Origin: Candidatus Zixiibacteriota bacterium
GTDB lineage: Bacteria; Zixibacteria; MSB-5A5; GN15; JACZUZ01
Reading direction: 5' to 3'
Assembly: GCA_024280835.1 (NCBI GenBank)
Contig: JAJRPJ010000012.1
Coordinates: forward strand, 337,842 to 401,841
DNA length: 64,000 nt
The translations under genes and the position numbers were made by a program. A model generated the notes under the pieces. That model worked only from the letters and a program-made list of their open reading frames with translations. It searched no databases and was not told the origin of the DNA. Each line of letters begins with the position of its first letter. The first letter of the stretch is position 1. Shown here in pieces: positions 1 to 64,000 of the stretch.

Positions 1-1816
1 CATAAGAACCAGTCGTCAAGACAATAGCCCCAGAGCCACCACTGGCCGTTGAGGAAACATCAATAGAGAACTTGCCAATCTCCGAATCAGCGTCAATTTT
101 CTTCTGAATTTCACGCACTATTTGGTCAAAACTGGTATATGTGCCTTGAGTAAGCAAAATCGAATTCGACTTCTTGCCACTGACCGTGAAAACAAGCTTG
201 TCATTGGTAGAGTCAATCACCAAAGCTGTAGTTGCAGGATCAGTAACCGAGGCGCCAGTCAATGTGCCTTTGGTGGCCGCCTGAGTTATATCGACTTCGT
301 AACCAGTGCCCGCCCGACTATCATTGCCAGCTGTCAAGAAACTAATCTCTGTTCTATCGGAAGTAATGTCATCCCCAAATAGTATCTTCAAAGCCGAATT
401 GTTATTCTTGACCGCATCATCAAAAAGTTTGCTATTAGCAATTCGTAACAAGCCTCGTGAATCAGAACGAATTCCGATTGTCGCCAGAGTATTAACTTTT
501 TGCGCTAAATCTTTCACAATCCCCGTAGCGGAAGAACGAATCCGCTGCTGCATATTGCGTAACAATCCTTCACTAATCAGAATACCACTACTCCCTGTAT
601 CCTGATTGTATGAGAACTGCGAATCAATCAACTTCATCGCATCGTTGTAAGCCGAGATAAAACCGTTGACACTCTGCTTAACACCAGCAACATCACGTTC
701 AGCATTAATTGTCACCGTGGCGCCAGCGGCTGTCACCTGCTTGGCTGTCAATTTCAGCCCAGGCAAAGCGCTATTAAACTCATTTGTGCTAGAGACAATC
801 TCAATCGGCGCCCCACCACCAGCCGTAGATCCAATAGTTAGCTTGGCATCCGTCGGTTTCTGCAAGATTGGCGCAAAAGTCGAAACAGTAAATGTATCAC
901 CTGCCACCAAATCCCCTGCGCTAAATGAAACCTTCAACCCGTCAGAGCCAGCGCCAGCCAAAGCCACTTCAACATCTGCCTGCGTCACAATAATCGAACC
1001 AGAATTAGTCCCATCGGTGTAATTAAGTGTGATAACATCCGTGCCAACAACCAGCGGGCCACTGCCGGCGACTGTGAAGGTATAAGTCTTATTTTCGCTT
1101 CCCGTGTACGAGGCCGTTCCGCCGAGTGAAACTTGCGATGAGGCCGTGGCCGAAAAACCTGTTGTCTCAGGAACATCAAAACTCGAAGAAACAAAATCAG
1201 GAATCCCACCACCAGCAAGAGAGCTTTGAGTAACGATTTTGTTACTCAAGCCCGTTGTATTGGCTGTCAAAATCAATCTAAATGCATTCTTATCTGTGCC
1301 ATCATTAACTATCGAAGCGGTAACTCCAGCATCAGCGTCATTGATCGCATCACGCAGCCCATCGAGAGAATTGTTGTTAGCCGTCAGCGTTACAGTGGTA
1401 AAACTCGCCTCACCAACTGAAAATTGGAAAGTCCCAGTCCCCAAAGTGTTATCAGCGGGATCGCTAAATCCTTGAGAAGCTAATTGCTGGTTACGCGCCA
1501 ATTGCGTCACCCGCACATCAAATGTCCCTGGAACTGCGCCATCAGCGCCAACAACTTCCAAACTATCAGTATCCGACGACGAAATAGTCATCTTATCAAA
1601 TGTCGAAGATTTCCCCAAAGCTCCCAACTGGGCTTGAACAGCCAAAAATCTAGCTTCAATCGCCTTATAGGCCGAAACCATATTGGTTTTCTCAGCTTGA
1701 CGTATCTCCAGCAGAGTCGCCGTACCTCTTTCGGCATTGATAATCGCTTCAACAATTGCGTTGGTATCCAACCCAGAGGCGATTCCAGTAATGCTATTTG
1801 CGCCTATTCCTTGCAT
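1..1816 (-). CDS. fliD: Flagellar hook-associated protein 2 / filament cap (partial, 3' end outside window)
   Basis: FliD caps the growing flagellar filament and directs flagellin folding outside the cell. The minus-strand frame opens with ATG at 1816 behind a GAAGG ribosome site and stays open to base 1 (about 605 residues, no stop). Its first residues, SITGIASGLDTNAIVEAIIN, are the classic FliD start, followed by QAEKTNMVSAYKAIEARF and a hook-IN type segment (ANNNSLDGLRDAINDA). A second such segment (TSFDQIVREIQKKIDADSEI) lies near the window edge, and INAERDVAGVKQSVNGFISAYN marks the FliD C-terminal domain. The two threonine/glycine-rich insertions make it longer than the enteric protein. 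It implies that further flagellar genes lie to the left. Confidence 0.93.
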   Translation of the reverse strand, partial: MQGIGANSITGIASGLDTNAIVEAIINAERGTATLLEIRQAEKTNMVSAYKAIEARFLAVQAQLGALGKSSTFDKMTISSSDTDSLEVVGADGAVPGTFDVRVTQLARNQQLASQGFSDPADNTLGTGTFQFSVGEASFTTVTLTANNNSLDGLRDAINDADAGVTASIVNDGTDKNAFRLILTANTTGLSNKIVTQSSLAGGGIPDFVSSSFDVPETTGFSATASSQVSLGGTASYTGSENKTYTFTVAGSGPLVVGTDVITLNYTDGTNSGSIIVTQADVEVALAGAGSDGLKVSFSAGDLVAGDTFTVSTFAPILQKPTDAKLTIGSTAGGGAPIEIVSSTNEFNSALPGLKLTAKQVTAAGATVTINAERDVAGVKQSVNGFISAYNDAMKLIDSQFSYNQDTGSSGILISEGLLRNMQQRIRSSATGIVKDLAQKVNTLATIGIRSDSRGLLRIANSKLFDDAVKNNNSALKILFGDDITSDRTEISFLTAGNDSRAGTGYEVDITQAATKGTLTGASVTDPATTALVIDSTNDKLVFTVSGKKSNSILLTQGTYTSFDQIVREIQKKIDADSEIGKFSIDVSSTASGGSGAIVLTTGSY

Positions 1817-2151
1817 AATTGACCTTCAATACATCAGCTTAACTGTTTATCTCACAATAAATTAACGTCGTGCTACCAAGAGAAGCTTCAAGCGAATCCC
1901 GCTTCAAGAAAGCTCTCTCGAAAACCCTACAGGAGCCGCAAAAGAACTCCCAAAGAAATAGCGCAACTTTTGCACAATCCCTCCTTTCTTGTATCGGCGT
2001 TTACTATAAGATATTTAGCAATAAGACATAGAGCTATGACCATAGCCCCATAGAGAAGAAAAGCAGGCAAACCACGAGCGACCTTAGATAGCCAAGAGGC
2101 GATTAAGGGAGTTGAGGGCTAGTCTCCTGTTACAATAAGTTAGCCAACGAA
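1817..2151. other. Intergenic region between the SIR2-like gene and fliD
   Basis: 335 bp without a convincing gene. It holds a short palindrome, GCTATG-AC-CATAGC, at about 2032-2045, and a CTCTCTCGAAAA-type stretch near 1911 that resembles the tandem TTC/GAA repeats found elsewhere in the window. I see no strong promoter and no U-tract terminator. Confidence 0.5.
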
Positions 2152-3354
2152 TTACTCAGAGACTAAATACTGCTTCAAATCGTCCCACCTACATTCTCTC
2201 AAATCGGCTTTGACAATCTCAAAACATTTTGTCTGTGTCAAACCTGCATCAAAAGTTTCGAAATCGAAATCCCTGATCCTATACTCAATGTCTTTTGGAC
2301 TCTTAGCTAGGACAATCATTTTGCCTGATGGCCTGCTGTCCATCCAACGATAGAGCAAACTGTTGATACCTCTGTCACGAAAACTGTACCCCATCACAAT
2401 TATTAGTTGAGAGCGCTTCAATACTCTATCGAAGTTGGTCAACACTTCCCAGAAAATGCCTTGAGTATATTCTGTGAACTTGTTAGTAGTGCCTGTTAGG
2501 AACATTGGATTTCTTGTTTTCACAAACTCGAGAAACTCGCTTGGATCACCTCGGTATATATTTACATCTGGAAAGAATTTTACTCTTTGCGACTTCTGCA
2601 CAAACCAATAAATAGAACCATGAAGATGTACGACTCTCGGCCTACCATCAGAATTTTCTAGCAAGCTTGGATCCCATACGTAATCTCCCGAGGAAGAAAG
2701 ATGGAATCCATCTTCGTAATCAACCTTACGGTTGTCCAACAATTGTTCCACTAATCTATCATGATTCAACGTAAAAACGCTGAGGTCATATTCGTCCACA
2801 GAATCGAATAGATCAGACACCACAGTTTTCATTTTTAGCTGTGGTTCGGTGGCCTTACGGCAAAGAGAACCACTTACAACAAATTCAATCACCTTCTTAA
2901 TGGAATCACCACACCAAATCAGGTCGCTTAGACCCTGACCTTCAAATGGCGTCATGCTTAGATTCAAGTCCTTGGCAACTCTTCTCATGAGTTCTCGGAG
3001 CCAAGGATTCTCGTACTGCCCAGTTCGCATCAATGAAAGTTCGTGTACAATGTAGTAAATCTGTTCATATGTTACTGGGCCACTCGCATTCATTGTGTTG
3101 TCTTTGTCGATTGTTGAAATAAGCTCGGCTAAAACCTTGCTGACTCCCCCCTTCGCACTTCTAACTCGTTGCGTATCTTCTTCAGGCAAGCCGTCTATGG
3201 GCACAAAAACCGATTCCGACGCTTGGTTCCTAAGCGCAGAAACAACTTTCTGAGTGATTTGAGCGGTGCTGTCGTACTCATAAATTTGAGAAGCTCCAGC
3301 TCCAAGTAGAAGTGTAATTTTCTTTTTTTTCACAGCATTCCCGTAGTTTATCAA
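2152..3354 (-). CDS. SIR2-like (SIR2_2 type) NAD-binding domain protein
   Basis: A 400-residue protein with a Rossmann-type glycine motif LLLGAGAS at residues 15-22. It also has FTLNHDRLVEQLL near residue 195 (conserved N and D), a HLHGS motif near 245 carrying the likely catalytic histidine, and MGYSFRDRGINSLL near 320. These are hallmarks of SIR2_2 proteins, many of which are NAD-consuming anti-phage effectors; the defence role here is inference. The frame starts at a TTG (3354) overlapping the ispA stop as TTGA, so translation may be coupled. A GTG at residue 8 is the alternative. It occupies the place where dxs often follows ispA. Codon use is less C-ending than in the neighbouring xse genes, which fits acquisition by transfer. 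Confidence 0.8.
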   Translation of the reverse strand: MINYGNAVKKKKITLLLGAGASQIYEYDSTAQITQKVVSALRNQASESVFVPIDGLPEEDTQRVRSAKGGVSKVLAELISTIDKDNTMNASGPVTYEQIYYIVHELSLMRTGQYENPWLRELMRRVAKDLNLSMTPFEGQGLSDLIWCGDSIKKVIEFVVSGSLCRKATEPQLKMKTVVSDLFDSVDEYDLSVFTLNHDRLVEQLLDNRKVDYEDGFHLSSSGDYVWDPSLLENSDGRPRVVHLHGSIYWFVQKSQRVKFFPDVNIYRGDPSEFLEFVKTRNPMFLTGTTNKFTEYTQGIFWEVLTNFDRVLKRSQLIIVMGYSFRDRGINSLLYRWMDSRPSGKMIVLAKSPKDIEYRIRDFDFETFDAGLTQTKCFEIVKADLRECRWDDLKQYLVSE

Positions 3355-4250
3355 CTCTCACGCTGAGAAATATACCGAGCCATCTCCGTCAATCTTCGCG
3401 TAGGGAATGAACAACCTTCGAGCGCCGCGATCGCTTCATCTATCAAAACCCCAGCAATACGATGCGACTCATCCAAACCAACCGCCGCAGGATATGTCGC
3501 CTTACAATTCTTCTCATCAGAACCAACCTCTTTGCCCAGCTTATCCTGATCACCTTCAATATCGAGAATGTCATCAACAATCTGAAAAGCCAAACCAAGC
3601 TTAGCCCCATAAACAGTCAGCGATTCCATACACTGATCCTTAGCGCCTGCCAGTATCCCACCAAAACGCAATGAACAACGAATCAAAGCCGCAGTCTTCC
3701 TCGTATGAATAAATTCAATCTCATCAGCAGTCACTGCGCGACCTTCGGCCTCCATATCGGCAACCTGCCCGCCAATCATCCCCAGCGAACCCGTAGCAAC
3801 CGCCAACTCATGTACCAACTCAATCTTGCCACTCCGCGCCGTCCACTGAAAAGCCAAGTCATGCAGCGCATCACCAGCTAACACCGCAATCCCCTCGTTG
3901 AACTTTTTATGCACCGTCGGCAAACCTCTCCGCAAATCATCATTGTCCATACAAGGCAAATCATCATGAATCAGCGAATACGTATGCAACAACTCCAGCG
4001 CACACATCGGCGGCAAAGCCGCATCCAAATCCGTACCACCCAGCGCCTCATAAGCCGTCAAAGCCAAAATCGGACGCACACGTTGAGCGCGAGCTAGCGC
4101 CGAATAACGTATCGCCTCATGCAACTCACGAGGATGCTCACTAACTGACGGCAACAGTCGGTCAATTTCATCGTCGATGACCTGACGTTTCTCCGTCAAA
4201 TACTCTTGAAAATCAATCTCTGGTTCGGCCAACTTAACACCCTCATTCAT
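3351..4250 (-). CDS. ispA: Polyprenyl (farnesyl/geranylgeranyl) diphosphate synthase
   Basis: Condenses isopentenyl diphosphate with allylic diphosphates to make C15-C20 prenyl diphosphates for undecaprenol, quinones and other isoprenoids in the cytoplasm. The first aspartate-rich motif DDLPCMDNDDLRRGLPTVHK lies near residue 95, with the two-residue insertion typical of bacterial farnesyl-type synthases. The second motif, DDILDIEGD, is near 232, and GQVADMEAEGR lies between them. The 299-residue length is usual for the family. Its ATG overlaps the end of xseB by 8 bp and its stop overlaps the SIR2-like start, so xseA-xseB-ispA-SIR2 looks like one transcript. Product chain length cannot be decided by eye. 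Confidence 0.93.
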   Translation of the reverse strand: MNEGVKLAEPEIDFQEYLTEKRQVIDDEIDRLLPSVSEHPRELHEAIRYSALARAQRVRPILALTAYEALGGTDLDAALPPMCALELLHTYSLIHDDLPCMDNDDLRRGLPTVHKKFNEGIAVLAGDALHDLAFQWTARSGKIELVHELAVATGSLGMIGGQVADMEAEGRAVTADEIEFIHTRKTAALIRCSLRFGGILAGAKDQCMESLTVYGAKLGLAFQIVDDILDIEGDQDKLGKEVGSDEKNCKATYPAAVGLDESHRIAGVLIDEAIAALEGCSFPTRRLTEMARYISQRES

Positions 4251-4500
4251 CGCTCTGGAAATCCTTCTCTACCATCTCGCCGTTTTCTTCAAGCAAAACC
4301 TTAATTTTCTTCTCGGCCTGCCCCAACTTTTCACGACAAAACTTTGCGTTCTGCATGCCCTCAGTATAAAGCCCAATCGCCGCATCAAGTGTCGGCTCAC
4401 CCTCTTCAAGCTCTTCGCTAATTTGCCGCAAACGCCGCAATGAATCTTCGAAATTCATATCCTTTGCAGCGCTATCTGCCTTAGTCTTTTTCGTAGCCAT
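4243..4500 (-). CDS. xseB: Exodeoxyribonuclease VII small subunit
   Basis: Small helical subunit that binds the long C-terminal helix of XseA to form exonuclease VII, which degrades single-stranded DNA. The core MNFEDSLRRLRQISEELEEGE followed by LDAAIGLYTEGMQ is the standard XseB pattern. The frame could begin upstream at 4527, inside xseA. I prefer the ATG at 4500 because AGGAACGAGAAG directly precedes it and it falls just after the xseA stop. That gives 85 residues, close to the family norm. The short lysine-rich N-terminus (MATKKTKADSAAK) is a lineage-specific addition. Confidence 0.92.
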   Translation of the reverse strand: MATKKTKADSAAKDMNFEDSLRRLRQISEELEEGEPTLDAAIGLYTEGMQNAKFCREKLGQAEKKIKVLLEENGEMVEKDFQSDE

Positions 4501-4510
4501 CTTCTCGTTC

Positions 4511-5794
4511 CTACTCGGCAGAGCCAAAGTGTCTCTCAGAAATAGAAATCACTTTAGTCCGCGCCAATCCTTTATCAAATATAACTTCGATTTCATCATC
4601 CTTGCGCAATTGTGCTGCATCACGAATCACATCGCCAGAGTCCAAACTCTCAACGACGCTTGCTCGCGCAACAGCATAACCACGCGAAAGCGTCTTCAGT
4701 GGAGAAAGTCCATCCAACCGCTGCGCCAACATTACCAGCGCATTCTGCTTGACCCGCAAACTATTCACAGAAGCCAAAGCAAACCTCCGCGACTGATGAT
4801 CCAATTCCTGCTCACGCCTCTGCACAATCTGATAAGGGTCCGCAAACACCCCGCGGCTCAAAAGCTCCGACAGTTCATCCCGACCATCAGCCACCAAACC
4901 CTGCAATGACTCAGCCATCTCATCGACAACATCCGCCACACCATCCCGCACCCGTGCCGCTTCCCAAGCCACAATCTCCGCCGCAGCGCTCGGGGTCGGA
5001 GCGCGATAATCCGACACAAAATCCGCCAGAGTCCAATCAATCTCATGACCCACCCCAGTCACAACTGGCTTTGCCGAACGCTCAATCGCCCGCACAACAG
5101 TCTCAGTGTTAAAACGCCACAAATCCTCAAGCGACCCACCACCGCGACCAGTAATTATCAAATCCACATCCGAGCGTGTATTGAAATAATCAATCCCTCT
5201 CTCAATCTCAAACTCCGCCCCCTTGCCCTGCACTGCCGCAGGATAAATAATCAACTTTTGCAAAGGATTGCGCCGTGTGAATACATTTATCATATCTCGA
5301 ATAGCCGCGCTACTCGGCGACGTCACAATTCCAATTGTCAGTGGATAGGCAGGTAATCGTTGTTTGCGTTCATCAGAGAAAACACCCTCTGTCTCAAGTC
5401 GCTCATACAACTGCCGAAAAGCAACTTCCAACTCCCCAACACCCAGCGGCTCAATCCTGCGGATATTCAATTGATACTGTCCGCGTGGCTCATATAGCGC
5501 CAGCGACCCAAATGCCCGAATCTTCATCCCCGCTTCAAGCTTAAACTTCAAAGATGTAGCGTTAGCTTTCCACATCACCGCGCTAATCGTCGCGCCTGCA
5601 TCTTTCAAAGAAAAATAATGATGCCCCGAAGGCCCATAGAGTTTGTAATTGGAAATCTCCCCCTCAACAATCACCTGAGAGAAATTATCCTCCAGCACAC
5701 CCTTAATAATCCGAGTAATCTCACTAACACTAAAAACACGCGGTTCAGACCTGTCAAACATATCTGCTTCATTATGAGAATAAGAATCGTTCAT
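4511..5794 (-). CDS. xseA: Exodeoxyribonuclease VII large subunit
   Basis: Catalytic subunit of exonuclease VII. The N-terminal OB fold is visible as FSVSEITRIIKGVLEDNF, VIVEGEISNYK and GHHYFSLKDAGATI. The catalytic region contains GIVTSPSSAAIRDM, DLIITGRGGGSLEDLW and VTGVGHEIDWTLADFVSD, with the conserved histidine and aspartates. A helical stretch and the SRGYAVAR ending (near residue 380) close the protein. At about 427 residues it is a normal length. A TTG at 5815 would add seven residues rich in Gly and Tyr. The ATG at 5794 is the more credible start, though no strong ribosome site is present. It leads the xseA-xseB-ispA-SIR2 unit. Confidence 0.94.
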   Translation of the reverse strand: MNDSYSHNEADMFDRSEPRVFSVSEITRIIKGVLEDNFSQVIVEGEISNYKLYGPSGHHYFSLKDAGATISAVMWKANATSLKFKLEAGMKIRAFGSLALYEPRGQYQLNIRRIEPLGVGELEVAFRQLYERLETEGVFSDERKQRLPAYPLTIGIVTSPSSAAIRDMINVFTRRNPLQKLIIYPAAVQGKGAEFEIERGIDYFNTRSDVDLIITGRGGGSLEDLWRFNTETVVRAIERSAKPVVTGVGHEIDWTLADFVSDYRAPTPSAAAEIVAWEAARVRDGVADVVDEMAESLQGLVADGRDELSELLSRGVFADPYQIVQRREQELDHQSRRFALASVNSLRVKQNALVMLAQRLDGLSPLKTLSRGYAVARASVVESLDSGDVIRDAAQLRKDDEIEVIFDKGLARTKVISISERHFGSAE

Positions 5795-6054
5795 AACCCC
5801 ATAATACCCCCCCAATCACCCAACGGCAACCATTACTCCAGCAAATGTCATCACAACCAAACCACAACAATCCCCCACGATTCATAGAACCCAATAATGC
5901 GTTTAGATTTCATGGCGCCGTTGACAACAATATGTTATTCTTTGGTTTCTTAGGGCATCTTGCAGAGAACAAGCTACCGACTCCTGTAAAAGTCCTATTC
6001 AATGAAGCGTATCAAAACAGAACAGCTCTCTATTAGTGATTTTGGAGGACAGAT

Positions 6055-6696
6055 TTGAGGAAATACTTTGCCTTAGCGCTTTTGGCTAGTTGCCTACTGC
6101 TTAGTTCCTGCCTTTATGCTTGGAATTATCAAATGTTACCTAGTGAGAATTATGAACAACCGGATCTTAAAGGCTGGATATTTATTCCAGATTTCCAACA
6201 TACAAAGAACATAAAGCATGGTGATGACTCAGTGCTAGCCAGAGCGCAACATTTTGATGTTAGTTTAGAATTTGAATATCCCAACAAGAAGGAATCTCAA
6301 AAAATATATGATGTTGATGTTGAGAGAGTAAGTGTCAAATACTTCGATTTGGACGTAGTCAAGACTCTATCAGTTAGCAATAGTTATTATTATAGCTCGT
6401 GGGGAAGCGATGAGATGAAAAAGAAGATTCGTCTTATGGCAGACAACCCCACAAGCAAAAGTGATTTAGGTAGGCGAACTCTCTTCATTCCGCTAGAAGT
6501 GGATTCCGTCCTCCTTACATTTGATGCTGTACTGAGAGAAGGCAAATATGTTAAGAAGATAAGTAAAAATCTCAAGTTAGAGATGGATAATGTCGTAGTC
6601 TTCGATAATGTAGAATCAATCATAGTTCCAATGTCTATGATATTACATAAGAAAACCACAAAAGATGCCTATCTTGAATTATCTCAGGGTCATTGA
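6055..6696 (+). CDS. Lipoprotein of unknown function, tandem copy 1
   Basis: 213 residues starting at TTG 6055, placed by the GGAGGA ribosome site at 6044-6049. A short basic start and hydrophobic stretch end in the lipobox LLSSC, so the protein is probably lipidated at Cys19. The mature part is mixed beta/alpha with no motif I recognise. It is a clear paralogue of the next gene: both have the same length, and they share YEQPDLKGWI, YDV-VE, LSVSNSYYYSS, GRRTLFIPLEVDSVLL and FDAVL-GKY-KKIS. Base use is richer in A and T than the nearby housekeeping genes. It may be surface- or periplasm-exposed, but no function can be proposed. Confidence 0.82.
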   Translation: MRKYFALALLASCLLLSSCLYAWNYQMLPSENYEQPDLKGWIFIPDFQHTKNIKHGDDSVLARAQHFDVSLEFEYPNKKESQKIYDVDVERVSVKYFDLDVVKTLSVSNSYYYSSWGSDEMKKKIRLMADNPTSKSDLGRRTLFIPLEVDSVLLTFDAVLREGKYVKKISKNLKLEMDNVVVFDNVESIIVPMSMILHKKTTKDAYLELSQGH

Positions 6697-6791
6697 CATC
6701 ATTCTGATAGGGTTGCAAAAAACGGCACATTAAATCAAGTAACATAACAGCCAATACATAACAATTATTCGCTGTTAATTGGAGAAATGAA

Positions 6792-7433
6792 TTGAAGAAA
6801 TTTATTGCACTAGCGTTATTAGTGAGTAGTGTCGGACTCATTTCTTGTTCGTATATCTGGACTTACAATTTCTTACCTGACGAGAGTTATGAGCAGCCAG
6901 ATCTAAAAGGATGGATACTTACTCCAGATATAGAAAACGTCGTGCGAGTAGGCCGTGGAGAAGACTCACTTCTTGCAAGAAAGCAAAGATTTGTATTTGA
7001 TTTAGGGTTCGAACTTCCTAATAAGAAAAAGGTTGAAAATCTATATGACGTCACCGTTGAAGGAGCGAGCATCAGATTCTTTGACCTAGATATAGACAAA
7101 GCCCTATCTGTCAGTAATAGCTACTACTATAGCTCACCGAGCGACAAGGAGATGAATAAGTCAATTGATCTCGTTCCCGCTGACCCAGCATTCAAAACCA
7201 AGATAGGCAGGCGGACTCTATTTATTCCCTTGGAAGTGGATTCAGTGCTTCTAAGTTTTGACGCTGTGCTTAAACCAGGTAAATACACTAAGAAGATCAG
7301 TCAAGGTCTTAAGTTAATAATGGATAGCATCAGAGTCTACGAAAACATGAAACCCTTACGAGTTCCTGTTTCTATGGTCTTATATAAGAAAAGTACCAAA
7401 TCGGGTGTCATTGCGTTAATCCCAGATCACTAG
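6792..7433 (+). CDS. Lipoprotein of unknown function, tandem copy 2
   Basis: Second 213-residue member of the tandem pair, starting at TTG 6792 after GGAGA at 6781. The signal peptide ends in the lipobox VGLISC. Alignment by eye with copy 1 shows shared blocks over the full length (DESYEQPDLKGWI, LSVSNSYYYSS, GRRTLFIPLEVDSVLLSFDAVL) and no gaps of note. Synonymous differences are numerous, so the duplication is not recent. The two copies are 95 bp apart on the same strand and probably co-transcribed. No enzymatic motif is visible. The lipoprotein at 49648 has a loosely similar layout, but I cannot establish homology. Confidence 0.82.
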   Translation: MKKFIALALLVSSVGLISCSYIWTYNFLPDESYEQPDLKGWILTPDIENVVRVGRGEDSLLARKQRFVFDLGFELPNKKKVENLYDVTVEGASIRFFDLDIDKALSVSNSYYYSSPSDKEMNKSIDLVPADPAFKTKIGRRTLFIPLEVDSVLLSFDAVLKPGKYTKKISQGLKLIMDSIRVYENMKPLRVPVSMVLYKKSTKSGVIALIPDH

Positions 7434-7485
7434 CCAACAATCGGAAAAGGGTTGGAGGAATTGACTTTTCAGTTATATTGATTGT

Positions 7486-9027
7486 ATGAGTAGACTACTA
7501 ACATTTGCGGGTTTTTTCATTTTAACACTGAATTCAACCATTTTGGGCCAACCCTCCTCCAACTGGCCGATGTTCCAATATGACGCCCAGCACAGCGGCT
7601 ACAACGACAAAGATATCATCACTCCTCCATTGCTCCTGCTGTGGTCTTCTCGCATCTGCCCAGAGTGCCCAGTTGAGCCTGTGTCAGTATATGAAGACTT
7701 TGTTCTTGCGGCTCATTCGAACTTAGGCAACATTATCGACTCACTGGGTCTTTTTTGTCTGAACATCAATTCTGGATCAAGAATATGGTCTCATCGATTC
7801 CTGAGATTTGATGACTTGCTTAATGTAGATCAACCGTCAATCCACGACAACCTTGTTTATCACATGGAAAATATAGGCAACAGGAGTCGTATTGCAGCGT
7901 ATGACATTTTTTCCGGAATAAATGTTAAGAACATTACCTATAGCGCTCAAAATGATGATCAGTTGGGTTCTATAATTTACAACGACCATCTACTATTTCC
8001 TGCGGGCATAAGTAATGGCCTTGCGAATATTTTTCTGCCTACTGATTCAGTGTTGTGGTTCAAATCACTATACCAGAGCGACGACTGGTCTCCTTCTGTA
8101 CACAAGGACACAGTCTACACTTGGCTAGGTGGTGGGCTTCAAGGTCATGATTTCTATACTGGAGCTCAACTATGGTGGGTTCTGCCAAAATTAGGTCTCT
8201 CTGGCAGACTTGGAGACTCGTCTCTGCCAGCGCCAAGACGAACCCTTGCTTCTAGTTCTTTCACTAAAGAATCTCCTGCTGTAATCGACACTTCATTAAT
8301 GGTAGCATACTTAACCGACTACGGTGAACTTTATGGAGTTGACCTCAGGACATTGGAAGTATTATGGGAATACAACGACAAGGCGAACAATTACAATGAT
8401 AGCATAACAATCGTTTCGCCAGCTACTTATGGTGGCGTGGTTTATACTTATTTTGATAAGTTCTTTGTCGCATTGGACGGACTAAGCGGCGAAGTGCTCT
8501 GGAGGCATGAACTTGATACGGTTTCTGAGTTTCACCCAGTTATTGCCAATGGATATGTGTTCGCCAGCACTTTTAGGACGACTTATGCATTTGATATTGA
8601 GAGCCATGAAATGGTCTGGAGCTACCCTGTAAGTGGCTTTCTCTCCATCGCGAACAATCAACTTTTCGTAGCATCTTCTACAGGCGAGATTCATGCTTTC
8701 GGAAGACTGGTGACATCAACTGAACCAGAAGATAATGACAACTTGCCGCATAATTATTCCTTGAATCAGAATTATCCGAACCCATTTAATCCCTCAACAA
8801 ACATTGAGTTTTCTATCCCGTCGAAGAGTGATGTCACTATCGATATTTATAATATTGCTGGACAAAAAGTAAGAACCTTAACAAGACAGCAACTCTCGGC
8901 TGGCAATTATGCAATAACGTGGGATTCAAGAGATGATCATGGAAATCTATTATCGACAGGCGTCTATATTTACAAATTAGTCGCAGGCGATGTGACCTTA
9001 AAGAAAAAAATGATCCTCCTTAAGTAG
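7486..9027 (+). CDS. Exported PQQ-like beta-propeller protein with C-terminal FlgD/T9SS-like sorting domain
   Basis: 513 residues with an N-terminal signal peptide ending near ILGQ. The body has repeated blades of the PQQ/quinoprotein type: NWPMFQYDAQHSGYN at the start, then GELYGVDLRTLEVLWEY, FFVALDGLSGEVLWRHELD and TTYAFDIESHEMVWSY. The last ~85 residues begin NYSLNQNYPNPFNPSTNIEF, continue IDIYNIAGQKVRTL and GVYIYKL, and end KKKMILLK. This is the FlgD-Ig/type-A sorting-like tail known from Bacteroidetes-Chlorobi and neighbouring phyla. It is probably secreted or surface attached. No enzyme residues are evident, so a binding or structural role is likely. No ribosome site lies close to the ATG. 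The large protein at 59404 uses the same blade type with a dockerin end instead. Confidence 0.88.
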   Translation: MSRLLTFAGFFILTLNSTILGQPSSNWPMFQYDAQHSGYNDKDIITPPLLLLWSSRICPECPVEPVSVYEDFVLAAHSNLGNIIDSLGLFCLNINSGSRIWSHRFLRFDDLLNVDQPSIHDNLVYHMENIGNRSRIAAYDIFSGINVKNITYSAQNDDQLGSIIYNDHLLFPAGISNGLANIFLPTDSVLWFKSLYQSDDWSPSVHKDTVYTWLGGGLQGHDFYTGAQLWWVLPKLGLSGRLGDSSLPAPRRTLASSSFTKESPAVIDTSLMVAYLTDYGELYGVDLRTLEVLWEYNDKANNYNDSITIVSPATYGGVVYTYFDKFFVALDGLSGEVLWRHELDTVSEFHPVIANGYVFASTFRTTYAFDIESHEMVWSYPVSGFLSIANNQLFVASSTGEIHAFGRLVTSTEPEDNDNLPHNYSLNQNYPNPFNPSTNIEFSIPSKSDVTIDIYNIAGQKVRTLTRQQLSAGNYAITWDSRDDHGNLLSTGVYIYKLVAGDVTLKKKMILLK

Positions 9028-9155
9028 TTGTCTTCCAGTATCGTAGGCCGAAACCCTTACAGTTTCGACTTCCCCGCTCCATCTCCCCACAAAAAAAGGC
9101 AGGCAGCGCATGGATTGCTCCAAACACTGCCCACCTCGACTCACAGGTACTTAAT

Positions 9156-11021
9156 TCAGGAGGTTGCGAGGTTGGCCTTAATCTGCTCGGCCAACATAGT
9201 TGATACACCTGTTGTCTCAGCAAGTTCCAAAACACTCGCCTCACGAATTTTCTTAACCGAACCAAACTTCTTCAAGAGCGCCACCCGCTTGGCTGGCCCA
9301 ACCCCTGGCACCTTATCCAAATCAGATGTCAACGTTCGTTTCTTGCGAAGCTGACGATTATACGTCACCCCAAAACGATGTGACTCATCACGAACCTGTT
9401 TCAAAAGCGCCAAAGCAGGCGAACCCTTCGGTACTGTCATCGGCTCCGAATACCCAGGGAAGAACACTTCTTCCAAACGCTTAGCCAAACCAATAATCAC
9501 TTGGCCTTCAATCCCCAGCGCTTGCAATTCAGCGCAGGCCGCATTCAATTGTCCCTTACCACCATCAACCACCACCAAATCAGGAAACTCTTTCTTCTCG
9601 TCCTTCAAACGAAAGAAATAACGCCCAACAATTTCACGTATCATCGCCACATCATTTTGACCAGTGACACCTTTGATTTTGAACTTACGATATTCGCGCT
9701 TGAGCGGTTTGCCGTTCCGAAAATATGACATCGCCCCCACCGCTTCAGTCACCCCAGTATTAGAAATATCAAAACAACAAATTGTTTTCGGAGCCTCTTT
9801 CAAAGACAACTCCTTCTGCAAAGAAGCCACCATCGGCGCAATCTTCTCACGATACCCACGCTTCTGAACCAAAACCTCTCCAAGCAGCAAACGCGCATTA
9901 GATGCCGCCATCTCCACCACACGCAACTTCTCCCCTCTCTGGGGCCAAGTAACTCTAACTTTCTTTCCTCGGGCAGAACTAAGCCAATCAGCAATCAATG
10001 CCTCATCAGCCAAAGCAAATGGCAAGTAAACCTCAGACGGCAAATTCGGCTGATGATTATAATACTGACCAAGAAACTCACTCAAAACTTCTTCATTGGA
10101 AGCCAACTCACCAGGTTTAATCCGAATATCCTGACGACCAATCAAAGCTCCATCGCGAACCTGCAAAACCACAGCCACAGCCTCGCGCTCATTCTCATCA
10201 TGAGCAAAAGCAATTATATCCCGATCAACATTATCACCGCTGTCAACTTTCTGTCGCTCAGTAACTGACTTCAAACCAACAATCTGATCGCGAAGTGAAG
10301 CAGCCAACTCATACTCCGAACGCTCAGCAGCTTCGCTCATTTTGACTTCAAGATCACGCACCAAACTCTGACTCTTCCCCGCCAAAAACAACAACAACGA
10401 ATCCACCGACTCACGATAGTTCGCCTCAGATTGAAAATCCTCACAAGGTCCACCACAGCGACCAATCCGATAATCAAGACACACTTGATACGGCTTACCC
10501 TTTGGATGAGGAATCACAAGATCGCATGAACGTATCTTAAACAGGTTAGTAATAAACTTGATTGTCTTGCGCATTGAAGCCACCGAAGTGTAAGGCCCAA
10601 AATAACGCGCCTTATCGTTTTCAACTTTGCGCACAACCACAACTCGTGGAAACGCCTCTTGAACTGTCACCTTGATATACGGATAATGCTTATCATCCTT
10701 CAGTGCAATATTGTAACGCGGCTTATGTTCCTTGACCAAATTGGCCTCAAGAATCAAAGCCTCCATTTCTGAATCAGTGACAAACAATTCGAAATCATAA
10801 ATCAAAGACATCAAACGAGCAGTCTTAGCCTCACGACTACGCGTCTTCTGAAAATAAGTCCGCACACGATTCTTCAGTGACTTAGCTTTACCAATGTAAA
10901 TCACTTTGCCAAGCTTGTTCTTGAATAAATAAACACCAGGCCCCGAAGGCAGCGCTTTAAGTTTCTCGCGCAAATCCTCCTCGGCGGAATCGTGACTCTG
11001 ATTGATTTTCGTGGAATCCAT
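9156..11021 (-). CDS. uvrC: Excinuclease ABC subunit C
   Basis: UvrC makes both incisions flanking a bulky DNA lesion after UvrAB recognition. The 621-residue product has the GIY-YIG nuclease domain at the N-terminus (GVYLFKNKLGKVIYIGKAKS, residues ~28-47) and a cysteine cluster (CDLVIPHPKGKPYQVCLDY...CGGPC). A UVR motif follows near residue 205 (EYELAASLRDQI). The RNase H-like endonuclease domain (CCFDISNTG, VVVDGGKGQLNAA) and the C-terminal helix-hairpin-helix (LDKVPGVGPAKRVALLKKFG) complete it. All parts are present and the length is normal. It is the last gene of the minus-strand block and converges with the propeller gene on the plus strand; the 128-bp space between them holds no clear terminator. 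Confidence 0.97.
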   Translation of the reverse strand: MDSTKINQSHDSAEEDLREKLKALPSGPGVYLFKNKLGKVIYIGKAKSLKNRVRTYFQKTRSREAKTARLMSLIYDFELFVTDSEMEALILEANLVKEHKPRYNIALKDDKHYPYIKVTVQEAFPRVVVVRKVENDKARYFGPYTSVASMRKTIKFITNLFKIRSCDLVIPHPKGKPYQVCLDYRIGRCGGPCEDFQSEANYRESVDSLLLFLAGKSQSLVRDLEVKMSEAAERSEYELAASLRDQIVGLKSVTERQKVDSGDNVDRDIIAFAHDENEREAVAVVLQVRDGALIGRQDIRIKPGELASNEEVLSEFLGQYYNHQPNLPSEVYLPFALADEALIADWLSSARGKKVRVTWPQRGEKLRVVEMAASNARLLLGEVLVQKRGYREKIAPMVASLQKELSLKEAPKTICCFDISNTGVTEAVGAMSYFRNGKPLKREYRKFKIKGVTGQNDVAMIREIVGRYFFRLKDEKKEFPDLVVVDGGKGQLNAACAELQALGIEGQVIIGLAKRLEEVFFPGYSEPMTVPKGSPALALLKQVRDESHRFGVTYNRQLRKKRTLTSDLDKVPGVGPAKRVALLKKFGSVKKIREASVLELAETTGVSTMLAEQIKANLATS

Positions 11022-11050
11022 CGTGGTTGTGCGGCAGTGTTAGTAGGAAA

Positions 11051-11671
11051 TTACTTCTTGGATTTAGATTTTGATCTAGGCAAATCTGCGTGAACAACCC
11101 GCCTAGCGCTATGATAATACTTGCGCCAATATGAGCTGTCGAGCTTGTCAATCACCACACCCCGACTAGAGGAAGCATGGATAAAACTATTGTCACCCAC
11201 ATATATCCCAACATGCGAAACCGTTTTGCCGCCAATTGCAAAAAACACCAAATCGCCATATTGAATATGACTACGACTAACCGCTAATCCAGACCTCGCC
11301 TGATCACGAGCCACTCGCGGCAATCGCAAACCCTCATGACGACGGAACACTTCAGACGTAAACCGACTACAATCAATTCCAACTTGGTATTTTGAAGTCC
11401 CCTGATAAGGAGTGCCAATATACTCCTGCAAAATCCGCCCAAACTTCTCAAGCTCAACTGTACTCCAATTCGACACCGCAAACGGCCCCGCCAATTTACC
11501 TGAGGTATTGCTTCCTGAGGTTTTCTTTCCCGAGGTCTTGTTCCGCTGCGTACGTCTCGGCTCTTGTGGACGACTCTCTTCTGGATAACTCTTCGCCACC
11601 CGCCTGCACGAAACAGAACCACCAAGAACAAACGCCAAAACTACAAACAATGTGATTCGTATTCTCATCAT
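11051..11671 (-). CDS. NlpC/P60-family (C40) cell-wall peptidase, lipoprotein
   Basis: 206 residues with a lipoprotein signal ending in the lipobox GSVSC, then a Lys/Ser/Thr-rich linker and an NlpC/P60 domain. The catalytic triad can be read: Cys in VGIDCSRFTSEVF, His in VSHVGIYVGDN, and a second His in SFIHASSSRGV. Such enzymes cleave the gamma-D-Glu to diaminopimelate bond of peptide stems. As a lipoprotein it would work at the outer or inner membrane surface in the periplasm. Two adjacent ATGs (11671 and 11668) can serve as start. It lies 29 bp upstream of uvrC and 61 bp downstream of the UbiA-type gene on the same strand. Confidence 0.9.
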   Translation of the reverse strand: MMRIRITLFVVLAFVLGGSVSCRRVAKSYPEESRPQEPRRTQRNKTSGKKTSGSNTSGKLAGPFAVSNWSTVELEKFGRILQEYIGTPYQGTSKYQVGIDCSRFTSEVFRRHEGLRLPRVARDQARSGLAVSRSHIQYGDLVFFAIGGKTVSHVGIYVGDNSFIHASSSRGVVIDKLDSSYWRKYYHSARRVVHADLPRSKSKSKK

Positions 11672-11732
11672 ATTTTTCTACATACTTCTCTTACAGTAAA
11701 CTCTTCTTACCACAAATACTTTTCTCTTCTTC

Positions 11733-12728
11733 TCAGGCCAACTGTGGGTAAACAATTCCAAAGCGCCTCTTGTAATAAACACGAGTTAGTACCAACAGAG
11801 CAAGTAGAAAAACCCCATACATAGGATGCGCATAGCATTCAAACCCACTCAATACCAATATCGGCGCTTTCGCCGCCAACAGCACATGGGAGCTATCTCC
11901 AGAACGTAAAGCAAAAATGACTAAAACAACCGCCAACAGAGCAGTCAAATACAAAGCTGGAGATTCAGCCAAAGCCCCAAAGACTCCAGCGCCAACCAAT
12001 GCTCCAAGCGCTCCTCTCAGAGCCGCTTTCCCTCCATAACTCACAGCCACAGTCCGCTTACCAGACTCTTTATCTCCCAGATGATCTGGCACAGTCGTAA
12101 TCAAATAAATCCCCGCAAAAGCCAGAGCAAGAGAAATCAAGACAAACATCTCCTCAGCGCCCACATCCTTGAACACCTCAAGAGCGCCTCTATCCTCAGC
12201 AACCACCGCCCACCAAACAATGACACTATACGGAACAGCATTCAAAAGCAGACCAGCCCAAGGCCGATCTTTACCACGCACAAATGGTGCAGAATAGAGA
12301 ACACCCGCCAACAAGGCCGCTCCATATGGCGCAAGCAAAGAGACATGACTTGAGGCAAAAGACAAGGCCCCTACAGCCAAAACGACATACAACACCCAAG
12401 CGCCAGTGACACTCAAAGAAACAGGCGGCTCAAGAAATCCGAGCTTACCATTAATCTTATCACCATCTCGATCATATATCTGATTGATAATATAACCGGC
12501 GGCAACCAACCCGCTCAGAAAAACCAAATTGACCAATTGGAAAGTTGAGAGTTCCCCACCAACAAAGTGGACACCCAATAGACTTATTTCAGGGAAGCTA
12601 ATATCGTAGAGGAAAAGAAAAACCGTCCAAACAGGAATCAAAAGTAATGGCCGGCAAAAAAACAGAAAATCAAGCGCTCGTATAAGACGCATAAGAAACT
12701 TCTTTCTGACGCTTTGTTCTAAAAACAT
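11733..12728 (-). CDS. UbiA-family prenyltransferase (integral membrane)
   Basis: 331-residue polytopic membrane protein. The first aspartate motif NQIYDRDGD lies at residues 82-90 and the second, VPDHLGDKESGKR, near residue 215. These bind the Mg-diphosphate of a prenyl donor and define the UbiA superfamily (4-hydroxybenzoate, menaquinone, haem O, chlorophyll and archaeal-type lipid prenyltransferases). Roughly eight or nine hydrophobic segments surround them. The acceptor cannot be told from sequence alone. The neighbours uppS and cdsA make prenyl and lipid precursors, which suggests quinone or lipid biosynthesis by context only. It starts at ATG 12728. Confidence 0.88.
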   Translation of the reverse strand: MFLEQSVRKKFLMRLIRALDFLFFCRPLLLIPVWTVFLFLYDISFPEISLLGVHFVGGELSTFQLVNLVFLSGLVAAGYIINQIYDRDGDKINGKLGFLEPPVSLSVTGAWVLYVVLAVGALSFASSHVSLLAPYGAALLAGVLYSAPFVRGKDRPWAGLLLNAVPYSVIVWWAVVAEDRGALEVFKDVGAEEMFVLISLALAFAGIYLITTVPDHLGDKESGKRTVAVSYGGKAALRGALGALVGAGVFGALAESPALYLTALLAVVLVIFALRSGDSSHVLLAAKAPILVLSGFECYAHPMYGVFLLALLVLTRVYYKRRFGIVYPQLA

Positions 12729-12755
12729 TTTTTTCGAAAGTTAAACTCAACAATC

Positions 12756-13607
12756 CTACCATCTGGAGACAAGTATCAAATATCCATAGAGCGCTGGCGC
12801 CGCAAAAGCCAAGGAATCGAATCTATCAAGTATCCCACCATGCCCTGGAATAATCGCCGAAGAATCTTTTACTCCCACCGAACGTTTCCAAAGCGACTCG
12901 ACCAAATCACCAAGTTGCCCAACCAGAGAAATCATCAGCGCAGCGCCAATCACTACCAATGCCGACTCGCCAGATAACGCAAAACGCCACAAAAGCCAGC
13001 CAGCCAAAATCGCAAATAGCAAACCGCCCGTGAATCCCTCAACAGTTTTATTCGGCGAAACAGTCGGAGCCAATTTTGTCTTACCAAAAGCCTGCCCAAC
13101 CCACATCGCCGCAGTATCACAACTCCAAATCACCGCCAACAACGCCACAATCCAATAAAAACCATCGCCTGCTGAAACACCAGATGAGAACTCACGCACA
13201 TGATACATAAACGGATACAACATCGAGACGTAGAACACCCCCCAACCCAATTCGGTCAACTCACGAAAAAGAATTTGCGGAGATTCTTTGCCAAGCGCCT
13301 GTATCATTCCAATCAATAACAAAGAGGCGCCTAGCGACAAAAATGCTTCAAATATCCCAACGTACAAATGCACCGCCGCCACAGTCACACTCAAGACCCA
13401 AACCAATACTCCCATCGGATTGCGCAAGCCCTGACGAGCGCCTTCCCCACGCCCACGAAACACCACACTAATATATTCATAAGAGCCAAGCGCCGTCACT
13501 AACAGCAGAAACCCTTTAAGCCATGAACCACTTTGATAGCAAATCCAAACAATAATAGGAATCCCTATCAAAGCGACAGTAATACGTTGTATGAGATTCT
13601 TATTCAT
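12756..13607 (-). CDS. cdsA: Phosphatidate cytidylyltransferase (CDP-diglyceride synthase)
   Basis: Makes CDP-diacylglycerol from phosphatidate and CTP in the inner membrane, the branch point for phospholipids. The C-terminal signature is clear: LAPTVSPNKTVEGFTGGLL, then GQLGDLVESLWKR, KDSSAIIPGHGGILDRFDS. Multiple hydrophobic helices precede it. A GTG at 13616 could add three residues; I chose the ATG at 13607. The gene follows uppS with a 35-bp gap, the usual uppS-cdsA order seen after frr in many bacteria. Confidence 0.95.
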   Translation of the reverse strand: MNKNLIQRITVALIGIPIIVWICYQSGSWLKGFLLLVTALGSYEYISVVFRGRGEGARQGLRNPMGVLVWVLSVTVAAVHLYVGIFEAFLSLGASLLLIGMIQALGKESPQILFRELTELGWGVFYVSMLYPFMYHVREFSSGVSAGDGFYWIVALLAVIWSCDTAAMWVGQAFGKTKLAPTVSPNKTVEGFTGGLLFAILAGWLLWRFALSGESALVVIGAALMISLVGQLGDLVESLWKRSVGVKDSSAIIPGHGGILDRFDSLAFAAPALYGYLILVSRW

Positions 13608-13642
13608 AGATATCACAGGTAGCGCTAGCGCCCTCTAAAACT

Positions 13643-14428
13643 TTACGATCGAATTTTGCCAAAGCGACGTTCTCTTCCCAAATAATCTTCAACACCATCC
13701 AGAAACTCATCCTCACCAAAATCGGGCCAGAGAATATCAGTCATATATAATTCTGTATAACTTGTTTGCCACAGCAGAAAATTAGAAAGCCGCAACTCAC
13801 CAGAAGTGCGAATTAACAAATCAGGATCAGGCATCCCAGCGGTATAAAGATAACCCGCAAACTGTTCTTCATCTAGAGCATCAGCCTCGACCTTACCACT
13901 GACTACATCCCTGCAAAACGCCTTAACTGCATCGAGAATTTCAACTCGACCGCCATAACTCAAAGCCAAATTCAGCGTCAAACCATCGTTGCCCGATGTC
14001 CGTCGAATTGCCTCTTGCAAAACCTTACGCCGAATAAATGGAATATCCTCAAAACGTCCAGTCACCACCAAACGCACATTGTTGCGAACAAGCTCGTCAG
14101 TCTCTTGCAAAGTCGAACGAGACAATAGTGACATCAAAGCCTCAACCTCTGCTTTAGGGCGATTCCAATTCTCTCGCGAAAAAGTATACAGCGTCAAATA
14201 TTTGACACCCAACTCCGATGCCACACGCACCACACGTTTAACCGCCTCAACTCCCGCCTCATGACCATCTCTGCGTTCCAACCCACGCGCATGAGCCCAA
14301 CGACCATTACCATCCATAATAATCGCCACATGTTCAGGAATCCGATCACCACCGACTCCCGATTTGATCTGAGCGATTCTCTCAATATGTTTTGTCTCAA
14401 CTTCAAACATCTCTAATGACTTCCACAC
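13643..14428 (-). CDS. uppS: Isoprenyl transferase (undecaprenyl diphosphate synthase)
   Basis: Extends farnesyl diphosphate with cis-isoprene units to undecaprenyl diphosphate, the lipid carrier for cell-wall synthesis. The catalytic aspartate lies in HVAIIMDGNGRWA (residues ~33-45), followed by RRDGHEAGVEAVKRVV, LTLYTFSRENWNRP and LNLALSYGGR. DLLIRTSGELRLSNFLLWQ and YTELYMTDILWPDF complete the signature. The longest frame begins with GTG at 14428, overlapping the upstream TAG by one base. An ATG at 14410 with GGAAG nine bases before it is an equally likely start, giving 255 residues. Substrate would come from ispA at 3351. Confidence 0.96.
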   Translation of the reverse strand: MWKSLEMFEVETKHIERIAQIKSGVGGDRIPEHVAIIMDGNGRWAHARGLERRDGHEAGVEAVKRVVRVASELGVKYLTLYTFSRENWNRPKAEVEALMSLLSRSTLQETDELVRNNVRLVVTGRFEDIPFIRRKVLQEAIRRTSGNDGLTLNLALSYGGRVEILDAVKAFCRDVVSGKVEADALDEEQFAGYLYTAGMPDPDLLIRTSGELRLSNFLLWQTSYTELYMTDILWPDFGEDEFLDGVEDYLGRERRFGKIRS

Positions 14429-15192
14429 TACTGACTGGCAGCTACTGCCAGTCTCAGCTTGAGTAATACCGTTTCTCGAATTTCATACTGATTACCCCAA
14501 ACCCCAATTACACTTATATGCTCAATAATTTTCTCAGGCAACAAATATCCATCGACGGTTGTATAAAACGTCTCACGAGAATAACGCGTAGCATTATCAT
14601 CATCCCGTACCACCAACGCCTCATAACTCAAAACACCACTAGCTCTGTCCAAAGTAATAACCCCACTAGCGCCAAATCGACTCAACCCACCATCGGAACT
14701 TTGAGAGTCATACGAAATTGCAATATCACCTTTCCCAGGGTCATTCGGAAACAAAGAATACTTGAAATCCCCATCCCATGTCGACTTAGCAACCAAAGCT
14801 GGTAAGCTCGGCTTATCTTCAAGAAACGAACTACGTAATATCTTCACCGAATCATGCGCTAATGTGTCTGCAAGAACCTCCGCATCTGGAGTAAAATAAG
14901 CTCGTACAATCGCGGTATCGATCTGCAATGTATCACCATCCGACTCCAAAGAAAATCTTCTCACTAGAACTGTAATTGTAAACGGATTCTCCTCGCTCCG
15001 AATATCACTCTTGTGAAACGCTTCACGAGCAGTGTCAATATAGTAGCGAACAAGCGCATCGGTGTGACTCTCTTGTGCGAAAACAGTAGAAACGCTCAGA
15101 GACATTCCCAGAACAAACAGACCTACACACATTTTCCATATAACAGTGCGCATTCTCAAAAAATCGGTATTTTCAATTTGACTCTTATTCAT
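14428..15192 (-). CDS. Exported protein of unknown function
   Basis: 254 residues with a cleavable signal peptide ending near STVFAQES. The mature region is predicted beta-rich, with alternating strands such as FTITVLVRRFSLESDGDTLQ and LSYEALVVRDDDNATR. I recognise no family. The sequence has some look of outer-membrane lipoprotein-sorting (LolA-like) folds, but no diagnostic motif, so this is speculation. The first ATG is at 15192. A second ATG at 15153 would give a shorter, more ordinary signal peptide. A TATAAT box (15200-15205) would start RNA almost at the first ATG, which favours either a leaderless message or the inner start. Its stop overlaps the uppS GTG, so it is probably co-transcribed with uppS. 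Confidence 0.7.
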   Translation of the reverse strand: MNKSQIENTDFLRMRTVIWKMCVGLFVLGMSLSVSTVFAQESHTDALVRYYIDTAREAFHKSDIRSEENPFTITVLVRRFSLESDGDTLQIDTAIVRAYFTPDAEVLADTLAHDSVKILRSSFLEDKPSLPALVAKSTWDGDFKYSLFPNDPGKGDIAISYDSQSSDGGLSRFGASGVITLDRASGVLSYEALVVRDDDNATRYSRETFYTTVDGYLLPEKIIEHISVIGVWGNQYEIRETVLLKLRLAVAASQ

Positions 15193-15199
15193 AATCTCA

Positions 15200-15205
15200 A
15201 TTATA
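15200..15205 (-). promoter_or_regulatory. Possible -10 box (TATAAT) for the exported-protein gene
   Basis: Read on the minus strand the sequence is an exact TATAAT. No matching -35 hexamer lies 16-18 bases upstream. The box ends eight bases before the first ATG of the gene at 14428-15192, so a transcript from it would have essentially no leader. Confidence 0.35.
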
Positions 15206-15603
15206 ACACAACAAAATCACTTATTGTTTTTGGTGCAAACAACCACTATCAATAATACCTCTATCATCACCCACAACAAGAGCGTCCGGCAAAGCCTTGC
15301 ACTGCAACCTCTTATACCATCCAAGAACTTCTAAGTTTGAACAAAGTCTTTCAGCCCCGCGCAATATCAACTCCAGAACAACAAAGCTTTTATGAAGAAA
15401 TTTTTATCTTGCGCGTCGCAATCTCGAATTATTAGTTATATTAACATAATAGCGGAGGTCTATTCTCTCCCACTACCAATTCTTAACACCTCATCTTGCC
15501 TTACTCCGAGATAGTCACCTAGAAAGTGGTCGAGCTTTAGCGACTCTCTTAACACCGTACAATTATCAAGCGCCTGATAGCGCAGAAATACGTCGGGGGA
15601 ATT
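15206..15603. other. Divergent intergenic region upstream of the CBS-domain gene
   Basis: About 400 bp between two divergent genes. I see AT-rich sequence with TATATT at 15437-15442, but no -35 box at good spacing. There is also a possible untranslated leader of about 150 bases ending in GGGGGA before the CBS start. No repeat family seen elsewhere in the window occurs here. Confidence 0.4.
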
Positions 15604-16053
15604 ATGAAAGTCAAAGATGTTTTGAGCGGCAAAAGCCAAGTGTCTGTCACCATTCATCCTGAGAAATCTCTCAGGGCGGCCATGGGCCTGATGATCGACA
15701 ATCAAATCGGAGCGCTGCCCGTCTTGTGCGACGATGGTGGACTTGTCGGCATTATCACTGAGCGAGATTTGTTTCGCTATTGTTACCATAACAAAGGCCT
15801 AGATTCGGCGGCGGTCGTCGCAGACACAATGACACAAGAGTTAATCGTCGGCGTCCCTGATGATGACATTGACTACATCGCTAGGATTATCACCAAGAAC
15901 AGAATTCGCCACATTCCGATTGTCAAAGACGAACAGCTTGTCGGAATCATCTCAATCGGCGATGTTATCAAAGCGCGTCTCGAAGATGTCTCGGTTACTA
16001 ACCGTTACTTGATGGAATACATCAACGGTGGGCCAGCTCTAGGACTATTCTAG
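15604..16053 (+). CDS. Tandem CBS-domain protein
   Basis: 149 residues forming two CBS motifs and nothing else. Motif 1 is MKVKDVLSG...LRAAMGLMIDNQIGALPVL...GLVGIITERDL. Motif 2 is VADTMTQELIVGVPDDDID...RIRHIPIVKDEQLVGIISIGD. A CBS pair binds adenosine nucleotides or SAM and usually regulates a partner protein; the partner is unknown here. A GGGGGA ribosome site precedes the ATG. It is the only plus-strand gene inside the minus-strand block from rplM to uvrC, placed between frr and the exported protein. A short C-terminal tail, NRYLMEYINGGPALGLF, follows the domains. Confidence 0.9.
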   Translation: MKVKDVLSGKSQVSVTIHPEKSLRAAMGLMIDNQIGALPVLCDDGGLVGIITERDLFRYCYHNKGLDSAAVVADTMTQELIVGVPDDDIDYIARIITKNRIRHIPIVKDEQLVGIISIGDVIKARLEDVSVTNRYLMEYINGGPALGLF

Positions 16054-16122
16054 TTCTTCACTTGGATCGGCTACAAGCCAAACAAATCTCAACTGCTTCA
16101 CCTTAACAACTACGGGTCGTCG

Positions 16123-16680
16123 CTAGACTGCCATGACCTCTTTTTCTTTGGAAGCAACCAAAGAATCCAAAGTAGTTGAGTGACGATCAGTTATATCTTG
16201 AATCTCATTCATCCCGTCATGCATCTGATCGCTAGTAATATCTTTGCTTTTTTCCTGCTTCTTCAAAACGTCATTGGCGTCACGGCGTATATTACGCAAT
16301 GAAATCTTGCCATCCTCGGCAACCTTCTTGGCAAGCTTCACCAAATCGCGACGACGCTCCTCGTTGAGCGGCGGAACTGGCACACGAACTATATCACCCT
16401 CAACCTGTGGGTTAAGTCCCAACTCTTGTTTCTGAATAGCCTTGACGATTTCACCGACAAGTGACTTGTCCCATGGCTGCACAACCAAAGAGTGCGCATC
16501 AGGAACAGCAATCGACGCCACCTGACTCAACGGACTCATAGTCCCATACGAATCAACCTTCACAGTGTCCAACAAACTAGCTGTGGCCTTACCTGTGCGA
16601 ATCGCCGATAATTCATGCTTGACAGATTCAACTGTCTTGTCCATGCGCAACTTACTTTCGGCTAAGATTTCGTTTTCCAT
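16123..16680 (-). CDS. frr: Ribosome recycling factor
   Basis: Splits post-termination ribosomes together with EF-G. The 185-residue product has the standard RRF blocks: ELSAIRTGKATASLLDTVKV, PLSQVASIAVPDAHSLVVQP, then VRVPVPPLNEERRRDLVKLA and SLRNIRRDANDVLKK. The frame could begin at a TTG (16692), but that codon is part of the TTGGAGGGTTCG ribosome site. The ATG at 16680 is therefore chosen, which also gives the canonical family length. It follows pyrH on the same strand; the 109-bp gap between them is filled by tandem ~15-nt repeats. Confidence 0.97.
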   Translation of the reverse strand: MENEILAESKLRMDKTVESVKHELSAIRTGKATASLLDTVKVDSYGTMSPLSQVASIAVPDAHSLVVQPWDKSLVGEIVKAIQKQELGLNPQVEGDIVRVPVPPLNEERRRDLVKLAKKVAEDGKISLRNIRRDANDVLKKQEKSKDITSDQMHDGMNEIQDITDRHSTTLDSLVASKEKEVMAV

Positions 16681-16714
16681 CGAACCCTCCAATATATGCC
16701 AATAGTTATCCTAA

Positions 16715-16787
16715 GTATCTTCTAAAAAAAGATCTTCTCAACAAACATCTTCCAAAGAAATGTCTTCGGAGTAAATATCTCTACTAG
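16715..16787. repeat. Tandem ~15-nt TTC/GAA-type repeat, locus 1
   Basis: Four full units and a partial fifth with period 15-16: units start at 16715, 16731, 16746, 16761 and 16776. Each carries ATCTTC or GTCTTC near its start and ends in AAA (for example GATCTTCTCAACAAA and CATCTTCCAAAGAAA). The array sits between the pyrH stop and the frr ribosome site, so it would be in the pyrH-frr message. Related arrays lie at 24925, 54177 and, less clearly, 34556 and 50406. Confidence 0.6.
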
Positions 16788-16789
16788 TT

Positions 16790-17512
16790 CTACTTTTCAC
16801 TCGTCACAAGCGTGCCGAGTTTCTCACCCTGAATCAAGCGTTTCAAATTCCCAACTTTCAAAATATTGAACACAAGAATCGGTGTCTCATTCTCTCGGGC
16901 AAGTGAAATAGCAGTAGCGTCCATAACCCGTAAATCATTCTTGAGAACGTCCATAAACGTCAGCGTCTCATACAAAACCGCATCATCATTCTTCTCAGGA
17001 TCACTCGAATAAATGCCCTCAACCCGAGTGCCCTTGATTAGAACATCAGCTTCAATCTCAGCGGCGCGCAAAGAGGCCGCCGTATCTGTAGTAAAGAACG
17101 GATTACCCGTCCCTGCCACAAAAATCACCATCCGACCCTTTTCAAGATGTCGCACTGCGCGGCGCTTAATATAGCCCTCCGCCAATTCTTCCATCCCAAG
17201 CGCCGACATAACTCGCGTCGGAACATCCATTCCCTTAAATGCCGCCTGCAATGCCAGCCCGTTCATCACCGTCGCTAACATTCCCATCTGGTCGGCCGTA
17301 ACTCTATCAATCCCATTCTTGGTCGCCGCCAACCCACGGAAAATATTACCGCCACCGATAACAATAGCGACTTCCACACCTAAGTCACGAACTTCCTTAA
17401 CCTGCTCGCAAATAGACTGAACAGTTAGTGGGTCAATATTGACACCGCGCTCACCAAGCAACGCCTCGCCTGATAACTTGAGCAAAACTCTCTTAAACTT
17501 GATTTTAGACAT
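16790..17512 (-). CDS. pyrH: Uridylate kinase (UMP kinase)
   Basis: Phosphorylates UMP to UDP with ATP; a hexameric bacterial amino-acid-kinase-fold enzyme. The 240-residue product begins MSKIKFKRVLLKLSGEALLG. It shows the fold's glycine motif VAIVIGGGNIFRG, DQMGMLATVMNGLAL, GTGNPFFTTDTAASLRA, the Asp/Lys region ADVLIKGTRVEGIYSSDPEK, and MDATAISLARE near the end. Length and order are standard. It lies between tsf and frr as in most bacteria. Confidence 0.97.
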   Translation of the reverse strand: MSKIKFKRVLLKLSGEALLGERGVNIDPLTVQSICEQVKEVRDLGVEVAIVIGGGNIFRGLAATKNGIDRVTADQMGMLATVMNGLALQAAFKGMDVPTRVMSALGMEELAEGYIKRRAVRHLEKGRMVIFVAGTGNPFFTTDTAASLRAAEIEADVLIKGTRVEGIYSSDPEKNDDAVLYETLTFMDVLKNDLRVMDATAISLARENETPILVFNILKVGNLKRLIQGEKLGTLVTSEK

Positions 17513-17604
17513 GGGCTCCGTCTGCAGTATGCGCTTCCCGAGAAGACTCTATGGGTTGACTTGAGCGCCGCTACGGGACGCATGATTCGTAAGTATATAT
17601 AGCA

Positions 17605-17632
17605 AGACCGGCTTGATATTTCAAGCCGGTCT
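17605..17632 (-). terminator. Perfect 12-bp hairpin between tsf and pyrH
   Basis: AGACCGGCTTGA (17605-17616) and TCAAGCCGGTCT (17621-17632) form a perfect 12-bp stem with a four-base loop. Read on the minus strand it lies after tsf and before pyrH. No run of U follows, so it may act as an RNA-processing or partial-attenuation hairpin rather than a strong intrinsic terminator. Confidence 0.5.
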
Positions 17633-17708
17633 CGATGCTATTCACTAATAGCTTTTCGACCATTCGCAAGAACCGCAAAGAGTCGAACTATTGTCTTCTC
17701 AGCAAGAA

Positions 17709-18593
17709 CTAGGAAGCTTCACCAAGAACATATCTGGAAAATCGGCTGACAGTAACTCCATCACCAACCTCAGAAAATTTGCTCTCAAGCAATCCTCCAA
17801 CCGTCGTATCAGGATCCTTAACAAACGGCTGCTCAAGTAAGCTCGCCTCACTACAAAACTTGTCCACTTTGCCGCTGATAATCTTCTCGATAATCTTCTC
17901 AGGCTTGCCTTCGTTCAGCGCCTGCTGACGATAAATCTCACGCTCTTTTTCAATCACAGCCTCATCAAGATCAGCGCGACTAATCGCACGCGGACCAGTC
18001 GCCGCAACATGCATCGCCACATCCCGTGAAAGTGACTTGAAAGCATCAGAGCCAGCATCATTGACGCTGCTAAACTCGACCATAACGCCCAATTTATCGC
18101 CGGCATGAACATAAGCCGCCAATGCGCCATTGGCGCCTGCTTCAAATTTTTCGACACGACGCACAAGCATATTCTCACCTAATTTTGAGAATAGCTCCTT
18201 AAGCGCACTATCAACTGAAACTTCTGGCTTGCCCTTAAAAGGACGCGCCAAAAACTCAGCCACATCTTCAGGAGACTTCTCGGCGGCAACTTGCTCAGCC
18301 AAAACATTACAAAAGGCTATGAAATCATCGGTGCGGGCGACAAAGTCAGTCTCACAACCAACCTCAACAATCGCCCCACTCTTAGAATCAGAACTAACTA
18401 GAGTAGTAACTCTACCCTCTGTTGTCTCGCGGCTAACCTTACCTGCGGCCTTGGCAATGCCCTTTTCACGCAAATAATCTACCGCTTTATCGAAGTCACC
18501 ATCGCACTCTACGAGGGCCTTCTTACAATCCATCATTCCGGCGCCAGAACGTTGACGAAGTTCCTTAACCATACTTGCTGTTACTTGAACCAT
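17709..18593 (-). CDS. tsf: Translation elongation factor Ts
   Basis: Guanine-nucleotide exchange factor for EF-Tu. The 294-residue product has the N-terminal UBA-like domain (VKELRQRSGAGMMDCKKAL), the TDFVARTDDF motif near residue 81 that contacts EF-Tu, and the core and C-terminal segments including GKPEKIIEKIISGKVDKF and EQPFVKDPDTTVGGLL. Length is ordinary. It follows rpsB on the same strand with about 150 bp between them, the universal rpsB-tsf pairing. Confidence 0.97.
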   Translation of the reverse strand: MVQVTASMVKELRQRSGAGMMDCKKALVECDGDFDKAVDYLREKGIAKAAGKVSRETTEGRVTTLVSSDSKSGAIVEVGCETDFVARTDDFIAFCNVLAEQVAAEKSPEDVAEFLARPFKGKPEVSVDSALKELFSKLGENMLVRRVEKFEAGANGALAAYVHAGDKLGVMVEFSSVNDAGSDAFKSLSRDVAMHVAATGPRAISRADLDEAVIEKEREIYRQQALNEGKPEKIIEKIISGKVDKFCSEASLLEQPFVKDPDTTVGGLLESKFSEVGDGVTVSRFSRYVLGEAS

Positions 18594-18740
18594 TATAAAT
18601 ATACTTTCTCAATAATCAATAATTTGTGTTACTCTCGGCTCTCGTAGCCTCCCAAAAAGGCCACCAGCCAACTCAAACAAATACAAGAGCAGTCAAAATC
18701 CACCCTCACCCACAATTCCTGCAGCCTGCTAGCTGGTAGC

Positions 18741-19505
18741 CTAAGCTTCACCGCCAGCAGATGCTGAAGTCGCAGCGGCTGAAAAATCACTAACTTCTTC
18801 GCCAGCCATCTCTTCAACACTAGTCTTATTCTGGGCGGCCAAAGCAGCGTCAACCAACTCATGCAAAATAACACGAATGGACTTAATCGCATCGTCATTA
18901 GCGGCAATCGGGAAATCAATCGGATCTGGATCAGCATTGGTATCCAAAATAGCGACGATCGGGATTCCAAGACGGCGTCCTTCAGCCACTGCAATGCTCT
19001 CTTTTTTGGCGTCAACCACCAAAATCAAACCTGGCAGATGAGTCATCTCTTTAATACCACCCAAAACTCTCTCGAGCTTCTGATATTCACGCTCTTTAAG
19101 TGAACGCTCTTTCTTGGTGAACTTATCAAGAGTGCCGTCCTCTTTCATTTGCTCAAACTCTTTGAGCTTCTTAATAGAACGCTTGATTGTGTCAAAATTG
19201 GTAAGCATACCACCCAACCAACGATGGGCAATATAGTACTGCCCAGCGCGCTGAGCTTCATCTTTGATAACCTGAGAAGCCTGCTTCTTGGTGCCGACAA
19301 ACAAAATCGAACGACCACGTTGCAAAACTTCAGTAATCTTACGCTTGGCCTCATCAATAGCCACCAACGTCTTCTTGAGATCAATAATGTAAATACCATT
19401 GCGCGCTGTAAAGATGAAAGGCTTCATCTTTGGATTCCAGCGGCGTTTCTGATGGCCAAAATGCACACCAGCTTCAAGCAGGACTTTGATCCTTGGATCA
19501 ATCAT
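18741..19505 (-). CDS. rpsB: 30S ribosomal protein S2
   Basis: Small-subunit ribosomal protein. Motifs MIDPRIKVLLEAGVHFGHQ, RWNPKMKPFIFTARNGIYII, ILFVGTKKQASQVIKDEA and HRWLGGMLTNFDTI are typical S2. The near-C-terminal LILVVDAKKESIAVAEGRRL and DTNADPDPIDFPIAANDDAI also fit. The longest frame begins at a GTG three codons earlier. I chose the ATG at 19505, preceded by AGGTG at suitable distance. The tail beyond residue ~225 is acidic and Ala/Ser-rich, as in several phyla. A gap of about 245 bp separates it from rpsI and holds no recognised S2 leader. Confidence 0.97.
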   Translation of the reverse strand: MIDPRIKVLLEAGVHFGHQKRRWNPKMKPFIFTARNGIYIIDLKKTLVAIDEAKRKITEVLQRGRSILFVGTKKQASQVIKDEAQRAGQYYIAHRWLGGMLTNFDTIKRSIKKLKEFEQMKEDGTLDKFTKKERSLKEREYQKLERVLGGIKEMTHLPGLILVVDAKKESIAVAEGRRLGIPIVAILDTNADPDPIDFPIAANDDAIKSIRVILHELVDAALAAQNKTSVEEMAGEEVSDFSAAATSASAGGEA

Positions 19506-19751
19506 GTAGTACACCTAACGATTTGTGAAACGGTTTTTTCTTTGCTCTCTCAATCTTCCTCAGGCGGGACCCATGAACACTCGGAGAAAACAATTCGAGC
19601 ATCGCTATGAGCACCTCCGCGCCAAGTCCTAAAAGAGCGCTTATTTGCCAAATCCACTTGCAAAAGAACAAAATGAATTCAGCTTACTTTATATATCGTC
19701 TCCAGCAACCCATCGCTGAGCTGCTGAAAAGAATATCAACACAAGTATCGA

Positions 19752-20144
19752 TTAACGCTTGGAGAACTGGAATTTCTTACGAGCCTTCGGTTGTCCGTAT
19801 TTCTTACGCTCAACCTCACGCGCATCGCGTGTCAAGAACCCACCAGCCTTAAGCTTCGGACGTAAATCAGGATCAATCATTATCAACCCACGTGACAAAG
19901 CCAATGCAATCGCCCCAGCTTGGCCAGAAAGACCACCACCATTGACGCTACATGTAATATCCAATTTGCCCATGGTCTCGGTAACTTCCATTGGAAGCTG
20001 ACTAAGATCCACCAGCACCTGACGTTTCAGGTATTGAATCGGCTCGTCACCATTGATACTAAACGAACCCGAGCCAACCTTAATACGCGCACGGCATACC
20101 GCTTCTTTGCGGCGACCAGTTGCTTCGGCAGAAGTGTTACTCAT
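19752..20144 (-). CDS. rpsI: 30S ribosomal protein S9
   Basis: 130-residue small-subunit protein. It begins MSNTSAEATGRRKEAVCRAR and contains GSGSFSINGDEPIQYLKR, then GGGLSGQAGAIALALSRGLI, PDLRPKLKAGGFLTRDAREV and the basic C-terminus GQPKARKKFQFSKR that reaches the ribosomal P site. It follows rplM by 55 bp, the normal rplM-rpsI operon. Confidence 0.97.
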   Translation of the reverse strand: MSNTSAEATGRRKEAVCRARIKVGSGSFSINGDEPIQYLKRQVLVDLSQLPMEVTETMGKLDITCSVNGGGLSGQAGAIALALSRGLIMIDPDLRPKLKAGGFLTRDAREVERKKYGQPKARKKFQFSKR

Positions 20145-20199
20145 ACTTAATTCTCGTCCTTTTTATCTACTAATGACAGCGCAATAATACAGCGTCTGC

Positions 20200-20673
20200 C
20201 TACTTACTATTCTTATATGTAAAGCTCAACGCCTCTGGCTGCTGAGCTGAATGAGGATGCTCCGTGCCAGCATAAACATGAAGCTTGCTGAACATCTTAC
20301 GACCCAAACGAGTCTTAGGTAGCATTCCCTTAACCGCATGCTGGAAAATACGCTCAGGATGTTTAACACGCATCTTATCGAGCGGAGTCGAATGCAATCC
20401 ACCTGGGTAACCAGAATAACGGTAGTACCTAATGCTACTCTCTTTGGCCCCTGTGACTTTTACCTTTTCGGCATTGATAACCACAACATGATCACCAACA
20501 TCCATATGTGGAGTATAAATCGGCTTGTTTTTGCCATGTAGAATATCAGCAACTTGGGTAGCCACACGTCCAAGAGTAACTCCCTCTAAGTCAACAATCC
20601 ACCATTTGGCGCTATTGGAATCAACTTTCGGCAAAAACGTCTTGCCTGTATTTGTTACTGCGCTTGAACTCAT
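20200..20673 (-). CDS. rplM: 50S ribosomal protein L13
   Basis: 157-residue large-subunit protein. It has KWWIVDLEGVTLGRVATQVA, ILHGKNKPIYTPHMDVGDHV, VVINAEKVKVTGAKESSIRY, HPERIFQHAVKGMLPKTRLG and YAGTEHPHSAQQPEAL, all standard L13 blocks. It leads the minus-strand rplM-rpsI-rpsB-tsf-pyrH-frr series and sits about 140 bases below a strong promoter. The roughly 15-residue N-terminal extension before the core is modest. Confidence 0.97.
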   Translation of the reverse strand: MSSSAVTNTGKTFLPKVDSNSAKWWIVDLEGVTLGRVATQVADILHGKNKPIYTPHMDVGDHVVVINAEKVKVTGAKESSIRYYRYSGYPGGLHSTPLDKMRVKHPERIFQHAVKGMLPKTRLGRKMFSKLHVYAGTEHPHSAQQPEALSFTYKNSK

Positions 20674-20812
20674 AATATCTTATCCGGTAACCGCTTAAGT
20701 CGTTTCTTCTCCAAATCGGAGAACCTAATTTTCTTACTATCTTATCCCCATTTAAGGAGACGTAAAAAAGAACATAATACAACAACCCCTCGACAGGTCA
20801 CCCTATCTGAGG
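20674..20812 (-). promoter_or_regulatory. Presumed 5' leader of rplM
   Basis: About 140 bases lie between the predicted transcription start (near 20812) and the rplM ATG. It contains a hairpin TTCTCC-GATTT-GGAGAA at 20707-20723 (minus-strand reading) and a stretch of six Us near 20765. L13 leaders that bind their own protein are known in some phyla. Whether this one does so is inference; I cannot match it to a described leader. Confidence 0.4.
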
Positions 20813-20819
20813 AACGCCA

Positions 20820-20847
20820 AATATATACGGAAATCTTTGACTGTCAA
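20820..20847 (-). promoter_or_regulatory. Sigma-70 type promoter for rplM-rpsI(-rpsB...)
   Basis: On the minus strand TTGACA (20842-20847, exact consensus) and TATATT (20820-20825) are separated by 16 bases. It lies upstream of rplM with no other gene between, and is one of the two best promoters in the window. Confidence 0.72.
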
Positions 20848-20993
20848 GGGATTATTCAAACCAGACAAACAAGAATGAAGTTTTTAACAAAATTTTCAGC
20901 ATTTTTCGCCCACATCCTACCAAAACCGCATCCCAACAAGCAAACCAACACACAAATCTCAACAATTCAAACTCAACGATTCAAAGCGGTCCC

Positions 20994-21035
20994 GTAGGTC
21001 AAGTCCCCTTTTCAGGGACTTGACGCCTTACCAAC
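20994..21035. repeat. REP-like palindrome, family A copy 1
   Basis: GTCAAGTCCC-CTTTTCA-GGGACTTGAC (20998-21024) is a perfect 10-bp inverted repeat. Flanks GTAGG and TTACCAAC are shared with the copy at 37886-37927. It sits in the 437-bp gap between rplM and the SprT-like gene, which otherwise holds the rplM promoter and leader and C/A-rich sequence without a gene. Confidence 0.75.
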
Positions 21036-21111
21036 AAGCGCCAGCCCCCAATCAACACACCAGCCGCACAGCCACAAGACAAAAACAACAAAACCCTACC
21101 ACACAAAACAC

Positions 21112-21822
21112 TTAACGGCACGCCTTAGCGGCAATAACAGCGCTATCAACCAAAGCCAACTTATGCCGCCGATCAAAGCCCCCCCTTGAACACAATCCAC
21201 AAGAAGTCTCGCGCAACCGCTTCTGCCTCGGATACTGAGTCCGGCAAGTTGGACATTGATACAAATAACGCGGCGGACGCTTCAAATCAGGATGAAACTT
21301 CGCATGCACCGAAACACCCAACTCAGCCGCTTTAGCCTTAAAGCGCTTATCGTGCTTGAAATGAATCAAATGAATCATCTCATGCTTCAAAGTATCTTCG
21401 ATCTCCTCACGAAAAATCTGATGATACCGCACACCAATCTTTATCCTCCGCCGAACTGGCTCACAAGACCCAGCCGCCAACATCCGCGTTGAATACTCAA
21501 TACTCGCCGAAGGCAAGGCATTGTCAAAATGAATCGCATTATACAAATCAAACAAACGATACAGCTCCGCAACATCAGGCAACTCACTAGGACTTACTGC
21601 CGGCTTCCGAACTGGCTGACTGACACGAGCCAGCGTTTGCGCTCTGACAGTCGGCGCCACAATCAATGCCACAGCCGACGACTCTGAGTCTTGCGCAGAC
21701 GACGGACGCGCCCACTGCATATGTTCAAACAGATCATAGTTAATCAACCGCGACAACGCCCCGAGCAGTCTCTGCTTACCGCCGCGCTTCAGTCGACCTG
21801 TCCTCTTCAAACCATTCATACC
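21112..21822 (-). CDS. SprT-like zinc metallopeptidase family protein
   Basis: The C-terminal half carries an SprT-like domain: ELYRLFDLYNAIHFDNALP, then the zinc motif LKHEMIHLIHFKHDKRFK (HExxH plus a downstream His), and a zinc ribbon CPTCRTQYPRQKRLRETSC with CGLC. This resembles SprT and Spartan-type DNA-protein crosslink proteases; the role here is inference. The N-terminal ~95 residues are basic and unrecognised. The open frame extends to TTG 21867, right at a REP repeat. I prefer the ATG at 21822, which has a weak GGA site upstream. Confidence 0.82.
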   Translation of the reverse strand, partial: GMNGLKRTGRLKRGGKQRLLGALSRLINYDLFEHMQWARPSSAQDSESSAVALIVAPTVRAQTLARVSQPVRKPAVSPSELPDVAELYRLFDLYNAIHFDNALPSASIEYSTRMLAAGSCEPVRRRIKIGVRYHQIFREEIEDTLKHEMIHLIHFKHDKRFKAKAAELGVSVHAKFHPDLKRPPRYLYQCPTCRTQYPRQKRLRETSCGLCSRGGFDRRHKLALVDSAVIAAKACR

Positions 21823-21868
21823 ATAGTCCAATTCATCCTTACCAACTACATCGCAAATATCCACCAAT

Positions 21869-21916
21869 GTTGTGTCGGGTCTTGATTTTCGCTTTTTGAA
21901 AATTGTGACCCGACAC
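21869..21916. repeat. REP-like palindrome, family B copy 1
   Basis: GTTGTGTCGGGTC...GTGACCCGACAC with an inner AT-rich loop around TTTTCGC/GAAAA. The arms TGTCGGGTC and GACCCGACA pair. It lies between the SprT-like gene and mtnA. Other copies: 49120-49167 (near identical layout), 33608-33667 and 48372-48420 (diverged). Confidence 0.75.
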
Positions 21917-21951
21917 TTCCCTCACAAAAAAGCAAGTCCCAAATCAAACAC

Positions 21952-22968
21952 CTACAACCCCCGACCACCAGCAGTCACACCCAAATCAGTAACAAAAGCG
22001 CTAATCAACTCACTCGGTGTAATATCAAAGGCTGGCGAATAAACCCTAACACCCTCAGGTGCAGTCCGCTTACCAAACCCACAAGTAACTTCTTCTGGAG
22101 AGCGCTCTTCAATAATCTTCTCAGGCAATCTCTCAAGCGTCCGATCAAAAGTAGTCTCTGGCGCCGCCACATAGAATGGAATCCCATGCGCCTCAGCCAA
22201 AACCGCTAAATTATATGTCCCAATCTTATTAGCGGTATCACCATTACTAGCAATCCTATCAGCCCCAACAATCACAAAGTCAACCTGCCCACTCTTCATC
22301 AAAGTCCCAGCGACACTATCAACAATTAAAGTCACATCAATCCCCGCCTGCCCCAACTCCCAACAAGTCAAACGCGAACCCTGAAGCAATGGCCTCGTCT
22401 CGCAAGAAAACACCCGCTTCAACTTCCCCTGCTCATGAGCCACATACAAGACGCCAAGCGCCGTTCCAATCCCACCAGTAGCCAACGCTCCAGCATTACA
22501 AATAGTCAGCGCCGTAGCGCCCTGCCCAACCAACTCCGCTCCATTGACGCCAATAGCCTGACACATCATCTTATCACGCTCATGAACCTCACCAGCCGAA
22601 TCAACCAGACGCGCAAACAACACATCATCAACATCAACACCCTCAACAATCACTCGCTGAATCTGCACAGCATAAGACAAATTAACCGCAGTCGGACGAG
22701 CCCCCTCAATTTCCTCAAGCGCTCGTCGAACAAAATCTTCTCGCTCATCAACAGACAGCAGCAAAGCTTCTTTAACAGCCAACGCCACCGCATAAGCCCC
22801 AGCAATCCCGATCGCAGGAGCCCCACGCACAGCCAGCGTCTTAATCGCCTCAATCACCGCCCGATAATCCTTCAATTCCAAATACAACAATTCCAACGGC
22901 AACCGCACCTGATCAACAATCCGCAAAGAACCATCAACCCACTCTATTGTTTTGGCAATCGTATTCAC
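21952..22968 (-). CDS. mtnA: S-methyl-5-thioribose-1-phosphate isomerase
   Basis: Converts methylthioribose-1-phosphate to methylthioribulose-1-phosphate in methionine salvage; it belongs to the eIF2B-like fold. The 338-residue product shows TLAVRGAPAIGIAGAYAVAL, the active-site ICNAGALATGGIGTALGV, CETRPLLQGSRLTCWEL, VIVGADRIASNGDTANKIGT and PFYVAAPETTFD. The start is GTG at 22968 after GGGTG. No other salvage gene (mtnP, mtnB and so on) is in the window, so a broader sugar-phosphate isomerase role cannot be excluded, but the motifs favour MtnA. Confidence 0.93.
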   Translation of the reverse strand: MNTIAKTIEWVDGSLRIVDQVRLPLELLYLELKDYRAVIEAIKTLAVRGAPAIGIAGAYAVALAVKEALLLSVDEREDFVRRALEEIEGARPTAVNLSYAVQIQRVIVEGVDVDDVLFARLVDSAGEVHERDKMMCQAIGVNGAELVGQGATALTICNAGALATGGIGTALGVLYVAHEQGKLKRVFSCETRPLLQGSRLTCWELGQAGIDVTLIVDSVAGTLMKSGQVDFVIVGADRIASNGDTANKIGTYNLAVLAEAHGIPFYVAAPETTFDRTLERLPEKIIEERSPEEVTCGFGKRTAPEGVRVYSPAFDITPSELISAFVTDLGVTAGGRGL

Positions 22969-23014
22969 ACCCAGAGTATATCACCAACCCCACCCCAAAA
23001 ACATCAAAAAACAC

Positions 23015-23101
23015 CGTAGTGGCGCCCCTTGGGGCGCATTCTCCCCACACAAACAAAATCCTCAATCAATAAAAAAAGGCGCCCCAAGGGACGCCACTAC
23101 G
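23015..23101. repeat. Long inverted repeat (23-bp arms) between mtnA and the acyl-CoA synthetase gene
   Basis: Left arm 23015-23037 (CGTAGTGGCGCCCCTTGGGG then CGC) and right arm 23079-23101 are inverted copies with one mismatch. They are separated by 41 bases of A-rich sequence including A7. Each arm also has an inner GCGCCCC/GGGGCGC stem. It may be a REP pair or a terminator downstream of the synthetase gene, whose stop is 36 bp away on the minus strand. Confidence 0.7.
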
Positions 23102-23136
23102 CGTAAAGCTAACCATTGGAAAATTATCGAACCAAC

Positions 23137-24846
23137 TTACTTATACAACCCACGCTTAACCTTCCGCGATGAAGTCTTCTCAAACTCAACAGTCAAAACT
23201 TCCCACTCAACAACTCGCTTATAGTCCGCCATCCGCAAATTTGTCTCTTTAACAGCGACAGTGACAAGTTCCTTAATCGGCTGACCATCAAGCGCAGCGC
23301 CTGCATGTTCTGCATGCAACTCACCAATCCGCTCCACATCAGGAAAAACCAAAGCACAAACCCTCTCGCCTTGTTTCCCCTCAGTCGTACGCCCAACAAT
23401 CAAAACTTCTGCAATATAGTCATGCTCCAAAAGCGCCAGCTCTATTTCTTCAGGATAAATATTCTTACCACCAGCCGAGACAATCAGATTCTTAGCGCGC
23501 CCACAAATATACAGAAACCCGCCCTTAAACTTCCCCAAATCACCAGTGCAAAGCCAACCGTCACGAATCACATTCCGCGTCTGCTCCTCATCACCAAGAT
23601 ACCCAGGCGTCACAGAATCCCCACGAACCAGTATCTCACCAATTCCCTCAGCGTTCGGATTCTCAATCTGAATATCAAGCCCCAAAAGTGGCGGCCCCAC
23701 CGAACCAATCCGATTGGACTTAGGCAAATTAAAACTAATCACAGGCGAACATTCCGTCATCCCATAACCCTGCAAAAAATCAAAACCCAATATCTTATAA
23801 AAATCCGCAATAGCAGGATCAAGCGGCGCCCCGCCAGAAACCATCATCCGCAATGTATTCATCCCCGCCTTAGCCCGCAGTGCTCCAAAAAGTTTCTTGC
23901 CTGGAACCAACCCAAACTTTCCAGCGCCTCTGCAAAAACCATACATAGTCTTAAACATCACACGCTTCGACGTCGGAGCCTTCTCAATCCCACGTTTCAT
24001 TCCCTTAACCATTTTCTCAAACAGCAATGGCACACCAATCAAAATAGTAATCTCATGCTTCCGCAAATCTTCAACCACCTGCACCGCCGCCAGCGAACGC
24101 GCATAATAAATCGTCGCCCCTGCAATCAATGGCGTCAAAAACCCAGTCGTACACTCATAAACATGCGAGAGCGGCAACAAAGACAAAAACCTATCACTCT
24201 GATTAAAATTAAGCCCCGCAAAAATCCCTTTCATATTCGCAAGCAAATTCCGATGAGTCAAAATCACCACCTTCGGAGTCCCTGTCGTCCCAGAAGTAAA
24301 TATCAATGAAGCCGCCTGCGTCGGCTCAATAGAATCACAAAGATATTCCTCAGAGCCATAAAGTGACTCAAGCTCCGTCACACCTGCCTCACTCGAAGAA
24401 TCCATCAGAATAATCTTGACCTCAGGAAAACTCTCCGCCAGAATATCCTTAAGCGCGCCATAGAATTTCTCAGAGACAATCAGCGCCTTAGGAGTCGAAA
24501 CATTTAGTAACTTCCGATGCTCTTCAGGTTTCAACAAAATATCCAGCGGCACAACAGTCGCCCCAGCCGCCTGAATACCCAAATACCCAATCGCCCATTC
24601 AGGACGATTCAAAGACAACAAAGCCACACTGTCCCGTGGCCTAACGCCCATCTCCCGTAGCCCACCAGCAACCGTCCTAACACGCCGCGCCAGCTCACCA
24701 TAGGAAAGCTCACCTCTCCCATCAGCTACCAGAGCCGCCCTCTCTGGCTGCCTCTTGGCCACATTGAGAAAAGATTCAGGCACAGCCCCCAAAAGCTCTG
24801 GCGGCGAAAATCTATCAAAACCTGTAATGTTCGCAGTAGTCTCCAT
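23137..24846 (-). CDS. Long-chain fatty acid-CoA ligase (AMP-forming) family
   Basis: 569-residue ANL-superfamily adenylating enzyme that activates a carboxylic acid as acyl-AMP and then acyl-CoA. The P-loop A3 motif is LIFTSGTTGTPKVVILTHRN near residue 190. A5 is LQGYGMTECSPVISF; A7/A8 is GWLCTGDLGKFKGGFLYICG followed by RAKNLIVSAGGKNIYPEEIE. A catalytic lysine equivalent lies near the C-terminus (TSSRKVKRGLYK). Substrate is probably a long-chain fatty acid, given the FadD/FACL-like LPLSHVYECTTGFLTPL block. It starts at ATG 24846. No beta-oxidation gene is adjacent. Confidence 0.9.
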   Translation of the reverse strand: METTANITGFDRFSPPELLGAVPESFLNVAKRQPERAALVADGRGELSYGELARRVRTVAGGLREMGVRPRDSVALLSLNRPEWAIGYLGIQAAGATVVPLDILLKPEEHRKLLNVSTPKALIVSEKFYGALKDILAESFPEVKIILMDSSSEAGVTELESLYGSEEYLCDSIEPTQAASLIFTSGTTGTPKVVILTHRNLLANMKGIFAGLNFNQSDRFLSLLPLSHVYECTTGFLTPLIAGATIYYARSLAAVQVVEDLRKHEITILIGVPLLFEKMVKGMKRGIEKAPTSKRVMFKTMYGFCRGAGKFGLVPGKKLFGALRAKAGMNTLRMMVSGGAPLDPAIADFYKILGFDFLQGYGMTECSPVISFNLPKSNRIGSVGPPLLGLDIQIENPNAEGIGEILVRGDSVTPGYLGDEEQTRNVIRDGWLCTGDLGKFKGGFLYICGRAKNLIVSAGGKNIYPEEIELALLEHDYIAEVLIVGRTTEGKQGERVCALVFPDVERIGELHAEHAGAALDGQPIKELVTVAVKETNLRMADYKRVVEWEVLTVEFEKTSSRKVKRGLYK

Positions 24847-24875
24847 GCTACAACAAGTATACGAAATTGAATTCC

Positions 24876-24910
24876 AAAAAAAAAGCCGTCCCTGAAATCA
24901 GGGACGGCTT
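24876..24910 (-). terminator. Intrinsic terminator of the Ig-like lipoprotein gene
   Basis: AAGCCGTCCCTG (24883-24894) and CAGGGACGGCTT (24899-24910) make a perfect 12-bp stem with a four-base loop. On the minus strand it is followed by nine Us (24876-24884 in part). It ends transcription from 25035-27161 just before the acyl-CoA synthetase gene. Confidence 0.85.
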
Positions 24911-24924
24911 CAAAAGATATGTTC

Positions 24925-25008
24925 AAGATTCTCGAAACAATCTTCTAGAAACAATCTTCTAGAAAAATATCTCTCAGAAACGCTCTTTTGTGGCTCTCCA
25001 AAGAAGGA
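24925..25008. repeat. Tandem ~14-nt TTC/GAA repeat, locus 2, in the 3' UTR of the Ig-like gene
   Basis: Units AATCTTCTAGAAAC are repeated exactly in the centre (24939-24966), with degenerate units on both sides (AGATTCTCGAAAC and ATATCTCTCAGAAAC). Each has the palindrome TTCTAGAA. The array lies between the stop at 25035 and the terminator at 24876-24910. Immediately beyond it, GAAGGAGGTGATA (25003-25015) resembles the complement of the 16S rRNA 3' end. Confidence 0.6.
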
Positions 25009-25034
25009 GGTGATACTTTTTTTAAGCGCTGATC

Positions 25035-27161
25035 TTAGTGAACAATCGCCACAGTCTTTGTCAGCTTCATTGAGTTACCCCGAGGATCAGTATCGGTAAC
25101 AATAATGACCACTTCCTTAATCAGAGTATCTATTGGAGCGACAAACTGGAACCCAGGAGCCTCTCCATAGTTGTTGGATGACTGTGTGCCCGTTAGGATG
25201 CTACCACCAGAAGCCGAAGCCACCATAGTATGCGAACCCAAAGGATTGCCAAAACGATCCTGAACTGTAGCCAAGAACGGAACAGTCTGGCCACCGCTTA
25301 CTGAACCAACCATATCAATTGTAGAATTCTTATTATAGCTATTGCCTGTCAAGAGGGTACAAAGTTTCGTTTGCGCCCCGCCCTCCAAAAAGAAGTTCAC
25401 AACATCAATAGCGCCAATACCGTCATCAATAGCTGCGCTCATGACGTAATCCTGTTTTAAAGCCCCGTCACGTTGAACAGTTCCTCTAGAAAAAGAAGAG
25501 GCGCATTGATTCTGCGACTTATCAACAACCACAGTGAGGAACCTCTCGGTATGCTCAACTTCCAATCCATTAATAACAGGATTGGTATTGATATCATCCA
25601 AGTTCAAAGTGAAATTCGCTTTGCCCTCGCCATCAACCAGCAAACTATTGGGCCAACCAGAGGCAACAATAGTATTTACAAAACTTGAGTTGAAGAATGC
25701 CGCTGAATCTTTAACAGTCCCACCAGAAGTCTCGGCGATAACCCAAACAATACCATCTTTACCGGTTGTATTATATCCAGATATCCAGATTGTTCCGGCC
25801 ACACCTTTATGATCACGCGTCGACACTTGATGCGCCATAACCTGACCTTCATCAGTTGTAAAGTACACAGCTGTAGAATCAGTCACAGGATTGTGATATA
25901 CATCACGTACAACTGCGACAGCGCCAACTTCGAAATTCACTGAATTCCAATAACGAATATTACAAGTATCAACACCAACTGTAATTTCCGCTGGAGGACC
26001 AGCATCGATAATAATCTGTGTCGCATTCGAAAGAACGGTATCCGCAGACGCGCGAATTCGCACAGTACCAGAAATCGTTCCCGAAGAAACCGGAACAGTC
26101 ACCAAACCCTGTGAGTTCGTAATAGCGCTATAAGGGCCCCAACCAAGATTAGCCAAGTTCTCACCACCACCAGGACCATCTGTGATAACAAAAGTAACCG
26201 AGATACCTTCTGGAACAGGATTACCGTTAAGATCAAAACACCAAGCATTCAACTTAGTAGTCTCAAAACCACCAGTTTGCTTAACAGCCAAATGAATCGA
26301 ATCAGCTTCAAGATAAATCGAATTAACAGCCGCATCTGGTGTTAGTTGAATCGAAGCTTCCATATCACCAGTAAATGCACCATCATCAACACTAGCATGA
26401 ATGTAGACTGTCGAAGCGGTCGTACCCGAAGTGTAAGTCACCACAGCGGCTCCAGCGCCACCAGCAACAGTCGCAGTAGCAGAGATTGTACCGTTAGCAT
26501 CCCAAGTGCCATTGCCATTGACATCAAACACCAAAGAGTCAATACCACCCGACCAATAATCATTACCATCAACATCCACAAACTTCTCTCCAGCAGCCAA
26601 GCGAATTACTGTTCCATCTGGAGCGGGATTGCTAAGAGCATCACGAACTGTAACAGTCACAGTCGCGTTAGTAGCGCCATTCGCCAAAAGCAAAGAACTA
26701 CTAACATTGATATCCACATTGCCACTACCTGAAGTCTGTGAGCTCTGGATAGTCACAGGTGTCGTACTAGCCGAGCCACCAGCGACTGATGCAGTGATTG
26801 TCGCAGAGCCAGTAGTCGTTGCGGTAAACACACTCGCAACAATACCGCTAGCGTCCGATGTGTCAACAGCAGGGCTAAATGAACCTGCCGTTGAAGGTGT
26901 CACGCTAAATGTCACAACCTGATTGGCAGAGACAATACCACTAAGCATAACTGTTCCTTCAACAACCGTAGTAGCGCCATTAGTCACAGTGCCTGGCGAA
27001 GCCGACAACGAACTAACTTGCAAGCCGCCAGCGCTTAGGTCTCCACTTGTACCAGTACAACCGTTTAAAGCTGAAAACCCAGCTAACAGTCCAATAACCG
27101 TAAGAGCCCTCAAGGCATTCGGACTAAGAATTGTGGAAAGAAATGATTTTTTGAAAGACAT
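25035..27161 (-). CDS. Exported lipoprotein with multiple bacterial Ig-like (Big_1/invasin-type) domains
   Basis: 708 residues. The signal peptide ends in the lipobox FSALNGC, followed by a long run of beta-sandwich repeats. Examples are NGATTVVEGTVMLSGIVSAN, LLLANGATNATVTVTVRDAL then SNPAPDGTVIRLAAGE, and the later FDLNGNPVPEGISVTFVITD. These match Big_1/filamin-like units seen in invasin-type surface proteins. A role at the cell surface is inferred. It has its own candidate promoter, a strong AGGAGC ribosome site and an intrinsic terminator, so it is a separate unit from the pilus operon upstream, despite being adjacent. Confidence 0.87.
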   Translation of the reverse strand: MSFKKSFLSTILSPNALRALTVIGLLAGFSALNGCTGTSGDLSAGGLQVSSLSASPGTVTNGATTVVEGTVMLSGIVSANQVVTFSVTPSTAGSFSPAVDTSDASGIVASVFTATTTGSATITASVAGGSASTTPVTIQSSQTSGSGNVDINVSSSLLLANGATNATVTVTVRDALSNPAPDGTVIRLAAGEKFVDVDGNDYWSGGIDSLVFDVNGNGTWDANGTISATATVAGGAGAAVVTYTSGTTASTVYIHASVDDGAFTGDMEASIQLTPDAAVNSIYLEADSIHLAVKQTGGFETTKLNAWCFDLNGNPVPEGISVTFVITDGPGGGENLANLGWGPYSAITNSQGLVTVPVSSGTISGTVRIRASADTVLSNATQIIIDAGPPAEITVGVDTCNIRYWNSVNFEVGAVAVVRDVYHNPVTDSTAVYFTTDEGQVMAHQVSTRDHKGVAGTIWISGYNTTGKDGIVWVIAETSGGTVKDSAAFFNSSFVNTIVASGWPNSLLVDGEGKANFTLNLDDINTNPVINGLEVEHTERFLTVVVDKSQNQCASSFSRGTVQRDGALKQDYVMSAAIDDGIGAIDVVNFFLEGGAQTKLCTLLTGNSYNKNSTIDMVGSVSGGQTVPFLATVQDRFGNPLGSHTMVASASGGSILTGTQSSNNYGEAPGFQFVAPIDTLIKEVVIIVTDTDPRGNSMKLTKTVAIVH

Positions 27162-27231
27162 GCATTGCTCCTGTCTGTGAAAGTATAACGATGTTTATTT
27201 GTTGTTGTTCTAACCTGATTACTTTCGTCGG

Positions 27232-27259
27232 TATCTACTGGGAGCTGAAGTGTTGACAA
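27232..27259 (-). promoter_or_regulatory. Candidate promoter for the Ig-like lipoprotein gene
   Basis: Minus-strand TTGTCA (27254-27259) and TAGATA (27232-27237) with a 16-base spacer, giving a leader of about 65 bases before the ATG at 27161. Each hexamer matches consensus at only four of six positions. The rest of the 27162-27499 gap holds the pilQ terminator and no gene. Confidence 0.4.
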
Positions 27260-27417
27260 TCAACACAAACCACACCGAATCGCGCCAACGACAAACTGAA
27301 TATGTTCTGTATCAGTTATCGGCAATTAGCTGCGGACTTTTACATCTCTTTCCTTTAACATCTTGTTCTTTTGGGAAAGGACTACATACCTAGGCAGACT
27401 ACAGCCCACCAAGCGCC

Positions 27418-27454
27418 AAAAAAAAACTCCTGCGAGACAATCTCGCAGGAGTTT
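27418..27454 (-). terminator. Intrinsic terminator of the pil operon (after pilQ)
   Basis: AAACTCCTGCGAGA (27424-27437) pairs with TCTCGCAGGAGTTT (27441-27454), a perfect 14-bp stem. On the minus strand it is followed by a U-run encoded by A9 at 27418-27426. It lies 46 bp after the pilQ stop. Confidence 0.88.
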
Positions 27455-27499
27455 CAAAATGAAATAGCCCCTTAACTCAACGCAGACAGTCAGCGCTGA

Positions 27500-28804
27500 T
27501 TACTCGTTCGACGCCAAGTCATCACGAACAATCGTCGGTGTCACCAAGATAATAAGGTCACGAGACTCTTTAGCGGTCTTGGTGTACTTGAAGAGATTGC
27601 CCAAGATTGGAATGTCCTTAATAATCGGAATACCAACCTCCAACTCATTGGAATCTTCAGTCGTCAAACCACCGATAACCGCAGTCTGCCCGTCATGCAC
27701 GATAATATTCGTATGAGCGTTATTTGTGCTGATAATCACACCAGCAGCTGAAATCTCAGCAAAACTACGCTCAGGATTCAACTCCATCAAAACCTTATCA
27801 TCTGCTGTAATATGAGGTGTCACACGCAATATCGTTCCGACTTGCTCAAAAATTGTCGTCACATTACCAGAGCGATCAAACTGCTTAATCGGCACTTTCT
27901 GGCCCATTTGTATACGCGCTTCTTTGTTCTCAATCGTCGTAATTTCAGGATGAGCGACAATCTTGCCCTTACCATCACTAACAATTGTCGAAATCAAAGC
28001 GTCAACTGTCCAAGAAGAATTGATGGCGCCAAATTTATAGCTCCCAAACTCATCTGTCACTCTATCAGTGACACCCTTTGTCTGAGCCGAATTATTAAGG
28101 GCAGTTGAATTACTGGAACCATTGGTTGTGAAAGCCAGTTCAGTACCAAGCTCTAGCAAGTACTTTGAATTAACCTCAAGCAACTGCGTGGAAATCTTAA
28201 TCTGACGAGGAGACTGATCCAACTCAGCAATAAAGCGCTCCATTTCCGGAATATTATCAGGCACATCCTGCAAGATGATTGAATTCGTACGAGGATCAGA
28301 GACAACCCTACCACGAATAGTCAACAGTCCCTCAACAGCTTTAACCACATCCCCCGAAGTCGAGTTATTTATGTGAATAATTCTGGTCACAAGCGGACTC
28401 AATGTCTGCTTAGTAAGTTTGTGCTTTTCAATATCGGTGATTTCAGTACGGTAAGTCTCCGCGGGAAGGACACGAATATAACCGCCCTCCTCATACACAA
28501 TCGCTAAATCATAAGTACGACCTATGATTTCCAAACCCTGCTTCCAAGTCACGTTCTTAACCGAAACAGTCACTGAACCTGTGACTTTTGGAGCCACAAC
28601 CACATTGACATTGCCATAATCAGCCAGGAAATAAATAACTGTACGAATGTCTGCGCCCTGAAACTCCAACTTCTCAATCGGTGTACCTGGTTTCTGCTCT
28701 GATGCCGATTGCGCAAATACAGTTGTAGCGCAGGTCAGGCAAACCAACAGAGCCATTACCCATTTAACAGAGCGTAGCCCATGATTCTTCTTCATCTTCA
28801 ACAT
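27500..28804 (-). CDS. pilQ: Type IV pilus secretin (PilQ/GspD family)
   Basis: Outer-membrane ring through which the pilus extends. The 434-residue product has a signal peptide (LLVCLTCATTVFAQ), then a secretin N-terminal short domain (KLEFQGADIRTVIYFLADYG). An N0/N1-type domain follows (LSPLVTRIIHINNSTSGDVV), then VVSDPRTNSIILQDVPDNI. The C-terminal secretin domain is read from VDALISTIVSDGKGKIVAHP, TTIENKEARIQMGQKVPI and TAVIGGLTTEDSNE to IPILGNLFKYT. It is shorter than the ~700-residue PilQ of proteobacteria and lacks AMIN domains, but the gene upstream supplies one. ATGs at 28804 and 28795 are both possible. Confidence 0.93.
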   Translation of the reverse strand: MLKMKKNHGLRSVKWVMALLVCLTCATTVFAQSASEQKPGTPIEKLEFQGADIRTVIYFLADYGNVNVVVAPKVTGSVTVSVKNVTWKQGLEIIGRTYDLAIVYEEGGYIRVLPAETYRTEITDIEKHKLTKQTLSPLVTRIIHINNSTSGDVVKAVEGLLTIRGRVVSDPRTNSIILQDVPDNIPEMERFIAELDQSPRQIKISTQLLEVNSKYLLELGTELAFTTNGSSNSTALNNSAQTKGVTDRVTDEFGSYKFGAINSSWTVDALISTIVSDGKGKIVAHPEITTIENKEARIQMGQKVPIKQFDRSGNVTTIFEQVGTILRVTPHITADDKVLMELNPERSFAEISAAGVIISTNNAHTNIIVHDGQTAVIGGLTTEDSNELEVGIPIIKDIPILGNLFKYTKTAKESRDLIILVTPTIVRDDLASNE

Positions 28805-28828
28805 ACTATCTTCTACCTTTCTGCGTTG

Positions 28829-30862
28829 TTATCCTTCAAGGGAGAGCGCAACTGTGCGACTCCAGCCGTATTCAAATATTTGGAAGTATGCTTTTTTCTT
28901 GGTTATCTTTAGCACTGTTCCGCTGCGAACCTTATCACCTTTGGAGAGAATGTATCCTCTACCATCTATATCCTCAAAAAGCCCGCGTGTCTTTCCTTTG
29001 ACATCACGCAAAATACCGACCATTGTCAAAGCCTCAACATTCGGCAACTCTTTCATCATGAAATCTTTGTCACCGCCAGCCTCCACCAACAGAGTCCCAA
29101 ATGGATCACGTGAACCATGGGTCTTATATTTGATAGTCAAACGCTTAGGAAACTCCGCAACCAAAGTGCTTTTGAGTTTGATCTTACGTTGATCAATCGA
29201 GCGACGGAACTGCGCCTTATAGCGACGATCCTTATCAGTATCTTTGTACGTCTGCTGACCTGGAGTCGCAGCATTGGCTGTTGTCGCAAACAATGAACTA
29301 GAGTTGTCAACTGCTTTCTTCTTCTCAGAAGCCTTAGCTGCTTTCTTGTCACTCTTCTTGCTGGCCAAAGTTGCTTTTGAGTTAGCCGTCTTCGCTAAAC
29401 TCTTCTTGGCAACACTCTTCTTAGCAATACTCTTCTTCGAAGCGCTCTTCTTGGAAGCATTGCTCTTGGAGATTCCGCTCTTAGAGACCGTGTTTTTCGA
29501 AACTTTACTCGGCGCTACACTAGCCAATTTGGCAGAGCTATTTGAGGCGCTCTTCTTAACTGTCTTTGTCGTCTTAACAACCTTCTTAGCAGCCTTAGGC
29601 TTTTCAACCTTAGACGAACTCTTTGACGCCAGCGTTGACTTAGCTTTCGCAGTAATCTTAGCTGGAGCCTTCTTTACCATTCTCTTAGCAACACTTTTCT
29701 TGGCAACACTCTTCTTATCAACACTTGGAGTAGGCTTTGTCGCCGCCAAGACAGGAGCTTTTTTCTCAACTTTGGCTGAATTCTTTGTCGCTTTTACTTG
29801 CGACTTAGCCGCCGCTGGTTTCGAACTCGCTAATACCTGGCTGCTAGACTTTTGCGAAGAACTCTTCTTCACAGCCACCTTCTGAGTTGCAACCTTCGCA
29901 ACTGACTTCTTGCTAACTTCAGCCTTAGCGATAACAGGCAATTTGACTTGCGGCTTCTGCGCCAACGAGCTCTTGACAGCAGGTTTGCTATCTGGCTTAG
30001 CAGTTGCTTTCTTCGCAACTGGTTTCTTTTCAATAACCGCTATAGACTTAGCCACTGGTTTTGAACTAGGCTTGGCAACAGTCTTTTTCACTGTCTTTAC
30101 TACTGGCTTTGTCACTACCTTTGCCGCTGGCTCTACCTTTGCCACAAGCGGAGAGCTAACTTTCACAATAGATTTGATAGCTGTCTCAGATTTCTTACTC
30201 TCAACCTTAGCAGCCGCAGATTTAGCAGGCTTAGGTTTGGACACTGTAGTAGCAATAGCAACTGGAGCCTTCACACTCTTCTTCGCCGCCTTGGCCTTAG
30301 CGTTCTTTTCAGCTACCCAGGAAGCGCTACTCCATGAATTAAAACGCTTGGCTTTGCGATCTGTCACGAACAGATCAATATATTCTGGATTCTGCTCGAC
30401 ACGATAAAACGCCTCTTTACCCAAATCCAAAACAATTCGAGTAATCGGCTGCGGTTTCACAGCAAACTGACTCGTACGAATCCTCTGGATCACCGAACTC
30501 GGCAATGAACGAAACGAATTCGCGCCAAGATTGTGATGAGCATTCAAACAATCCAAAATGATTCTATATGGCCGACCGTTCTTCGGCGGCTCAATCTGAT
30601 GCGTAAACTCTGTCATAGAGCCTGTATGGACACGCAAACGAACTCCACCGTCAGCATAGATCAACTCAAGATTGGAGACTTTCGAAATCGGCCCAGCGCT
30701 AGTAGTCTTGGCAGAAACCTGCGAGGACAAACTCTTGGTCGCACTCTTGGTCACATCTGTCGAATTGTCAGACGCCAACACTCCGCTTCCGAGGAGGCAA
30801 AGAGATAACGTGAGAACTCCAACCCACTTCAGACTATCTGTAATATAGCTTCTCTTAACCAT
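28829..30862 (-). CDS. AMIN-domain protein with Lys/Ala-rich middle and PilP-like C-terminus
   Basis: About 677 residues between pilO and pilQ, where pilP is normally found. A signal peptide (VGVLTLSLCLLGSGVLA) is followed by an AMIN domain (~45-160: VSNLELIYADGGVRLRVHTG, IILDCLNAHHNLGANSFRSL). Then comes a ~370-residue low-complexity stretch dominated by Lys, Ala, Ser and Val (many KKSVAKKSVAK-like runs). The C-terminal ~100 residues contain DPFGTLLVEAGG, ALTMVGILRDVKGKTRGLFE and GYILSKGDKVRSGTVLKITK, which resemble PilP. So it looks like a PilP carrying an AMIN peptidoglycan/secretin-binding module on a long basic tether. The ATG at 30862 has GGAG seven bases upstream and overlaps the pilO end. 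Confidence 0.8.
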   Translation of the reverse strand: MVKRSYITDSLKWVGVLTLSLCLLGSGVLASDNSTDVTKSATKSLSSQVSAKTTSAGPISKVSNLELIYADGGVRLRVHTGSMTEFTHQIEPPKNGRPYRIILDCLNAHHNLGANSFRSLPSSVIQRIRTSQFAVKPQPITRIVLDLGKEAFYRVEQNPEYIDLFVTDRKAKRFNSWSSASWVAEKNAKAKAAKKSVKAPVAIATTVSKPKPAKSAAAKVESKKSETAIKSIVKVSSPLVAKVEPAAKVVTKPVVKTVKKTVAKPSSKPVAKSIAVIEKKPVAKKATAKPDSKPAVKSSLAQKPQVKLPVIAKAEVSKKSVAKVATQKVAVKKSSSQKSSSQVLASSKPAAAKSQVKATKNSAKVEKKAPVLAATKPTPSVDKKSVAKKSVAKRMVKKAPAKITAKAKSTLASKSSSKVEKPKAAKKVVKTTKTVKKSASNSSAKLASVAPSKVSKNTVSKSGISKSNASKKSASKKSIAKKSVAKKSLAKTANSKATLASKKSDKKAAKASEKKKAVDNSSSLFATTANAATPGQQTYKDTDKDRRYKAQFRRSIDQRKIKLKSTLVAEFPKRLTIKYKTHGSRDPFGTLLVEAGGDKDFMMKELPNVEALTMVGILRDVKGKTRGLFEDIDGRGYILSKGDKVRSGTVLKITKKKAYFQIFEYGWSRTVALSLEG

Positions 30863-31487
30863 TGTCATTCTCCATTGCAAACGCTAACTCTTTCAAACGT
30901 CCTTCAGGTCGTATGTAATAAATTGATAATTTGAACTTCGCTACAATAGTCTCTTGCTTCTCTTTGCCATCAGTTAGCAGAACTCTTGCATTGTGCCCGC
31001 CAACTAACGGAGATTTGATATTCATATCCGAGACATTTGTAATGAACGGGAAATTGGCAATATAACTTATGAACTGCCCGAAATTATGATATGAACCTGT
31101 CAGCTCAAGATTGAACGAAACCTTATCATAAAAAGACGCAGTTTCGACCTTTTGAGAATCAACAATCGTTATCTTCGATCCCGAAAGTGATGAAGCAGTA
31201 TGCAACTGCACCAAGAATGAAGGAATCTGCTTAACTTCTGGCAGAAGCGCCTCAATTTCGTGGTAACGATTCAAAAGATCGCCATACTCTCTTTTCAAAT
31301 CCTCAAGCGAACGAGCCTTGATTTCCACATTCTTCAATTTGGTCACCAGACGCTCACGCTCAACTATCTTATTGGCTATAATCGCCGCTTTTGGCGCAAA
31401 GACACGGGCGTTCCAGAAGTATCCTATAACAACCAGTGACAGAGCGATTAACGCAATCTTCTGTATTTTGGGGTCTTTGAAATCCAT
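30855..31487 (-). CDS. pilO: Type IV pilus inner-membrane assembly protein PilO
   Basis: 210 residues: a short cytoplasmic start, one membrane helix (IALIALSLVVIGYFW), a coiled coil (residues ~40-80, ERERLVTKLKNVEIKARSLE), then a ferredoxin-like periplasmic domain (FLVQLHTASSLSGSKITIVD, NLELTGSYHNFGQFISYIAN). PilO pairs with PilN to link the cytoplasmic PilM ring with PilP and PilQ. A doubled AGGATAG motif precedes the ATG. Its last codons overlap the next gene, as expected for a co-translated operon. Confidence 0.92.
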   Translation of the reverse strand: MDFKDPKIQKIALIALSLVVIGYFWNARVFAPKAAIIANKIVERERLVTKLKNVEIKARSLEDLKREYGDLLNRYHEIEALLPEVKQIPSFLVQLHTASSLSGSKITIVDSQKVETASFYDKVSFNLELTGSYHNFGQFISYIANFPFITNVSDMNIKSPLVGGHNARVLLTDGKEKQETIVAKFKLSIYYIRPEGRLKELAFAMENDNG

Positions 31488-31600
31488 TGAGTCTATCCTG
31501 TGCCTATCCTGCGAGTTGTTCTATCTTTTTGACTTTAGCCCAAACAACATTCTTCTGACTAACTGTCATGCTATATCTATAGGGTGGCGTAAACTTGCCG

Positions 31601-32290
31601 TTATTTTCTTGCTAAGAGCTTCATCTCTTTTTCGGCGGCCAACAATGTCCGTAATTGGTCATCTGAGAGATAATGCAAACGTCCCTGAATCTTGAAACTG
31701 TAAGCGCGCTTGTTCTCCAAAGCCAATTCCTTGGCATAAACCAAATCGACTTCATCAAAGAAATTCGAGCGCATCATTTTAATCATAAATGCTGCCAGAG
31801 CATTCAGTGTAAATGAATACCCCTCAATCTCGATAGGACGAATCGGCAAACCATCGACAGTAGTAGCTGAATCAGCTCCCTCAGGCTTGTCCACTCTAGC
31901 TCTTGATTTGCCAGGCGCCACCTCAGCAAACGAGGCCAACCAAACAAAGTCAGGAATTCTACGATTCATGTCTTCAAGAATTCTGACCCAAGAGCTTCTA
32001 TGTCTATCTAGTCTTTCAACTGCCTGCATACGCTCGGCAATCTTCTGCTTCATATCCATCAGGCCATCAACTAGCTGAATATCCTGACTCAATTGCACAG
32101 TTCGACGCTGCGCTTCTGTGATGTCGGCATTCAATTTTGAGATGTCACCATCCTGCTGGAATGAAACTCCAACCATCACCATTACAGCCACCGCAGCGAC
32201 TCCAAAAGCTATCATTTCAACTTTACCGACTTTGAAGCGACCGTCTTGTTTGCGGTACCTCTTCGGCAGAAGATTTACTTGAACCATCAT
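31601..32290 (-). CDS. pilN: Type IV pilus assembly protein PilN
   Basis: 229 residues beginning MMVQVNLLPKRYRK, which carries the invariant cytoplasmic NLLP motif that binds PilM. One membrane helix follows (MIAFGVAAVAVMVMVGV), then a coiled coil and a periplasmic ferredoxin-like domain (YSFTLNALAAFMIKMMRSNF). The ATGATG start overlaps the pilM stop (32287-32290). A 113-bp gap separates it from pilO, unusual in this operon; I see no gene in the gap. Confidence 0.92.
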   Translation of the reverse strand: MMVQVNLLPKRYRKQDGRFKVGKVEMIAFGVAAVAVMVMVGVSFQQDGDISKLNADITEAQRRTVQLSQDIQLVDGLMDMKQKIAERMQAVERLDRHRSSWVRILEDMNRRIPDFVWLASFAEVAPGKSRARVDKPEGADSATTVDGLPIRPIEIEGYSFTLNALAAFMIKMMRSNFFDEVDLVYAKELALENKRAYSFKIQGRLHYLSDDQLRTLLAAEKEMKLLARK

Positions 32291-33345
32291 TTCTTCTTCT
32301 TAGCCTTTCTCATAGCCAGGCCAATCGGAACCGCCAACAGCGGAGCTATTTTCTCTGGCTGAAGATATTCAAACATCTCTGGGTCATATTCAATGTTGCG
32401 AAGTGGGTTGAATATTTCTATCGGTGTGGCTAATTTCGCCTGCACATGCTCGGCAAGATAAGGCACCAAAGCGCCACCACCCGAAAGAACAATCCAGTCC
32501 ACTTTCTTAGTCTTAGTTTGTGATTTGAACCAGGAAAAAGCCTGCTCTATCCCTGAAATCAACTCATCAGCGCTGGAGATAATTGTCGCCTTCAGCATGT
32601 CCTGATCAATTGATTCGCCCAATTCGCCTTTGATAGCTTTTGTGGCTAACTCTGAATTGAGTCGAAATTCTTTTTGGATAGAATTAAAAATCTCTCGCAC
32701 TCCCGATGAAACATCGCGAGTGGAATGCAGCTGACCATCCAGCAAATAACAAATATTTGTAACATCCTGACCAATATTGATAATCGCAGTAATACGCTCT
32801 GGGTCTACATCGTAATTGTATTCGTAGGCATTAAGAGTAGCGAATGCATCTATATCAACCAGAACAGGCTTGAGATCACACTCTTCAATTAAATCAAGAT
32901 AAGCGTCTAGAAATTCATTTCTAGCGGCAACCATCAAAACATCCATCTTCGTCTCATCTTGAGCGCCTTCACCGATGTGATAATCAAGTGTAACATCTTC
33001 AATATCAAACGGAGCGCGTTGCTCAGTCTCAAAGATAATCGCCTGCTCAGCTTCGGCTCCAGATTTCTTGTCAATTGTGAATTTATCGGTAATAATACCA
33101 TGACCAGAAATAGCGACGTTGACTTCCTTGATCTTCGGATCAACTTGATCTATGAGCGCCTGGATATTGAAAATGACCGCATCACGATCACGTATCTCAT
33201 CAGAGACTATCGCTTCTGCAGGCAGCTCACGCACTCCCATACCGGAAACAAAGTATCCAGTTTTTGTGTGTTCCAGCTTGATCAGCTTGATGGAATTCGC
33301 ACCGATGTCGAGCCCAACCACTGACTTGTTCTTGCCTCCAAACAT
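32287..33345 (-). CDS. pilM: Type IV pilus assembly protein PilM (actin-like ATPase)
   Basis: 352-residue cytoplasmic actin/FtsA-fold protein. The phosphate-1 motif SVVGLDIGANSIKLIKLE lies at the start, then AIIFETEQRAPFDIEDVTLD, the phosphate-2 region ITAIINIGQDVTNICYLLDG, and the adenosine motif WIVLSGGGALVPYLAEHVQA. It binds the PilN tail and begins the pilM-N-O-P-Q operon. The ATG lies at 33345. Confidence 0.95.
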   Translation of the reverse strand: MFGGKNKSVVGLDIGANSIKLIKLEHTKTGYFVSGMGVRELPAEAIVSDEIRDRDAVIFNIQALIDQVDPKIKEVNVAISGHGIITDKFTIDKKSGAEAEQAIIFETEQRAPFDIEDVTLDYHIGEGAQDETKMDVLMVAARNEFLDAYLDLIEECDLKPVLVDIDAFATLNAYEYNYDVDPERITAIINIGQDVTNICYLLDGQLHSTRDVSSGVREIFNSIQKEFRLNSELATKAIKGELGESIDQDMLKATIISSADELISGIEQAFSWFKSQTKTKKVDWIVLSGGGALVPYLAEHVQAKLATPIEIFNPLRNIEYDPEMFEYLQPEKIAPLLAVPIGLAMRKAKKKK

Positions 33346-33583
33346 CCATTACCCGATTCTATTAGAGTCCATGTTCAGCATACTTATTTTATCGACAATC
33401 ACTTGCTTATGCTTAACCGAATATCGCTTATCTCGGTCTTGCGCAAAGGTTATCCCCGCTTGGGGATGGAATGTACTCTGAGAGTATCGGCAAGAGATGT
33501 GTACGCTTGAGCGCCAGAAGCTGTTGAGTTTTCTACAGTCTCACTGACTCCTGAGCAACAATTGCACACCAGCAAGACCTAGG
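33346..33583. other. Intergenic region upstream of pilM
   Basis: Part of a 583-bp gap between pilM and the prepilin gene. It contains a small ATCCCC-GCTT-GGGGAT hairpin at 33452-33467. No convincing promoter for pilM could be fixed. The rest of the gap holds the inverted-repeat element, a terminator and a REP copy listed separately. Confidence 0.4.
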
Positions 33584-33728
33584 GGCTTGTTGATAAAGTC
33601 CCAATTGGTTGTGTCGGGTCTTTATTGGGAAAACGTCAGGTCACACCCACTGGGTGTCAGTGACACAACGGCAAGAAATGCCATTGCAACACCATACCCA
33701 ACTAATTTAGTCGGTTTATCAACAGGCC
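33584..33728. mobile_element. 145-bp MITE-like element with 14-bp terminal inverted repeats, containing REP family B copy 2
   Basis: The ends read GGCTTGTTGATAAA (33584-33597) and, inverted, TTTATCAACAGGCC (33715-33728), 13 of 14 matching. Inside is a family B repeat, GTTGTGTCGGGTC...GACACAAC (33608-33667). The left end and the family B start recur together at 48348. No coding capacity; any movement would rely on a transposase elsewhere. Confidence 0.6.
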
Positions 33729-33776
33729 GCTAGATACTAGCTATTAACTAACGATGTTTTCTTATTGAAACAATAA

Positions 33777-33803
33777 ACGCGTCATCAATAAATGATAACG
33801 CGT
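33777..33803 (-). terminator. Probable terminator of the prepilin gene
   Basis: Minus-strand RNA folds as ACGCGUUAUCA / UGAUGACGCGU (11 pairs including a G-U) with a five-base loop, followed by UUAUUGUUU. It lies about 125 bp after the prepilin stop at 33929. Confidence 0.55.
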
Positions 33804-33833
33804 CAAAGATAAACTATATGTCATTGCCTAGCG

Positions 33834-33871
33834 CCATTGCGAGGAGCGAAGCGACGCGGCAATCTCAACGC
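33834..33871. repeat. REP-like sequence, family E copy 1
   Basis: CATTGCGAGGAGCGAAGCGA followed by CGCGGCAATCTCAACGC. The outer ATTGC and GCAAT pair, as do the inner GCG/CGC parts. It resembles the widely scattered 'CATTGCGAGCGAAGCG...GCAATCTC' sequence of many bacterial genomes. The second copy is at 37957-37989. Confidence 0.7.
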
Positions 33872-33928
33872 CAAAAGAAGGGCCAACAAAATATGGCCAA
33901 TAAGATATTATAGCCAAGCTTACAAGCT

Positions 33929-34495
33929 CTAATAAGATTGCAAATCATCAAGACGCACACGCCCTGTAGAGCTAAGCACACTTATCGTCGCATAGCTCGT
34001 CGCCGAACCAGCTTCCGAACCGTACGAAATCGGCGTGACACTACCTGACTCCGATGCCGAGCCATTTGAACTAAACAATACCGCCCCTGTGAATGTTGAA
34101 GTCAGCCCCCCGAACTCACCAGGAATTGTGTCAACACTAATAGTAGAGTCTCCACTCTGTAATGCCGCAGGAGTAGTCACTACTTTATCCTTAAACAGGG
34201 TAAATGTCCCAGCGCTGGCATCAAAATCCACACAATAATTAGCTTTCTCCGAAATCGCCAAAGAACGAGCCTGACGCAAGACTGAAACCATATCTCGCGC
34301 CGTACCACGAAATTCCATCTTTTCAATTTCGTGAGAGAAACGAGGTCCAGCCATCGCGGCAATAATACCCATAATCACAACTGACGACATCAACTCTATC
34401 AAAGTCACTCCACGTTGATTTCTCAAACGCAAAAACCGCGAGAAAAAACTCCTTCTAGGAGCTATTGGGATATCTGAATCGGATTTCTTTTGCAT
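33929..34495 (-). CDS. Prepilin-type N-terminal cleavage protein (GspH/FimT-like minor pilin)
   Basis: 188 residues with a long basic leader, then the class III signal RNQRGVTLIELMSSVVIMGI: cleavage after Gly with Glu at +5 of the mature protein. The pilin helix runs on into SHEIEKMEFRGTARDMVSVL and RQARSLAISEKANYCVDFD, typical of GspH/FimT minor pilins that prime pilus assembly. It lies upstream of pilM on the same strand but is separated by 580 bp and its own terminator, so it is probably a separate unit. The major pilin and pilB/C/D/T are not in this window. Confidence 0.88.
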   Translation of the reverse strand: MQKKSDSDIPIAPRRSFFSRFLRLRNQRGVTLIELMSSVVIMGIIAAMAGPRFSHEIEKMEFRGTARDMVSVLRQARSLAISEKANYCVDFDASAGTFTLFKDKVVTTPAALQSGDSTISVDTIPGEFGGLTSTFTGAVLFSSNGSASESGSVTPISYGSEAGSATSYATISVLSSTGRVRLDDLQSY

Positions 34496-35253
34496 AAAGA
34501 GACCTTTCTATAAAGCTTCTATTGACACATATGTGTTTCAATTGTTTCCGCAGCCTGCTCTTCCGAGACTCTCCAACCAGTCTCTTCAATAAATCTCTCA
34601 AACTAAGCCGCCGACTATTGTTCAATCAAACGTTCGCAGAAACTGTGCCCTGAAGGGCATTTACGCACACTTCAAGCAATTATTAGCTAACCGCATATGT
34701 TACACCAGCTTGCACAACCGTTAACACCGACAACTATCTGGTAGGTAACTCATCAATAGCCGAAATGAACTCCAGTTAGTCGACATCTATGGGCGCCAAG
34801 CCATACTTATGGCTCGCACACAACATTTTCGGGACTAATTCTGTTTCAACTCGCGACATCCATGAATCAAAAATACCAGCTCAACTAATATTGACCGTTT
34901 AAAACATTGACGTGGGAATAATTCTCCTATGCGAACACCAATATATTCACTATACTATAGTGATGCGGCGAAGGAGCGAAAAGGCTTGCCACGACCACAA
35001 CAACACTCACCGCGTCGAAAAATACCTCACTTGCAGTCACTTTCACTTCCCTCGCTTTGGAGCGCAAGAATAACCTCAGCAAGACGACAGTATAATAATA
35101 CAGTGCGCTTGTATTTGACTCTGCCTTGAATGAATGCTGACACAACTGAACCAAGTCTTGCGAATATGAGTTAAACATCATGGACACAGCGCAAACAACT
35201 GTAACCCCAACAACAATTAAAATTGTATCACAATAAATCGGACTGGAACAAAC
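34496..35253. other. 758-bp divergent intergenic region between prepilin and S8 peptidase genes
   Basis: No gene is convincing here. It contains a 12-bp palindrome ACACATATGTGT (34525-34536), 30 bases upstream of the prepilin start, and a short 13-nt periodic CTCTTC/CTCTCC array (34556-34605). It also has a small AGCCATA/TATGGCT hairpin (about 34799-34814) and a TCACTATA-C-TATAGTGA palindrome (34947-34963). The palindromes could be operators for the flanking genes. Confidence 0.45.
34556..34605. repeat. Short ~13-nt periodic CTCTTC/CTCTCC array, locus 5 (degenerate)
   Basis: Units CTCTTCCGAGA, CTCTCCAACCAGT, CTCTTCAATAAAT and CTCTCAAACTAAG follow each other at about 13-nt spacing, upstream of the prepilin gene. 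It is a weaker relative of the arrays at 16715, 24925 and 54177. Confidence 0.35.
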
Positions 35254-37779
35254 ATGGAAGTCTTCAAAAAGGCATCACAGGCGCTGAATCTTTTCATGAC
35301 CACCAGAGCTAACCTTCTATCTACAGTGTCACTAATAACACTGTCACTAATAGCTCTTACCGCGTTGCTACTTTTCCCTGCGGGTATTAACGCCCAGAAC
35401 TCCAATGCCAAAAACGGAAACGCTGCCCAAAGCAGCCGCCTCAGAGAGTTCACCACAAAATATCTAACCTCCACACCAGTGATTCTCAGCAAATCCGAAG
35501 TAGTTGTCGCACCCAAAACACTTGATTACTTGGAAAGCCAAAACGCCACCAAGGGCTCGGCAAACTTCTGGGTCTTCTTCGCCGACAAAGGCTCCTCAGC
35601 CGCAACTACCTTAAGACGCGATCCAAAAGACTTTCCTGTTCTCACTAAGTCTCTCACTCGCCGCGCCAAAGTTGGCATGGACAAAATTGTCTTCGCAGAC
35701 CTACCAGTCGAAATCGATTATATCAGCGCAATTGAATCTCTAGGCTCCTCAAATATTCGCACTTCACGTTGGCTCAACGCCGCCACCTTCTCAGTCAACT
35801 CTCAAAACAATCTAGCGCAATTACTAAATCAAATAGCCGCTTTACCGTTTGTCATTGAAATCAAACCCGCGCTCACTTTTGTACGCAGCCCAGCCCCTTC
35901 CACAGTCGGCCCCGCACCCGAAGGATCCAATCCGCCCAGTGGCTCCTCTCTTTTCGGAGCCGAGGCGGCTCTAAACTATGGCACATCATTTCAGCAAATC
36001 TCTCAAATAAAAGCCGACATCGGACATCAGCGCGGTTACAAAGGCCAAGGCGTCACCATCGCCATGCTCGATACTGGCTACCGCAAAAGCCATCAAGCCT
36101 TTGCCGCCGCCTTCAGTGAAGGCCGAGTCATCGCCGAATATGATTTCATCAACAATGACAATAACACCGCCAACGAATTCGGCGATGTAGGCAGCCAATG
36201 GAGCCACGGCACACTAACTTGGTCAACCGCTGGCGGCCAATTCGACGGTAAACTCTATGGCCCAGCCTATGGCGCAAATTTCCTCTTAGCTAAAACAGAA
36301 AACGTCCCGCTCGAAACAATCCAAGAGGAGTTTGATTGGGTAGCGGCCATGGAATGGGCCGACTCACTTGGCGCAGACGTCATCTCCAGCTCACTCGGCT
36401 ATATCGACTGGTACACATTCTCTGATTTAGATGGCGCCACTGCCGTCACAACAATCGGCGCCAACATGGCCGCAGGCCTAGGCATAGTCGTCTGTGATGC
36501 TATGGGCAATTCAGGTTCATCTGCAAGTTCGCTGATAGCCCCAGCGGATGCCTTCAGTATACTCTCAGTTGGCGCCGTCGATGCCGCAGGAACTGTAGCC
36601 AGTTTCTCATCACGCGGCCCAACAGCCGACGGACGCACAAAACCAGAAGTCTGCGCCAGAGGAGTCGCAACATGGTCCGCCTCATCAGGAACTGATGTCG
36701 CATACACCACTGCTAGCGGAACTTCACTCTCAACACCATTAGTCGCAGGTGCAGTCGCTCAACTCATTTCCGCCAAACCAACCTTTCCACCTCTGCTGAT
36801 TATCGAAAACTTCAAATCCACCGCCAGCAACCCACTCTCACCTGATAATAATATCGGCTGGGGAATCATCGATGTCGAAGCAGCCCTAGACTGGGGTGTC
36901 AACTTCACCGCTAACGGCTCTGCCTCCAATCTAATCCTCGACAACTTCCCCGTCTCCGTCACATTTGCCGACAATTCCGATATCACCGCCAGTGATTGGA
37001 CATGGGACTTCGGCGACTCTCAAGGAGCGACAGGCGTCTCATCACCAGCTCACAATTACACCGCCCTTGGTCTCTATGATGTCTCACTAACCATCCAAAC
37101 CACATACGGCGCTGTCTCAAAAGCTAACTCAGGCTTTGTTCTAATCACCGCAGACACTTTGGAATTCGTTTCAGACTCAGGCTATGCAGGAAATTCATTC
37201 GCAATTTCAGTCAATCTAACCAACACCCAGCCCTTGCAGAGCATCGAAGTTCCTTTCTCCTACGCCGATCCGCTAATAGTCTCCTATGATTCAGCAACAG
37301 TCGGTTCGCGAACAGCAACCTTTCTCGCTCCAACCGAAACATCCATAGACCCCATCAACAAAAAAATTGCTGTTCGTCTAACAACATCTGGCACACCAGT
37401 CGCCGCAGGCGCTGGAGAAATCATGAAACTCTATTTTACTTTGGATTCTCTGGCGTTAGGAGGCGAAAGTGGCGCAGTTGACAGCTCAACAATCGGCGGC
37501 GCGCCACTACTCCTGACCTCACCAATAGCGACATATCCCACAAAGTTCACACCAGCGACTGTCTCAACAAAATTTGTCTTACGCGGTGATGCCGACAATG
37601 GAGGCTCACTCAATATCGCCGACGTCACTTTTCTAATTGCCAGAATCTTTATAGGCGGCCCACCCACAATAACCATTCAATCAGGTGACGCAAATGCTGA
37701 CCAAGAAATAAGAATTGATGACGCAACCTATTTGATTGCTTACATCTTCTCAGGAGGCCCACCACCACCAACCCCATAG
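35254..37779 (+). CDS. Secreted subtilisin-like (S8) serine peptidase with PKD, cohesin-like and dockerin domains
   Basis: 841 residues. A signal peptide (LIALTALLLFPAGINAQ) is followed by a propeptide-like region. The S8 domain has Asp in VTIAMLDTGYRKSH (~272), His in QWSHGTLTW (~317) and Ser in ASGTSLSTPLVAGAVAQL (~491). A PKD domain follows (DWTWDFGDSQGATG...AHNYTALGLYDVSLTI), then a cohesin-like segment (YAGNSFAISVNLTNTQPLQS, VPFSYADPL). A C-terminal dockerin pair ends it: LRGDADNGGSLNIADVTFLI and SGDANADQEIRIDDATYLIA. It would be exported and active outside the cell. Having both cohesin-like and dockerin modules suggests multimer or complex formation on the surface; that is inference. 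Confidence 0.9.
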   Translation: MEVFKKASQALNLFMTTRANLLSTVSLITLSLIALTALLLFPAGINAQNSNAKNGNAAQSSRLREFTTKYLTSTPVILSKSEVVVAPKTLDYLESQNATKGSANFWVFFADKGSSAATTLRRDPKDFPVLTKSLTRRAKVGMDKIVFADLPVEIDYISAIESLGSSNIRTSRWLNAATFSVNSQNNLAQLLNQIAALPFVIEIKPALTFVRSPAPSTVGPAPEGSNPPSGSSLFGAEAALNYGTSFQQISQIKADIGHQRGYKGQGVTIAMLDTGYRKSHQAFAAAFSEGRVIAEYDFINNDNNTANEFGDVGSQWSHGTLTWSTAGGQFDGKLYGPAYGANFLLAKTENVPLETIQEEFDWVAAMEWADSLGADVISSSLGYIDWYTFSDLDGATAVTTIGANMAAGLGIVVCDAMGNSGSSASSLIAPADAFSILSVGAVDAAGTVASFSSRGPTADGRTKPEVCARGVATWSASSGTDVAYTTASGTSLSTPLVAGAVAQLISAKPTFPPLLIIENFKSTASNPLSPDNNIGWGIIDVEAALDWGVNFTANGSASNLILDNFPVSVTFADNSDITASDWTWDFGDSQGATGVSSPAHNYTALGLYDVSLTIQTTYGAVSKANSGFVLITADTLEFVSDSGYAGNSFAISVNLTNTQPLQSIEVPFSYADPLIVSYDSATVGSRTATFLAPTETSIDPINKKIAVRLTTSGTPVAAGAGEIMKLYFTLDSLALGGESGAVDSSTIGGAPLLLTSPIATYPTKFTPATVSTKFVLRGDADNGGSLNIADVTFLIARIFIGGPPTITIQSGDANADQEIRIDDATYLIAYIFSGGPPPPTP

Positions 37780-37885
37780 GACTTATCACCAAGCCCACAG
37801 ACACAATCGAGAACAGCTCGTAACTGTCATCTACAATTGCGAGAAGCACAGAGCCAGACCAATCTCAACACTTCAAGACAGCCCA

Positions 37886-37927
37886 GTAGGTCATGTCCCC
37901 TTTTCAGGGACTTGACATTTTACCAAC
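37886..37927. repeat. REP-like palindrome, family A copy 2
   Basis: GTAGGTCATGTCCCCTTTTC followed by AGGGACTTGACATTTTACCAAC, about 90% identical to the copy at 20994-21035, with the same flanks. It lies between the S8 peptidase and ogt genes, which converge. Confidence 0.72.
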
Positions 37928-37956
37928 GATATCCCCCAATATCACCACCCGAAATG

Positions 37957-37989
37957 TCATTGCGAAGAGCGACACGGCAATCTCAACGC
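37957..37989. repeat. REP-like sequence, family E copy 2
   Basis: TCATTGCGAAGAGCGACACG followed by GCAATCTCAACGC, a shorter version of the copy at 33834-33871. It lies 30 bp from family A copy 2, just beyond the ogt stop. Confidence 0.68.
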
Positions 37990-38002
37990 AAACTTACTCA
38001 AC

Positions 38003-38569
38003 TCACTTCTCACCAAACTCGCTCTCAATCTTAAGCAGCTGACGTTTCATCGCCAACCCACCACCATAACCACCTAGCCCAGAGCTAGCCACTACTCGGT
38101 GACAGGGAATCACAAACGGCAATGGATTAGTCGCATTAGCCGTCCCCACCGCCCTAGCGGCCCGAGGTGAGCCAACATCTTTGGCAATCTCACCATAAGA
38201 GCGCGTCTCACCATACGGAATCTTAGCCACGCCTTTCAAAAGAGCCTTGCGATAAAATCCATCTACCTGCAAATCAATTTTGAAATCGAACTTCTTGCGC
38301 TTGCCACTAAAATATTCCTTCAACTGTCTCGCCGCCTTACGATTCTCGACTCCACCTGCGCGAACAATCGGCCCATGTACACTAGCGCCAATTGCAACTT
38401 CAGGATTAGCCTCTCTACCAGGTAAAGTAATTTGGCAAACACCCTTTTCATTTGCCAGCAATTCAATCTCTCCCAAAGGCGAAATAAACGAATGCTTCCA
38501 GAGAACCTGCGGCTCATCGTCACTAGACTTGCGAAAGTTCTTTTTGCTACTGCTTTTCTTGAGACTCAT
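38003..38569 (-). CDS. ogt: Methylated-DNA--protein-cysteine methyltransferase
   Basis: Direct-reversal repair of O6-alkylguanine by transfer of the alkyl group to its own cysteine. The active site is PFVIPCHRVVASSGLGGYGG, preceded by the helix-turn-helix region IPYGETRSYGEIAKDVGSPR and AARAVGTANATNPL. The N-terminal ~80 residues form the usual small alpha/beta domain after a Lys/Ser-rich start. A longer frame to TTG 38593 exists. GAGGAG eight bases before the ATG at 38569 fixes the start (188 residues). It lies 104 bp downstream of the alkA-like gene, giving a small alkylation-repair group. Confidence 0.94.
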   Translation of the reverse strand: MSLKKSSSKKNFRKSSDDEPQVLWKHSFISPLGEIELLANEKGVCQITLPGREANPEVAIGASVHGPIVRAGGVENRKAARQLKEYFSGKRKKFDFKIDLQVDGFYRKALLKGVAKIPYGETRSYGEIAKDVGSPRAARAVGTANATNPLPFVIPCHRVVASSGLGGYGGGLAMKRQLLKIESEFGEK

Positions 38570-38673
38570 ATCACTCGCTCCTCTTATCGCCAAACTCTAG
38601 CAAATCTCGCGACACCTGTCAATCACATAGTCCAGCATATAGTCCAACACACAGCCCAAGCGCCAAAACAACA

Positions 38674-39645
38674 TCAAGCATATCCCTGCCACAAGTATAA
38701 TGTATACAACGAACGAAATGGACGAAACGGCTCGGCCAATTCAGCAATCTCTTCATCACTAGGCGGCGAGTCCAATGAATAAGCGCTCTTAATCGCCCGA
38801 CGAAGTCCCGCATCACCAAGTGGCAACGCATCCAAATGCCCAGCCCCACGCATCAATATATAATTCGCAGTCCAAGCCCCAATCCCACGCAAAGACACAA
38901 GCTCCTCACATGCCCTCGCATAAGGCGTCTCTGACAATCCCTCAAGATCAAGCGAACCATCGACAACCGCCCGCGACAGTGTCAGCAAATATTCAGACTT
39001 CCTCTGTGACAGTTGCAACGCCCGTAAATTCTCAATCTTGGCTCCAGCAATCGATTCAGCAGTTGGAGCGGCAAACATCTCTCGCGAATCAAATTCAAAC
39101 CGCCTCCCATAACTCTGAGCCAATCGCTCCTTAAGTGTCAAAGCAAATCCAAGTGTCACCTGCTGACCAACAATCGCCCACAAAGCCGCATCGAATACAT
39201 TCGCTGTCAAAATCGGCTTCAGTCCCTGCAACGACCGCTTAAGTGACTTCAAAGGTTTGCATTTCCCAAGAGCCAAATAAAACGGCCGCAAATCCACGCC
39301 CAAGGACAAAACATGTTCCAAATACCGCTCAACATCCTGCGAAGAAACATCCTCACCCAATGACACCCCAGTTTTCTTCTTACGAACCTCTCTAGACCAT
39401 CGTAATACCCGCCAATGAACATCTATACTCGACGAATCAAGACTGCCACAACTTGTCCCCTCAATTAGTACTGGATTATTCTTTATGACAGCATGTAACC
39501 GAAGCTGCTGATCGGTATCCTCATCACACGCAACAACAGAAGCGCCCTGTTCCACTGGAGTGCGAGAAGCAAAAAAACGCACAGCCAATGAAAGATCATA
39601 CGGCGTCGCAGGCGTAACTCGGCAACTACCTTCCACAGTTCTCAC
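38674..39645 (-). CDS. alkA: DNA-3-methyladenine glycosylase II (AlkA-type, HhH-GPD)
   Basis: Removes alkylated purines from DNA by base excision. The 323-residue product has an N-terminal AlkA-like beta domain (YDLSLAVRFFASRTP), then the HhH-GPD core: ANVFDAALWAIVGQQVTLGF, LVSLRGIGAWTANYILMRGA and the catalytic Asp in LDALPLGDAGLRRAI. No Fe-S cysteine cluster follows, consistent with AlkA rather than Nth/MutY. The GTG start at 39645 overlaps the stop of the upstream HAD gene by four bases (GTGA), so the two are translationally coupled. Confidence 0.92.
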   Translation of the reverse strand: MRTVEGSCRVTPATPYDLSLAVRFFASRTPVEQGASVVACDEDTDQQLRLHAVIKNNPVLIEGTSCGSLDSSSIDVHWRVLRWSREVRKKKTGVSLGEDVSSQDVERYLEHVLSLGVDLRPFYLALGKCKPLKSLKRSLQGLKPILTANVFDAALWAIVGQQVTLGFALTLKERLAQSYGRRFEFDSREMFAAPTAESIAGAKIENLRALQLSQRKSEYLLTLSRAVVDGSLDLEGLSETPYARACEELVSLRGIGAWTANYILMRGAGHLDALPLGDAGLRRAIKSAYSLDSPPSDEEIAELAEPFRPFRSLYTLYLWQGYA

Positions 39646-40433
39646 CCATGATTACTACCGCATAAGATTTCAGCGAAATGCAACAAATCATCAACTCTCG
39701 ACAAACTAGGATGTGCCTCCAACCTTTTTGGATCACCAAACTCACTGGCGACAACAACAACTGGAATCCCAGCCGCCTCTGCCGCCAAAACATCATTTAT
39801 CGTATCACCAATAACGACAGTCGTTTCCTTAGTGGAACCCAGACGCTCAAGCGCCAACTGAAATATATCAGGAGCGGGCTTCGGCTGAGCTTCATCTCCA
39901 CCAACAACCGCTTTGAAAATATCCCCAAGATTAAACTTGTCAATAACCCCCACAATGTGCGCTCGAATCTTAGTTGAACCAATCGCCATCTCGAAACCCG
40001 CCGCTTGTAATCGCTGAAGCGCCTCAAGCGCCAACGGCAACAATTCTGATGTCTGAACAATCACCTCACGAGCCCTCTCCTTGAACAAAGGCCGAATCCG
40101 CTCATAATCCACCTCTGGAGCAAAATCACTAAACATCAAAGGCAATGGACAGCCGATATATGGCTTAATCTCACTGGCCTCACGCTCAGTGCAATCAACA
40201 TTACGTAGAACATAGTTCGTGGAGTCGACTATCCCAGCGCTAGAATCAATCAAAACACCATCAAGATCAAAAATAATCGACCGTATAGACCCCGATCGCA
40301 TCTTGGCCAATACTGGACCGTCAGATGACTCATTGGATGATTGCTCGGATGATTGCTCGTTAAATGACTGCATATCTGACAATTTACCGCCCTTTGTAGA
40401 GAGTTTATGGGGTGTTTCTCGAGATTTGTTCAA
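39642..40433 (-). CDS. HAD-superfamily hydrolase, phosphoglycolate-phosphatase-like
   Basis: The core domain starts near residue 48 with the nucleophile motif IRSIIFDLDGVLIDSSAGIV. Motif II is in FEMAIGSTK and motif III/IV is GGDEAQPKPAPDIFQLALER with TVVIGDTINDVLAAEAAGI. These match the Gph/PGP subgroup. With alkylation and oxidative repair genes downstream, removal of 2-phosphoglycolate from DNA-end repair is a plausible but unproven role. The frame starts at TTG 40433, giving ~45 extra Ser/Gln-rich residues. ATGs at 40373 or 40301 are alternatives and none has a strong ribosome site. Confidence 0.87.
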   Translation of the reverse strand: MNKSRETPHKLSTKGGKLSDMQSFNEQSSEQSSNESSDGPVLAKMRSGSIRSIIFDLDGVLIDSSAGIVDSTNYVLRNVDCTEREASEIKPYIGCPLPLMFSDFAPEVDYERIRPLFKERAREVIVQTSELLPLALEALQRLQAAGFEMAIGSTKIRAHIVGVIDKFNLGDIFKAVVGGDEAQPKPAPDIFQLALERLGSTKETTVVIGDTINDVLAAEAAGIPVVVVASEFGDPKRLEAHPSLSRVDDLLHFAEILCGSNHG

Positions 40434-40706
40434 TATTTAGGCTCAACTTGGCGACATTCTTGCTCTATCAATGTCCGTACCAAGTGTCAAAGGCGCTTGT
40501 ACCTTGCATGATAATGAATTATCCTTGATTAACACGAGCAATTGAAACCATTTTCAGGAAAAAAGTGTATTAGTTTATGAAGAGAGCGTTCCGATAAGAC
40601 TCACAGAAGACGCTAACTTTTGCAAGTACCCATTCAGAAAAGAATACAGCTTCAACTAGCAGAAAAATATTACGGCGACCATGCCCAGCAAAGGAATAGG
40701 CACACC

Positions 40707-42557
40707 ATGAAAAGATTCTTGCTACAACTAACCACAGTTACAACATTCGCCATCGGACTAATATGGTTCGCTGGCGAGGGCGAGGCCACTCAATCAAACC
40801 TTTCTAATCCCTCTCCGCTCTTGGCTAGCTCAGAGCTATACGCCGCCGAGACATTACAGATAAAAATCGATGGGGCCGAAACTCCAGCGACAATCGCCGA
40901 AAAGCGAAAAGCTCGCAAACGCAACAATCCCTATGTCGCCGCTCAAAAACTCACAAATGTAATCACAGACATCCGCAATCGCTACATGGATGAAGTCGAC
41001 ATGGAAGAGCTCGTCAATGCTGGTATCAAAGGCATGCTCAAAAATCTAGACCGCTATTCCATCTTGATGGAAAAACAATCCTACGAAAACCTAATGGAAC
41101 ACACCTCAGGCAGATACCAAGGTGTCGGCCTGCAAATTGATTCACGCAACGACTATATCGTCGTAGTCGCCCCTCTCGAAGGCGGCCCTTCTGAAAAACT
41201 CGGACTGCGCGCTGGTGATGTCATCAAAAAAATTGAAGACAAAACCACTTACAAAATGAAAACCGCTGGCGCCTCAAAACTCATGCGCGGCAAAGCAGGC
41301 ACCGAAATCAAAGTCACCGTCGAGCGCCAAGGCGTCCCCGACCTGATGGATTTCACCATCATGCGCGACTTTATCACCCTACACTCAGTAAACTATTCTG
41401 GCAAAATCCCAGGTACAAATGTAGGCTACATGCGCCTCTCAACTTTTGCCGCCAATGGCGAATCAGAGCTAAGAGCAGCAGTTGAGAAACTTAAAGCTGA
41501 AAACGTCGACGGCATCGTCTTTGACCTCCGCTCAAATGGTGGCGGCTTACTCGGCCAAGCAGTTTCAATCTCTGAGATGTTTGTCCCCAAGAACAGCTTA
41601 ATCGTTTACACTCAAGGCCGTGACGAATCATCGAGACACGAATACTTCTCACGACGCGAGCCAATTTATTCAGAGAAACCAATGATCGTCCTCGTCGATG
41701 AAGGCACAGCATCTGCATCGGAAATCGTCTCAGGAGCTCTCCAAGATTACGACCGCGCCATCGTCCTCGGCAACACAACCTTTGGCAAAGGCCTTGTCCA
41801 AGGCGTCTTCGATATAAATGGCGACTCTGATGTTCATCTCAAACTCACTACCGCTCGTTACTATGTTCCTTCTGGACGTTGCATTCAGCGTCTCGACAGA
41901 CAGTGGAAATCACGCGAAAAGAATGAACACGAAGCCGAAGAACAAGGTGATAGCCTCAAACTAGAAGACCGTGAAATCTTCCACACCGCCAACGGCAGAG
42001 TTGTCTATGGAGGCGGAGGTATCGTGCCTGATGTCGTGGCCGAGCGTGAGTTTTGGAAACCAATCACCAGTAATATGCGACGCAAAACTCTCTTCTTTGA
42101 CTTCGCCTCAGGGTACCTCGCTGATCATCCAGACACAAAACTCGATGATGAAATCACTGACGAAGTAGTCGCAGACTACAGAAAGTTTATCAAGTCGAAA
42201 GACTTCGATTACAAAACGGCTCTTCAGTTATCTTTTGAAGATTTCAAAAAGACCGTCACTGACGAAGAAAGTGAAGAAGCTTTCAAGAGTGAAATCAAAC
42301 AAATGGACGAGCTAATTGAGCGCGGCAAAGCCAATGACTTCGACGAAGCGCTCCAAGATATCAAAATGGGCATCAAGCGCGAATTCGTCTCACACATCGG
42401 CGGCGAAAAAGCTCGCTATGAAAACTTCTTCCTGAAAATTGACCCAGCCATCAAGCAGGCCGCGGATATCATCTCATCACCCAAAGAGTTCTCCCGCATC
42501 CTAACCGAAGGCGCCGATAGAGCAGAAATACAGAAGGACAAGAAATCAGCCGAGTAA
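40707..42557 (+). CDS. C-terminal processing peptidase (S41, CtpA/Prc family)
   Basis: 616-residue periplasmic serine peptidase with a signal peptide (MKRFLLQLTTVTTFAIGLIW). Next come an N-terminal helical region (VITDIRNRYMDEVDMEELVN), a PDZ domain (YQGVGLQIDSRNDYIVVVAP, GPSEKLGLRAGDVIKKIE) and the S41 domain. The catalytic Ser lies in VDEGTASASEIVSGALQDYD and the Lys in TTFGKGLVQGVFDI. DGIVFDLRSNGGGLLGQAV is also typical. A long C-terminal helical extension (~130 residues) follows, as in many such enzymes. The ATG at 40707 is chosen because it begins the signal peptide; the frame continues upstream to 40620. A terminator follows at 42598. Confidence 0.93.
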   Translation: MKRFLLQLTTVTTFAIGLIWFAGEGEATQSNLSNPSPLLASSELYAAETLQIKIDGAETPATIAEKRKARKRNNPYVAAQKLTNVITDIRNRYMDEVDMEELVNAGIKGMLKNLDRYSILMEKQSYENLMEHTSGRYQGVGLQIDSRNDYIVVVAPLEGGPSEKLGLRAGDVIKKIEDKTTYKMKTAGASKLMRGKAGTEIKVTVERQGVPDLMDFTIMRDFITLHSVNYSGKIPGTNVGYMRLSTFAANGESELRAAVEKLKAENVDGIVFDLRSNGGGLLGQAVSISEMFVPKNSLIVYTQGRDESSRHEYFSRREPIYSEKPMIVLVDEGTASASEIVSGALQDYDRAIVLGNTTFGKGLVQGVFDINGDSDVHLKLTTARYYVPSGRCIQRLDRQWKSREKNEHEAEEQGDSLKLEDREIFHTANGRVVYGGGGIVPDVVAEREFWKPITSNMRRKTLFFDFASGYLADHPDTKLDDEITDEVVADYRKFIKSKDFDYKTALQLSFEDFKKTVTDEESEEAFKSEIKQMDELIERGKANDFDEALQDIKMGIKREFVSHIGGEKARYENFFLKIDPAIKQAADIISSPKEFSRILTEGADRAEIQKDKKSAE

Positions 42558-42597
42558 TACAACCCTTGCGCTAAAGCAAGGCAGTAACTAAGGCAAC

Positions 42598-42640
42598 AAA
42601 AAAAGCAGGAGTCTAGACATTCCAGACTCCTGCTTTTTTT
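42598..42640. terminator. Bidirectional intrinsic terminator between the S41 peptidase and lipoprotein genes
   Basis: A7-GCAGGAGTCT (42598-42614) pairs with AGACTCCTGC-T7 (42624-42640), a 17-bp stem with a nine-base loop. A/T runs on both sides allow it to act for the plus-strand peptidase gene and the converging minus-strand lipoprotein gene. Confidence 0.88.
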
Positions 42641-42706
42641 ATTCTACTATATTCTATGTCGTTTATCGAAAGCGCTTATTGAGAACAACTAGCCAAATCA
42701 CTCAGC

Positions 42707-43168
42707 CTAATAAACAAGTGGCTCAATTGGTGTAATCTTCTCCACATACCACTTCTCACCCATGTAATTAAGACGAATCTTAACAGGAATCAAACTATCA
42801 GTTTCAGTCGTCAAACTTTTGTAACGAAAACTCAATTCAACTTCTGCAATCTCTTGAGTGTAATAGAATGAAAGATTTGCAAAGCCATCAAACGGCCAAG
42901 GCTGTCCGTCAACCACCAGCGCTTCCCATTGCCCACGCTTACCCATCTCTGCTGAAAAACGCTGAGTCAACAAACTATCTGGCGAGTTAGCATAAGCGCT
43001 ACGATAAAACTGCTCCAACTCACTAAGCCGCACTTTAATATGCGGAATCTCATCTCTACTTGGAGGCTCCTCAACACACCCCACCAAAACCACACCAAAC
43101 ACCGCGACAGTCAGAACTACCAATGATTTCAACCCAGACATTGAATAACTATTAACCAGATTTATCAT
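42707..43168 (-). CDS. Small lipoprotein of unknown function
   Basis: 153 residues with a signal peptide ending in the lipobox VVLVGC (Cys about 30). The mature protein is a compact alpha/beta domain: RLSELEQFYRSAYANSPDSL, then strands FANLSFYYTQEIAEVELSFR and PVKIRLNYMGEKWYVEKITP. The layout is reminiscent of NTF2-like folds, but I cannot assign it. AGAGGAA before the ATG at 43168 fixes the start, two bases after the stop of the upstream lipoprotein gene, so the two are one transcript and probably work together. Confidence 0.8.
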   Translation of the reverse strand: MINLVNSYSMSGLKSLVVLTVAVFGVVLVGCVEEPPSRDEIPHIKVRLSELEQFYRSAYANSPDSLLTQRFSAEMGKRGQWEALVVDGQPWPFDGFANLSFYYTQEIAEVELSFRYKSLTTETDSLIPVKIRLNYMGEKWYVEKITPIEPLVY

Positions 43169-43170
43169 AC

Positions 43171-44625
43171 TTAGTTCCTCTCTTGCCAAGTATAGAATTC
43201 ACCCATCCCATCCTCCAAGGCGCCAGATTTCACCAATCGCGCCATAACCGATGAAGCCAATTGATTCCAAAGCCAATATCGATGAGCGGATGTCAATGTA
43301 ATATCATCTCGCTCAAACTGCGCTTTGACAGCAACCTCAAATTCACCACGTATCGAAACTAAAGGATCACTCAAAACATTGACAACTTTAGCCACACGCT
43401 CTTTATCATAATAATACATCAAAGTGATCTTACCCACAGGCAAACGGTAACTCGGCCGCGTCCTGACACTCGGCCCTGTCCTAATACAAGTCACCGAAGG
43501 AACATGGTCACCAAAAACCCTGTGCCTCGTTGAGGAATCATAAAAGTAAAACTCATCTCCATCACTGAGACTACTATCCACCAGAACATAGCCATAACCT
43601 TCCGCTGTCTCATTGCACGGCCCATCAACACTAATCAACTGAGCTGGCCCATCCCCACCAATAATAAACTGGGAACCAATAGCCTCCCACAAAACAATCC
43701 CACCTACCAAAGGAAACAAATGTTGCACCATACCCGTCCCCTCAAGTGTCGCGCTAGTCCCCTTCGTCACCAAACCAGCGTCCATCATCTCTTGACGCTT
43801 ATCAACAAACTTCGGAAGCGCAACTTCAAGCGCATCGCTCATCTTCTTGGAATAGACATCAATAAGCGTCTTGTTAGAACTAGCAGACAGACCATCAATC
43901 GTGGTCAGGGTGGATTGATACAAACTTTTTTCATCAATCCGCACAAAACCATACTGCTCCATCGTTCGCATCACTCTTGAAACCACAGCAAATGGCGCCC
44001 CCAAACGCTTGGTTAGCGCAGTTGCAGAAAGAGGCTCTCTCAAATATTGATGTATCAAGAGCGACAAATCAGTATTCAACGAAGGGTTATACTTAAGCAC
44101 ACTCCCCGCGCGGGGCATAGTGTTCTCAAACTCCACTAATCCGCTTGGAATCTCTGCAGTCACCGAAAGCGTATCTACAAAAATATCCTTTCCAAACCGC
44201 ACATCATCCAAAGTATCCACAACATCATAAAACCCTAACTTCAAAGTGACATACGAAAGATTCTCAAGCACATCGACTATAAAACTAATTTCCTTCTCTT
44301 CGTCAGGGACAAAAATATAGTTCGACTGAAACTTCCTAACCGCGCTATAGCGGCGAAGTGGCGAACGAGTTTCACTCTGCGCCACAAAGAACTTGTAATC
44401 ACCACTGGTATTCTGCACACGAACAACAACTCGCTGCGCTCCCCAATGCAATTGGCTAACATCAAGACGACTTATCACCCAGTCCTTTGTGACAATCTCG
44501 GATGACGCAGTCTCTGATGAAGCGTTGCAACCACTACCTATGATTAACACCGCCAACAGTGTCGAACAAATTGATAACCCAATACTGCGACGACCAATTA
44601 CTCTATTCGATAAATTCTTGCTCAT
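43171..44625 (-). CDS. Large lipoprotein with a winged-helix-like segment
   Basis: 484 residues. The signal peptide ends in LIIGSGC, so the protein should be lipidated at about Cys33 and exported. The N-terminal part is beta-rich (VVVRVQNTSGDYKFFVAQSE). Residues ~190-235 (LLIHQYLREPLSATALTKRL, then VVSRVMRTMEQYGFVRID) look like a winged helix of MarR/ArsR type, which is odd for an extracytoplasmic protein. The rest has helical and beta parts without known motifs (QHLFPLVGGIVLWEAIG). It is followed within two bases by the smaller lipoprotein. No function can be proposed beyond an envelope complex. Confidence 0.75.
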   Translation of the reverse strand: MSKNLSNRVIGRRSIGLSICSTLLAVLIIGSGCNASSETASSEIVTKDWVISRLDVSQLHWGAQRVVVRVQNTSGDYKFFVAQSETRSPLRRYSAVRKFQSNYIFVPDEEKEISFIVDVLENLSYVTLKLGFYDVVDTLDDVRFGKDIFVDTLSVTAEIPSGLVEFENTMPRAGSVLKYNPSLNTDLSLLIHQYLREPLSATALTKRLGAPFAVVSRVMRTMEQYGFVRIDEKSLYQSTLTTIDGLSASSNKTLIDVYSKKMSDALEVALPKFVDKRQEMMDAGLVTKGTSATLEGTGMVQHLFPLVGGIVLWEAIGSQFIIGGDGPAQLISVDGPCNETAEGYGYVLVDSSLSDGDEFYFYDSSTRHRVFGDHVPSVTCIRTGPSVRTRPSYRLPVGKITLMYYYDKERVAKVVNVLSDPLVSIRGEFEVAVKAQFERDDITLTSAHRYWLWNQLASSVMARLVKSGALEDGMGEFYTWQERN

Positions 44626-44720
44626 TAACAGAACCTCAACATCTCTATATTATGTATAAGAATATCTTTGTCTCAGCTTATGTTTCAGCGTCAATGCCTA
44701 ATTATCGTAACTGTAAACTA

Positions 44721-45881
44721 CTAACTCGCAGACTTCTGACGCCGAGCGGCCAATTGACCACAAGCCGCCGCAACATCTCGTCCACGGCTAGTCCTAACTG
44801 TCACTATCACACCCTTCTTAACCAACCCTGCAGCAAATCTGTCAACTGCTCTGGGCTCAGGACGCTCAAAATCAAGTCCAGGCACAGGATTGTAAGGCAA
44901 CAAATTCACTTTGCAGTCCAACTTCCGTGTCAATGTACTCAAAGCTATGATATCCTCAAAAGTATCATTGAAACCTTTCAGAAGCACATACTCAAAGGTT
45001 ATACGTCGACCAACAGTTTTAGTATAATATTGCGCAGCCGAAATCAAACCATCCAGATCAAATGTATGCGCAACTGGCATCAATGTCTCGCGCTTAGTTT
45101 GCGTCGCGGCGTGTAAAGAAATAGCCAGATTAACATTCAAACCAGAATCAGCCAGCCGCTTAATTTTTGGAGTCACTCCCGCTGTCGAAACAGTAATCCT
45201 CCGCGGAGAAACACCCATTCCAGTCGGATCTGTAATTATCTTTAGCGCCTCAATCAAGGCCCCATAATTATTGAACGGCTCACCCATACCCATAAAGACA
45301 ATATTACTAAAGGCCCGCTCACCTTTAAGCGTCCGCAAATGCAACAATTGTGCGACTATCTCACCAGCGGTAAGATTACGCTTTAGATCTAAAGTCCCCG
45401 TCGCACAAAACTTGCAAGCCAAAGCACAGCCGACTTGAGAAGAAACGCAAGCCGTCGTCGTATTCCGATCAGGAATCAAAACCGTCTCAATTTCCGCCGC
45501 ACCTTCCAACCCAAAAAGATACTTCTCAGTGGTATCAGTACTCTTGGCGAATTCCAACTCAACCAAAGGTGTAATCCGAAATTCTTTCTTTAGCTCAGCC
45601 CGCAAATCCAAAGGCAAATCAGACATCAAATCAAAATCCGAACACTGTCGACCATAAAGCCAAGTGAATATCTGTCGGCCATAAAATCCAGCCCGCTTAC
45701 GCGAAACCATCAATTTCTCTAAATCAGACTTCGAGAAGCCAAGCATTTCAGCGCCAGATTCAAGCTCGCTCTTGACATTCATAGAATTTGAATCAATAGA
45801 ATCACTTGCCGCAGAGACAGGACCTGATAGGGCGTCTAAACCACCTGATTCTTCGCTATTTATTTTATCATTATTCGTCAT
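44721..45881 (-). CDS. rlmN: Dual-specificity rRNA/tRNA (adenine C2)-methyltransferase RlmN
   Basis: Radical-SAM enzyme methylating A2503 of 23S rRNA and A37 of some tRNAs. The 4Fe-4S motif is CVSSQVGCALACKFCATGTL. Also present are FSNIVFMGMGEPFNNYGALI, RRITVSTAGVTPKIKRLA, NLAISLHAATQTKRETLMPV, and the C-terminal catalytic cysteine in TVRTSRGRDVAAACGQLA. The N-terminal domain includes KRAGFYGRQIFTWLY. An extra ~45 residues of acidic/serine-rich sequence precede the conserved part; a later start is possible. The length of 386 is slightly above average for that reason. Confidence 0.95.
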   Translation of the reverse strand: MTNNDKINSEESGGLDALSGPVSAASDSIDSNSMNVKSELESGAEMLGFSKSDLEKLMVSRKRAGFYGRQIFTWLYGRQCSDFDLMSDLPLDLRAELKKEFRITPLVELEFAKSTDTTEKYLFGLEGAAEIETVLIPDRNTTTACVSSQVGCALACKFCATGTLDLKRNLTAGEIVAQLLHLRTLKGERAFSNIVFMGMGEPFNNYGALIEALKIITDPTGMGVSPRRITVSTAGVTPKIKRLADSGLNVNLAISLHAATQTKRETLMPVAHTFDLDGLISAAQYYTKTVGRRITFEYVLLKGFNDTFEDIIALSTLTRKLDCKVNLLPYNPVPGLDFERPEPRAVDRFAAGLVKKGVIVTVRTSRGRDVAAACGQLAARRQKSAS

Positions 45882-46069
45882 CGGCTGAACATAGCTATTT
45901 ACTGCTAGATTTCAAGTACATTAAGCCTTGCACTGACAAAAATAGCAAAATACGGAGCGGTCTCTCCTATTGTAGCCTCAAAGCGAGGCCGATAACCAAT
46001 ATATAGCCCTAGAGCCGCGAATACTGGGAATAGTTAGATGGAAATAGTTACAGTGGAAGCAATCATAAA

Positions 46070-46270
46070 ATGAATCTGACAGCCGCAGGCATTTCGGAAA
46101 TGCAAACAGCCTCAAGCCTAATCGGTCAGGCGGTCAGAGAGTCCAGGGACAATAAATACGCCCAAGCCGCCAAGGAAATCGCCAATCTAAACTGGCGTTT
46201 CCCTGAACCGACTGGGCCACCACTAAACGGCGCAGGGCTACAAGGCGGGTTCATAGACATCCTCGCCTAA
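46070..46270 (+). CDS. Possible small protein, 66 aa, resembling a flagellar rod-type N-terminal motif
   Basis: ATG at 46070 with GGAAG about 11 bases before it. Third-position base use looks like that of accepted genes. The start MNLTAAGISEMQTASSLIGQ with IANLNW near residue 42 faintly recalls the N-terminal helix motif of flagellar rod/hook proteins (ALxxMQTAS...IANxNT). The C-terminal third is Pro/Gly-rich. A GCCGATAA sequence, the sigma-28 -10 consensus, lies at 45988-45995, but without a matching -35. It stands alone on the plus strand between rlmN and the PhaR-like gene. Confidence 0.5.
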   Translation: MNLTAAGISEMQTASSLIGQAVRESRDNKYAQAAKEIANLNWRFPEPTGPPLNGAGLQGGFIDILA

Positions 46271-46313
46271 CCGACAAAAAGAGACCTCTCACCCGATACC
46301 TCCTGTAAAGCTC

Positions 46314-46946
46314 CTACAGCTTACTAATCTTCTTATCAAGCTTTGCCATCGAGCGAATCAGCTTATCCACCTTCTTGTTCAAAGCATCCAAATCATTCTT
46401 CTTGGCAACCTTAAGCTTCTCAACTGCGGCCTGAACTTCCGTCCCGACTTTACTAGCCTGCTTGGTAACCTTTTCGCGGAATTCCTCAGTAGATTTGTCG
46501 GCTTTATCCAAAAGCTCCATAACCGCTTCCTTGCGCTGTGACTTCGTCAAATCGCCAGACTTGATAAGCTGATCGACAACTTCCTCAGCCTTCTTTTTCG
46601 TCAAATTGAACACACCAATTGACGCCAAAATTGTGTTTCTCAAAATACTCATAGACAATGTACCTCCTTCTGTAATTAATTCACTCAGGTTTCTCAACTG
46701 ATTCTGATTATTGCTCCAACTGGGACTCTCTCCCGCTAACATCCGCGAAAGCGATTCCACTGTTACATCTCGTCCACTCTTGTTCTCAATGATTTGGATC
46801 GACTCGCCAGCAGCCAGTAATTGCTTCAAGTCCTTATGAGTAATTGTCCGCTTGTCCGTCGAATCATAAAGACGTCGATTGCTATAACGCTTGATAACAC
46901 GAACATTCGAACTCGCTTTTCCTTTGGCTTCCTTTTTTTGCATCAT
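46314..46946 (-). CDS. PhaR-type polyhydroxyalkanoate regulator N-domain fused to a phasin-like coiled coil
   Basis: Residues ~17-60 (VRVIKRYSNRRLYDSTDKRT, ITHKDLKQLLAAGESIQII) are the PHB/PHA accumulation regulator DNA-binding domain, as in PhaR. After a linker, residues ~100-210 form long amphipathic helices (LTKKKAEEVVDQLIKSGDLT, KLKVAKKNDLDALNKKVDKL), resembling granule-associated phasin/PhaI-like proteins. So one chain may bind both DNA and granule or membrane surface. No phaC synthase is in the window. It has a strong promoter of its own at 46999-47026. Confidence 0.83.
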   Translation of the reverse strand: MMQKKEAKGKASSNVRVIKRYSNRRLYDSTDKRTITHKDLKQLLAAGESIQIIENKSGRDVTVESLSRMLAGESPSWSNNQNQLRNLSELITEGGTLSMSILRNTILASIGVFNLTKKKAEEVVDQLIKSGDLTKSQRKEAVMELLDKADKSTEEFREKVTKQASKVGTEVQAAVEKLKVAKKNDLDALNKKVDKLIRSMAKLDKKISKL

Positions 46947-46998
46947 CTAACCAATACTCACTAACCCCGCTTAATGACCCTACCAGCAGCCTACTTGC

Positions 46999-47026
46999 AG
47001 TATAGTGCACCGCACCATAAAGTCAA
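46999..47026 (-). promoter_or_regulatory. Sigma-70 type promoter for the PhaR-like gene
   Basis: Minus-strand TTGACT (47021-47026) and TATACT (46999-47004) with a 16-base spacer, 50 bases upstream of the ATG at 46946. Both hexamers match the consensus at five of six positions. Confidence 0.7.
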
Positions 47027-47117
47027 GACAAATAAACAGCGCAACAGAGCCCTACAGGCCCATGCTCGCACCCCAAAAGACAATTTCGCTTAGAAACAAT
47101 TCTGATTATGGGAATTT

Positions 47118-47528
47118 CTAAACACGATTCGGACGCGCCTTACCAGAAGCCAAAACTATCTGCACAATCCCAAGCAAGCGATCACCAGAAAATGGCTTCT
47201 TGATAAACATATCCGCGCCAGACTTAAACGACCGACCTTGGTCTTCGTCCTTATCTTTACCCGTAAGAAAAACAACAGGAATATCAGCCGTAGAAGGATC
47301 AGCCTTCAACTGACTGCAAACAGCATACCCGTCTTCCCCAGGCATAGTAATATCAAGCAATATCAAGTCTGGCTGAAAAGCTGAAAGCTGGTCAAACCAA
47401 TGTTTGGTCGAGTTAAGACAAACTACTTCGTAATTAGCTGCCTCGAGGAACTCACGAACGATATTGGTAATATCTGGTTCATCATCGATAACTAAAACTC
47501 TAGCTTCTGGGCGTTTGGCGTTATCCAT
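47118..47528 (-). CDS. Receiver-only response regulator (CheY-like), copy 2
   Basis: 136 residues consisting only of a receiver domain: acidic pair VLVIDDEPD, phospho-acceptor Asp in PDLILLDITMPGEDGY, Thr in VVFLTGKDKDEDQ, and Lys in FIKKPFSGDRLL. No output domain is present, so it must signal by protein contact. The ATG at 47528 is chosen over a TTG 12 codons upstream that precedes a purine-rich site. It follows another receiver-only gene by 78 bp; both are closest to PilH/CheY-type single receivers and could serve pilus or flagellar control. Confidence 0.9.
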   Translation of the reverse strand: MDNAKRPEARVLVIDDEPDITNIVREFLEAANYEVVCLNSTKHWFDQLSAFQPDLILLDITMPGEDGYAVCSQLKADPSTADIPVVFLTGKDKDEDQGRSFKSGADMFIKKPFSGDRLLGIVQIVLASGKARPNRV

Positions 47529-47606
47529 ATCAGTCTGTCCGCTTCCTTCCTTGAGTATTGACAATTGCCTCTTTCGGCAATCAACACAACTAAGCGTTCT
47601 ATTCTC

Positions 47607-47987
47607 TTAATGCCCTAACGATGCCATCGTTAAGTTAACTATCTCTATCAAACTACTATTGGCAAACGGCTTACGAATATAAGTCGAAGCGCCCATTTCA
47701 AATGAACGACCAGCGTCCTCTTCGGCAGTCTTACCTGAAAGAAAGACAACTACAATCTCATCAAGATCGCCTTTCTCTTTGAGACGACGACAAAACTCAT
47801 AGCCATCTATTTTAGGCATCCCAATATCCAACAACAACAAATCAGGCTTATCATTGACTACCGCCTTGAGCCCATCTTCAGGGGAATTGCAGGCTTGGAT
47901 ATCATAACCCTCATTTTCAAGAACCGTACTGATAAGTGTCGTAATCATCGGCTCGTCGTCAACAATTAGTACTTTCCCTTTTGGCAT
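47607..47987 (-). CDS. Receiver-only response regulator (CheY-like), copy 1
   Basis: 126 residues: VLIVDDEPMITTLISTVLEN, phospho-acceptor Asp in DLLLLDIGMPKIDGYEF, Ser at the Thr position in VVFLSGKTAEEDAG, and Lys in YIRKPFANSSLI. It is paralogous to the downstream receiver; both have (T/S)GK followed by a D/E cluster and GRSF. A GGGGCGGCT site precedes the ATG. The partner kinase is not in the window. Confidence 0.9.
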   Translation of the reverse strand: MPKGKVLIVDDEPMITTLISTVLENEGYDIQACNSPEDGLKAVVNDKPDLLLLDIGMPKIDGYEFCRRLKEKGDLDEIVVVFLSGKTAEEDAGRSFEMGASTYIRKPFANSSLIEIVNLTMASLGH

Positions 47988-48347
47988 AGCCGCCCCTCAA
48001 ATATCCAAACTTAGTAAAGCCCCTTAACTATCTGTGACTTGTCGTCACTCCAATCTCACAGGCGCTACCACAATCAATAAGCTACAAGTCAACCTGCTAC
48101 ACTTAGCTATCGGCAAAGAGCCTCTGTCAATTAGCGTTTGCCTAGGTAATGGCCCAACACAAAACTAGACTTCCCCAGAAATTCCAAACCCAACCCCACC
48201 ACCCAGTTTCGAATTGAAAAGTGACGACGCCCACCAACCAAATCAGTTTCACTTAGAAACCATACACCCAATTCTATAACAGCTTTTTTTGCAAGCTCGG
48301 TGGCCCCATCCACTTGGGTCTTGTTGAATAAACGCCCACCTGTTGGA
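47988..48347. other. Intergenic region with a decayed coding fragment
   Basis: No intact gene. A stretch at 48251-48300 (minus reading ELAKKAVIELGVWFLSE) matches 50343-50390 (QAKKTVVELDVWVF) at both base and residue level. Both look like remnants of one former coding sequence. A CTTGTTGAATAAACG sequence near 48320 echoes the CTTGTTGATAAA end of the repeat that follows. Confidence 0.45.
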
Positions 48348-48420
48348 GGCTTGTTGATAAAGTCCGAAACCGTTGCGCTGGGTCTTGCGACGGCGCTTTT
48401 TGCCGTCGTGTGACCCGGCG
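48348..48420. repeat. REP family B copy 3 with the CTTGTTGATAAA end sequence
   Basis: GGCTTGTTGATAAAGTCCGA leads into GTTGCGCTGGGTC...GTGTGACCCGGCG with an inner CGACGGC/GCCGTCG stem. It shares its first 20 bases almost exactly with the left end of the element at 33584, linking the two loci. The opposite terminal repeat is not present here. Confidence 0.65.
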
Positions 48421-48572
48421 TTTTCTTCTTGTGAAAAGTCATCCAATATTGTATTGTCTATGGCATGACAACACAAAGAAACTAAGCCCAAACCCTTGGG
48501 CCATCTGGCCGTTACACGGTGGAACAAGGCGAGACACTCATGCAGTGTCTTAACCAAAAACCAAGGAACCAC

Positions 48573-49046
48573 ATGAAACAAACTATCACCCAATACCTCC
48601 TCGCCGCTTTTCTCTTCGCAGGCTGCGCAGCCACAAATCAAGAGACAGCGCCTCAAGACTCGGCACAGCTCGAAGCCATCGTGGAGGACATTCGTGTTGG
48701 CTGGGAGCAGGGCGACGGCGCCCCGTTCTTTAACCACTTCCTAGACTGGAACGGAGCGCGCTACTTTGAAGGCGGCGGACAAAACATCGGACTAAAAGAC
48801 TTGGTGGAAAATCACGTGGAACCAGAGGCTGAGTTGGGTCTTAGCCTCGGATTCTCGAACATCCAGACTCACTTCGAGGGGAACTTTGCATGGGCCGTAG
48901 TCGACTCCGAAATCAAACTTACAACCTCCGACGGCCGAGTTATTCACAACCGCGGTCACGGAACCTACCTGTTCCGATGGATCGATGGCGCTTGGAAAGT
49001 CGTCCACACCCAGTCAGCAAGTTCGCCAGTCCGTAACAAAAACTAG
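48573..49046 (+). CDS. NTF2/SnoaL-like (DUF4440-type) lipoprotein
   Basis: 157 residues. The signal peptide MKQTITQYLLAAFLFAGC ends in a lipobox. The mature domain, AQLEAIVEDIRVGWEQGDGA, FFNHFLDWNGARYFEGGGQN, then HFEGNFAWAVVDSEIKLTTS and WIDGAWKVVHTQSA, is the cone-shaped NTF2-like fold common to ketosteroid-isomerase and SnoaL-like proteins. Such domains may bind small ligands; no catalytic residue can be assigned. AAGGA five bases before ATG 48573 sets the start, and the longer frame from 48519 is rejected. It is bordered on both sides by REP-type repeats. Confidence 0.82.
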   Translation: MKQTITQYLLAAFLFAGCAATNQETAPQDSAQLEAIVEDIRVGWEQGDGAPFFNHFLDWNGARYFEGGGQNIGLKDLVENHVEPEAELGLSLGFSNIQTHFEGNFAWAVVDSEIKLTTSDGRVIHNRGHGTYLFRWIDGAWKVVHTQSASSPVRNKN

Positions 49047-49119
49047 AATCAGTGATTTCGCCCCAGACTGTCCGAAAGAGTATCTGTGACAATGGGGCCT
49101 GCTCTAAGAGTATCGACTA

Positions 49120-49167
49120 GTTGTGTCGGGTCCTTGTTTTCGCCTCGCGAAAAGAGTGACCCGACAC
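49120..49167. repeat. REP-like palindrome, family B copy 4
   Basis: GTTGTGTCGGGTC...GTGACCCGACAC with an inner TTTTCGC/GCGAAAA stem. It is the best-preserved copy, almost matching 21869-21916. It lies just downstream of the NTF2-like lipoprotein gene. Confidence 0.78.
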
Positions 49168-49205
49168 GTCCCCACATAGAAAACGCCAAGTCACACAACG
49201 AACTC

Positions 49206-49242
49206 GGGTACCCCACCCACTTGCGGTGGGTTTAGATAGAAT
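49206..49242. repeat. REP-like repeat, family C copy 1
   Basis: GGGTACCCCACCCACTTGCG followed by GTGGGTTTAGATAGAAT. CCCAC and GTGGG pair around CTTGC. Further copies are at 55371, 57631, 58450 and 58491. Confidence 0.75.
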
Positions 49243-49322
49243 CCCCAGATTCAAAAACCTTCTTCGCTCGCATGTGACACAATCACCATCAATACTCCGC
49301 AAGGCCCCCCCACCACTCGCAT

Positions 49323-49465
49323 GGTCGCCCACAGCTTGCTGTGGGTTAATCGCAAACATAGAAGCGAGCATAAAGAAAACCATTGCCTGATGACAAAAAA
49401 TGATACATCCGAATTGTTAACCTTGTACAAAAACGATATATTCCCACAGCAAGCTGTGGGCGACC
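49323..49465. mobile_element. 143-bp element bounded by a perfect 23-bp inverted repeat
   Basis: GGTCGCCCACAGCTTGCTGT followed by GGG (49323-49345) is perfectly inverted at 49443-49465. Each arm is itself a hairpin (CCCACAGC/GCTGTGGG). The 97 bases between have no recognised gene. The right arm abuts the transposase remnant at 49471. Confidence 0.7.
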
Positions 49466-49470
49466 CAGCT

Positions 49471-49560
49471 GTTAAGAGAAACCTAGTGAAGACACCCGAA
49501 GAATGGAAGTGGTCCAGCGCCGGATGGTATGCTGGAGTTACTAACGGGTCATTGAGGTAG
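49471..49560 (+). pseudogene. C-terminal remnant of a REP-associated (RAYT/Y1, IS200-like) transposase
   Basis: The frame reads VKRNLVKTPEEWKWSSAGWY then AGVTNGSLR and a stop. This matches the well-known tail of RAYT transposases (NPVKRGLVK.PEEW.WSS..WY.G....L). The catalytic HUH and tyrosine parts are missing; upstream sequence is the 143-bp inverted-repeat element. So this is a decayed enzyme whose REP-like substrates surround it. Confidence 0.7.
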
Positions 49561-49592
49561 ATGAAATTGAACATGTTGAACCAGCAATCTAA

Positions 49593-49625
49593 CTTATCAC
49601 ACCGCAAGCGGTGCGGCACCCGGCG
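49593..49625. repeat. REP-like repeat, family D left copy
   Basis: CTTATCACACCGCAAGCGGT followed by GCGGCACCCGGCG. It matches the inverted copy at 50214-50246 at 31 of 33 positions. It lies just upstream of the lipoprotein gene at 49648. Confidence 0.8.
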
Positions 49626-49647
49626 TTTCTATACTAGGAAGTACACA

Positions 49648-50199
49648 ATGAAATTTACGAAGAACGTCTGCAAAATGTCCGAAGTCTTTTCATTGTGTCT
49701 TGTGTGTGTGCTCATGCTATCTTCGTGCTACAGATACTATATTTATCGTTTTAACCCTGAAGTAGTTTCGGTGCATGATTGGGAAATAGATGTATTTGCC
49801 AGCTTTAGGGAGGGTGGGAAAAACATGATAAAGAAACCCTCTAATGACCCTGAGATTCGAGAACGACAATATTGGCATATGAATATTAGTTTTAAGAACG
49901 TGTCTCTTATAGCTTCGAATCAAGTTCCTGAGTTGGAAAATATTGCTGTACTGTATTCGAATAGTGGGAAGCGTACTATAATTCAGGCTCCTATTAGAAG
50001 AACTCACAGATTCGCTCAAGTGATGGACTACAGCTACTCTATTGACAGTCTTGCTCTCCCAGATACAAACGACAATGAATTTGACTTGAGCTTCGACTTG
50101 CAGCTAATCGATTCGGTTACACAAGATGTTACTCTAGACACAACTCTGAAAATACATGCCAAACTGGACCGTCATTCTGAAGTGTGGGTAGGTCATTGA
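49648..50199 (+). CDS. Lipoprotein of unknown function inside an inverted REP pair
   Basis: 183 residues. ATG 49648 follows AGGA; a hydrophobic segment ends in the lipobox VLMLSSC. The mature protein begins YRYYIYRFNPEVV and is predicted beta-rich (YWHMNISFKNVSLIASNQVP, YSIDSLALPDTNDNEFDLSF). No family recognised. Its order (lipobox, tyrosine-rich start, central strand pair, a 'DSL.L....F.L' block) is loosely like the tandem pair at 6055-7433, but similarity is too weak to claim. Base use is AT-rich compared with smpB next door. It is enclosed by the family D inverted repeats, suggesting it moved as a cassette. Confidence 0.78.
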   Translation: MKFTKNVCKMSEVFSLCLVCVLMLSSCYRYYIYRFNPEVVSVHDWEIDVFASFREGGKNMIKKPSNDPEIRERQYWHMNISFKNVSLIASNQVPELENIAVLYSNSGKRTIIQAPIRRTHRFAQVMDYSYSIDSLALPDTNDNEFDLSFDLQLIDSVTQDVTLDTTLKIHAKLDRHSEVWVGH

Positions 50200-50213
50200 G
50201 ATACTGGCAGGGT

Positions 50214-50246
50214 GGCCGGGTGCCGCACCGCTTGCGGTGTGAGAAG
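50214..50246. repeat. REP-like repeat, family D right copy (inverted)
   Basis: GGCCGGGTGCCGCACCGCTT followed by GCGGTGTGAGAAG, the inverted partner of 49593-49625. It starts 14 bp after the lipoprotein stop and contains its own CCGC/GCGG stem. Confidence 0.8.
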
Positions 50247-50294
50247 TTGGACAATTACCAAACTTCCAGAAACATCTTGCGAATAGTTAAGTAG

Positions 50295-50318
50295 GGCAGA
50301 ACCCGAAGTGGTTCTGCC
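50295..50318 (+). terminator. Hairpin downstream of the cassette, possible terminator
   Basis: GGCAGAACC-CGAAGT-GGTTCTGCC is a perfect 9-bp stem with a six-base loop, followed by ATTTTC. It could end transcription of the lipoprotein cassette before smpB, or be another REP-like unit. A decayed coding fragment resembling 48251-48300 follows at 50343-50390. Confidence 0.5.
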
Positions 50319-50405
50319 ATTTTCGATGTGCAAGAAAGGCCACACCTAAAAACCCAAACATCCAATTCTACCACGGTTTTCTTTGCCTGTAGCCCCTCCG
50401 TACCG

Positions 50406-50462
50406 TATTCTCTCTGAGGAACACTCTTCAAGGAACGCTCCTTAGCGCTCCAGCTAGAGAAA
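50406..50462. repeat. Degenerate ~14-16-nt CTCT/GAGGAA array, locus 4, before smpB
   Basis: TATTCTCTCTGAGGAA, CACTCTTCAAGGAA, CGCTCCTTAGCG and CTCCAGCTAGAGAAAC follow one another. It ends 14 bases before the smpB ATG, so it forms the smpB leader. It belongs to the same style of array as loci 1-3, though less regular. Confidence 0.4.
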
Positions 50463-50476
50463 CAGGCAAATTAACC

Positions 50477-50968
50477 ATGGCAAACAAGACAGAAAACACT
50501 CCCAAAAGCGATAGCTCGCCCAATCACATGATCGCTCGCAACCGCAAAGCGCGTCATGACTACGAGATAATCGACACCTATGAGGCCGGAATTTCTCTAA
50601 TCGGCAGCGAAGTCAAATCTTTACGACTCGGAAAAGTGAATATTTCAGACTCCTATGCCACAGTCACCAAAGGCCAAGCCTTCCTAAAAAATCTGCACAT
50701 ATCACCATACGCCATGGCCACAGTCAATGCCCACGAACCCTTGCGAATCAGGCGCCTACTTTTGCACAAACGAGAAATACGCAAACTAACCAGAGCCCTC
50801 GATGAACAAGGCCTGACAATTGTCCCTTTAGCCCTCTATTTCAAAAAGGGCCTAGTTAAAATAGAACTAGCAGTGGCCCGTGGGCGTAAGAAGTTTGACA
50901 AACGTGAAGCGCAGTCCAAACGCGACTCAGACAGAGCCATGCAGCGAGCTATCAAAATCGACAACTAA
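50477..50968 (+). CDS. smpB: SsrA-binding protein
   Basis: Binds tmRNA and brings it to stalled ribosomes for trans-translation. The 163-residue product shows MIARNRKARHDYEIIDTYEA, GISLIGSEVKSLRLGKVNIS, PYAMATVNAHEPLRIRRLLL and the basic C-terminal tail GRKKFDKREAQSKRDSDRAM that enters the decoding channel. The N-terminal ~20 residues are an extra polar extension. The ssrA gene is not in this window. It heads a plus-strand run with amidase, murI and rdgB. Confidence 0.96.
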   Translation: MANKTENTPKSDSSPNHMIARNRKARHDYEIIDTYEAGISLIGSEVKSLRLGKVNISDSYATVTKGQAFLKNLHISPYAMATVNAHEPLRIRRLLLHKREIRKLTRALDEQGLTIVPLALYFKKGLVKIELAVARGRKKFDKREAQSKRDSDRAMQRAIKIDN

Positions 50969-51016
50969 TTCATCACTTTAAGTAATAAGCCTAACCAAAA
51001 CGAACTTAGCTCTATA

Positions 51017-52546
51017 ATGACAACAACCGCAAGACAACCATCTCCAACTCCAACTATCGCGCGAGCGCCTTTAGCGGCCCTTCTCTTTACACTAATAGCG
51101 CTAATTGCGCTAGTCTTCTCCTTGGCTTCAACCGCCAAAGCGGAAATCGAAGTCTCAATCGCTGGCTCGTCAGAGCACATCTCGTCCTACCGCAAAGCCG
51201 GAGTCGAATACTTCTCATTTTCAGAGCTAACAGCTCTCTATGGCGAACGCCTAAGTTGGGCCATCCCCGGTATCTCCGTCGAGTACAAAGCCGGCTCCAA
51301 TCGCCTCCGCTTCCATTTAGAATCCCAATACCTAACTCTCAATGACAGCGTCTATAACTTCATCTATCCCGCTGAAATTCGCGACGGAGCCCTTTTCCTT
51401 CCAGCGATAACATTCATCCCGATCCTCAATCAAGCCCGAACAGAACAATTCCAATGGGATGCCAACAGTCGAAAACTATCAGTGCAAAGCGGCGCCTTCA
51501 ACATCACCAACCTGACAGTCAGCAACAAAGCCAACGGCCTACTAATAGAAATCCAATTAACCGAAAAACTAACCTTCCAAGTCAACGAATCCGAAGGCAA
51601 CTGGATAAACTTCAGCATACCAAATGGCTTAGCCAATCGTAGCCTAATCGAATCACGCCGCTCCGCCAGAGAAATACGCGACATCAATGTCTTCCAATTC
51701 GCCAATTCCGCACAAGTCTCGATCCGCCTACGCAAAAAACCACATGCCTTCACCGCCAAATACAACGCCGAGTCTGGGAAAATCCAAATCGCAATCCGTA
51801 ACCCAAACTACAAACCCAAAGACAAACCACCCCATGCAGGACAAATCGGCCCTGACAATACAGTCGACCTCATCGTCATCGATGCAGGACACGGCGGAGC
51901 AGACAATGGCGCAATCGGCAGGCGTTACACCAAAGAAAAAGACATCTCACTGAAAATAGCCCAAGAGCTCGCCAAAATTATCAGAAAAGACAAACTCTTT
52001 CGCGTCGCGCTCACCAGAGACCGTGACGTCTATGTCTCCCTAGAAAAACGAGCCCAAATCGCAAATGACGCCCAAGCCGACCTCTTCATCTCAATCCATG
52101 TCAACGCCAATGTCAACAGACAAGCCCGTGGCTCTCAAGTCTTCTTCCTAGCCCCTGCAAAAACAGACGCAGGTCGCGCACTGGCTCAAGCAGAAAACGC
52201 CAGCTTCCTTACCCACAAAAACAACACCCAACTAGACGTAGCCGACGACCTAGCTATCATCGTCAACGACATGATTCAAAACTCATACGAAGAAGTCTCC
52301 GCCGACCTCAGCACAATCATTCAAAGTGAATTCGACCGAGCCTTAGGCATCCCATCCCGCGGAGTCGACCAAGCAGGGTTCGTTGTTCTCAATCAAGTCT
52401 ACATGCCCTCGGCGCTAATTGAGGTAGCCTTCCTCTCCAATGCCAAAGAAGAAAAACTCCTACGCGATAAAAAGTTTCGCAAGAAAGTCGCTAAATCAAT
52501 TTACAAAGCCCTAAAACGCTTCAAACGCAAATACGAAAACAAGTAG
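51017..52546 (+). CDS. N-acetylmuramoyl-L-alanine amidase (Amidase_3) with AMIN-like domain
   Basis: 509-residue periplasmic zinc amidase cleaving the lactyl-amide bond between glycan and peptide. The signal peptide ends STAKAEIE. Residues ~50-135 resemble a copper-amine-oxidase N-like/AMIN-associated domain (YFSFSELTALYGERLSWAIP). An AMIN-like region lies at ~165-255, and Amidase_3 at ~282-500. Zinc ligands are seen in LIVIDAGHGGADNGAIG (His), the following Glu in KEKDISLKIAQELAK, and FISIHVNANVN (His); the catalytic Glu is in SALIEVAFLSN. It is 48 bp after smpB and 18 bp before murI, so the three are probably co-transcribed. Confidence 0.93.
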   Translation: MTTTARQPSPTPTIARAPLAALLFTLIALIALVFSLASTAKAEIEVSIAGSSEHISSYRKAGVEYFSFSELTALYGERLSWAIPGISVEYKAGSNRLRFHLESQYLTLNDSVYNFIYPAEIRDGALFLPAITFIPILNQARTEQFQWDANSRKLSVQSGAFNITNLTVSNKANGLLIEIQLTEKLTFQVNESEGNWINFSIPNGLANRSLIESRRSAREIRDINVFQFANSAQVSIRLRKKPHAFTAKYNAESGKIQIAIRNPNYKPKDKPPHAGQIGPDNTVDLIVIDAGHGGADNGAIGRRYTKEKDISLKIAQELAKIIRKDKLFRVALTRDRDVYVSLEKRAQIANDAQADLFISIHVNANVNRQARGSQVFFLAPAKTDAGRALAQAENASFLTHKNNTQLDVADDLAIIVNDMIQNSYEEVSADLSTIIQSEFDRALGIPSRGVDQAGFVVLNQVYMPSALIEVAFLSNAKEEKLLRDKKFRKKVAKSIYKALKRFKRKYENK

Positions 52547-52564
52547 CCCATCCAGAAAGTTATT

Positions 52565-53470
52565 TTGACAGACCAATCCAACAAAAAACCAATCGGCATC
52601 TTCGACAGCGGACTCGGTGGACTAACAGTCCTCAGCCCACTTCTCGATAATCTCCCAGCCGAATCTACAGTCTACTTAGGCGACCTAGCTCACACACCCT
52701 ATGGCGATCGCACACCCGATGAAATTCGCAAATTCGCAGTCGCCGGCCTACGTTTCCTCGCCCAACATGACATCAAAGCCATGATAATCGCTTGCAACAG
52801 CGCTTCAGCAGTCGCTTTGCCAGACTTGCTACGTGAGGCAACCTTCCCAGTTTTCGATGTAGTCACACCAGGCGCCAGAATGGCCGCCAAGCACAGCAAG
52901 AGCCGCTCAATCGGAGTAATCGGAACCACCGCAACAATCAACTCAGGCGCCTATGCCAACGAATTGAAAACAATAGACTCAAACATCCAAGTCTTCCAAT
53001 CCGACTGCCCAGCGCTAGCGCCAATGATTGAAAAAGGTGTCAGTGGCATCAGCGAATATGTCCCTGTCATCAAAGATTGCCTCTCCCGTTTACCAATGAA
53101 CGAAATCGACACCATCATCCTCGGCTGCACTCACTACCCCCACGTCCGCGAAGTCTTCCGCGCTGTCTGCGGAGAAGAAATGCGCCTAATCGACTCTGGC
53201 CTAGCCACCGCCGAAGCCATCGAAGAAGCCCTTCGAGAAACTGGCAACCTAGTCTTCGACCCTCAATCACAACCAGACCCTGTTGATGTCACCAGCGGAA
53301 CAAGAAAATATTTTGTCACTTCGACAAGTGTCATGAACCGCATGGAATCCTTCAGAACAATGGCGCAAGATTTCTTGGGAGTCGAATCACTAGCAGTCCA
53401 AGAAGCCAACATCGAACCTAGCTCAACAAAAGATACGTCCACTCCCGCGAATTCCTTATTCAAATACTGA
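52565..53470 (+). CDS. murI: Glutamate racemase
   Basis: Supplies D-glutamate for peptidoglycan. The 301-residue product has PIGIFDSGLGGLTVL, VYLGDLAHTPYGDRTPDEIR, the first catalytic Cys in MIIACNSASAVALP, FDVVTPGARMAAKHSKSRSI, and the second in IILGCTHYPHVREVF. The start is TTG 52565, which begins the conserved part at the expected distance. A short C-terminal tail of Ser/Thr extends past the usual end. It lies between the amidase and rdgB genes on one strand. Confidence 0.95.
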   Translation: MTDQSNKKPIGIFDSGLGGLTVLSPLLDNLPAESTVYLGDLAHTPYGDRTPDEIRKFAVAGLRFLAQHDIKAMIIACNSASAVALPDLLREATFPVFDVVTPGARMAAKHSKSRSIGVIGTTATINSGAYANELKTIDSNIQVFQSDCPALAPMIEKGVSGISEYVPVIKDCLSRLPMNEIDTIILGCTHYPHVREVFRAVCGEEMRLIDSGLATAEAIEEALRETGNLVFDPQSQPDPVDVTSGTRKYFVTSTSVMNRMESFRTMAQDFLGVESLAVQEANIEPSSTKDTSTPANSLFKY

Positions 53471-53477
53471 GCGCCAT

Positions 53478-54086
53478 ATGGACTTAATCCTAGCCACAAA
53501 CAATGATGACAAGATCCGTGAGATGTCTGCCTTACTTGCAGACTTAGACATAACCCTCAAAACCCGACGTGACTTCGATTCATTTCCAGACATCGAAGAA
53601 ACAGGCTCCACCCTCCAAGAAAACGCCATCCTCAAAGCCCGAGGAATATCTTCAACCTTCGGCCTCCCCGCCTTGGCTGATGACAGTGGTCTCGAAGTCG
53701 ACGCCCTAAACGGCGCCCCGGGAATATTCTCAGCGAGATTTTCTGGCCCCGAAGCAACCTATCAATCCAATTGCCAAAAACTACTAGAAGACCTCACAGG
53801 AATATCCACAGAAAAAAGAACCGCACGATTTCGTTGTGTAATTGCGATCGCATGGGGAGAAGACACAAATAATCTAGACATAGCCGAAGGAACCGTCGAA
53901 GGACTAATCAGCGAAGAACAGCTCGGCGAAGGAGGTTTCGGCTACGATTCAGTCTTCTATTACCCACCAACCAACCAAACTTTCGCCCAAATCTCAGAAT
54001 CAGAAAAGAACCGCATCAGCCATCGCGGACTAGCTTTACAAAAAGCTCGGAAGATGCTCGCCAGACGGTTGACGCCGAGGCAATAA
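53478..54086 (+). CDS. rdgB: XTP/dITP diphosphatase (RdgB/HAM1)
   Basis: Removes non-canonical purine triphosphates (XTP, ITP, dITP) from the nucleotide pool. 202 residues: LILATNNDDKIREMSALLAD, FPDIEETGSTLQENAILKAR, LPALADDSGLEVDALNGAPG then IFSARFSG, EGGFGYDSVFYYPP and RISHRGLALQKARKM, all standard. ATG 53478 lies 7 bp after the murI stop. murI-rdgB pairing is common in bacteria. Confidence 0.96.
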   Translation: MDLILATNNDDKIREMSALLADLDITLKTRRDFDSFPDIEETGSTLQENAILKARGISSTFGLPALADDSGLEVDALNGAPGIFSARFSGPEATYQSNCQKLLEDLTGISTEKRTARFRCVIAIAWGEDTNNLDIAEGTVEGLISEEQLGEGGFGYDSVFYYPPTNQTFAQISESEKNRISHRGLALQKARKMLARRLTPRQ

Positions 54087-54176
54087 TCATGTTACTTCCC
54101 TGCCGCAGTTCTGCGGATTTATTTCCCCGACAATACGTTCTTATTGTCCAGAAAGTAATTTCGCACAGTGAATTCA

Positions 54177-54252
54177 TTGTTTCTTGAAGAATTGCTTTTT
54201 GCAAGAATTGCTTTTTGAAGAATTGTTTCTCGAAGAATTGCTTCTAAAAAGA
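54177..54252. repeat. Tandem 15-nt TTC/GAA repeat, locus 3, before tRNA-Pro
   Basis: Five consecutive units with starts at 54177, 54192, 54208, 54223 and 54238: TTGTTTCTTGAAGAA, TTGCTTTTTGCAAGAA, TTGCTTTTTGAAGAA, TTGTTTCTCGAAGAA and TTGCTTCTAAAAAGA. Each centres on TTC-nn-GAA or a close variant. It lies between the rdgB stop and the tRNA, ending 13 bases before the tRNA's first base. Confidence 0.7.
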
Positions 54253-54265
54253 TATTGTACGACCT

Positions 54266-54339
54266 CGGGGTGTGGCGCAGCTTGGTAGCGCACCTGCTTT
54301 GGGAGCAGGGGGTCGGAGGTTCGAATCCTCTCACCCCGA
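54266..54339 (+). tRNA. tRNA-Pro (anticodon TGG)
   Basis: 74-base cloverleaf. The acceptor CGGGGTG pairs with CACCCCG (54332-54338), with discriminator A. The D arm is GCGCAGCTTGGTAGCGC. The anticodon arm CCTGC-TTTGGGA-GCAGG gives anticodon UGG, and the T arm is GAGG-TTCGAAT-CCTC. No CCA is encoded. It lies at the left side of the accessory segment 54.3-59.3 kb. Confidence 0.95.
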
Positions 54340-54407
54340 TTGTTTTACCGACTTAATCTCTCCCCCACCAAATCAACCCACTCATTTCGTCTCAGGCGCC
54401 ATAGGCG

Positions 54408-55202
54408 CTAATGGCACTTACCACCCTGAACCCCACGAATCCGTTCACGCGAGATAGTTATCACACCAGTCTGCCTATCGACACTATAAGTAACTGTACC
54501 TAGAGATATCTGGTCACACATACCCCAATCTCCAAATCCGATACTGAGCTGATGAATAACCAAACTAACGCTCGTGTCATCTTCTTCGCTCTCAGAGTGA
54601 AGAGTCTTAGAGCTTCCATTATTGTAGGTATTGATGAACTGAATGTATTCTGCAAGCTCTTTGACAGCAGCAACAGTTATAGGTCTTTGAGTGAATACGC
54701 CAAGTGTATCATTAAGATGAAATTTGTCTACTGAGGAGCGGTCAATATAGCTGCACTTGTGAGCTCTATATAGGACAATGTTAGTGGGACGCTCCGCATA
54801 TACTCGACGAAACTCATAGTACTTTTCCGTCTCGCTTTCCGAAACCAAATCTCTATAATATGAGCTGTTTACATTTGAAGACTCTGACCAAGCAAATGCT
54901 TGATCACGATCATCCGTGCAAAATTCAATCCAGACGGACTTTCGTTCATGGAGCGGAAGTACACTGACAGTATTGACATAGTAAATTGACGCGCCTTCTA
55001 GATCCTCCTCATAGAAGTCATCTGGAAACTTATAACCTGAATAAACCAATTCAAGCAATTGCTCATCAGTATACTCAGGTGGTGGAGGAGATGTACGTGG
55101 AGGTTTGTCAGAAGAAGATAAAATATCGCATCCACTCAAAGCCACTTGAACAACCATTATCAAACAAAGAACCAAAAACTGACTACACTTGATCGCCTTC
55201 AT
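54408..55202 (-). CDS. Lipoprotein of unknown function
   Basis: 264 residues. The signal peptide MKAIKCSQFLVLCLIMVVQ ends in the lipobox VALSGC, followed by a Ser/Pro-rich linker (SSSDKPPRTSPPPPEYTDEQ). The mature part mixes strands and helices with scattered cysteines (IEFCTDDRDQAFAW, RAHKCSYIDRSS, WGMCDQISLG). No family recognised. GGGAG before ATG 55202 sets the start; the frame reaches 55259. Base use is AT-richer than murI/rdgB. It lies between tRNA-Pro and a family C repeat, with no co-oriented partner close by. Confidence 0.75.
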   Translation of the reverse strand: MKAIKCSQFLVLCLIMVVQVALSGCDILSSSDKPPRTSPPPPEYTDEQLLELVYSGYKFPDDFYEEDLEGASIYYVNTVSVLPLHERKSVWIEFCTDDRDQAFAWSESSNVNSSYYRDLVSESETEKYYEFRRVYAERPTNIVLYRAHKCSYIDRSSVDKFHLNDTLGVFTQRPITVAAVKELAEYIQFINTYNNGSSKTLHSESEEDDTSVSLVIHQLSIGFGDWGMCDQISLGTVTYSVDRQTGVITISRERIRGVQGGKCH

Positions 55203-55568
55203 GATAATCTCCCTCCCAAACAACAGCCTTCCCCACAACGACAGCATAGCCCAAAACAACAGCCATACCTAGCCGCCATCTGTCCACAATTAGAACGGCT
55301 TCTATTACCTATCTAAATATAGCATACCAATCGATTCCCAACAACATATTTCACCCTCACGACGTCATTAGGTAACCCACCCCTTGGGGTGGGTTTAGAC
55401 AAAATCTCGCATCGCTCTTCAAAATTGATTTGAACATGGTTTCGTCCCATAGTAACACCTGTATAAGGTGTTGCACTTCGTTTGCAAAATTAGGGAATCC
55501 ACAAAACAATGAAGAGAACACTCAAACCAAAATTGCTAATTCCACAAGTATACCGACCTACGAAACGT
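55203..55568. other. Intergenic region between lipoprotein and OLD-family genes
   Basis: 366 bp with a family C REP copy (55371-55405) and otherwise AT-rich sequence. A short open frame near 55509 is overlapped by the OLD gene and is not supported. Confidence 0.5.
55371..55405. repeat. REP-like repeat, family C copy 2
   Basis: GGTAACCCACCCCTTGGGGT followed by GGGTTTAGACAAAAT. CCCACCCC pairs with GGGGTGGG. It lies beyond the 3' end of the OLD-family gene; the next copy is at its 5' end. Confidence 0.75.
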
Positions 55569-57590
55569 CTAGTTCTCTACAGGAAGCGCTTCAACCGCGC
55601 TTGCTTTAGGGGTAGTCTTTTTTTCTTCGGAGAGAGTTTTCAGCATCTTATCTGCAAAGTCAAAATACTCGGGGAAAATTCTTTTGAATTCGATGACTTT
55701 CTCATCGATGTTTCCTCCAGTGCTCACCGTAATGACCTCTTCGGTAAGTCGCTCTTGCAGAGCTTCCTTGAATTTTATCTGTAACTGCTTCGCCTTATCC
55801 TCATGCCCTCCTCTACTGATGAATTCCTTAAGGTTGTTCATAAAGGGTCCCTTATCGCGCAAGTCTTGATCTTCGACCTGGACGTCCATTGCCTCAGATG
55901 CAGCTTTGAAACAACGAATCACGATATCTTTAGGAAGTATGTCCTCAAGTTCGCCATCCTTCATTTCTATATACCTGTGAACTGTAACTGACTCATCAAA
56001 TTCAAGATCTGGAAGTTTTCGCAGGCTCTCGATGAATTTATCAGCAGGTTTGTCATTGTCAAGAACGAAAATCCATTTACGGCCAGCAACAAGATTCTTT
56101 TTCTTAAAAAATTCAGTCATCAAAACTGTCCCGCCTCCATCAAGGAAACGATAGTCTTTGAGCGGGTTTTTTCGACCATCCACGCAGTTTTCAATAAACG
56201 CCTCAAAGAGCATGCGATCCATGGCCCCTTCGAACATGAGATTCTTTTCAGGGATGCCAAATTCGTCTAAACTGGTCCCAAGGGCCTCATATATGACGGC
56301 TTCCTGGGTAATAGTATTTTTACTGCAATTTGTTATTCTGGTTACCTCCCCATCCTTCGAAACTATTAAGTGTCTGTCTGGGTTTCCTCGATCTATCATG
56401 AATATTGAATGAGTCGCGCATAGAACATTGTTGTCTTTGCCTGCGAGTTTGATTAACTCTTCTCGCATAAATCTCACACCGCTTGGATGCAGGTGGGTCT
56501 CTGGCTCATCTAGAACAATGACAAAATTCTCTAGCCTTTTCGAGTGGACGTTCGCTGCTATTGTTAGTAAGAATGAGACAAAAGTTTTGAATCCTTGGCT
56601 TCGCTCGCTCATTTCGTAGTAATTTCGAGTTTCACCGCCAGAATGTCGTATGTGAACAGTGAACTTGGTTTCTTCAAGGGTAACAGTGAACTCTTGGTCG
56701 TAATCTCTCCAGATGCTCTTCAAATAAGCGTTCACCGAAGTATTGATTCTACCTGCATCCCTTCTCCTAATACTCGAATTCTCTTTCCACTCTGCAACCT
56801 TACGCAGCAATGATTCAGAGTCAACGATTTTTAGCGATGAGCACATAGTGAGTACATTGTAGAGTGGGAGCGACGCACGTTTGCTCGCAACTTGCGTGAT
56901 GAATTCATCGTAACTGACTTCTGAAGGTATCAAATATTTTTCTTTGTATGTCCAATAATGAACTTGCGGTAATTCTTTTTTTATGATTGGGACGATTTCT
57001 TGAATCACTAATTTCACCAAATCATTTGTAAGAAGCTCTTTGAAATACTCCGCTTGACTAGCGTCTACTCGCCCCTCCGGAACAATATGAAAACCAGACA
57101 ACGGTATATCACTTTCACCAATTCTAATAACTGCTTCCGGTGGTGGACTAGGCTCATCATGTAGAACCCATAAACCCGTAGATATTGGGTCGATTCGCTC
57201 TGAAAAACCATATTCCGTCTCTGTAGTGTCATCAGCGAGAAGTCGCATCGTACACAATAGCTCCTGTCCTTGAAAACTTGGTGCAACAAATGACTCAAAG
57301 TCGATTGCGTTATGAAGTTTAGACAAATGTGACAGAATAGCTCCACTTACAGCTTTGGCGGTTTCATCAGTAATACCAAAATAGAATGTAACCTCGGGTA
57401 ATTCCTCCGTCATCTTTGGAGAATCTTTCTTCAAGAGTTTATAGCTTCCTCCCAGAGTTCTTACAGCTTCCAGCATATTAGACTTGCCAGCCTCATTCAT
57501 TCCCACAATTACAACAAAATTATGACTGAATTCGACCATACGGTCAATGATACTCCTGAATGATTTGATGTACATGCGTTCAAGCTGCAT
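55569..57590 (-). CDS. OLD-family AAA ATPase / TOPRIM nuclease
   Basis: 673 residues. The N-terminal ABC-type ATPase has IKSFRSIIDRMVEF and Walker A VIVGMNEAGKSN (residues 27-38). A long insertion follows, then the signature-like EMSERSQGFKTFVSFLLTIA and Walker B NFVIVLDEPETHLHPSGVRF with CATHSIFMID. The C-terminal TOPRIM domain shows LMFEGAMDRMLFEAF (metal-binding Glu), FLDGGGTVLMTEF and IFVLDNDKPADKF (Asp pair). This order defines OLD proteins, relatives of P2 Old and Gabija GajA, which are often anti-phage nucleases. No GajB-like helicase is adjacent, so a stand-alone class is more likely. GGGAGAAG precedes the ATG. Base use differs from the housekeeping genes. Confidence 0.88.
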   Translation of the reverse strand: MQLERMYIKSFRSIIDRMVEFSHNFVVIVGMNEAGKSNMLEAVRTLGGSYKLLKKDSPKMTEELPEVTFYFGITDETAKAVSGAILSHLSKLHNAIDFESFVAPSFQGQELLCTMRLLADDTTETEYGFSERIDPISTGLWVLHDEPSPPPEAVIRIGESDIPLSGFHIVPEGRVDASQAEYFKELLTNDLVKLVIQEIVPIIKKELPQVHYWTYKEKYLIPSEVSYDEFITQVASKRASLPLYNVLTMCSSLKIVDSESLLRKVAEWKENSSIRRRDAGRINTSVNAYLKSIWRDYDQEFTVTLEETKFTVHIRHSGGETRNYYEMSERSQGFKTFVSFLLTIAANVHSKRLENFVIVLDEPETHLHPSGVRFMREELIKLAGKDNNVLCATHSIFMIDRGNPDRHLIVSKDGEVTRITNCSKNTITQEAVIYEALGTSLDEFGIPEKNLMFEGAMDRMLFEAFIENCVDGRKNPLKDYRFLDGGGTVLMTEFFKKKNLVAGRKWIFVLDNDKPADKFIESLRKLPDLEFDESVTVHRYIEMKDGELEDILPKDIVIRCFKAASEAMDVQVEDQDLRDKGPFMNNLKEFISRGGHEDKAKQLQIKFKEALQERLTEEVITVSTGGNIDEKVIEFKRIFPEYFDFADKMLKTLSEEKKTTPKASAVEALPVEN

Positions 57591-57630
57591 TATGCTTCTC
57601 CCTTACTGCGCCAAGACTGAAATTACCAGT

Positions 57631-57664
57631 GTACCCAACCTCCCGCGGTGGGTTTAGTTACAAG
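57631..57664. repeat. REP-like repeat, family C copy 3
   Basis: GTACCCAACCTCCCGCGGTG followed by GGTTTAGTTACAAG. It lies 40 bp upstream of the OLD-family start and upstream of the STGP-family gene, that is, between two divergent accessory genes. Confidence 0.7.
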
Positions 57665-57769
57665 CCCCAAACGTACAAACCAGTCAAACCAAAAGCAACC
57701 CCACACACAAAATCACCACAACCCCACACCAAATTCCAACTCCCCACCAATGGTAAAAGGCCCCAACTC

Positions 57770-58441
57770 ATGCCCGCTACCCAAAAACAAAAAAATGCCA
57801 ATCAAAAAAACGCCCAACAATCAACAGGACCAATAACCTCCGCTGGCAAACAGCGTTCATCACGCAATGCCACCAAACACGGACTAAACTCATGTGACAC
57901 AGTCATCAACTCCCCACACCTCAAAGAAAGCCAGACAGATTTCGACTCCCTCGTCGAATCCCTCATCGATGAACTAAACCCCAGCGGAGCCTTCCAAACC
58001 CAGCTCGTCCACAAAATCGCCAACTGCCTCTGGCGCCAACAACGTGCCATCAACGCCGAAACCGCCCACCTCAACCGCGAAATAGAATCCCAAGTCAGCC
58101 TCCGCACAAACCTCAACCCAGAACAACAAGCCACCCTAGCCACCGACAGATCCATCCCCCGCGGCGCCTTCATGCTCGCCCTCCTCCGCTACGAAATGCG
58201 CATAGACATCCAACTCAGCAGAGCCTACAATCTCCTCAAACGCCTCCAAGCCACCGAAAAAGCCGAGAAAGCAGAAATACTACAAGATTCCAACACCCAC
58301 ACCCCGTATATGCAAAACGAACCCATTTCACCACCCTCACCACCCCCACCAACCCCACTTACAGCCCCCCAATACCTCAAACCAGAAGACCGCCCCACAA
58401 ATCACTGCCTCGAACCCATCCTCCATCCTCAAACAGAGTGA
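57770..58441 (+). CDS. Conserved protein with the 'NAQxSTGP...NAxKHG' motif, unknown function
   Basis: 223 residues from ATG 57770; the frame continues upstream into a REP repeat, which I exclude. The N-terminus KQKNANQKNAQQSTGPITSA, GKQRSSRNATKHGLNS is a recurring signature of small uncharacterised proteins I have seen in many environmental bacteria, often in several copies. Residues ~60-180 are helical (FDSLVESLIDELNPSGAFQT, QLVHKIANCLWRQQRAINAE). The C-terminus is Pro/Ser-rich and probably disordered. Codon use is extremely C-rich at third positions. No function known to me; the basic start suggests nucleic-acid binding, which is speculation. Family C repeats flank it on both sides. Confidence 0.75.
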   Translation: MPATQKQKNANQKNAQQSTGPITSAGKQRSSRNATKHGLNSCDTVINSPHLKESQTDFDSLVESLIDELNPSGAFQTQLVHKIANCLWRQQRAINAETAHLNREIESQVSLRTNLNPEQQATLATDRSIPRGAFMLALLRYEMRIDIQLSRAYNLLKRLQATEKAEKAEILQDSNTHTPYMQNEPISPPSPPPPTPLTAPQYLKPEDRPTNHCLEPILHPQTE

Positions 58442-58449
58442 ATCAAGAC

Positions 58450-58531
58450 ACGGGTACCCCATCCGCTTGCGGTGGGTTTAGTTGCAATACACGGGTACCC
58501 CATCCGCTTGCGGTGGGTTTAGTTGCAATAC
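58450..58531. repeat. Exact tandem duplication of REP family C (copies 4 and 5)
   Basis: A 41-bp unit beginning ACGGGTACCCCATCCGCTTG and ending TTGCAATAC occurs at 58450-58490 and again, without any difference, at 58491-58531. It starts eight bases after the stop of the STGP-family gene. Confidence 0.88.
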
Positions 58532-58723
58532 CCAAATGTACAAATCACTCAAACACAAAAATTCCACAATCTGGCATTTTTGTATCTTGTCGTGTATTCT
58601 TGTATCTTGCCATGTATAGTATTGGGGCTTTGTTGTGGAGAAATCCCAAGAGTGATGTCCATACACCGCCAACTCTAGAATGGCAAAAAACAATTTGAAC
58701 TTGAATCTACAGAATCCAAAGCA

Positions 58724-59167
58724 ATGAATAAAAAACCAACACAACTACCAACCGCGGCCCTAATCACCAGCCTCATACGTCTAACCCTCGGACCATTATT
58801 CATAGTCTACGGCTGGTCAAAACTCTCGCGCCTAAACGACACAGTCGACATGCTCCGCTCAGGCTTCGCCGACACATGGCTACCCCTAGGCCTAGTCACC
58901 GCAGTAGCCTACCTCATCCCATTTTGGGAAGCGCTAGTAGGTCTCTCTTTGCTTTTGGGATTATACTACCGCTGGGGCCTAGTAGCCACAGGAGTCCTAC
59001 TCTCGGTCCTAACTTTCGGATTAGCCGTACAGGGAGACTACGAACTAATCAGCAGAAACCTGATCTATCTAATCTTCGTCTTCTTCGGCCTAAACTACTC
59101 CGGTGATTGCCACTGGTCCCTAGACCGCGCCCTCAGCAGAACCCGCCCTGAGGCATCCAAAAATTAA
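58724..59167 (+). CDS. DoxX-family integral membrane protein
   Basis: 147 residues with four hydrophobic segments: LITSLIRLTLGPLFIVYGWS, LGLVTAVAYLIPFWEALVGL, WGLVATGVLLSVLTFGLAV and LIYLIFVFFGLNY. The GWSKL after helix 1 and FWEALVGLSLLLG of helix 2 fit the DoxX/MauE-like superfamily, some members of which handle quinones or thiols. The conserved Cys in YSGDCHWSLDR could be functional. The precise role is unknown. The 190-bp space upstream contains a short repeated TTGTATCTTG motif near 58600. Confidence 0.83.
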   Translation: MNKKPTQLPTAALITSLIRLTLGPLFIVYGWSKLSRLNDTVDMLRSGFADTWLPLGLVTAVAYLIPFWEALVGLSLLLGLYYRWGLVATGVLLSVLTFGLAVQGDYELISRNLIYLIFVFFGLNYSGDCHWSLDRALSRTRPEASKN

Positions 59168-59283
59168 TCATCTCAGATATAAGTTTCTGACTTGCCAGAG
59201 CCCCCCAGTCCGCGTATGTTCGCGTTCGGGCAAAGCCTCCGAAACCATTGGCGTTTTAGAGAATATTGCGTTTCTAGAGTAAG

Positions 59284-59362
<79 letters not shown>

Positions 59363-59403
59363 TATTTTTCGGCGTACATTTTGCAAAAGTGAATAGTCCC
59401 AAC

Positions 59404-62400
59404 CTACTGCGAACAAAAAGCCAAAGACCAGTCATCAACAGGACACGGCCCGCAGTTAAAATAAAAATCAATCATATAAGCCACATCCGCAGCGTCAACT
59501 GAAGCATCATTATTAACATCCCCAAGATGTGCAAATGGAAATGGCCCAGCCCCCCCAGAAACAGCCCCAGCTAGAAAAACAACATCAGCCAAATCAATAA
59601 CCAAATCATCATTAACATCCCCCCGACCAAACCCAGCCCACTTATTAACAAGATCAGCCATCCCCTCAAACTGAAAGTAGTTAAACCGATCACCATCATA
59701 AACAGCAGGGTCACTAGCAGCAGCAAAAGCAAACTGGAATATACCAAGCGACTTGGTCTCCCCAGGCGTTAGGTCCAAACCACCAAAATTGTAATACGAC
59801 TCACCATCATATATATCTGTTTCATCATCACCAATACCTGTAGATGCCTGTGCAGTGATTCCAACGGACGCCGCCTCCCTACCCCAAGCATAGATTGAAT
59901 CGAACGCTTGAACATTGTCACTTACACCTGTATGAAACATAAACAGTTCTGCATTGCAGTTCTTACCACGAAAGAGTGGAGCAACATCACAACCATAGCC
60001 AACTACGCCATAACCGTGAAGACTTGTTGATGAGCTATACTCACCGAAGGCATACCCGAATGCTCCACCACCAATCATGACGTCAGCAAGAGAGATATCA
60101 TCATCGTGAACCGCAAAGTGCTGCAAGTCAGTAAGCTGATTTATGGGACTGCGATTGGTAACATCCAAACGCACCAGTTGAAAATTAGCCAGAGCAAGAA
60201 CGTCATGCGCTCCATAGTGAGTCTCGTTGACTATGATACCAATAGTCGAATCTGGTAGAAATTCACTAGGGTTGGATTGCCAATCCCACTCACCGTTTCC
60301 GTCAATGTAGTCACGCGCAGAGTCAATATAAGATAGGCCAATGACATCACCGAACACATCGGTATATGTAACGCCGCTATCTGTGGAAATAGCTCCAAGC
60401 AAGACATTGGATTGCAAAGTTGGGAGACACGTATTACTACAATAGTTTAGGTCAGCAAGAATTGTGTTCCAACCACCGATGAAGTCCCAAGCCGAACCTG
60501 TCCAAGCCATACGATGTGGCGTCAAGCTCCACCCACGAATACCAGCAAAGAACTCAGAGCCAGTACCGAAACCGTCAATGTTAAGTGAGTTATTGCCATC
60601 ACTATTGAAGTGTTGCACTAAGGCGTCGTTGAAGACAATTGCGCTGTTGGCGCCCCCAACTCCGAAGGTCAAGACAACTGAATCTTCAAGGCAACCACCG
60701 ATCACACGCAGAGCTACAGTTGGGATTGCAGATGGATCATCGAGGAAATAGTCTGGATCGTTAGTGTCGATATGTGCCGTAAAGTCATGCGGACCGCGCG
60801 TCACAAGTGGGCCATTGATCGCGACATGCAAGTCTGCAGTATCGCCAGGCAGGATAGCAGTTCCCGCTGAAGGAGAGATCAAACCATTGGCTCCTGTAGC
60901 ACCATCTATGATATCTGGCAGAACCGCAGAACGGTAATTCAACGGTGAATTGAGTGTTGTCTCGTTAGTATAGGCTTCTTTAGGCCCGAAACCTGTTGGG
61001 GCTCGACCGTACATCAGACCAAACTTCTCAAAGAGATTGGAATTAGTAGTGAAGTTGGCTTGTTCGCTCATTCTCGCTCGTAGCGTTGGGTCTACTGATG
61101 AAAACTCGATACGGGTTCCTGAGTGTGGGACTGGGTCAGTGAATGTGATTCCGTCGATTATCAAATCATTGCATCCGCTGTTACCGATAACAGACTGGAA
61201 GTTGGCGTCAAAAGCATTCGGTGTGCCGAACGGAATTGCTAAATCCTGACGATTGGCTGGTAGACTTAACCGTGGGCGATTTGGGCCAGAGCCAAGGGCG
61301 ACTGTCAGTCCGCTAAATGTCGTGAAGTATATTGCATCGGGCGAAGATGAACCTCCCGCCCATTGCCCACCGTTGAATCCAGACAAAGTCGTTTGGCGGT
61401 AGAATTGAAGAGCGTTGACATTCCCTGTTTTGTAGAAGTTCAGATTGCCAAGTTCGGTTCCATGGATGTAGTAACTGGGGCCGTTGGTTTCGCAGGTTAT
61501 CAGACCGTCATTGTATTGACGATCACCTACAACATGGCCTTCCATACCCTGAACGAAAGCCCCTGTGGTCCTTGAGTAAATCTGCTCGCCACTATGAATA
61601 GGATTGGCCCATTTCGTGAATGCTGGGACATAGATATTTCCGAAGCTAATGACAGGTGTAGCGCGCCGTGACCCGACAGATTTGGCGGTGGAAAAACCTG
61701 AGCCATCAGCAACGATCCTATAGAGGTATCCCTCCTCAGGGAAGTCAGCGTCAAGCGATGAGTTAACCCAGAAGACACCAAGATTTGCATCATATGAAGC
61801 GCCGCTGAAGAAACCTTCATTGCCAGCATAACCGTCGAGAGCATCTCTTGAGGCCTGAAGGCCAACGCCATTGATTGTAGAGAGCCTCCAATTCAGGACT
61901 CCTGTTGCGGCGTCTAAAGAGTAGACGTCGCCTTCAATAGCGCCACTGAAAACAGGCGAAACTATTTGTGAGTTGGCAAAGTTGGCGTTGTTGGTTGTCA
62001 ATGCGTTTACATTGTCTGCATCCATTGTGTAAGGATTCACGGCCCATGAAGTATAAGGAGCGCCTGTGGCAGCTAGAACCGCATAGACTTTCTTTTGGGT
62101 TGCATAGTAGAGAATATCATCTACGCCATCGTTTAGAACAATTGATTTGACGTTGGTGGCATTCGGCGCTAGTCCGAAAAATGGAGAGTTGGTTGTGTTG
62201 TGCCATATGTATGCGCCTGTTTGGGCGTTGACTGCAACGATGTCACGGTTCAAGCCAGTTCCAAGAAATGCCATTTGGACTGGACCAGTGACGGTTTCGA
62301 TTGTAGTGACTGTTGGCTGGGTGCGGTTGCTTAGGGCGCCTGTAAATAAACTACTAACAGTTGGGTCTGTGTCTTGATCCCAGACTAGTGAGCCATCTGA

Positions 62401-64000
62401 TATTAAGCGACAGTCGTAACCATTGTCATTAGAAATAATTATTTTGTCGTCAAAAGTAACTGAGCCACTAAACGAATTACCTGAGGAGGACTGCGCTGAC
62501 CAAAGTAGATTGAGATTGCAATTGGCATCGCCAAGAGAAGTGAAAGTCAGACCTGTTCTTTGCTGATCGTGTTGATACGTCGGCCAGTTATCTCCAGGCC
62601 CGCAACTCATACCACCAAACGGCACACAACAACGGAAGCTCTCGGTAAAGTAACTGTTTCCACCGCCAAATACGGCATCAGATGGGAACCAGCTACCACC
62701 AGATTCATAATGTCCTCTGACGCCACCAGAACCATCGTCGGTGATGATTCTGTACAGTCCAAGTCCACTACCTGTGAACTGAGGGCGAGCGACAACATGA
62801 TAACCACCACTGATTTGGATACCAGCTCCACCATTAGGGAAAATGGTCTGAACTTGGGTTCCAGCAACACCAGCAGGATTTGCGAATGAAGATGATGGAA
62901 TAATCTCGCTGTACAAGGCAACACCAGGGGCGCCGCCAGCGTCGGAGTAAATCCCAACTTCGATGCCTGTGATATCTTCCCATTTGTGGAAGTAAATGGT
63001 CGCTTGATCTACTCGACACTCGCTACCACCAGCGTTGTACAAGCCAGAGAATCCGGTGAACCCGAATGTTTCAATGAAGTCTACGATACCCCAGATACTA
63101 ACAGCGCTTTCAACAAGTTCACAATCGATGAACTCATCATGACATACATTAACATCAATCAAGAAATCAGGATTGATACCAAATGTAGCAAAGTAGTTGT
63201 TCCAGCCTTCGAATCCAACAGGAGTCGGGCAAGAAGCATACTCTAAATCAAGAACATTGTCGGCAAAATAGACCGAAGCAACATTCTCAAGAGAGCCTTC
63301 AAGGGCTGGCGCTTGGAAATCATCAGCGCCAATACCACTACCACCGCCAGTAATTGACGGATCTGGACCAGCCCAACGCACTGAAATGTGATACGTCACG
63401 GACGGGCCAGGAACGAGATTACCCAATGGGTAATCGATCCAACCAAATGAACCCAGCGGATAAAGATCACCACCAAGGCCCACACCACCGACTGTCAAAG
63501 CAGGAGCTAATGGGGAAGAAGCGTCTGGAACACCACCACCATCATCGGCGAGCATTTCCAGAACAACTTCACCGTCAACATCTCCACCTGTGAAGAAATC
63601 GGACAATGAAATCTCAGCTGTCAGCAATGTATCAAAACCACCTGTGGAATAGCGCATCGCTAGACCCTTACGGCAGTTAAATGTGCTAGGCAAGCTGAAG
63701 ATGAATGAATACGAATCAGCGTTTGTCTCTAGGAAGCAACTCGTAAATGGAATTTCTTCACAGCAGACAATCGCGCTGGCAAGTAAGTTGAATTCTGCGC
63801 CAAACAATCCTAGGTTAGTAAACCAACCTGGACCACCGACCCAATAGGAGACACCTGTACGAGGTGTGGTTCCAGCGGAAGTAGCAGCATCAACCAAACA
63901 TTGCATTTTATCGTTCACGGGATCAACCGCAGAACCAAGAACCGTACCGAAAGTAACTGCAAAATCATCGGTAAAGGTTAGGCCAAGGCTAGTAAGATCA
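59404..64000 (-). CDS. Very large exported protein with beta-propeller repeats and C-terminal dockerin pair (partial, 5' end outside window)
   Basis: The minus-strand frame stays open from the stop at 59404 to the window edge (more than 1500 residues). A GTG at 63918 is only an internal codon: upstream residues DLTSLGLTFTDDFAVTFGTV read on without a stop. The first ~500 residues are beta-sandwich-like with cysteines. From the middle, NWPTYQHDQQRTGLTF begins a PQQ-like propeller (GAIEGDVYSLDAATGVLNWR), followed by sandwich-like modules. The end has two dockerin-type calcium repeats, GDVNDDLVIDLADVVFLAGA and LGDVNNDASVDAADVAYMID, then GPCPVDDW. It is likely a surface or extracellular protein with the same blade type as 7486-9027 and the same end type as the S8 peptidase. 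Confidence 0.88.
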   Translation of the reverse strand, partial: DLTSLGLTFTDDFAVTFGTVLGSAVDPVNDKMQCLVDAATSAGTTPRTGVSYWVGGPGWFTNLGLFGAEFNLLASAIVCCEEIPFTSCFLETNADSYSFIFSLPSTFNCRKGLAMRYSTGGFDTLLTAEISLSDFFTGGDVDGEVVLEMLADDGGGVPDASSPLAPALTVGGVGLGGDLYPLGSFGWIDYPLGNLVPGPSVTYHISVRWAGPDPSITGGGSGIGADDFQAPALEGSLENVASVYFADNVLDLEYASCPTPVGFEGWNNYFATFGINPDFLIDVNVCHDEFIDCELVESAVSIWGIVDFIETFGFTGFSGLYNAGGSECRVDQATIYFHKWEDITGIEVGIYSDAGGAPGVALYSEIIPSSSFANPAGVAGTQVQTIFPNGGAGIQISGGYHVVARPQFTGSGLGLYRIITDDGSGGVRGHYESGGSWFPSDAVFGGGNSYFTESFRCCVPFGGMSCGPGDNWPTYQHDQQRTGLTFTSLGDANCNLNLLWSAQSSSGNSFSGSVTFDDKIIISNDNGYDCRLISDGSLVWDQDTDPTVSSLFTGALSNRTQPTVTTIETVTGPVQMAFLGTGLNRDIVAVNAQTGAYIWHNTTNSPFFGLAPNATNVKSIVLNDGVDDILYYATQKKVYAVLAATGAPYTSWAVNPYTMDADNVNALTTNNANFANSQIVSPVFSGAIEGDVYSLDAATGVLNWRLSTINGVGLQASRDALDGYAGNEGFFSGASYDANLGVFWVNSSLDADFPEEGYLYRIVADGSGFSTAKSVGSRRATPVISFGNIYVPAFTKWANPIHSGEQIYSRTTGAFVQGMEGHVVGDRQYNDGLITCETNGPSYYIHGTELGNLNFYKTGNVNALQFYRQTTLSGFNGGQWAGGSSSPDAIYFTTFSGLTVALGSGPNRPRLSLPANRQDLAIPFGTPNAFDANFQSVIGNSGCNDLIIDGITFTDPVPHSGTRIEFSSVDPTLRARMSEQANFTTNSNLFEKFGLMYGRAPTGFGPKEAYTNETTLNSPLNYRSAVLPDIIDGATGANGLISPSAGTAILPGDTADLHVAINGPLVTRGPHDFTAHIDTNDPDYFLDDPSAIPTVALRVIGGCLEDSVVLTFGVGGANSAIVFNDALVQHFNSDGNNSLNIDGFGTGSEFFAGIRGWSLTPHRMAWTGSAWDFIGGWNTILADLNYCSNTCLPTLQSNVLLGAISTDSGVTYTDVFGDVIGLSYIDSARDYIDGNGEWDWQSNPSEFLPDSTIGIIVNETHYGAHDVLALANFQLVRLDVTNRSPINQLTDLQHFAVHDDDISLADVMIGGGAFGYAFGEYSSSTSLHGYGVVGYGCDVAPLFRGKNCNAELFMFHTGVSDNVQAFDSIYAWGREAASVGITAQASTGIGDDETDIYDGESYYNFGGLDLTPGETKSLGIFQFAFAAASDPAVYDGDRFNYFQFEGMADLVNKWAGFGRGDVNDDLVIDLADVVFLAGAVSGGAGPFPFAHLGDVNNDASVDAADVAYMIDFYFNCGPCPVDDWSLAFCSQ

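Follow-up and report, generated by a model that had tools for sequence, protein, structure and literature searches.

A lipoprotein gene that lies between two inverted copies of one REP, beside the remnant of a RAYT gene, raises the question of whether it is cargo of a cassette ended by the two REPs, a companion of the RAYT, or a gene that REPs came to surround by coincidence. The locus belongs to the window, a stretch of 64,000 nucleotides (G000:C14:337842-401841) of the 3.31-Mb draft genome (G000) of a Candidatus Zixiibacteriota bacterium, and coordinates given without a contig are window positions. The evidence below leads us, tentatively and at slightly under even chances, to the view that the repeats, here called family D, are REP units of one RAYT family, and that the lipoprotein is a recurrent companion of RAYTs rather than cargo of a REP-ended cassette. 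A lipoprotein family found repeatedly next to RAYTs would open the role of the RAYT locus in its host to direct testing. Being enclosed by two REPs does not in itself make a gene a cassette; the polarity of the REPs, the end of the RAYT unit and the existence of a gene-free copy should be checked first.

The two inverted arms (49588-49624 and 50215-50251) are 37 nt long each and complementary at 35/37 positions (95%), with 590 nt and one gene separating them. The left D REP (49588..49624, + strand) is the right-hand REP of a RAYT unit, and its head points right, towards the lipoprotein gene. The right D REP (50215..50251, - strand) is a solo inverted copy whose head points left, also towards the gene, and no RAYT sequence was recognised by eye to its right. 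Taken alone, the hairpin energies of both are unexceptional (z -1.5 and -1.2). An earlier note on this DNA had reported 33-nt inverted copies (49593-49625 and 50214-50246) identical at 31/33 positions, with 22 bp (49626-49647) and 14 bp (50200-50213) between the arms and the ORF, and all of these values were reproduced. Its description of the repeat as REP-like also holds, except for the length, since a comparison of six copies puts the whole REP unit at about 37 nt instead of 33. These six D REPs, from G000 and from G001 (same genus), are alike over the ~37-nt unit and not beyond it, apart from a RAYT tail common to the window and contig C10 of G000.

The D pair is not a chance match, because the 24-nt core of the repeat occurs without mismatch at only three places in the 3.31-Mb genome, two of which are the arms described here and the third C10:221384; a fourth place appears at 3 mismatches. 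Among 194 relatives, a 29-base pattern allowing up to 2 mismatches was found in two genomes only, G000 (3 copies) and G001 (2 copies). The exact 20-nt core gave 18 stretches in 84,980 species genomes, comprising 14 from Zixiibacteriota CSMAG_807, one from Dive100_bin1.56 and three single ones in unrelated bacteria, and gave no exact match in IMG/VR. The 14 CSMAG_807 stretches hold 21 copies at up to 3 mismatches; an inverted neighbour less than 1 kb away was seen in one stretch only (L090), facing outward, with several copies lying too near the stretch end for a full 1 kb. In CSMAG_807, where the core is most numerous, the repeat is thus nearly always single, a pattern that the earlier note had itself named as speaking against a cassette.

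To the left of the pair lies the C-terminal, 5'-truncated remnant of a RAYT gene (49466..49592, + strand), whose frame is broken by one base when compared with the C10 copy. A RAYT-type remnant had been noticed here before and had been placed 33 bp from the repeat; the remnant is present, but its frame continues to the stop codon TAA at 49590-49592, so that the RAYT end abuts the left REP. A cognate REP directly at the RAYT end was found in the window, where the REP begins at the stop codon, and likewise at C10 and at G001:C1. Positions 49514-49624 share 96% DNA identity over 111 bp with G000:C10:221301-221411 (RAYT tail plus REP), a match that extends exactly to the end of the REP arm. The remnant also matches the RAYT of G001:C1 (63% over 27 aa), which is itself split over two frames and has a D REP directly behind it. 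A Pfam search with the 39-aa RAYT piece gave no match, and the identification is by likeness to the C10 tail and the G001 RAYT. At C10, the RAYT tail and D REP occur without the lipoprotein gene, and the next ORF encodes a 419-aa protein. No inverted left-hand REP was found upstream of the window remnant, which at its truncated end meets an F1 doublet from another family. Judged from these alignments, the RAYT unit ends with the left D REP, and the lipoprotein gene lies just outside that unit. Around the C10 tail (L006, G000:C10:218400-224400), an F5 REPIN is enclosed together with the RAYT tail and D REP by a direct repeat 30 bp or more in length (L006 positions 2689 and 3011); the second copy of this repeat starts at the REP end, and either a target or a tandem duplication could account for it.

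The arrangement was compared with known systems. PMC8266576 and PMC6006769 define a REPtron as a RAYT/TnpA_REP gene with cognate flanking REPs; RAYTs, according to PMC8266576, are domesticated transposases, mostly in single copy, for which mobility of their own is not in evidence. The window resembles a REPtron in its broken RAYT end followed by its REP, and RAYTs of related genomes are closely flanked by inverted REPs at 32 of 41 loci; it differs in that the RAYT is truncated and that an unrelated lipoprotein gene and an inverted REP come after it. The 41 loci are a selection from among the matches listed in the RAYT scans, and the remainder comprises eight without an inverted REP pair by this test and one without enough flank. 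REPINs and REP-flanked RAYTs are likewise described in parts of PMC3116915 and PMC3686654. The D pair shares with a REPIN or BIME its two inverted copies of one REP, whereas the close doublets in G000 have 58-97 nt between outward-facing arms; with heads inward and 590 nt and a gene between, the D pair is not arranged like a close doublet. IS200/IS605-type elements with an accessory gene (tnpA plus tnpB, as treated in part of PMC6006769) are alike in their HuH transposase kinship, hairpin ends and nearby second gene. However, the window lipoprotein is unrelated to any known transposon gene in Pfam and NCBIfam and is positioned outside the RAYT unit, past its terminal REP. No description of a RAYT-linked lipoprotein was found among the papers listed by searches of open-access full text.

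Polarity was assessed in a doublet census covering C14 and 60 kb of C10, in total 462 kb of G000. Outward heads were seen in seven same-family pairs: six close doublets, whose arms are separated by 58-97 nt, and a pair that flanks a RAYT with 568 nt between. Two pairs have inward heads, the window D pair and an F4 pair whose copies, separated by 1239 nt, lie on either side of the C10 419-aa ORF. By a simple rule, the 32 RAYT-flanking pairs divide into 19 outward, five inward and eight unclear. With both heads facing the lipoprotein gene, the D REPs are thus oriented contrary to most RAYT-flanking pairs and to all seven outward pairs of the census. The same 462 kb contains four copies of an asymmetric REPIN, with two different hairpin arms and 58 nt between (C14:207883-207997, C14:282107-282221, C10:193838-193952 and C10:221188-221302), which is likely a mobile doublet.

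The lipoprotein ORF (49648..50199, + strand) is intact and encodes 183 aa with the lipobox LSSC. It is indeed AT-rich, as the earlier note had stated: its GC content is 39.7%, and only one of 269 non-overlapping contig ORFs of at least 150 aa is lower (36.9%), whereas its GC3 is unremarkable (38/269 ORFs as low or lower). The protein has no match in Pfam or NCBIfam at E up to 1. As the sole query it retrieved only itself from the protein database (1 match, 23 candidates) and from the 194 genomes, with no second gene copy in its own genome or elsewhere among them. An orphan gene was considered and dropped after profile searches found a family. A protein at G012:C16 (L190) resembles the window protein (BLASTP 3e-4, 0/500 shuffles), and a two-row profile led to a metagenomic relative, P0006, on a 651-base contig, at 58% to the G012 protein and matching the window protein at BLASTP 5e-6 (18% over 164 aa). 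A second member in G000, at G000:C13, lies ~33 bp behind a diverged F1 REP and has no significant pairwise match to the window protein. A four-row profile gave eight matches in six of the 194 genomes, including a marginal one in G174 (E=5.9e-4; kinship to the same domain only). Once this was dropped, six loci in 5/194 genomes were retained: G000:C14 (window), G000:C13, G012:C16, G032:C27, G038:C45 (two repeats of one ORF) and G073:C150. Leave-one-out profiles recover all six, the window at E=2.3e-8 versus 0.027 for the next match (6164 ORFs). By these profile comparisons, the window lipoprotein belongs to a patchily distributed family without a Pfam or NCBIfam match. Single-sequence and three-row structure models are strand-rich and of low confidence (mean pLDDT 52.1 and 53.6).

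The contexts of the six loci differ in their RAYT content. The window has a RAYT tail and G012:C16 a RAYT, each with REPs on both sides of the gene. At G032:C27, the stop of a RAYT tail, assigned by eye from the RAYT of G032:C40, precedes the gene by 45 bp, an interval that holds a REP hairpin; downstream come a REP and another RAYT. G000:C13 has REPs upstream only, G073:C150 has REPs on both sides in the same orientation (by eye), and no RAYT lies within 9 kb at G038:C45, where a short hairpin is the most that could be recognised. In 3/6 loci (window, G012:C16 and G032:C27), the gene lies directly behind a RAYT 3' end and REP on the same strand, and REPs occur at 5/6. The presence of homologous lipoproteins beside RAYTs in two other genomes suggests that the gene is a recurrent companion of RAYTs. 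The window was chosen for its REPs; with it left out, 2/4 family loci in RAYT-scanned genomes (40 genomes, ~129 Mb, 180 matches) adjoin a stop-free RAYT match. Random placement would give this with a probability of ~6e-5, or of 0.005 to 0.02 if genes are 10 to 20 times likelier near RAYTs (1.1 kb/gene), figures that are rough because the RAYT scan is what brought in G012 and the enrichment factor was guessed. In addition, a second lipoprotein type occurs near the family member at G000:C13 (L025, G000:C13:212903-215934, positions 1817-2341) and at G032:C27 (L219, G032:C27:3500-11000, positions 4449-5015), and these two are homologous (E about 1e-7).

To see whether the layout recurs, the 32 RAYT loci with a REP pair were scanned, within the flanking sequence available, for another inverted copy of the right REP lying 250 bp or more away. 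The order RAYT, REP, one ORF and inverted REP was found downstream at 5/32 loci (L139, L178, L180, L190 and, weakly, L189), and upstream analogues occur at L174, L198 and L202. L208 (downstream) and L184 (upstream) are ambiguous because a same-orientation copy scores higher. At L190 (G012:C16), the enclosed ORF is the homologue of the window lipoprotein. At L139 (G001:C1), a RAYT is followed by a D REP, 15 bp, lipoprotein B, an F2-like half REP and an inverted D REP; lipoprotein B shows no clear homology to the window lipoprotein (19/500 shuffles reach its score) and has a relative, P0003, at 67%. The inverted copy at L180 is part of an element ending in a RAYT tail and so appears, by eye, to be a deletion derivative.

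The same chromosomal position was compared among relatives. G001 keeps the gene order rlmN-like, phaR-like, two response regulators, smpB, amidase, murI and rdgB; its regulator-smpB gap is ~0.4 kb, versus 2490 bp in the window, and contains neither a REP (by eye) nor a lipoprotein gene. Among 39 relatives with an smpB match, 29 loci were examined; a divergent regulator lies 110-972 bp from smpB in 27 of them, and none was found in two. G001 thus lacks the entire block rather than exactly the REP-gene-REP interval. The simplest account of the block is that this lineage gained it, with loss in G001 as the alternative. No tRNA or tmRNA integration site was found in 44000-54000.

The block itself contains five recognised REPs from three families plus two REP-like hairpins. 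Besides the D pair, these include an F7 REP (49207..49235, + strand) and a REPIN-like F1 doublet (49323..49465, unstranded; arms 49323-49345 and 49443-49465) with heads outward and 97 nt between, which abuts the RAYT remnant on its left and whose REP type also flanks the RAYT of G000:C3. Among the hairpins, the F9 one with a GTAG head (50291..50318, + strand) was also scored terminator-like; by eye it resembles REPs of RAYTs in G024 and G012, and it is a single copy in the 462-kb census. A second lipoprotein-like ORF in the block carries a SnoaL-like domain.

For the lipoprotein as a companion of RAYTs speak the RAYT tail and REP without the gene at C10, the cognate RAYT with the same REP in G001, the inward polarity, the three family loci behind a RAYT 3' end and REP, and the enlarged regulator-smpB gap. 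Under this explanation, the right D REP would have been inserted on its own by a RAYT acting in trans, the lipoprotein gene may be read through from the RAYT side, and the pairing may reflect joint gain or joint retention. Read-through is plausible because only 22 bp precede the start codon and 49443-49647 yields no promoter-like match, the number found being that of shuffles. Recent joint movement is unsupported because the members are far apart in sequence (e.g. 18% over 164 aa), and nothing shows movement of the lipoprotein gene itself. Against a companion gene stand the missing lipobox bias described below, the lack of the lipoprotein at C10, the unrelated lipoprotein at the G001 homologue, the RAYT-free G038:C45 and the low identity among members. 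The RAYTs concerned, represented by three proxies, fall in one 15-row group of 40 rows without forming an exclusive clade. More speculatively, and rather doubtfully, some Zixiibacteriota RAYT lineages may carry an accessory module, in which a fast-evolving lipoprotein gene behind the right-hand REP, closed by an inverted REP, is kept or spread with the RAYT as a two-gene REPtron.

Coincidence within REP islands is a close second and a serious possibility: RAYTs, REPs and fast-exchanged accessory genes share variable intergenic spaces, and two REPs would have landed around a gene. The richness of the block in REPs and its SnoaL-like lipoprotein fit this, as does the census of the 41 RAYT loci, in which a strict lipobox rule gave no downstream lipoprotein bias (2/39 downstream versus 3/40 upstream neighbours), although two neighbours judged by eye to resemble lipoproteins (L139 and L179) escape it. 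A general lipoprotein bias of RAYT neighbourhoods was accordingly discarded as an explanation. Third REP copies also occur upstream of RAYTs (3 versus 5 downstream, with one ambiguous case on each side). However, chance accounts less readily for the stop-free RAYT match at 2/4 of the other family loci and for the downstream, same-strand position of the gene in all three RAYT-tail cases; we still prefer a companion gene.

A unit that ends in the two inverted REPs and is moved by a RAYT with the gene inside is very improbable: the near-identical ends 22 and 14 bp from a single gene, the same layout at G012:C16 (homologous gene) and G001:C1 (unrelated lipoprotein), the patchy family and the empty locus in G001 would suit it, but the heads face inward and likeness is confined to the REP unit, which leaves such a cassette unsupported, the left REP ends a RAYT unit that exists without the gene at C10, and a second copy of gene plus ends was found at no other site in its own genome or the 194 genomes. 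Polarity, the unit end and the C10 copy thus ruled it out as the main reading. Of the RAYT-mobilised, REP-bounded lipoprotein cassette first proposed, the REPs, the RAYT remnant, the absence of the gene from a same-genus relative and the recurrence of the layout are supported; the termination of a cassette by two REPs is not.

Further repeats were observed in and around the block. A 41-nt direct repeat (76%) lies near both block ends (48252-48292 and 50346-50386), its right copy upstream of smpB. An 80-bp stretch at 48347-48425, beginning GGCTTGTTGATAAAGT, has an 85% copy in the sister species beyond rdgB (L058 10641-10719), and its first bases also occur at several places on C14 and C10. Elsewhere in the window, 58436-58524 is a tandem repeat of an F7 REP and its flank.
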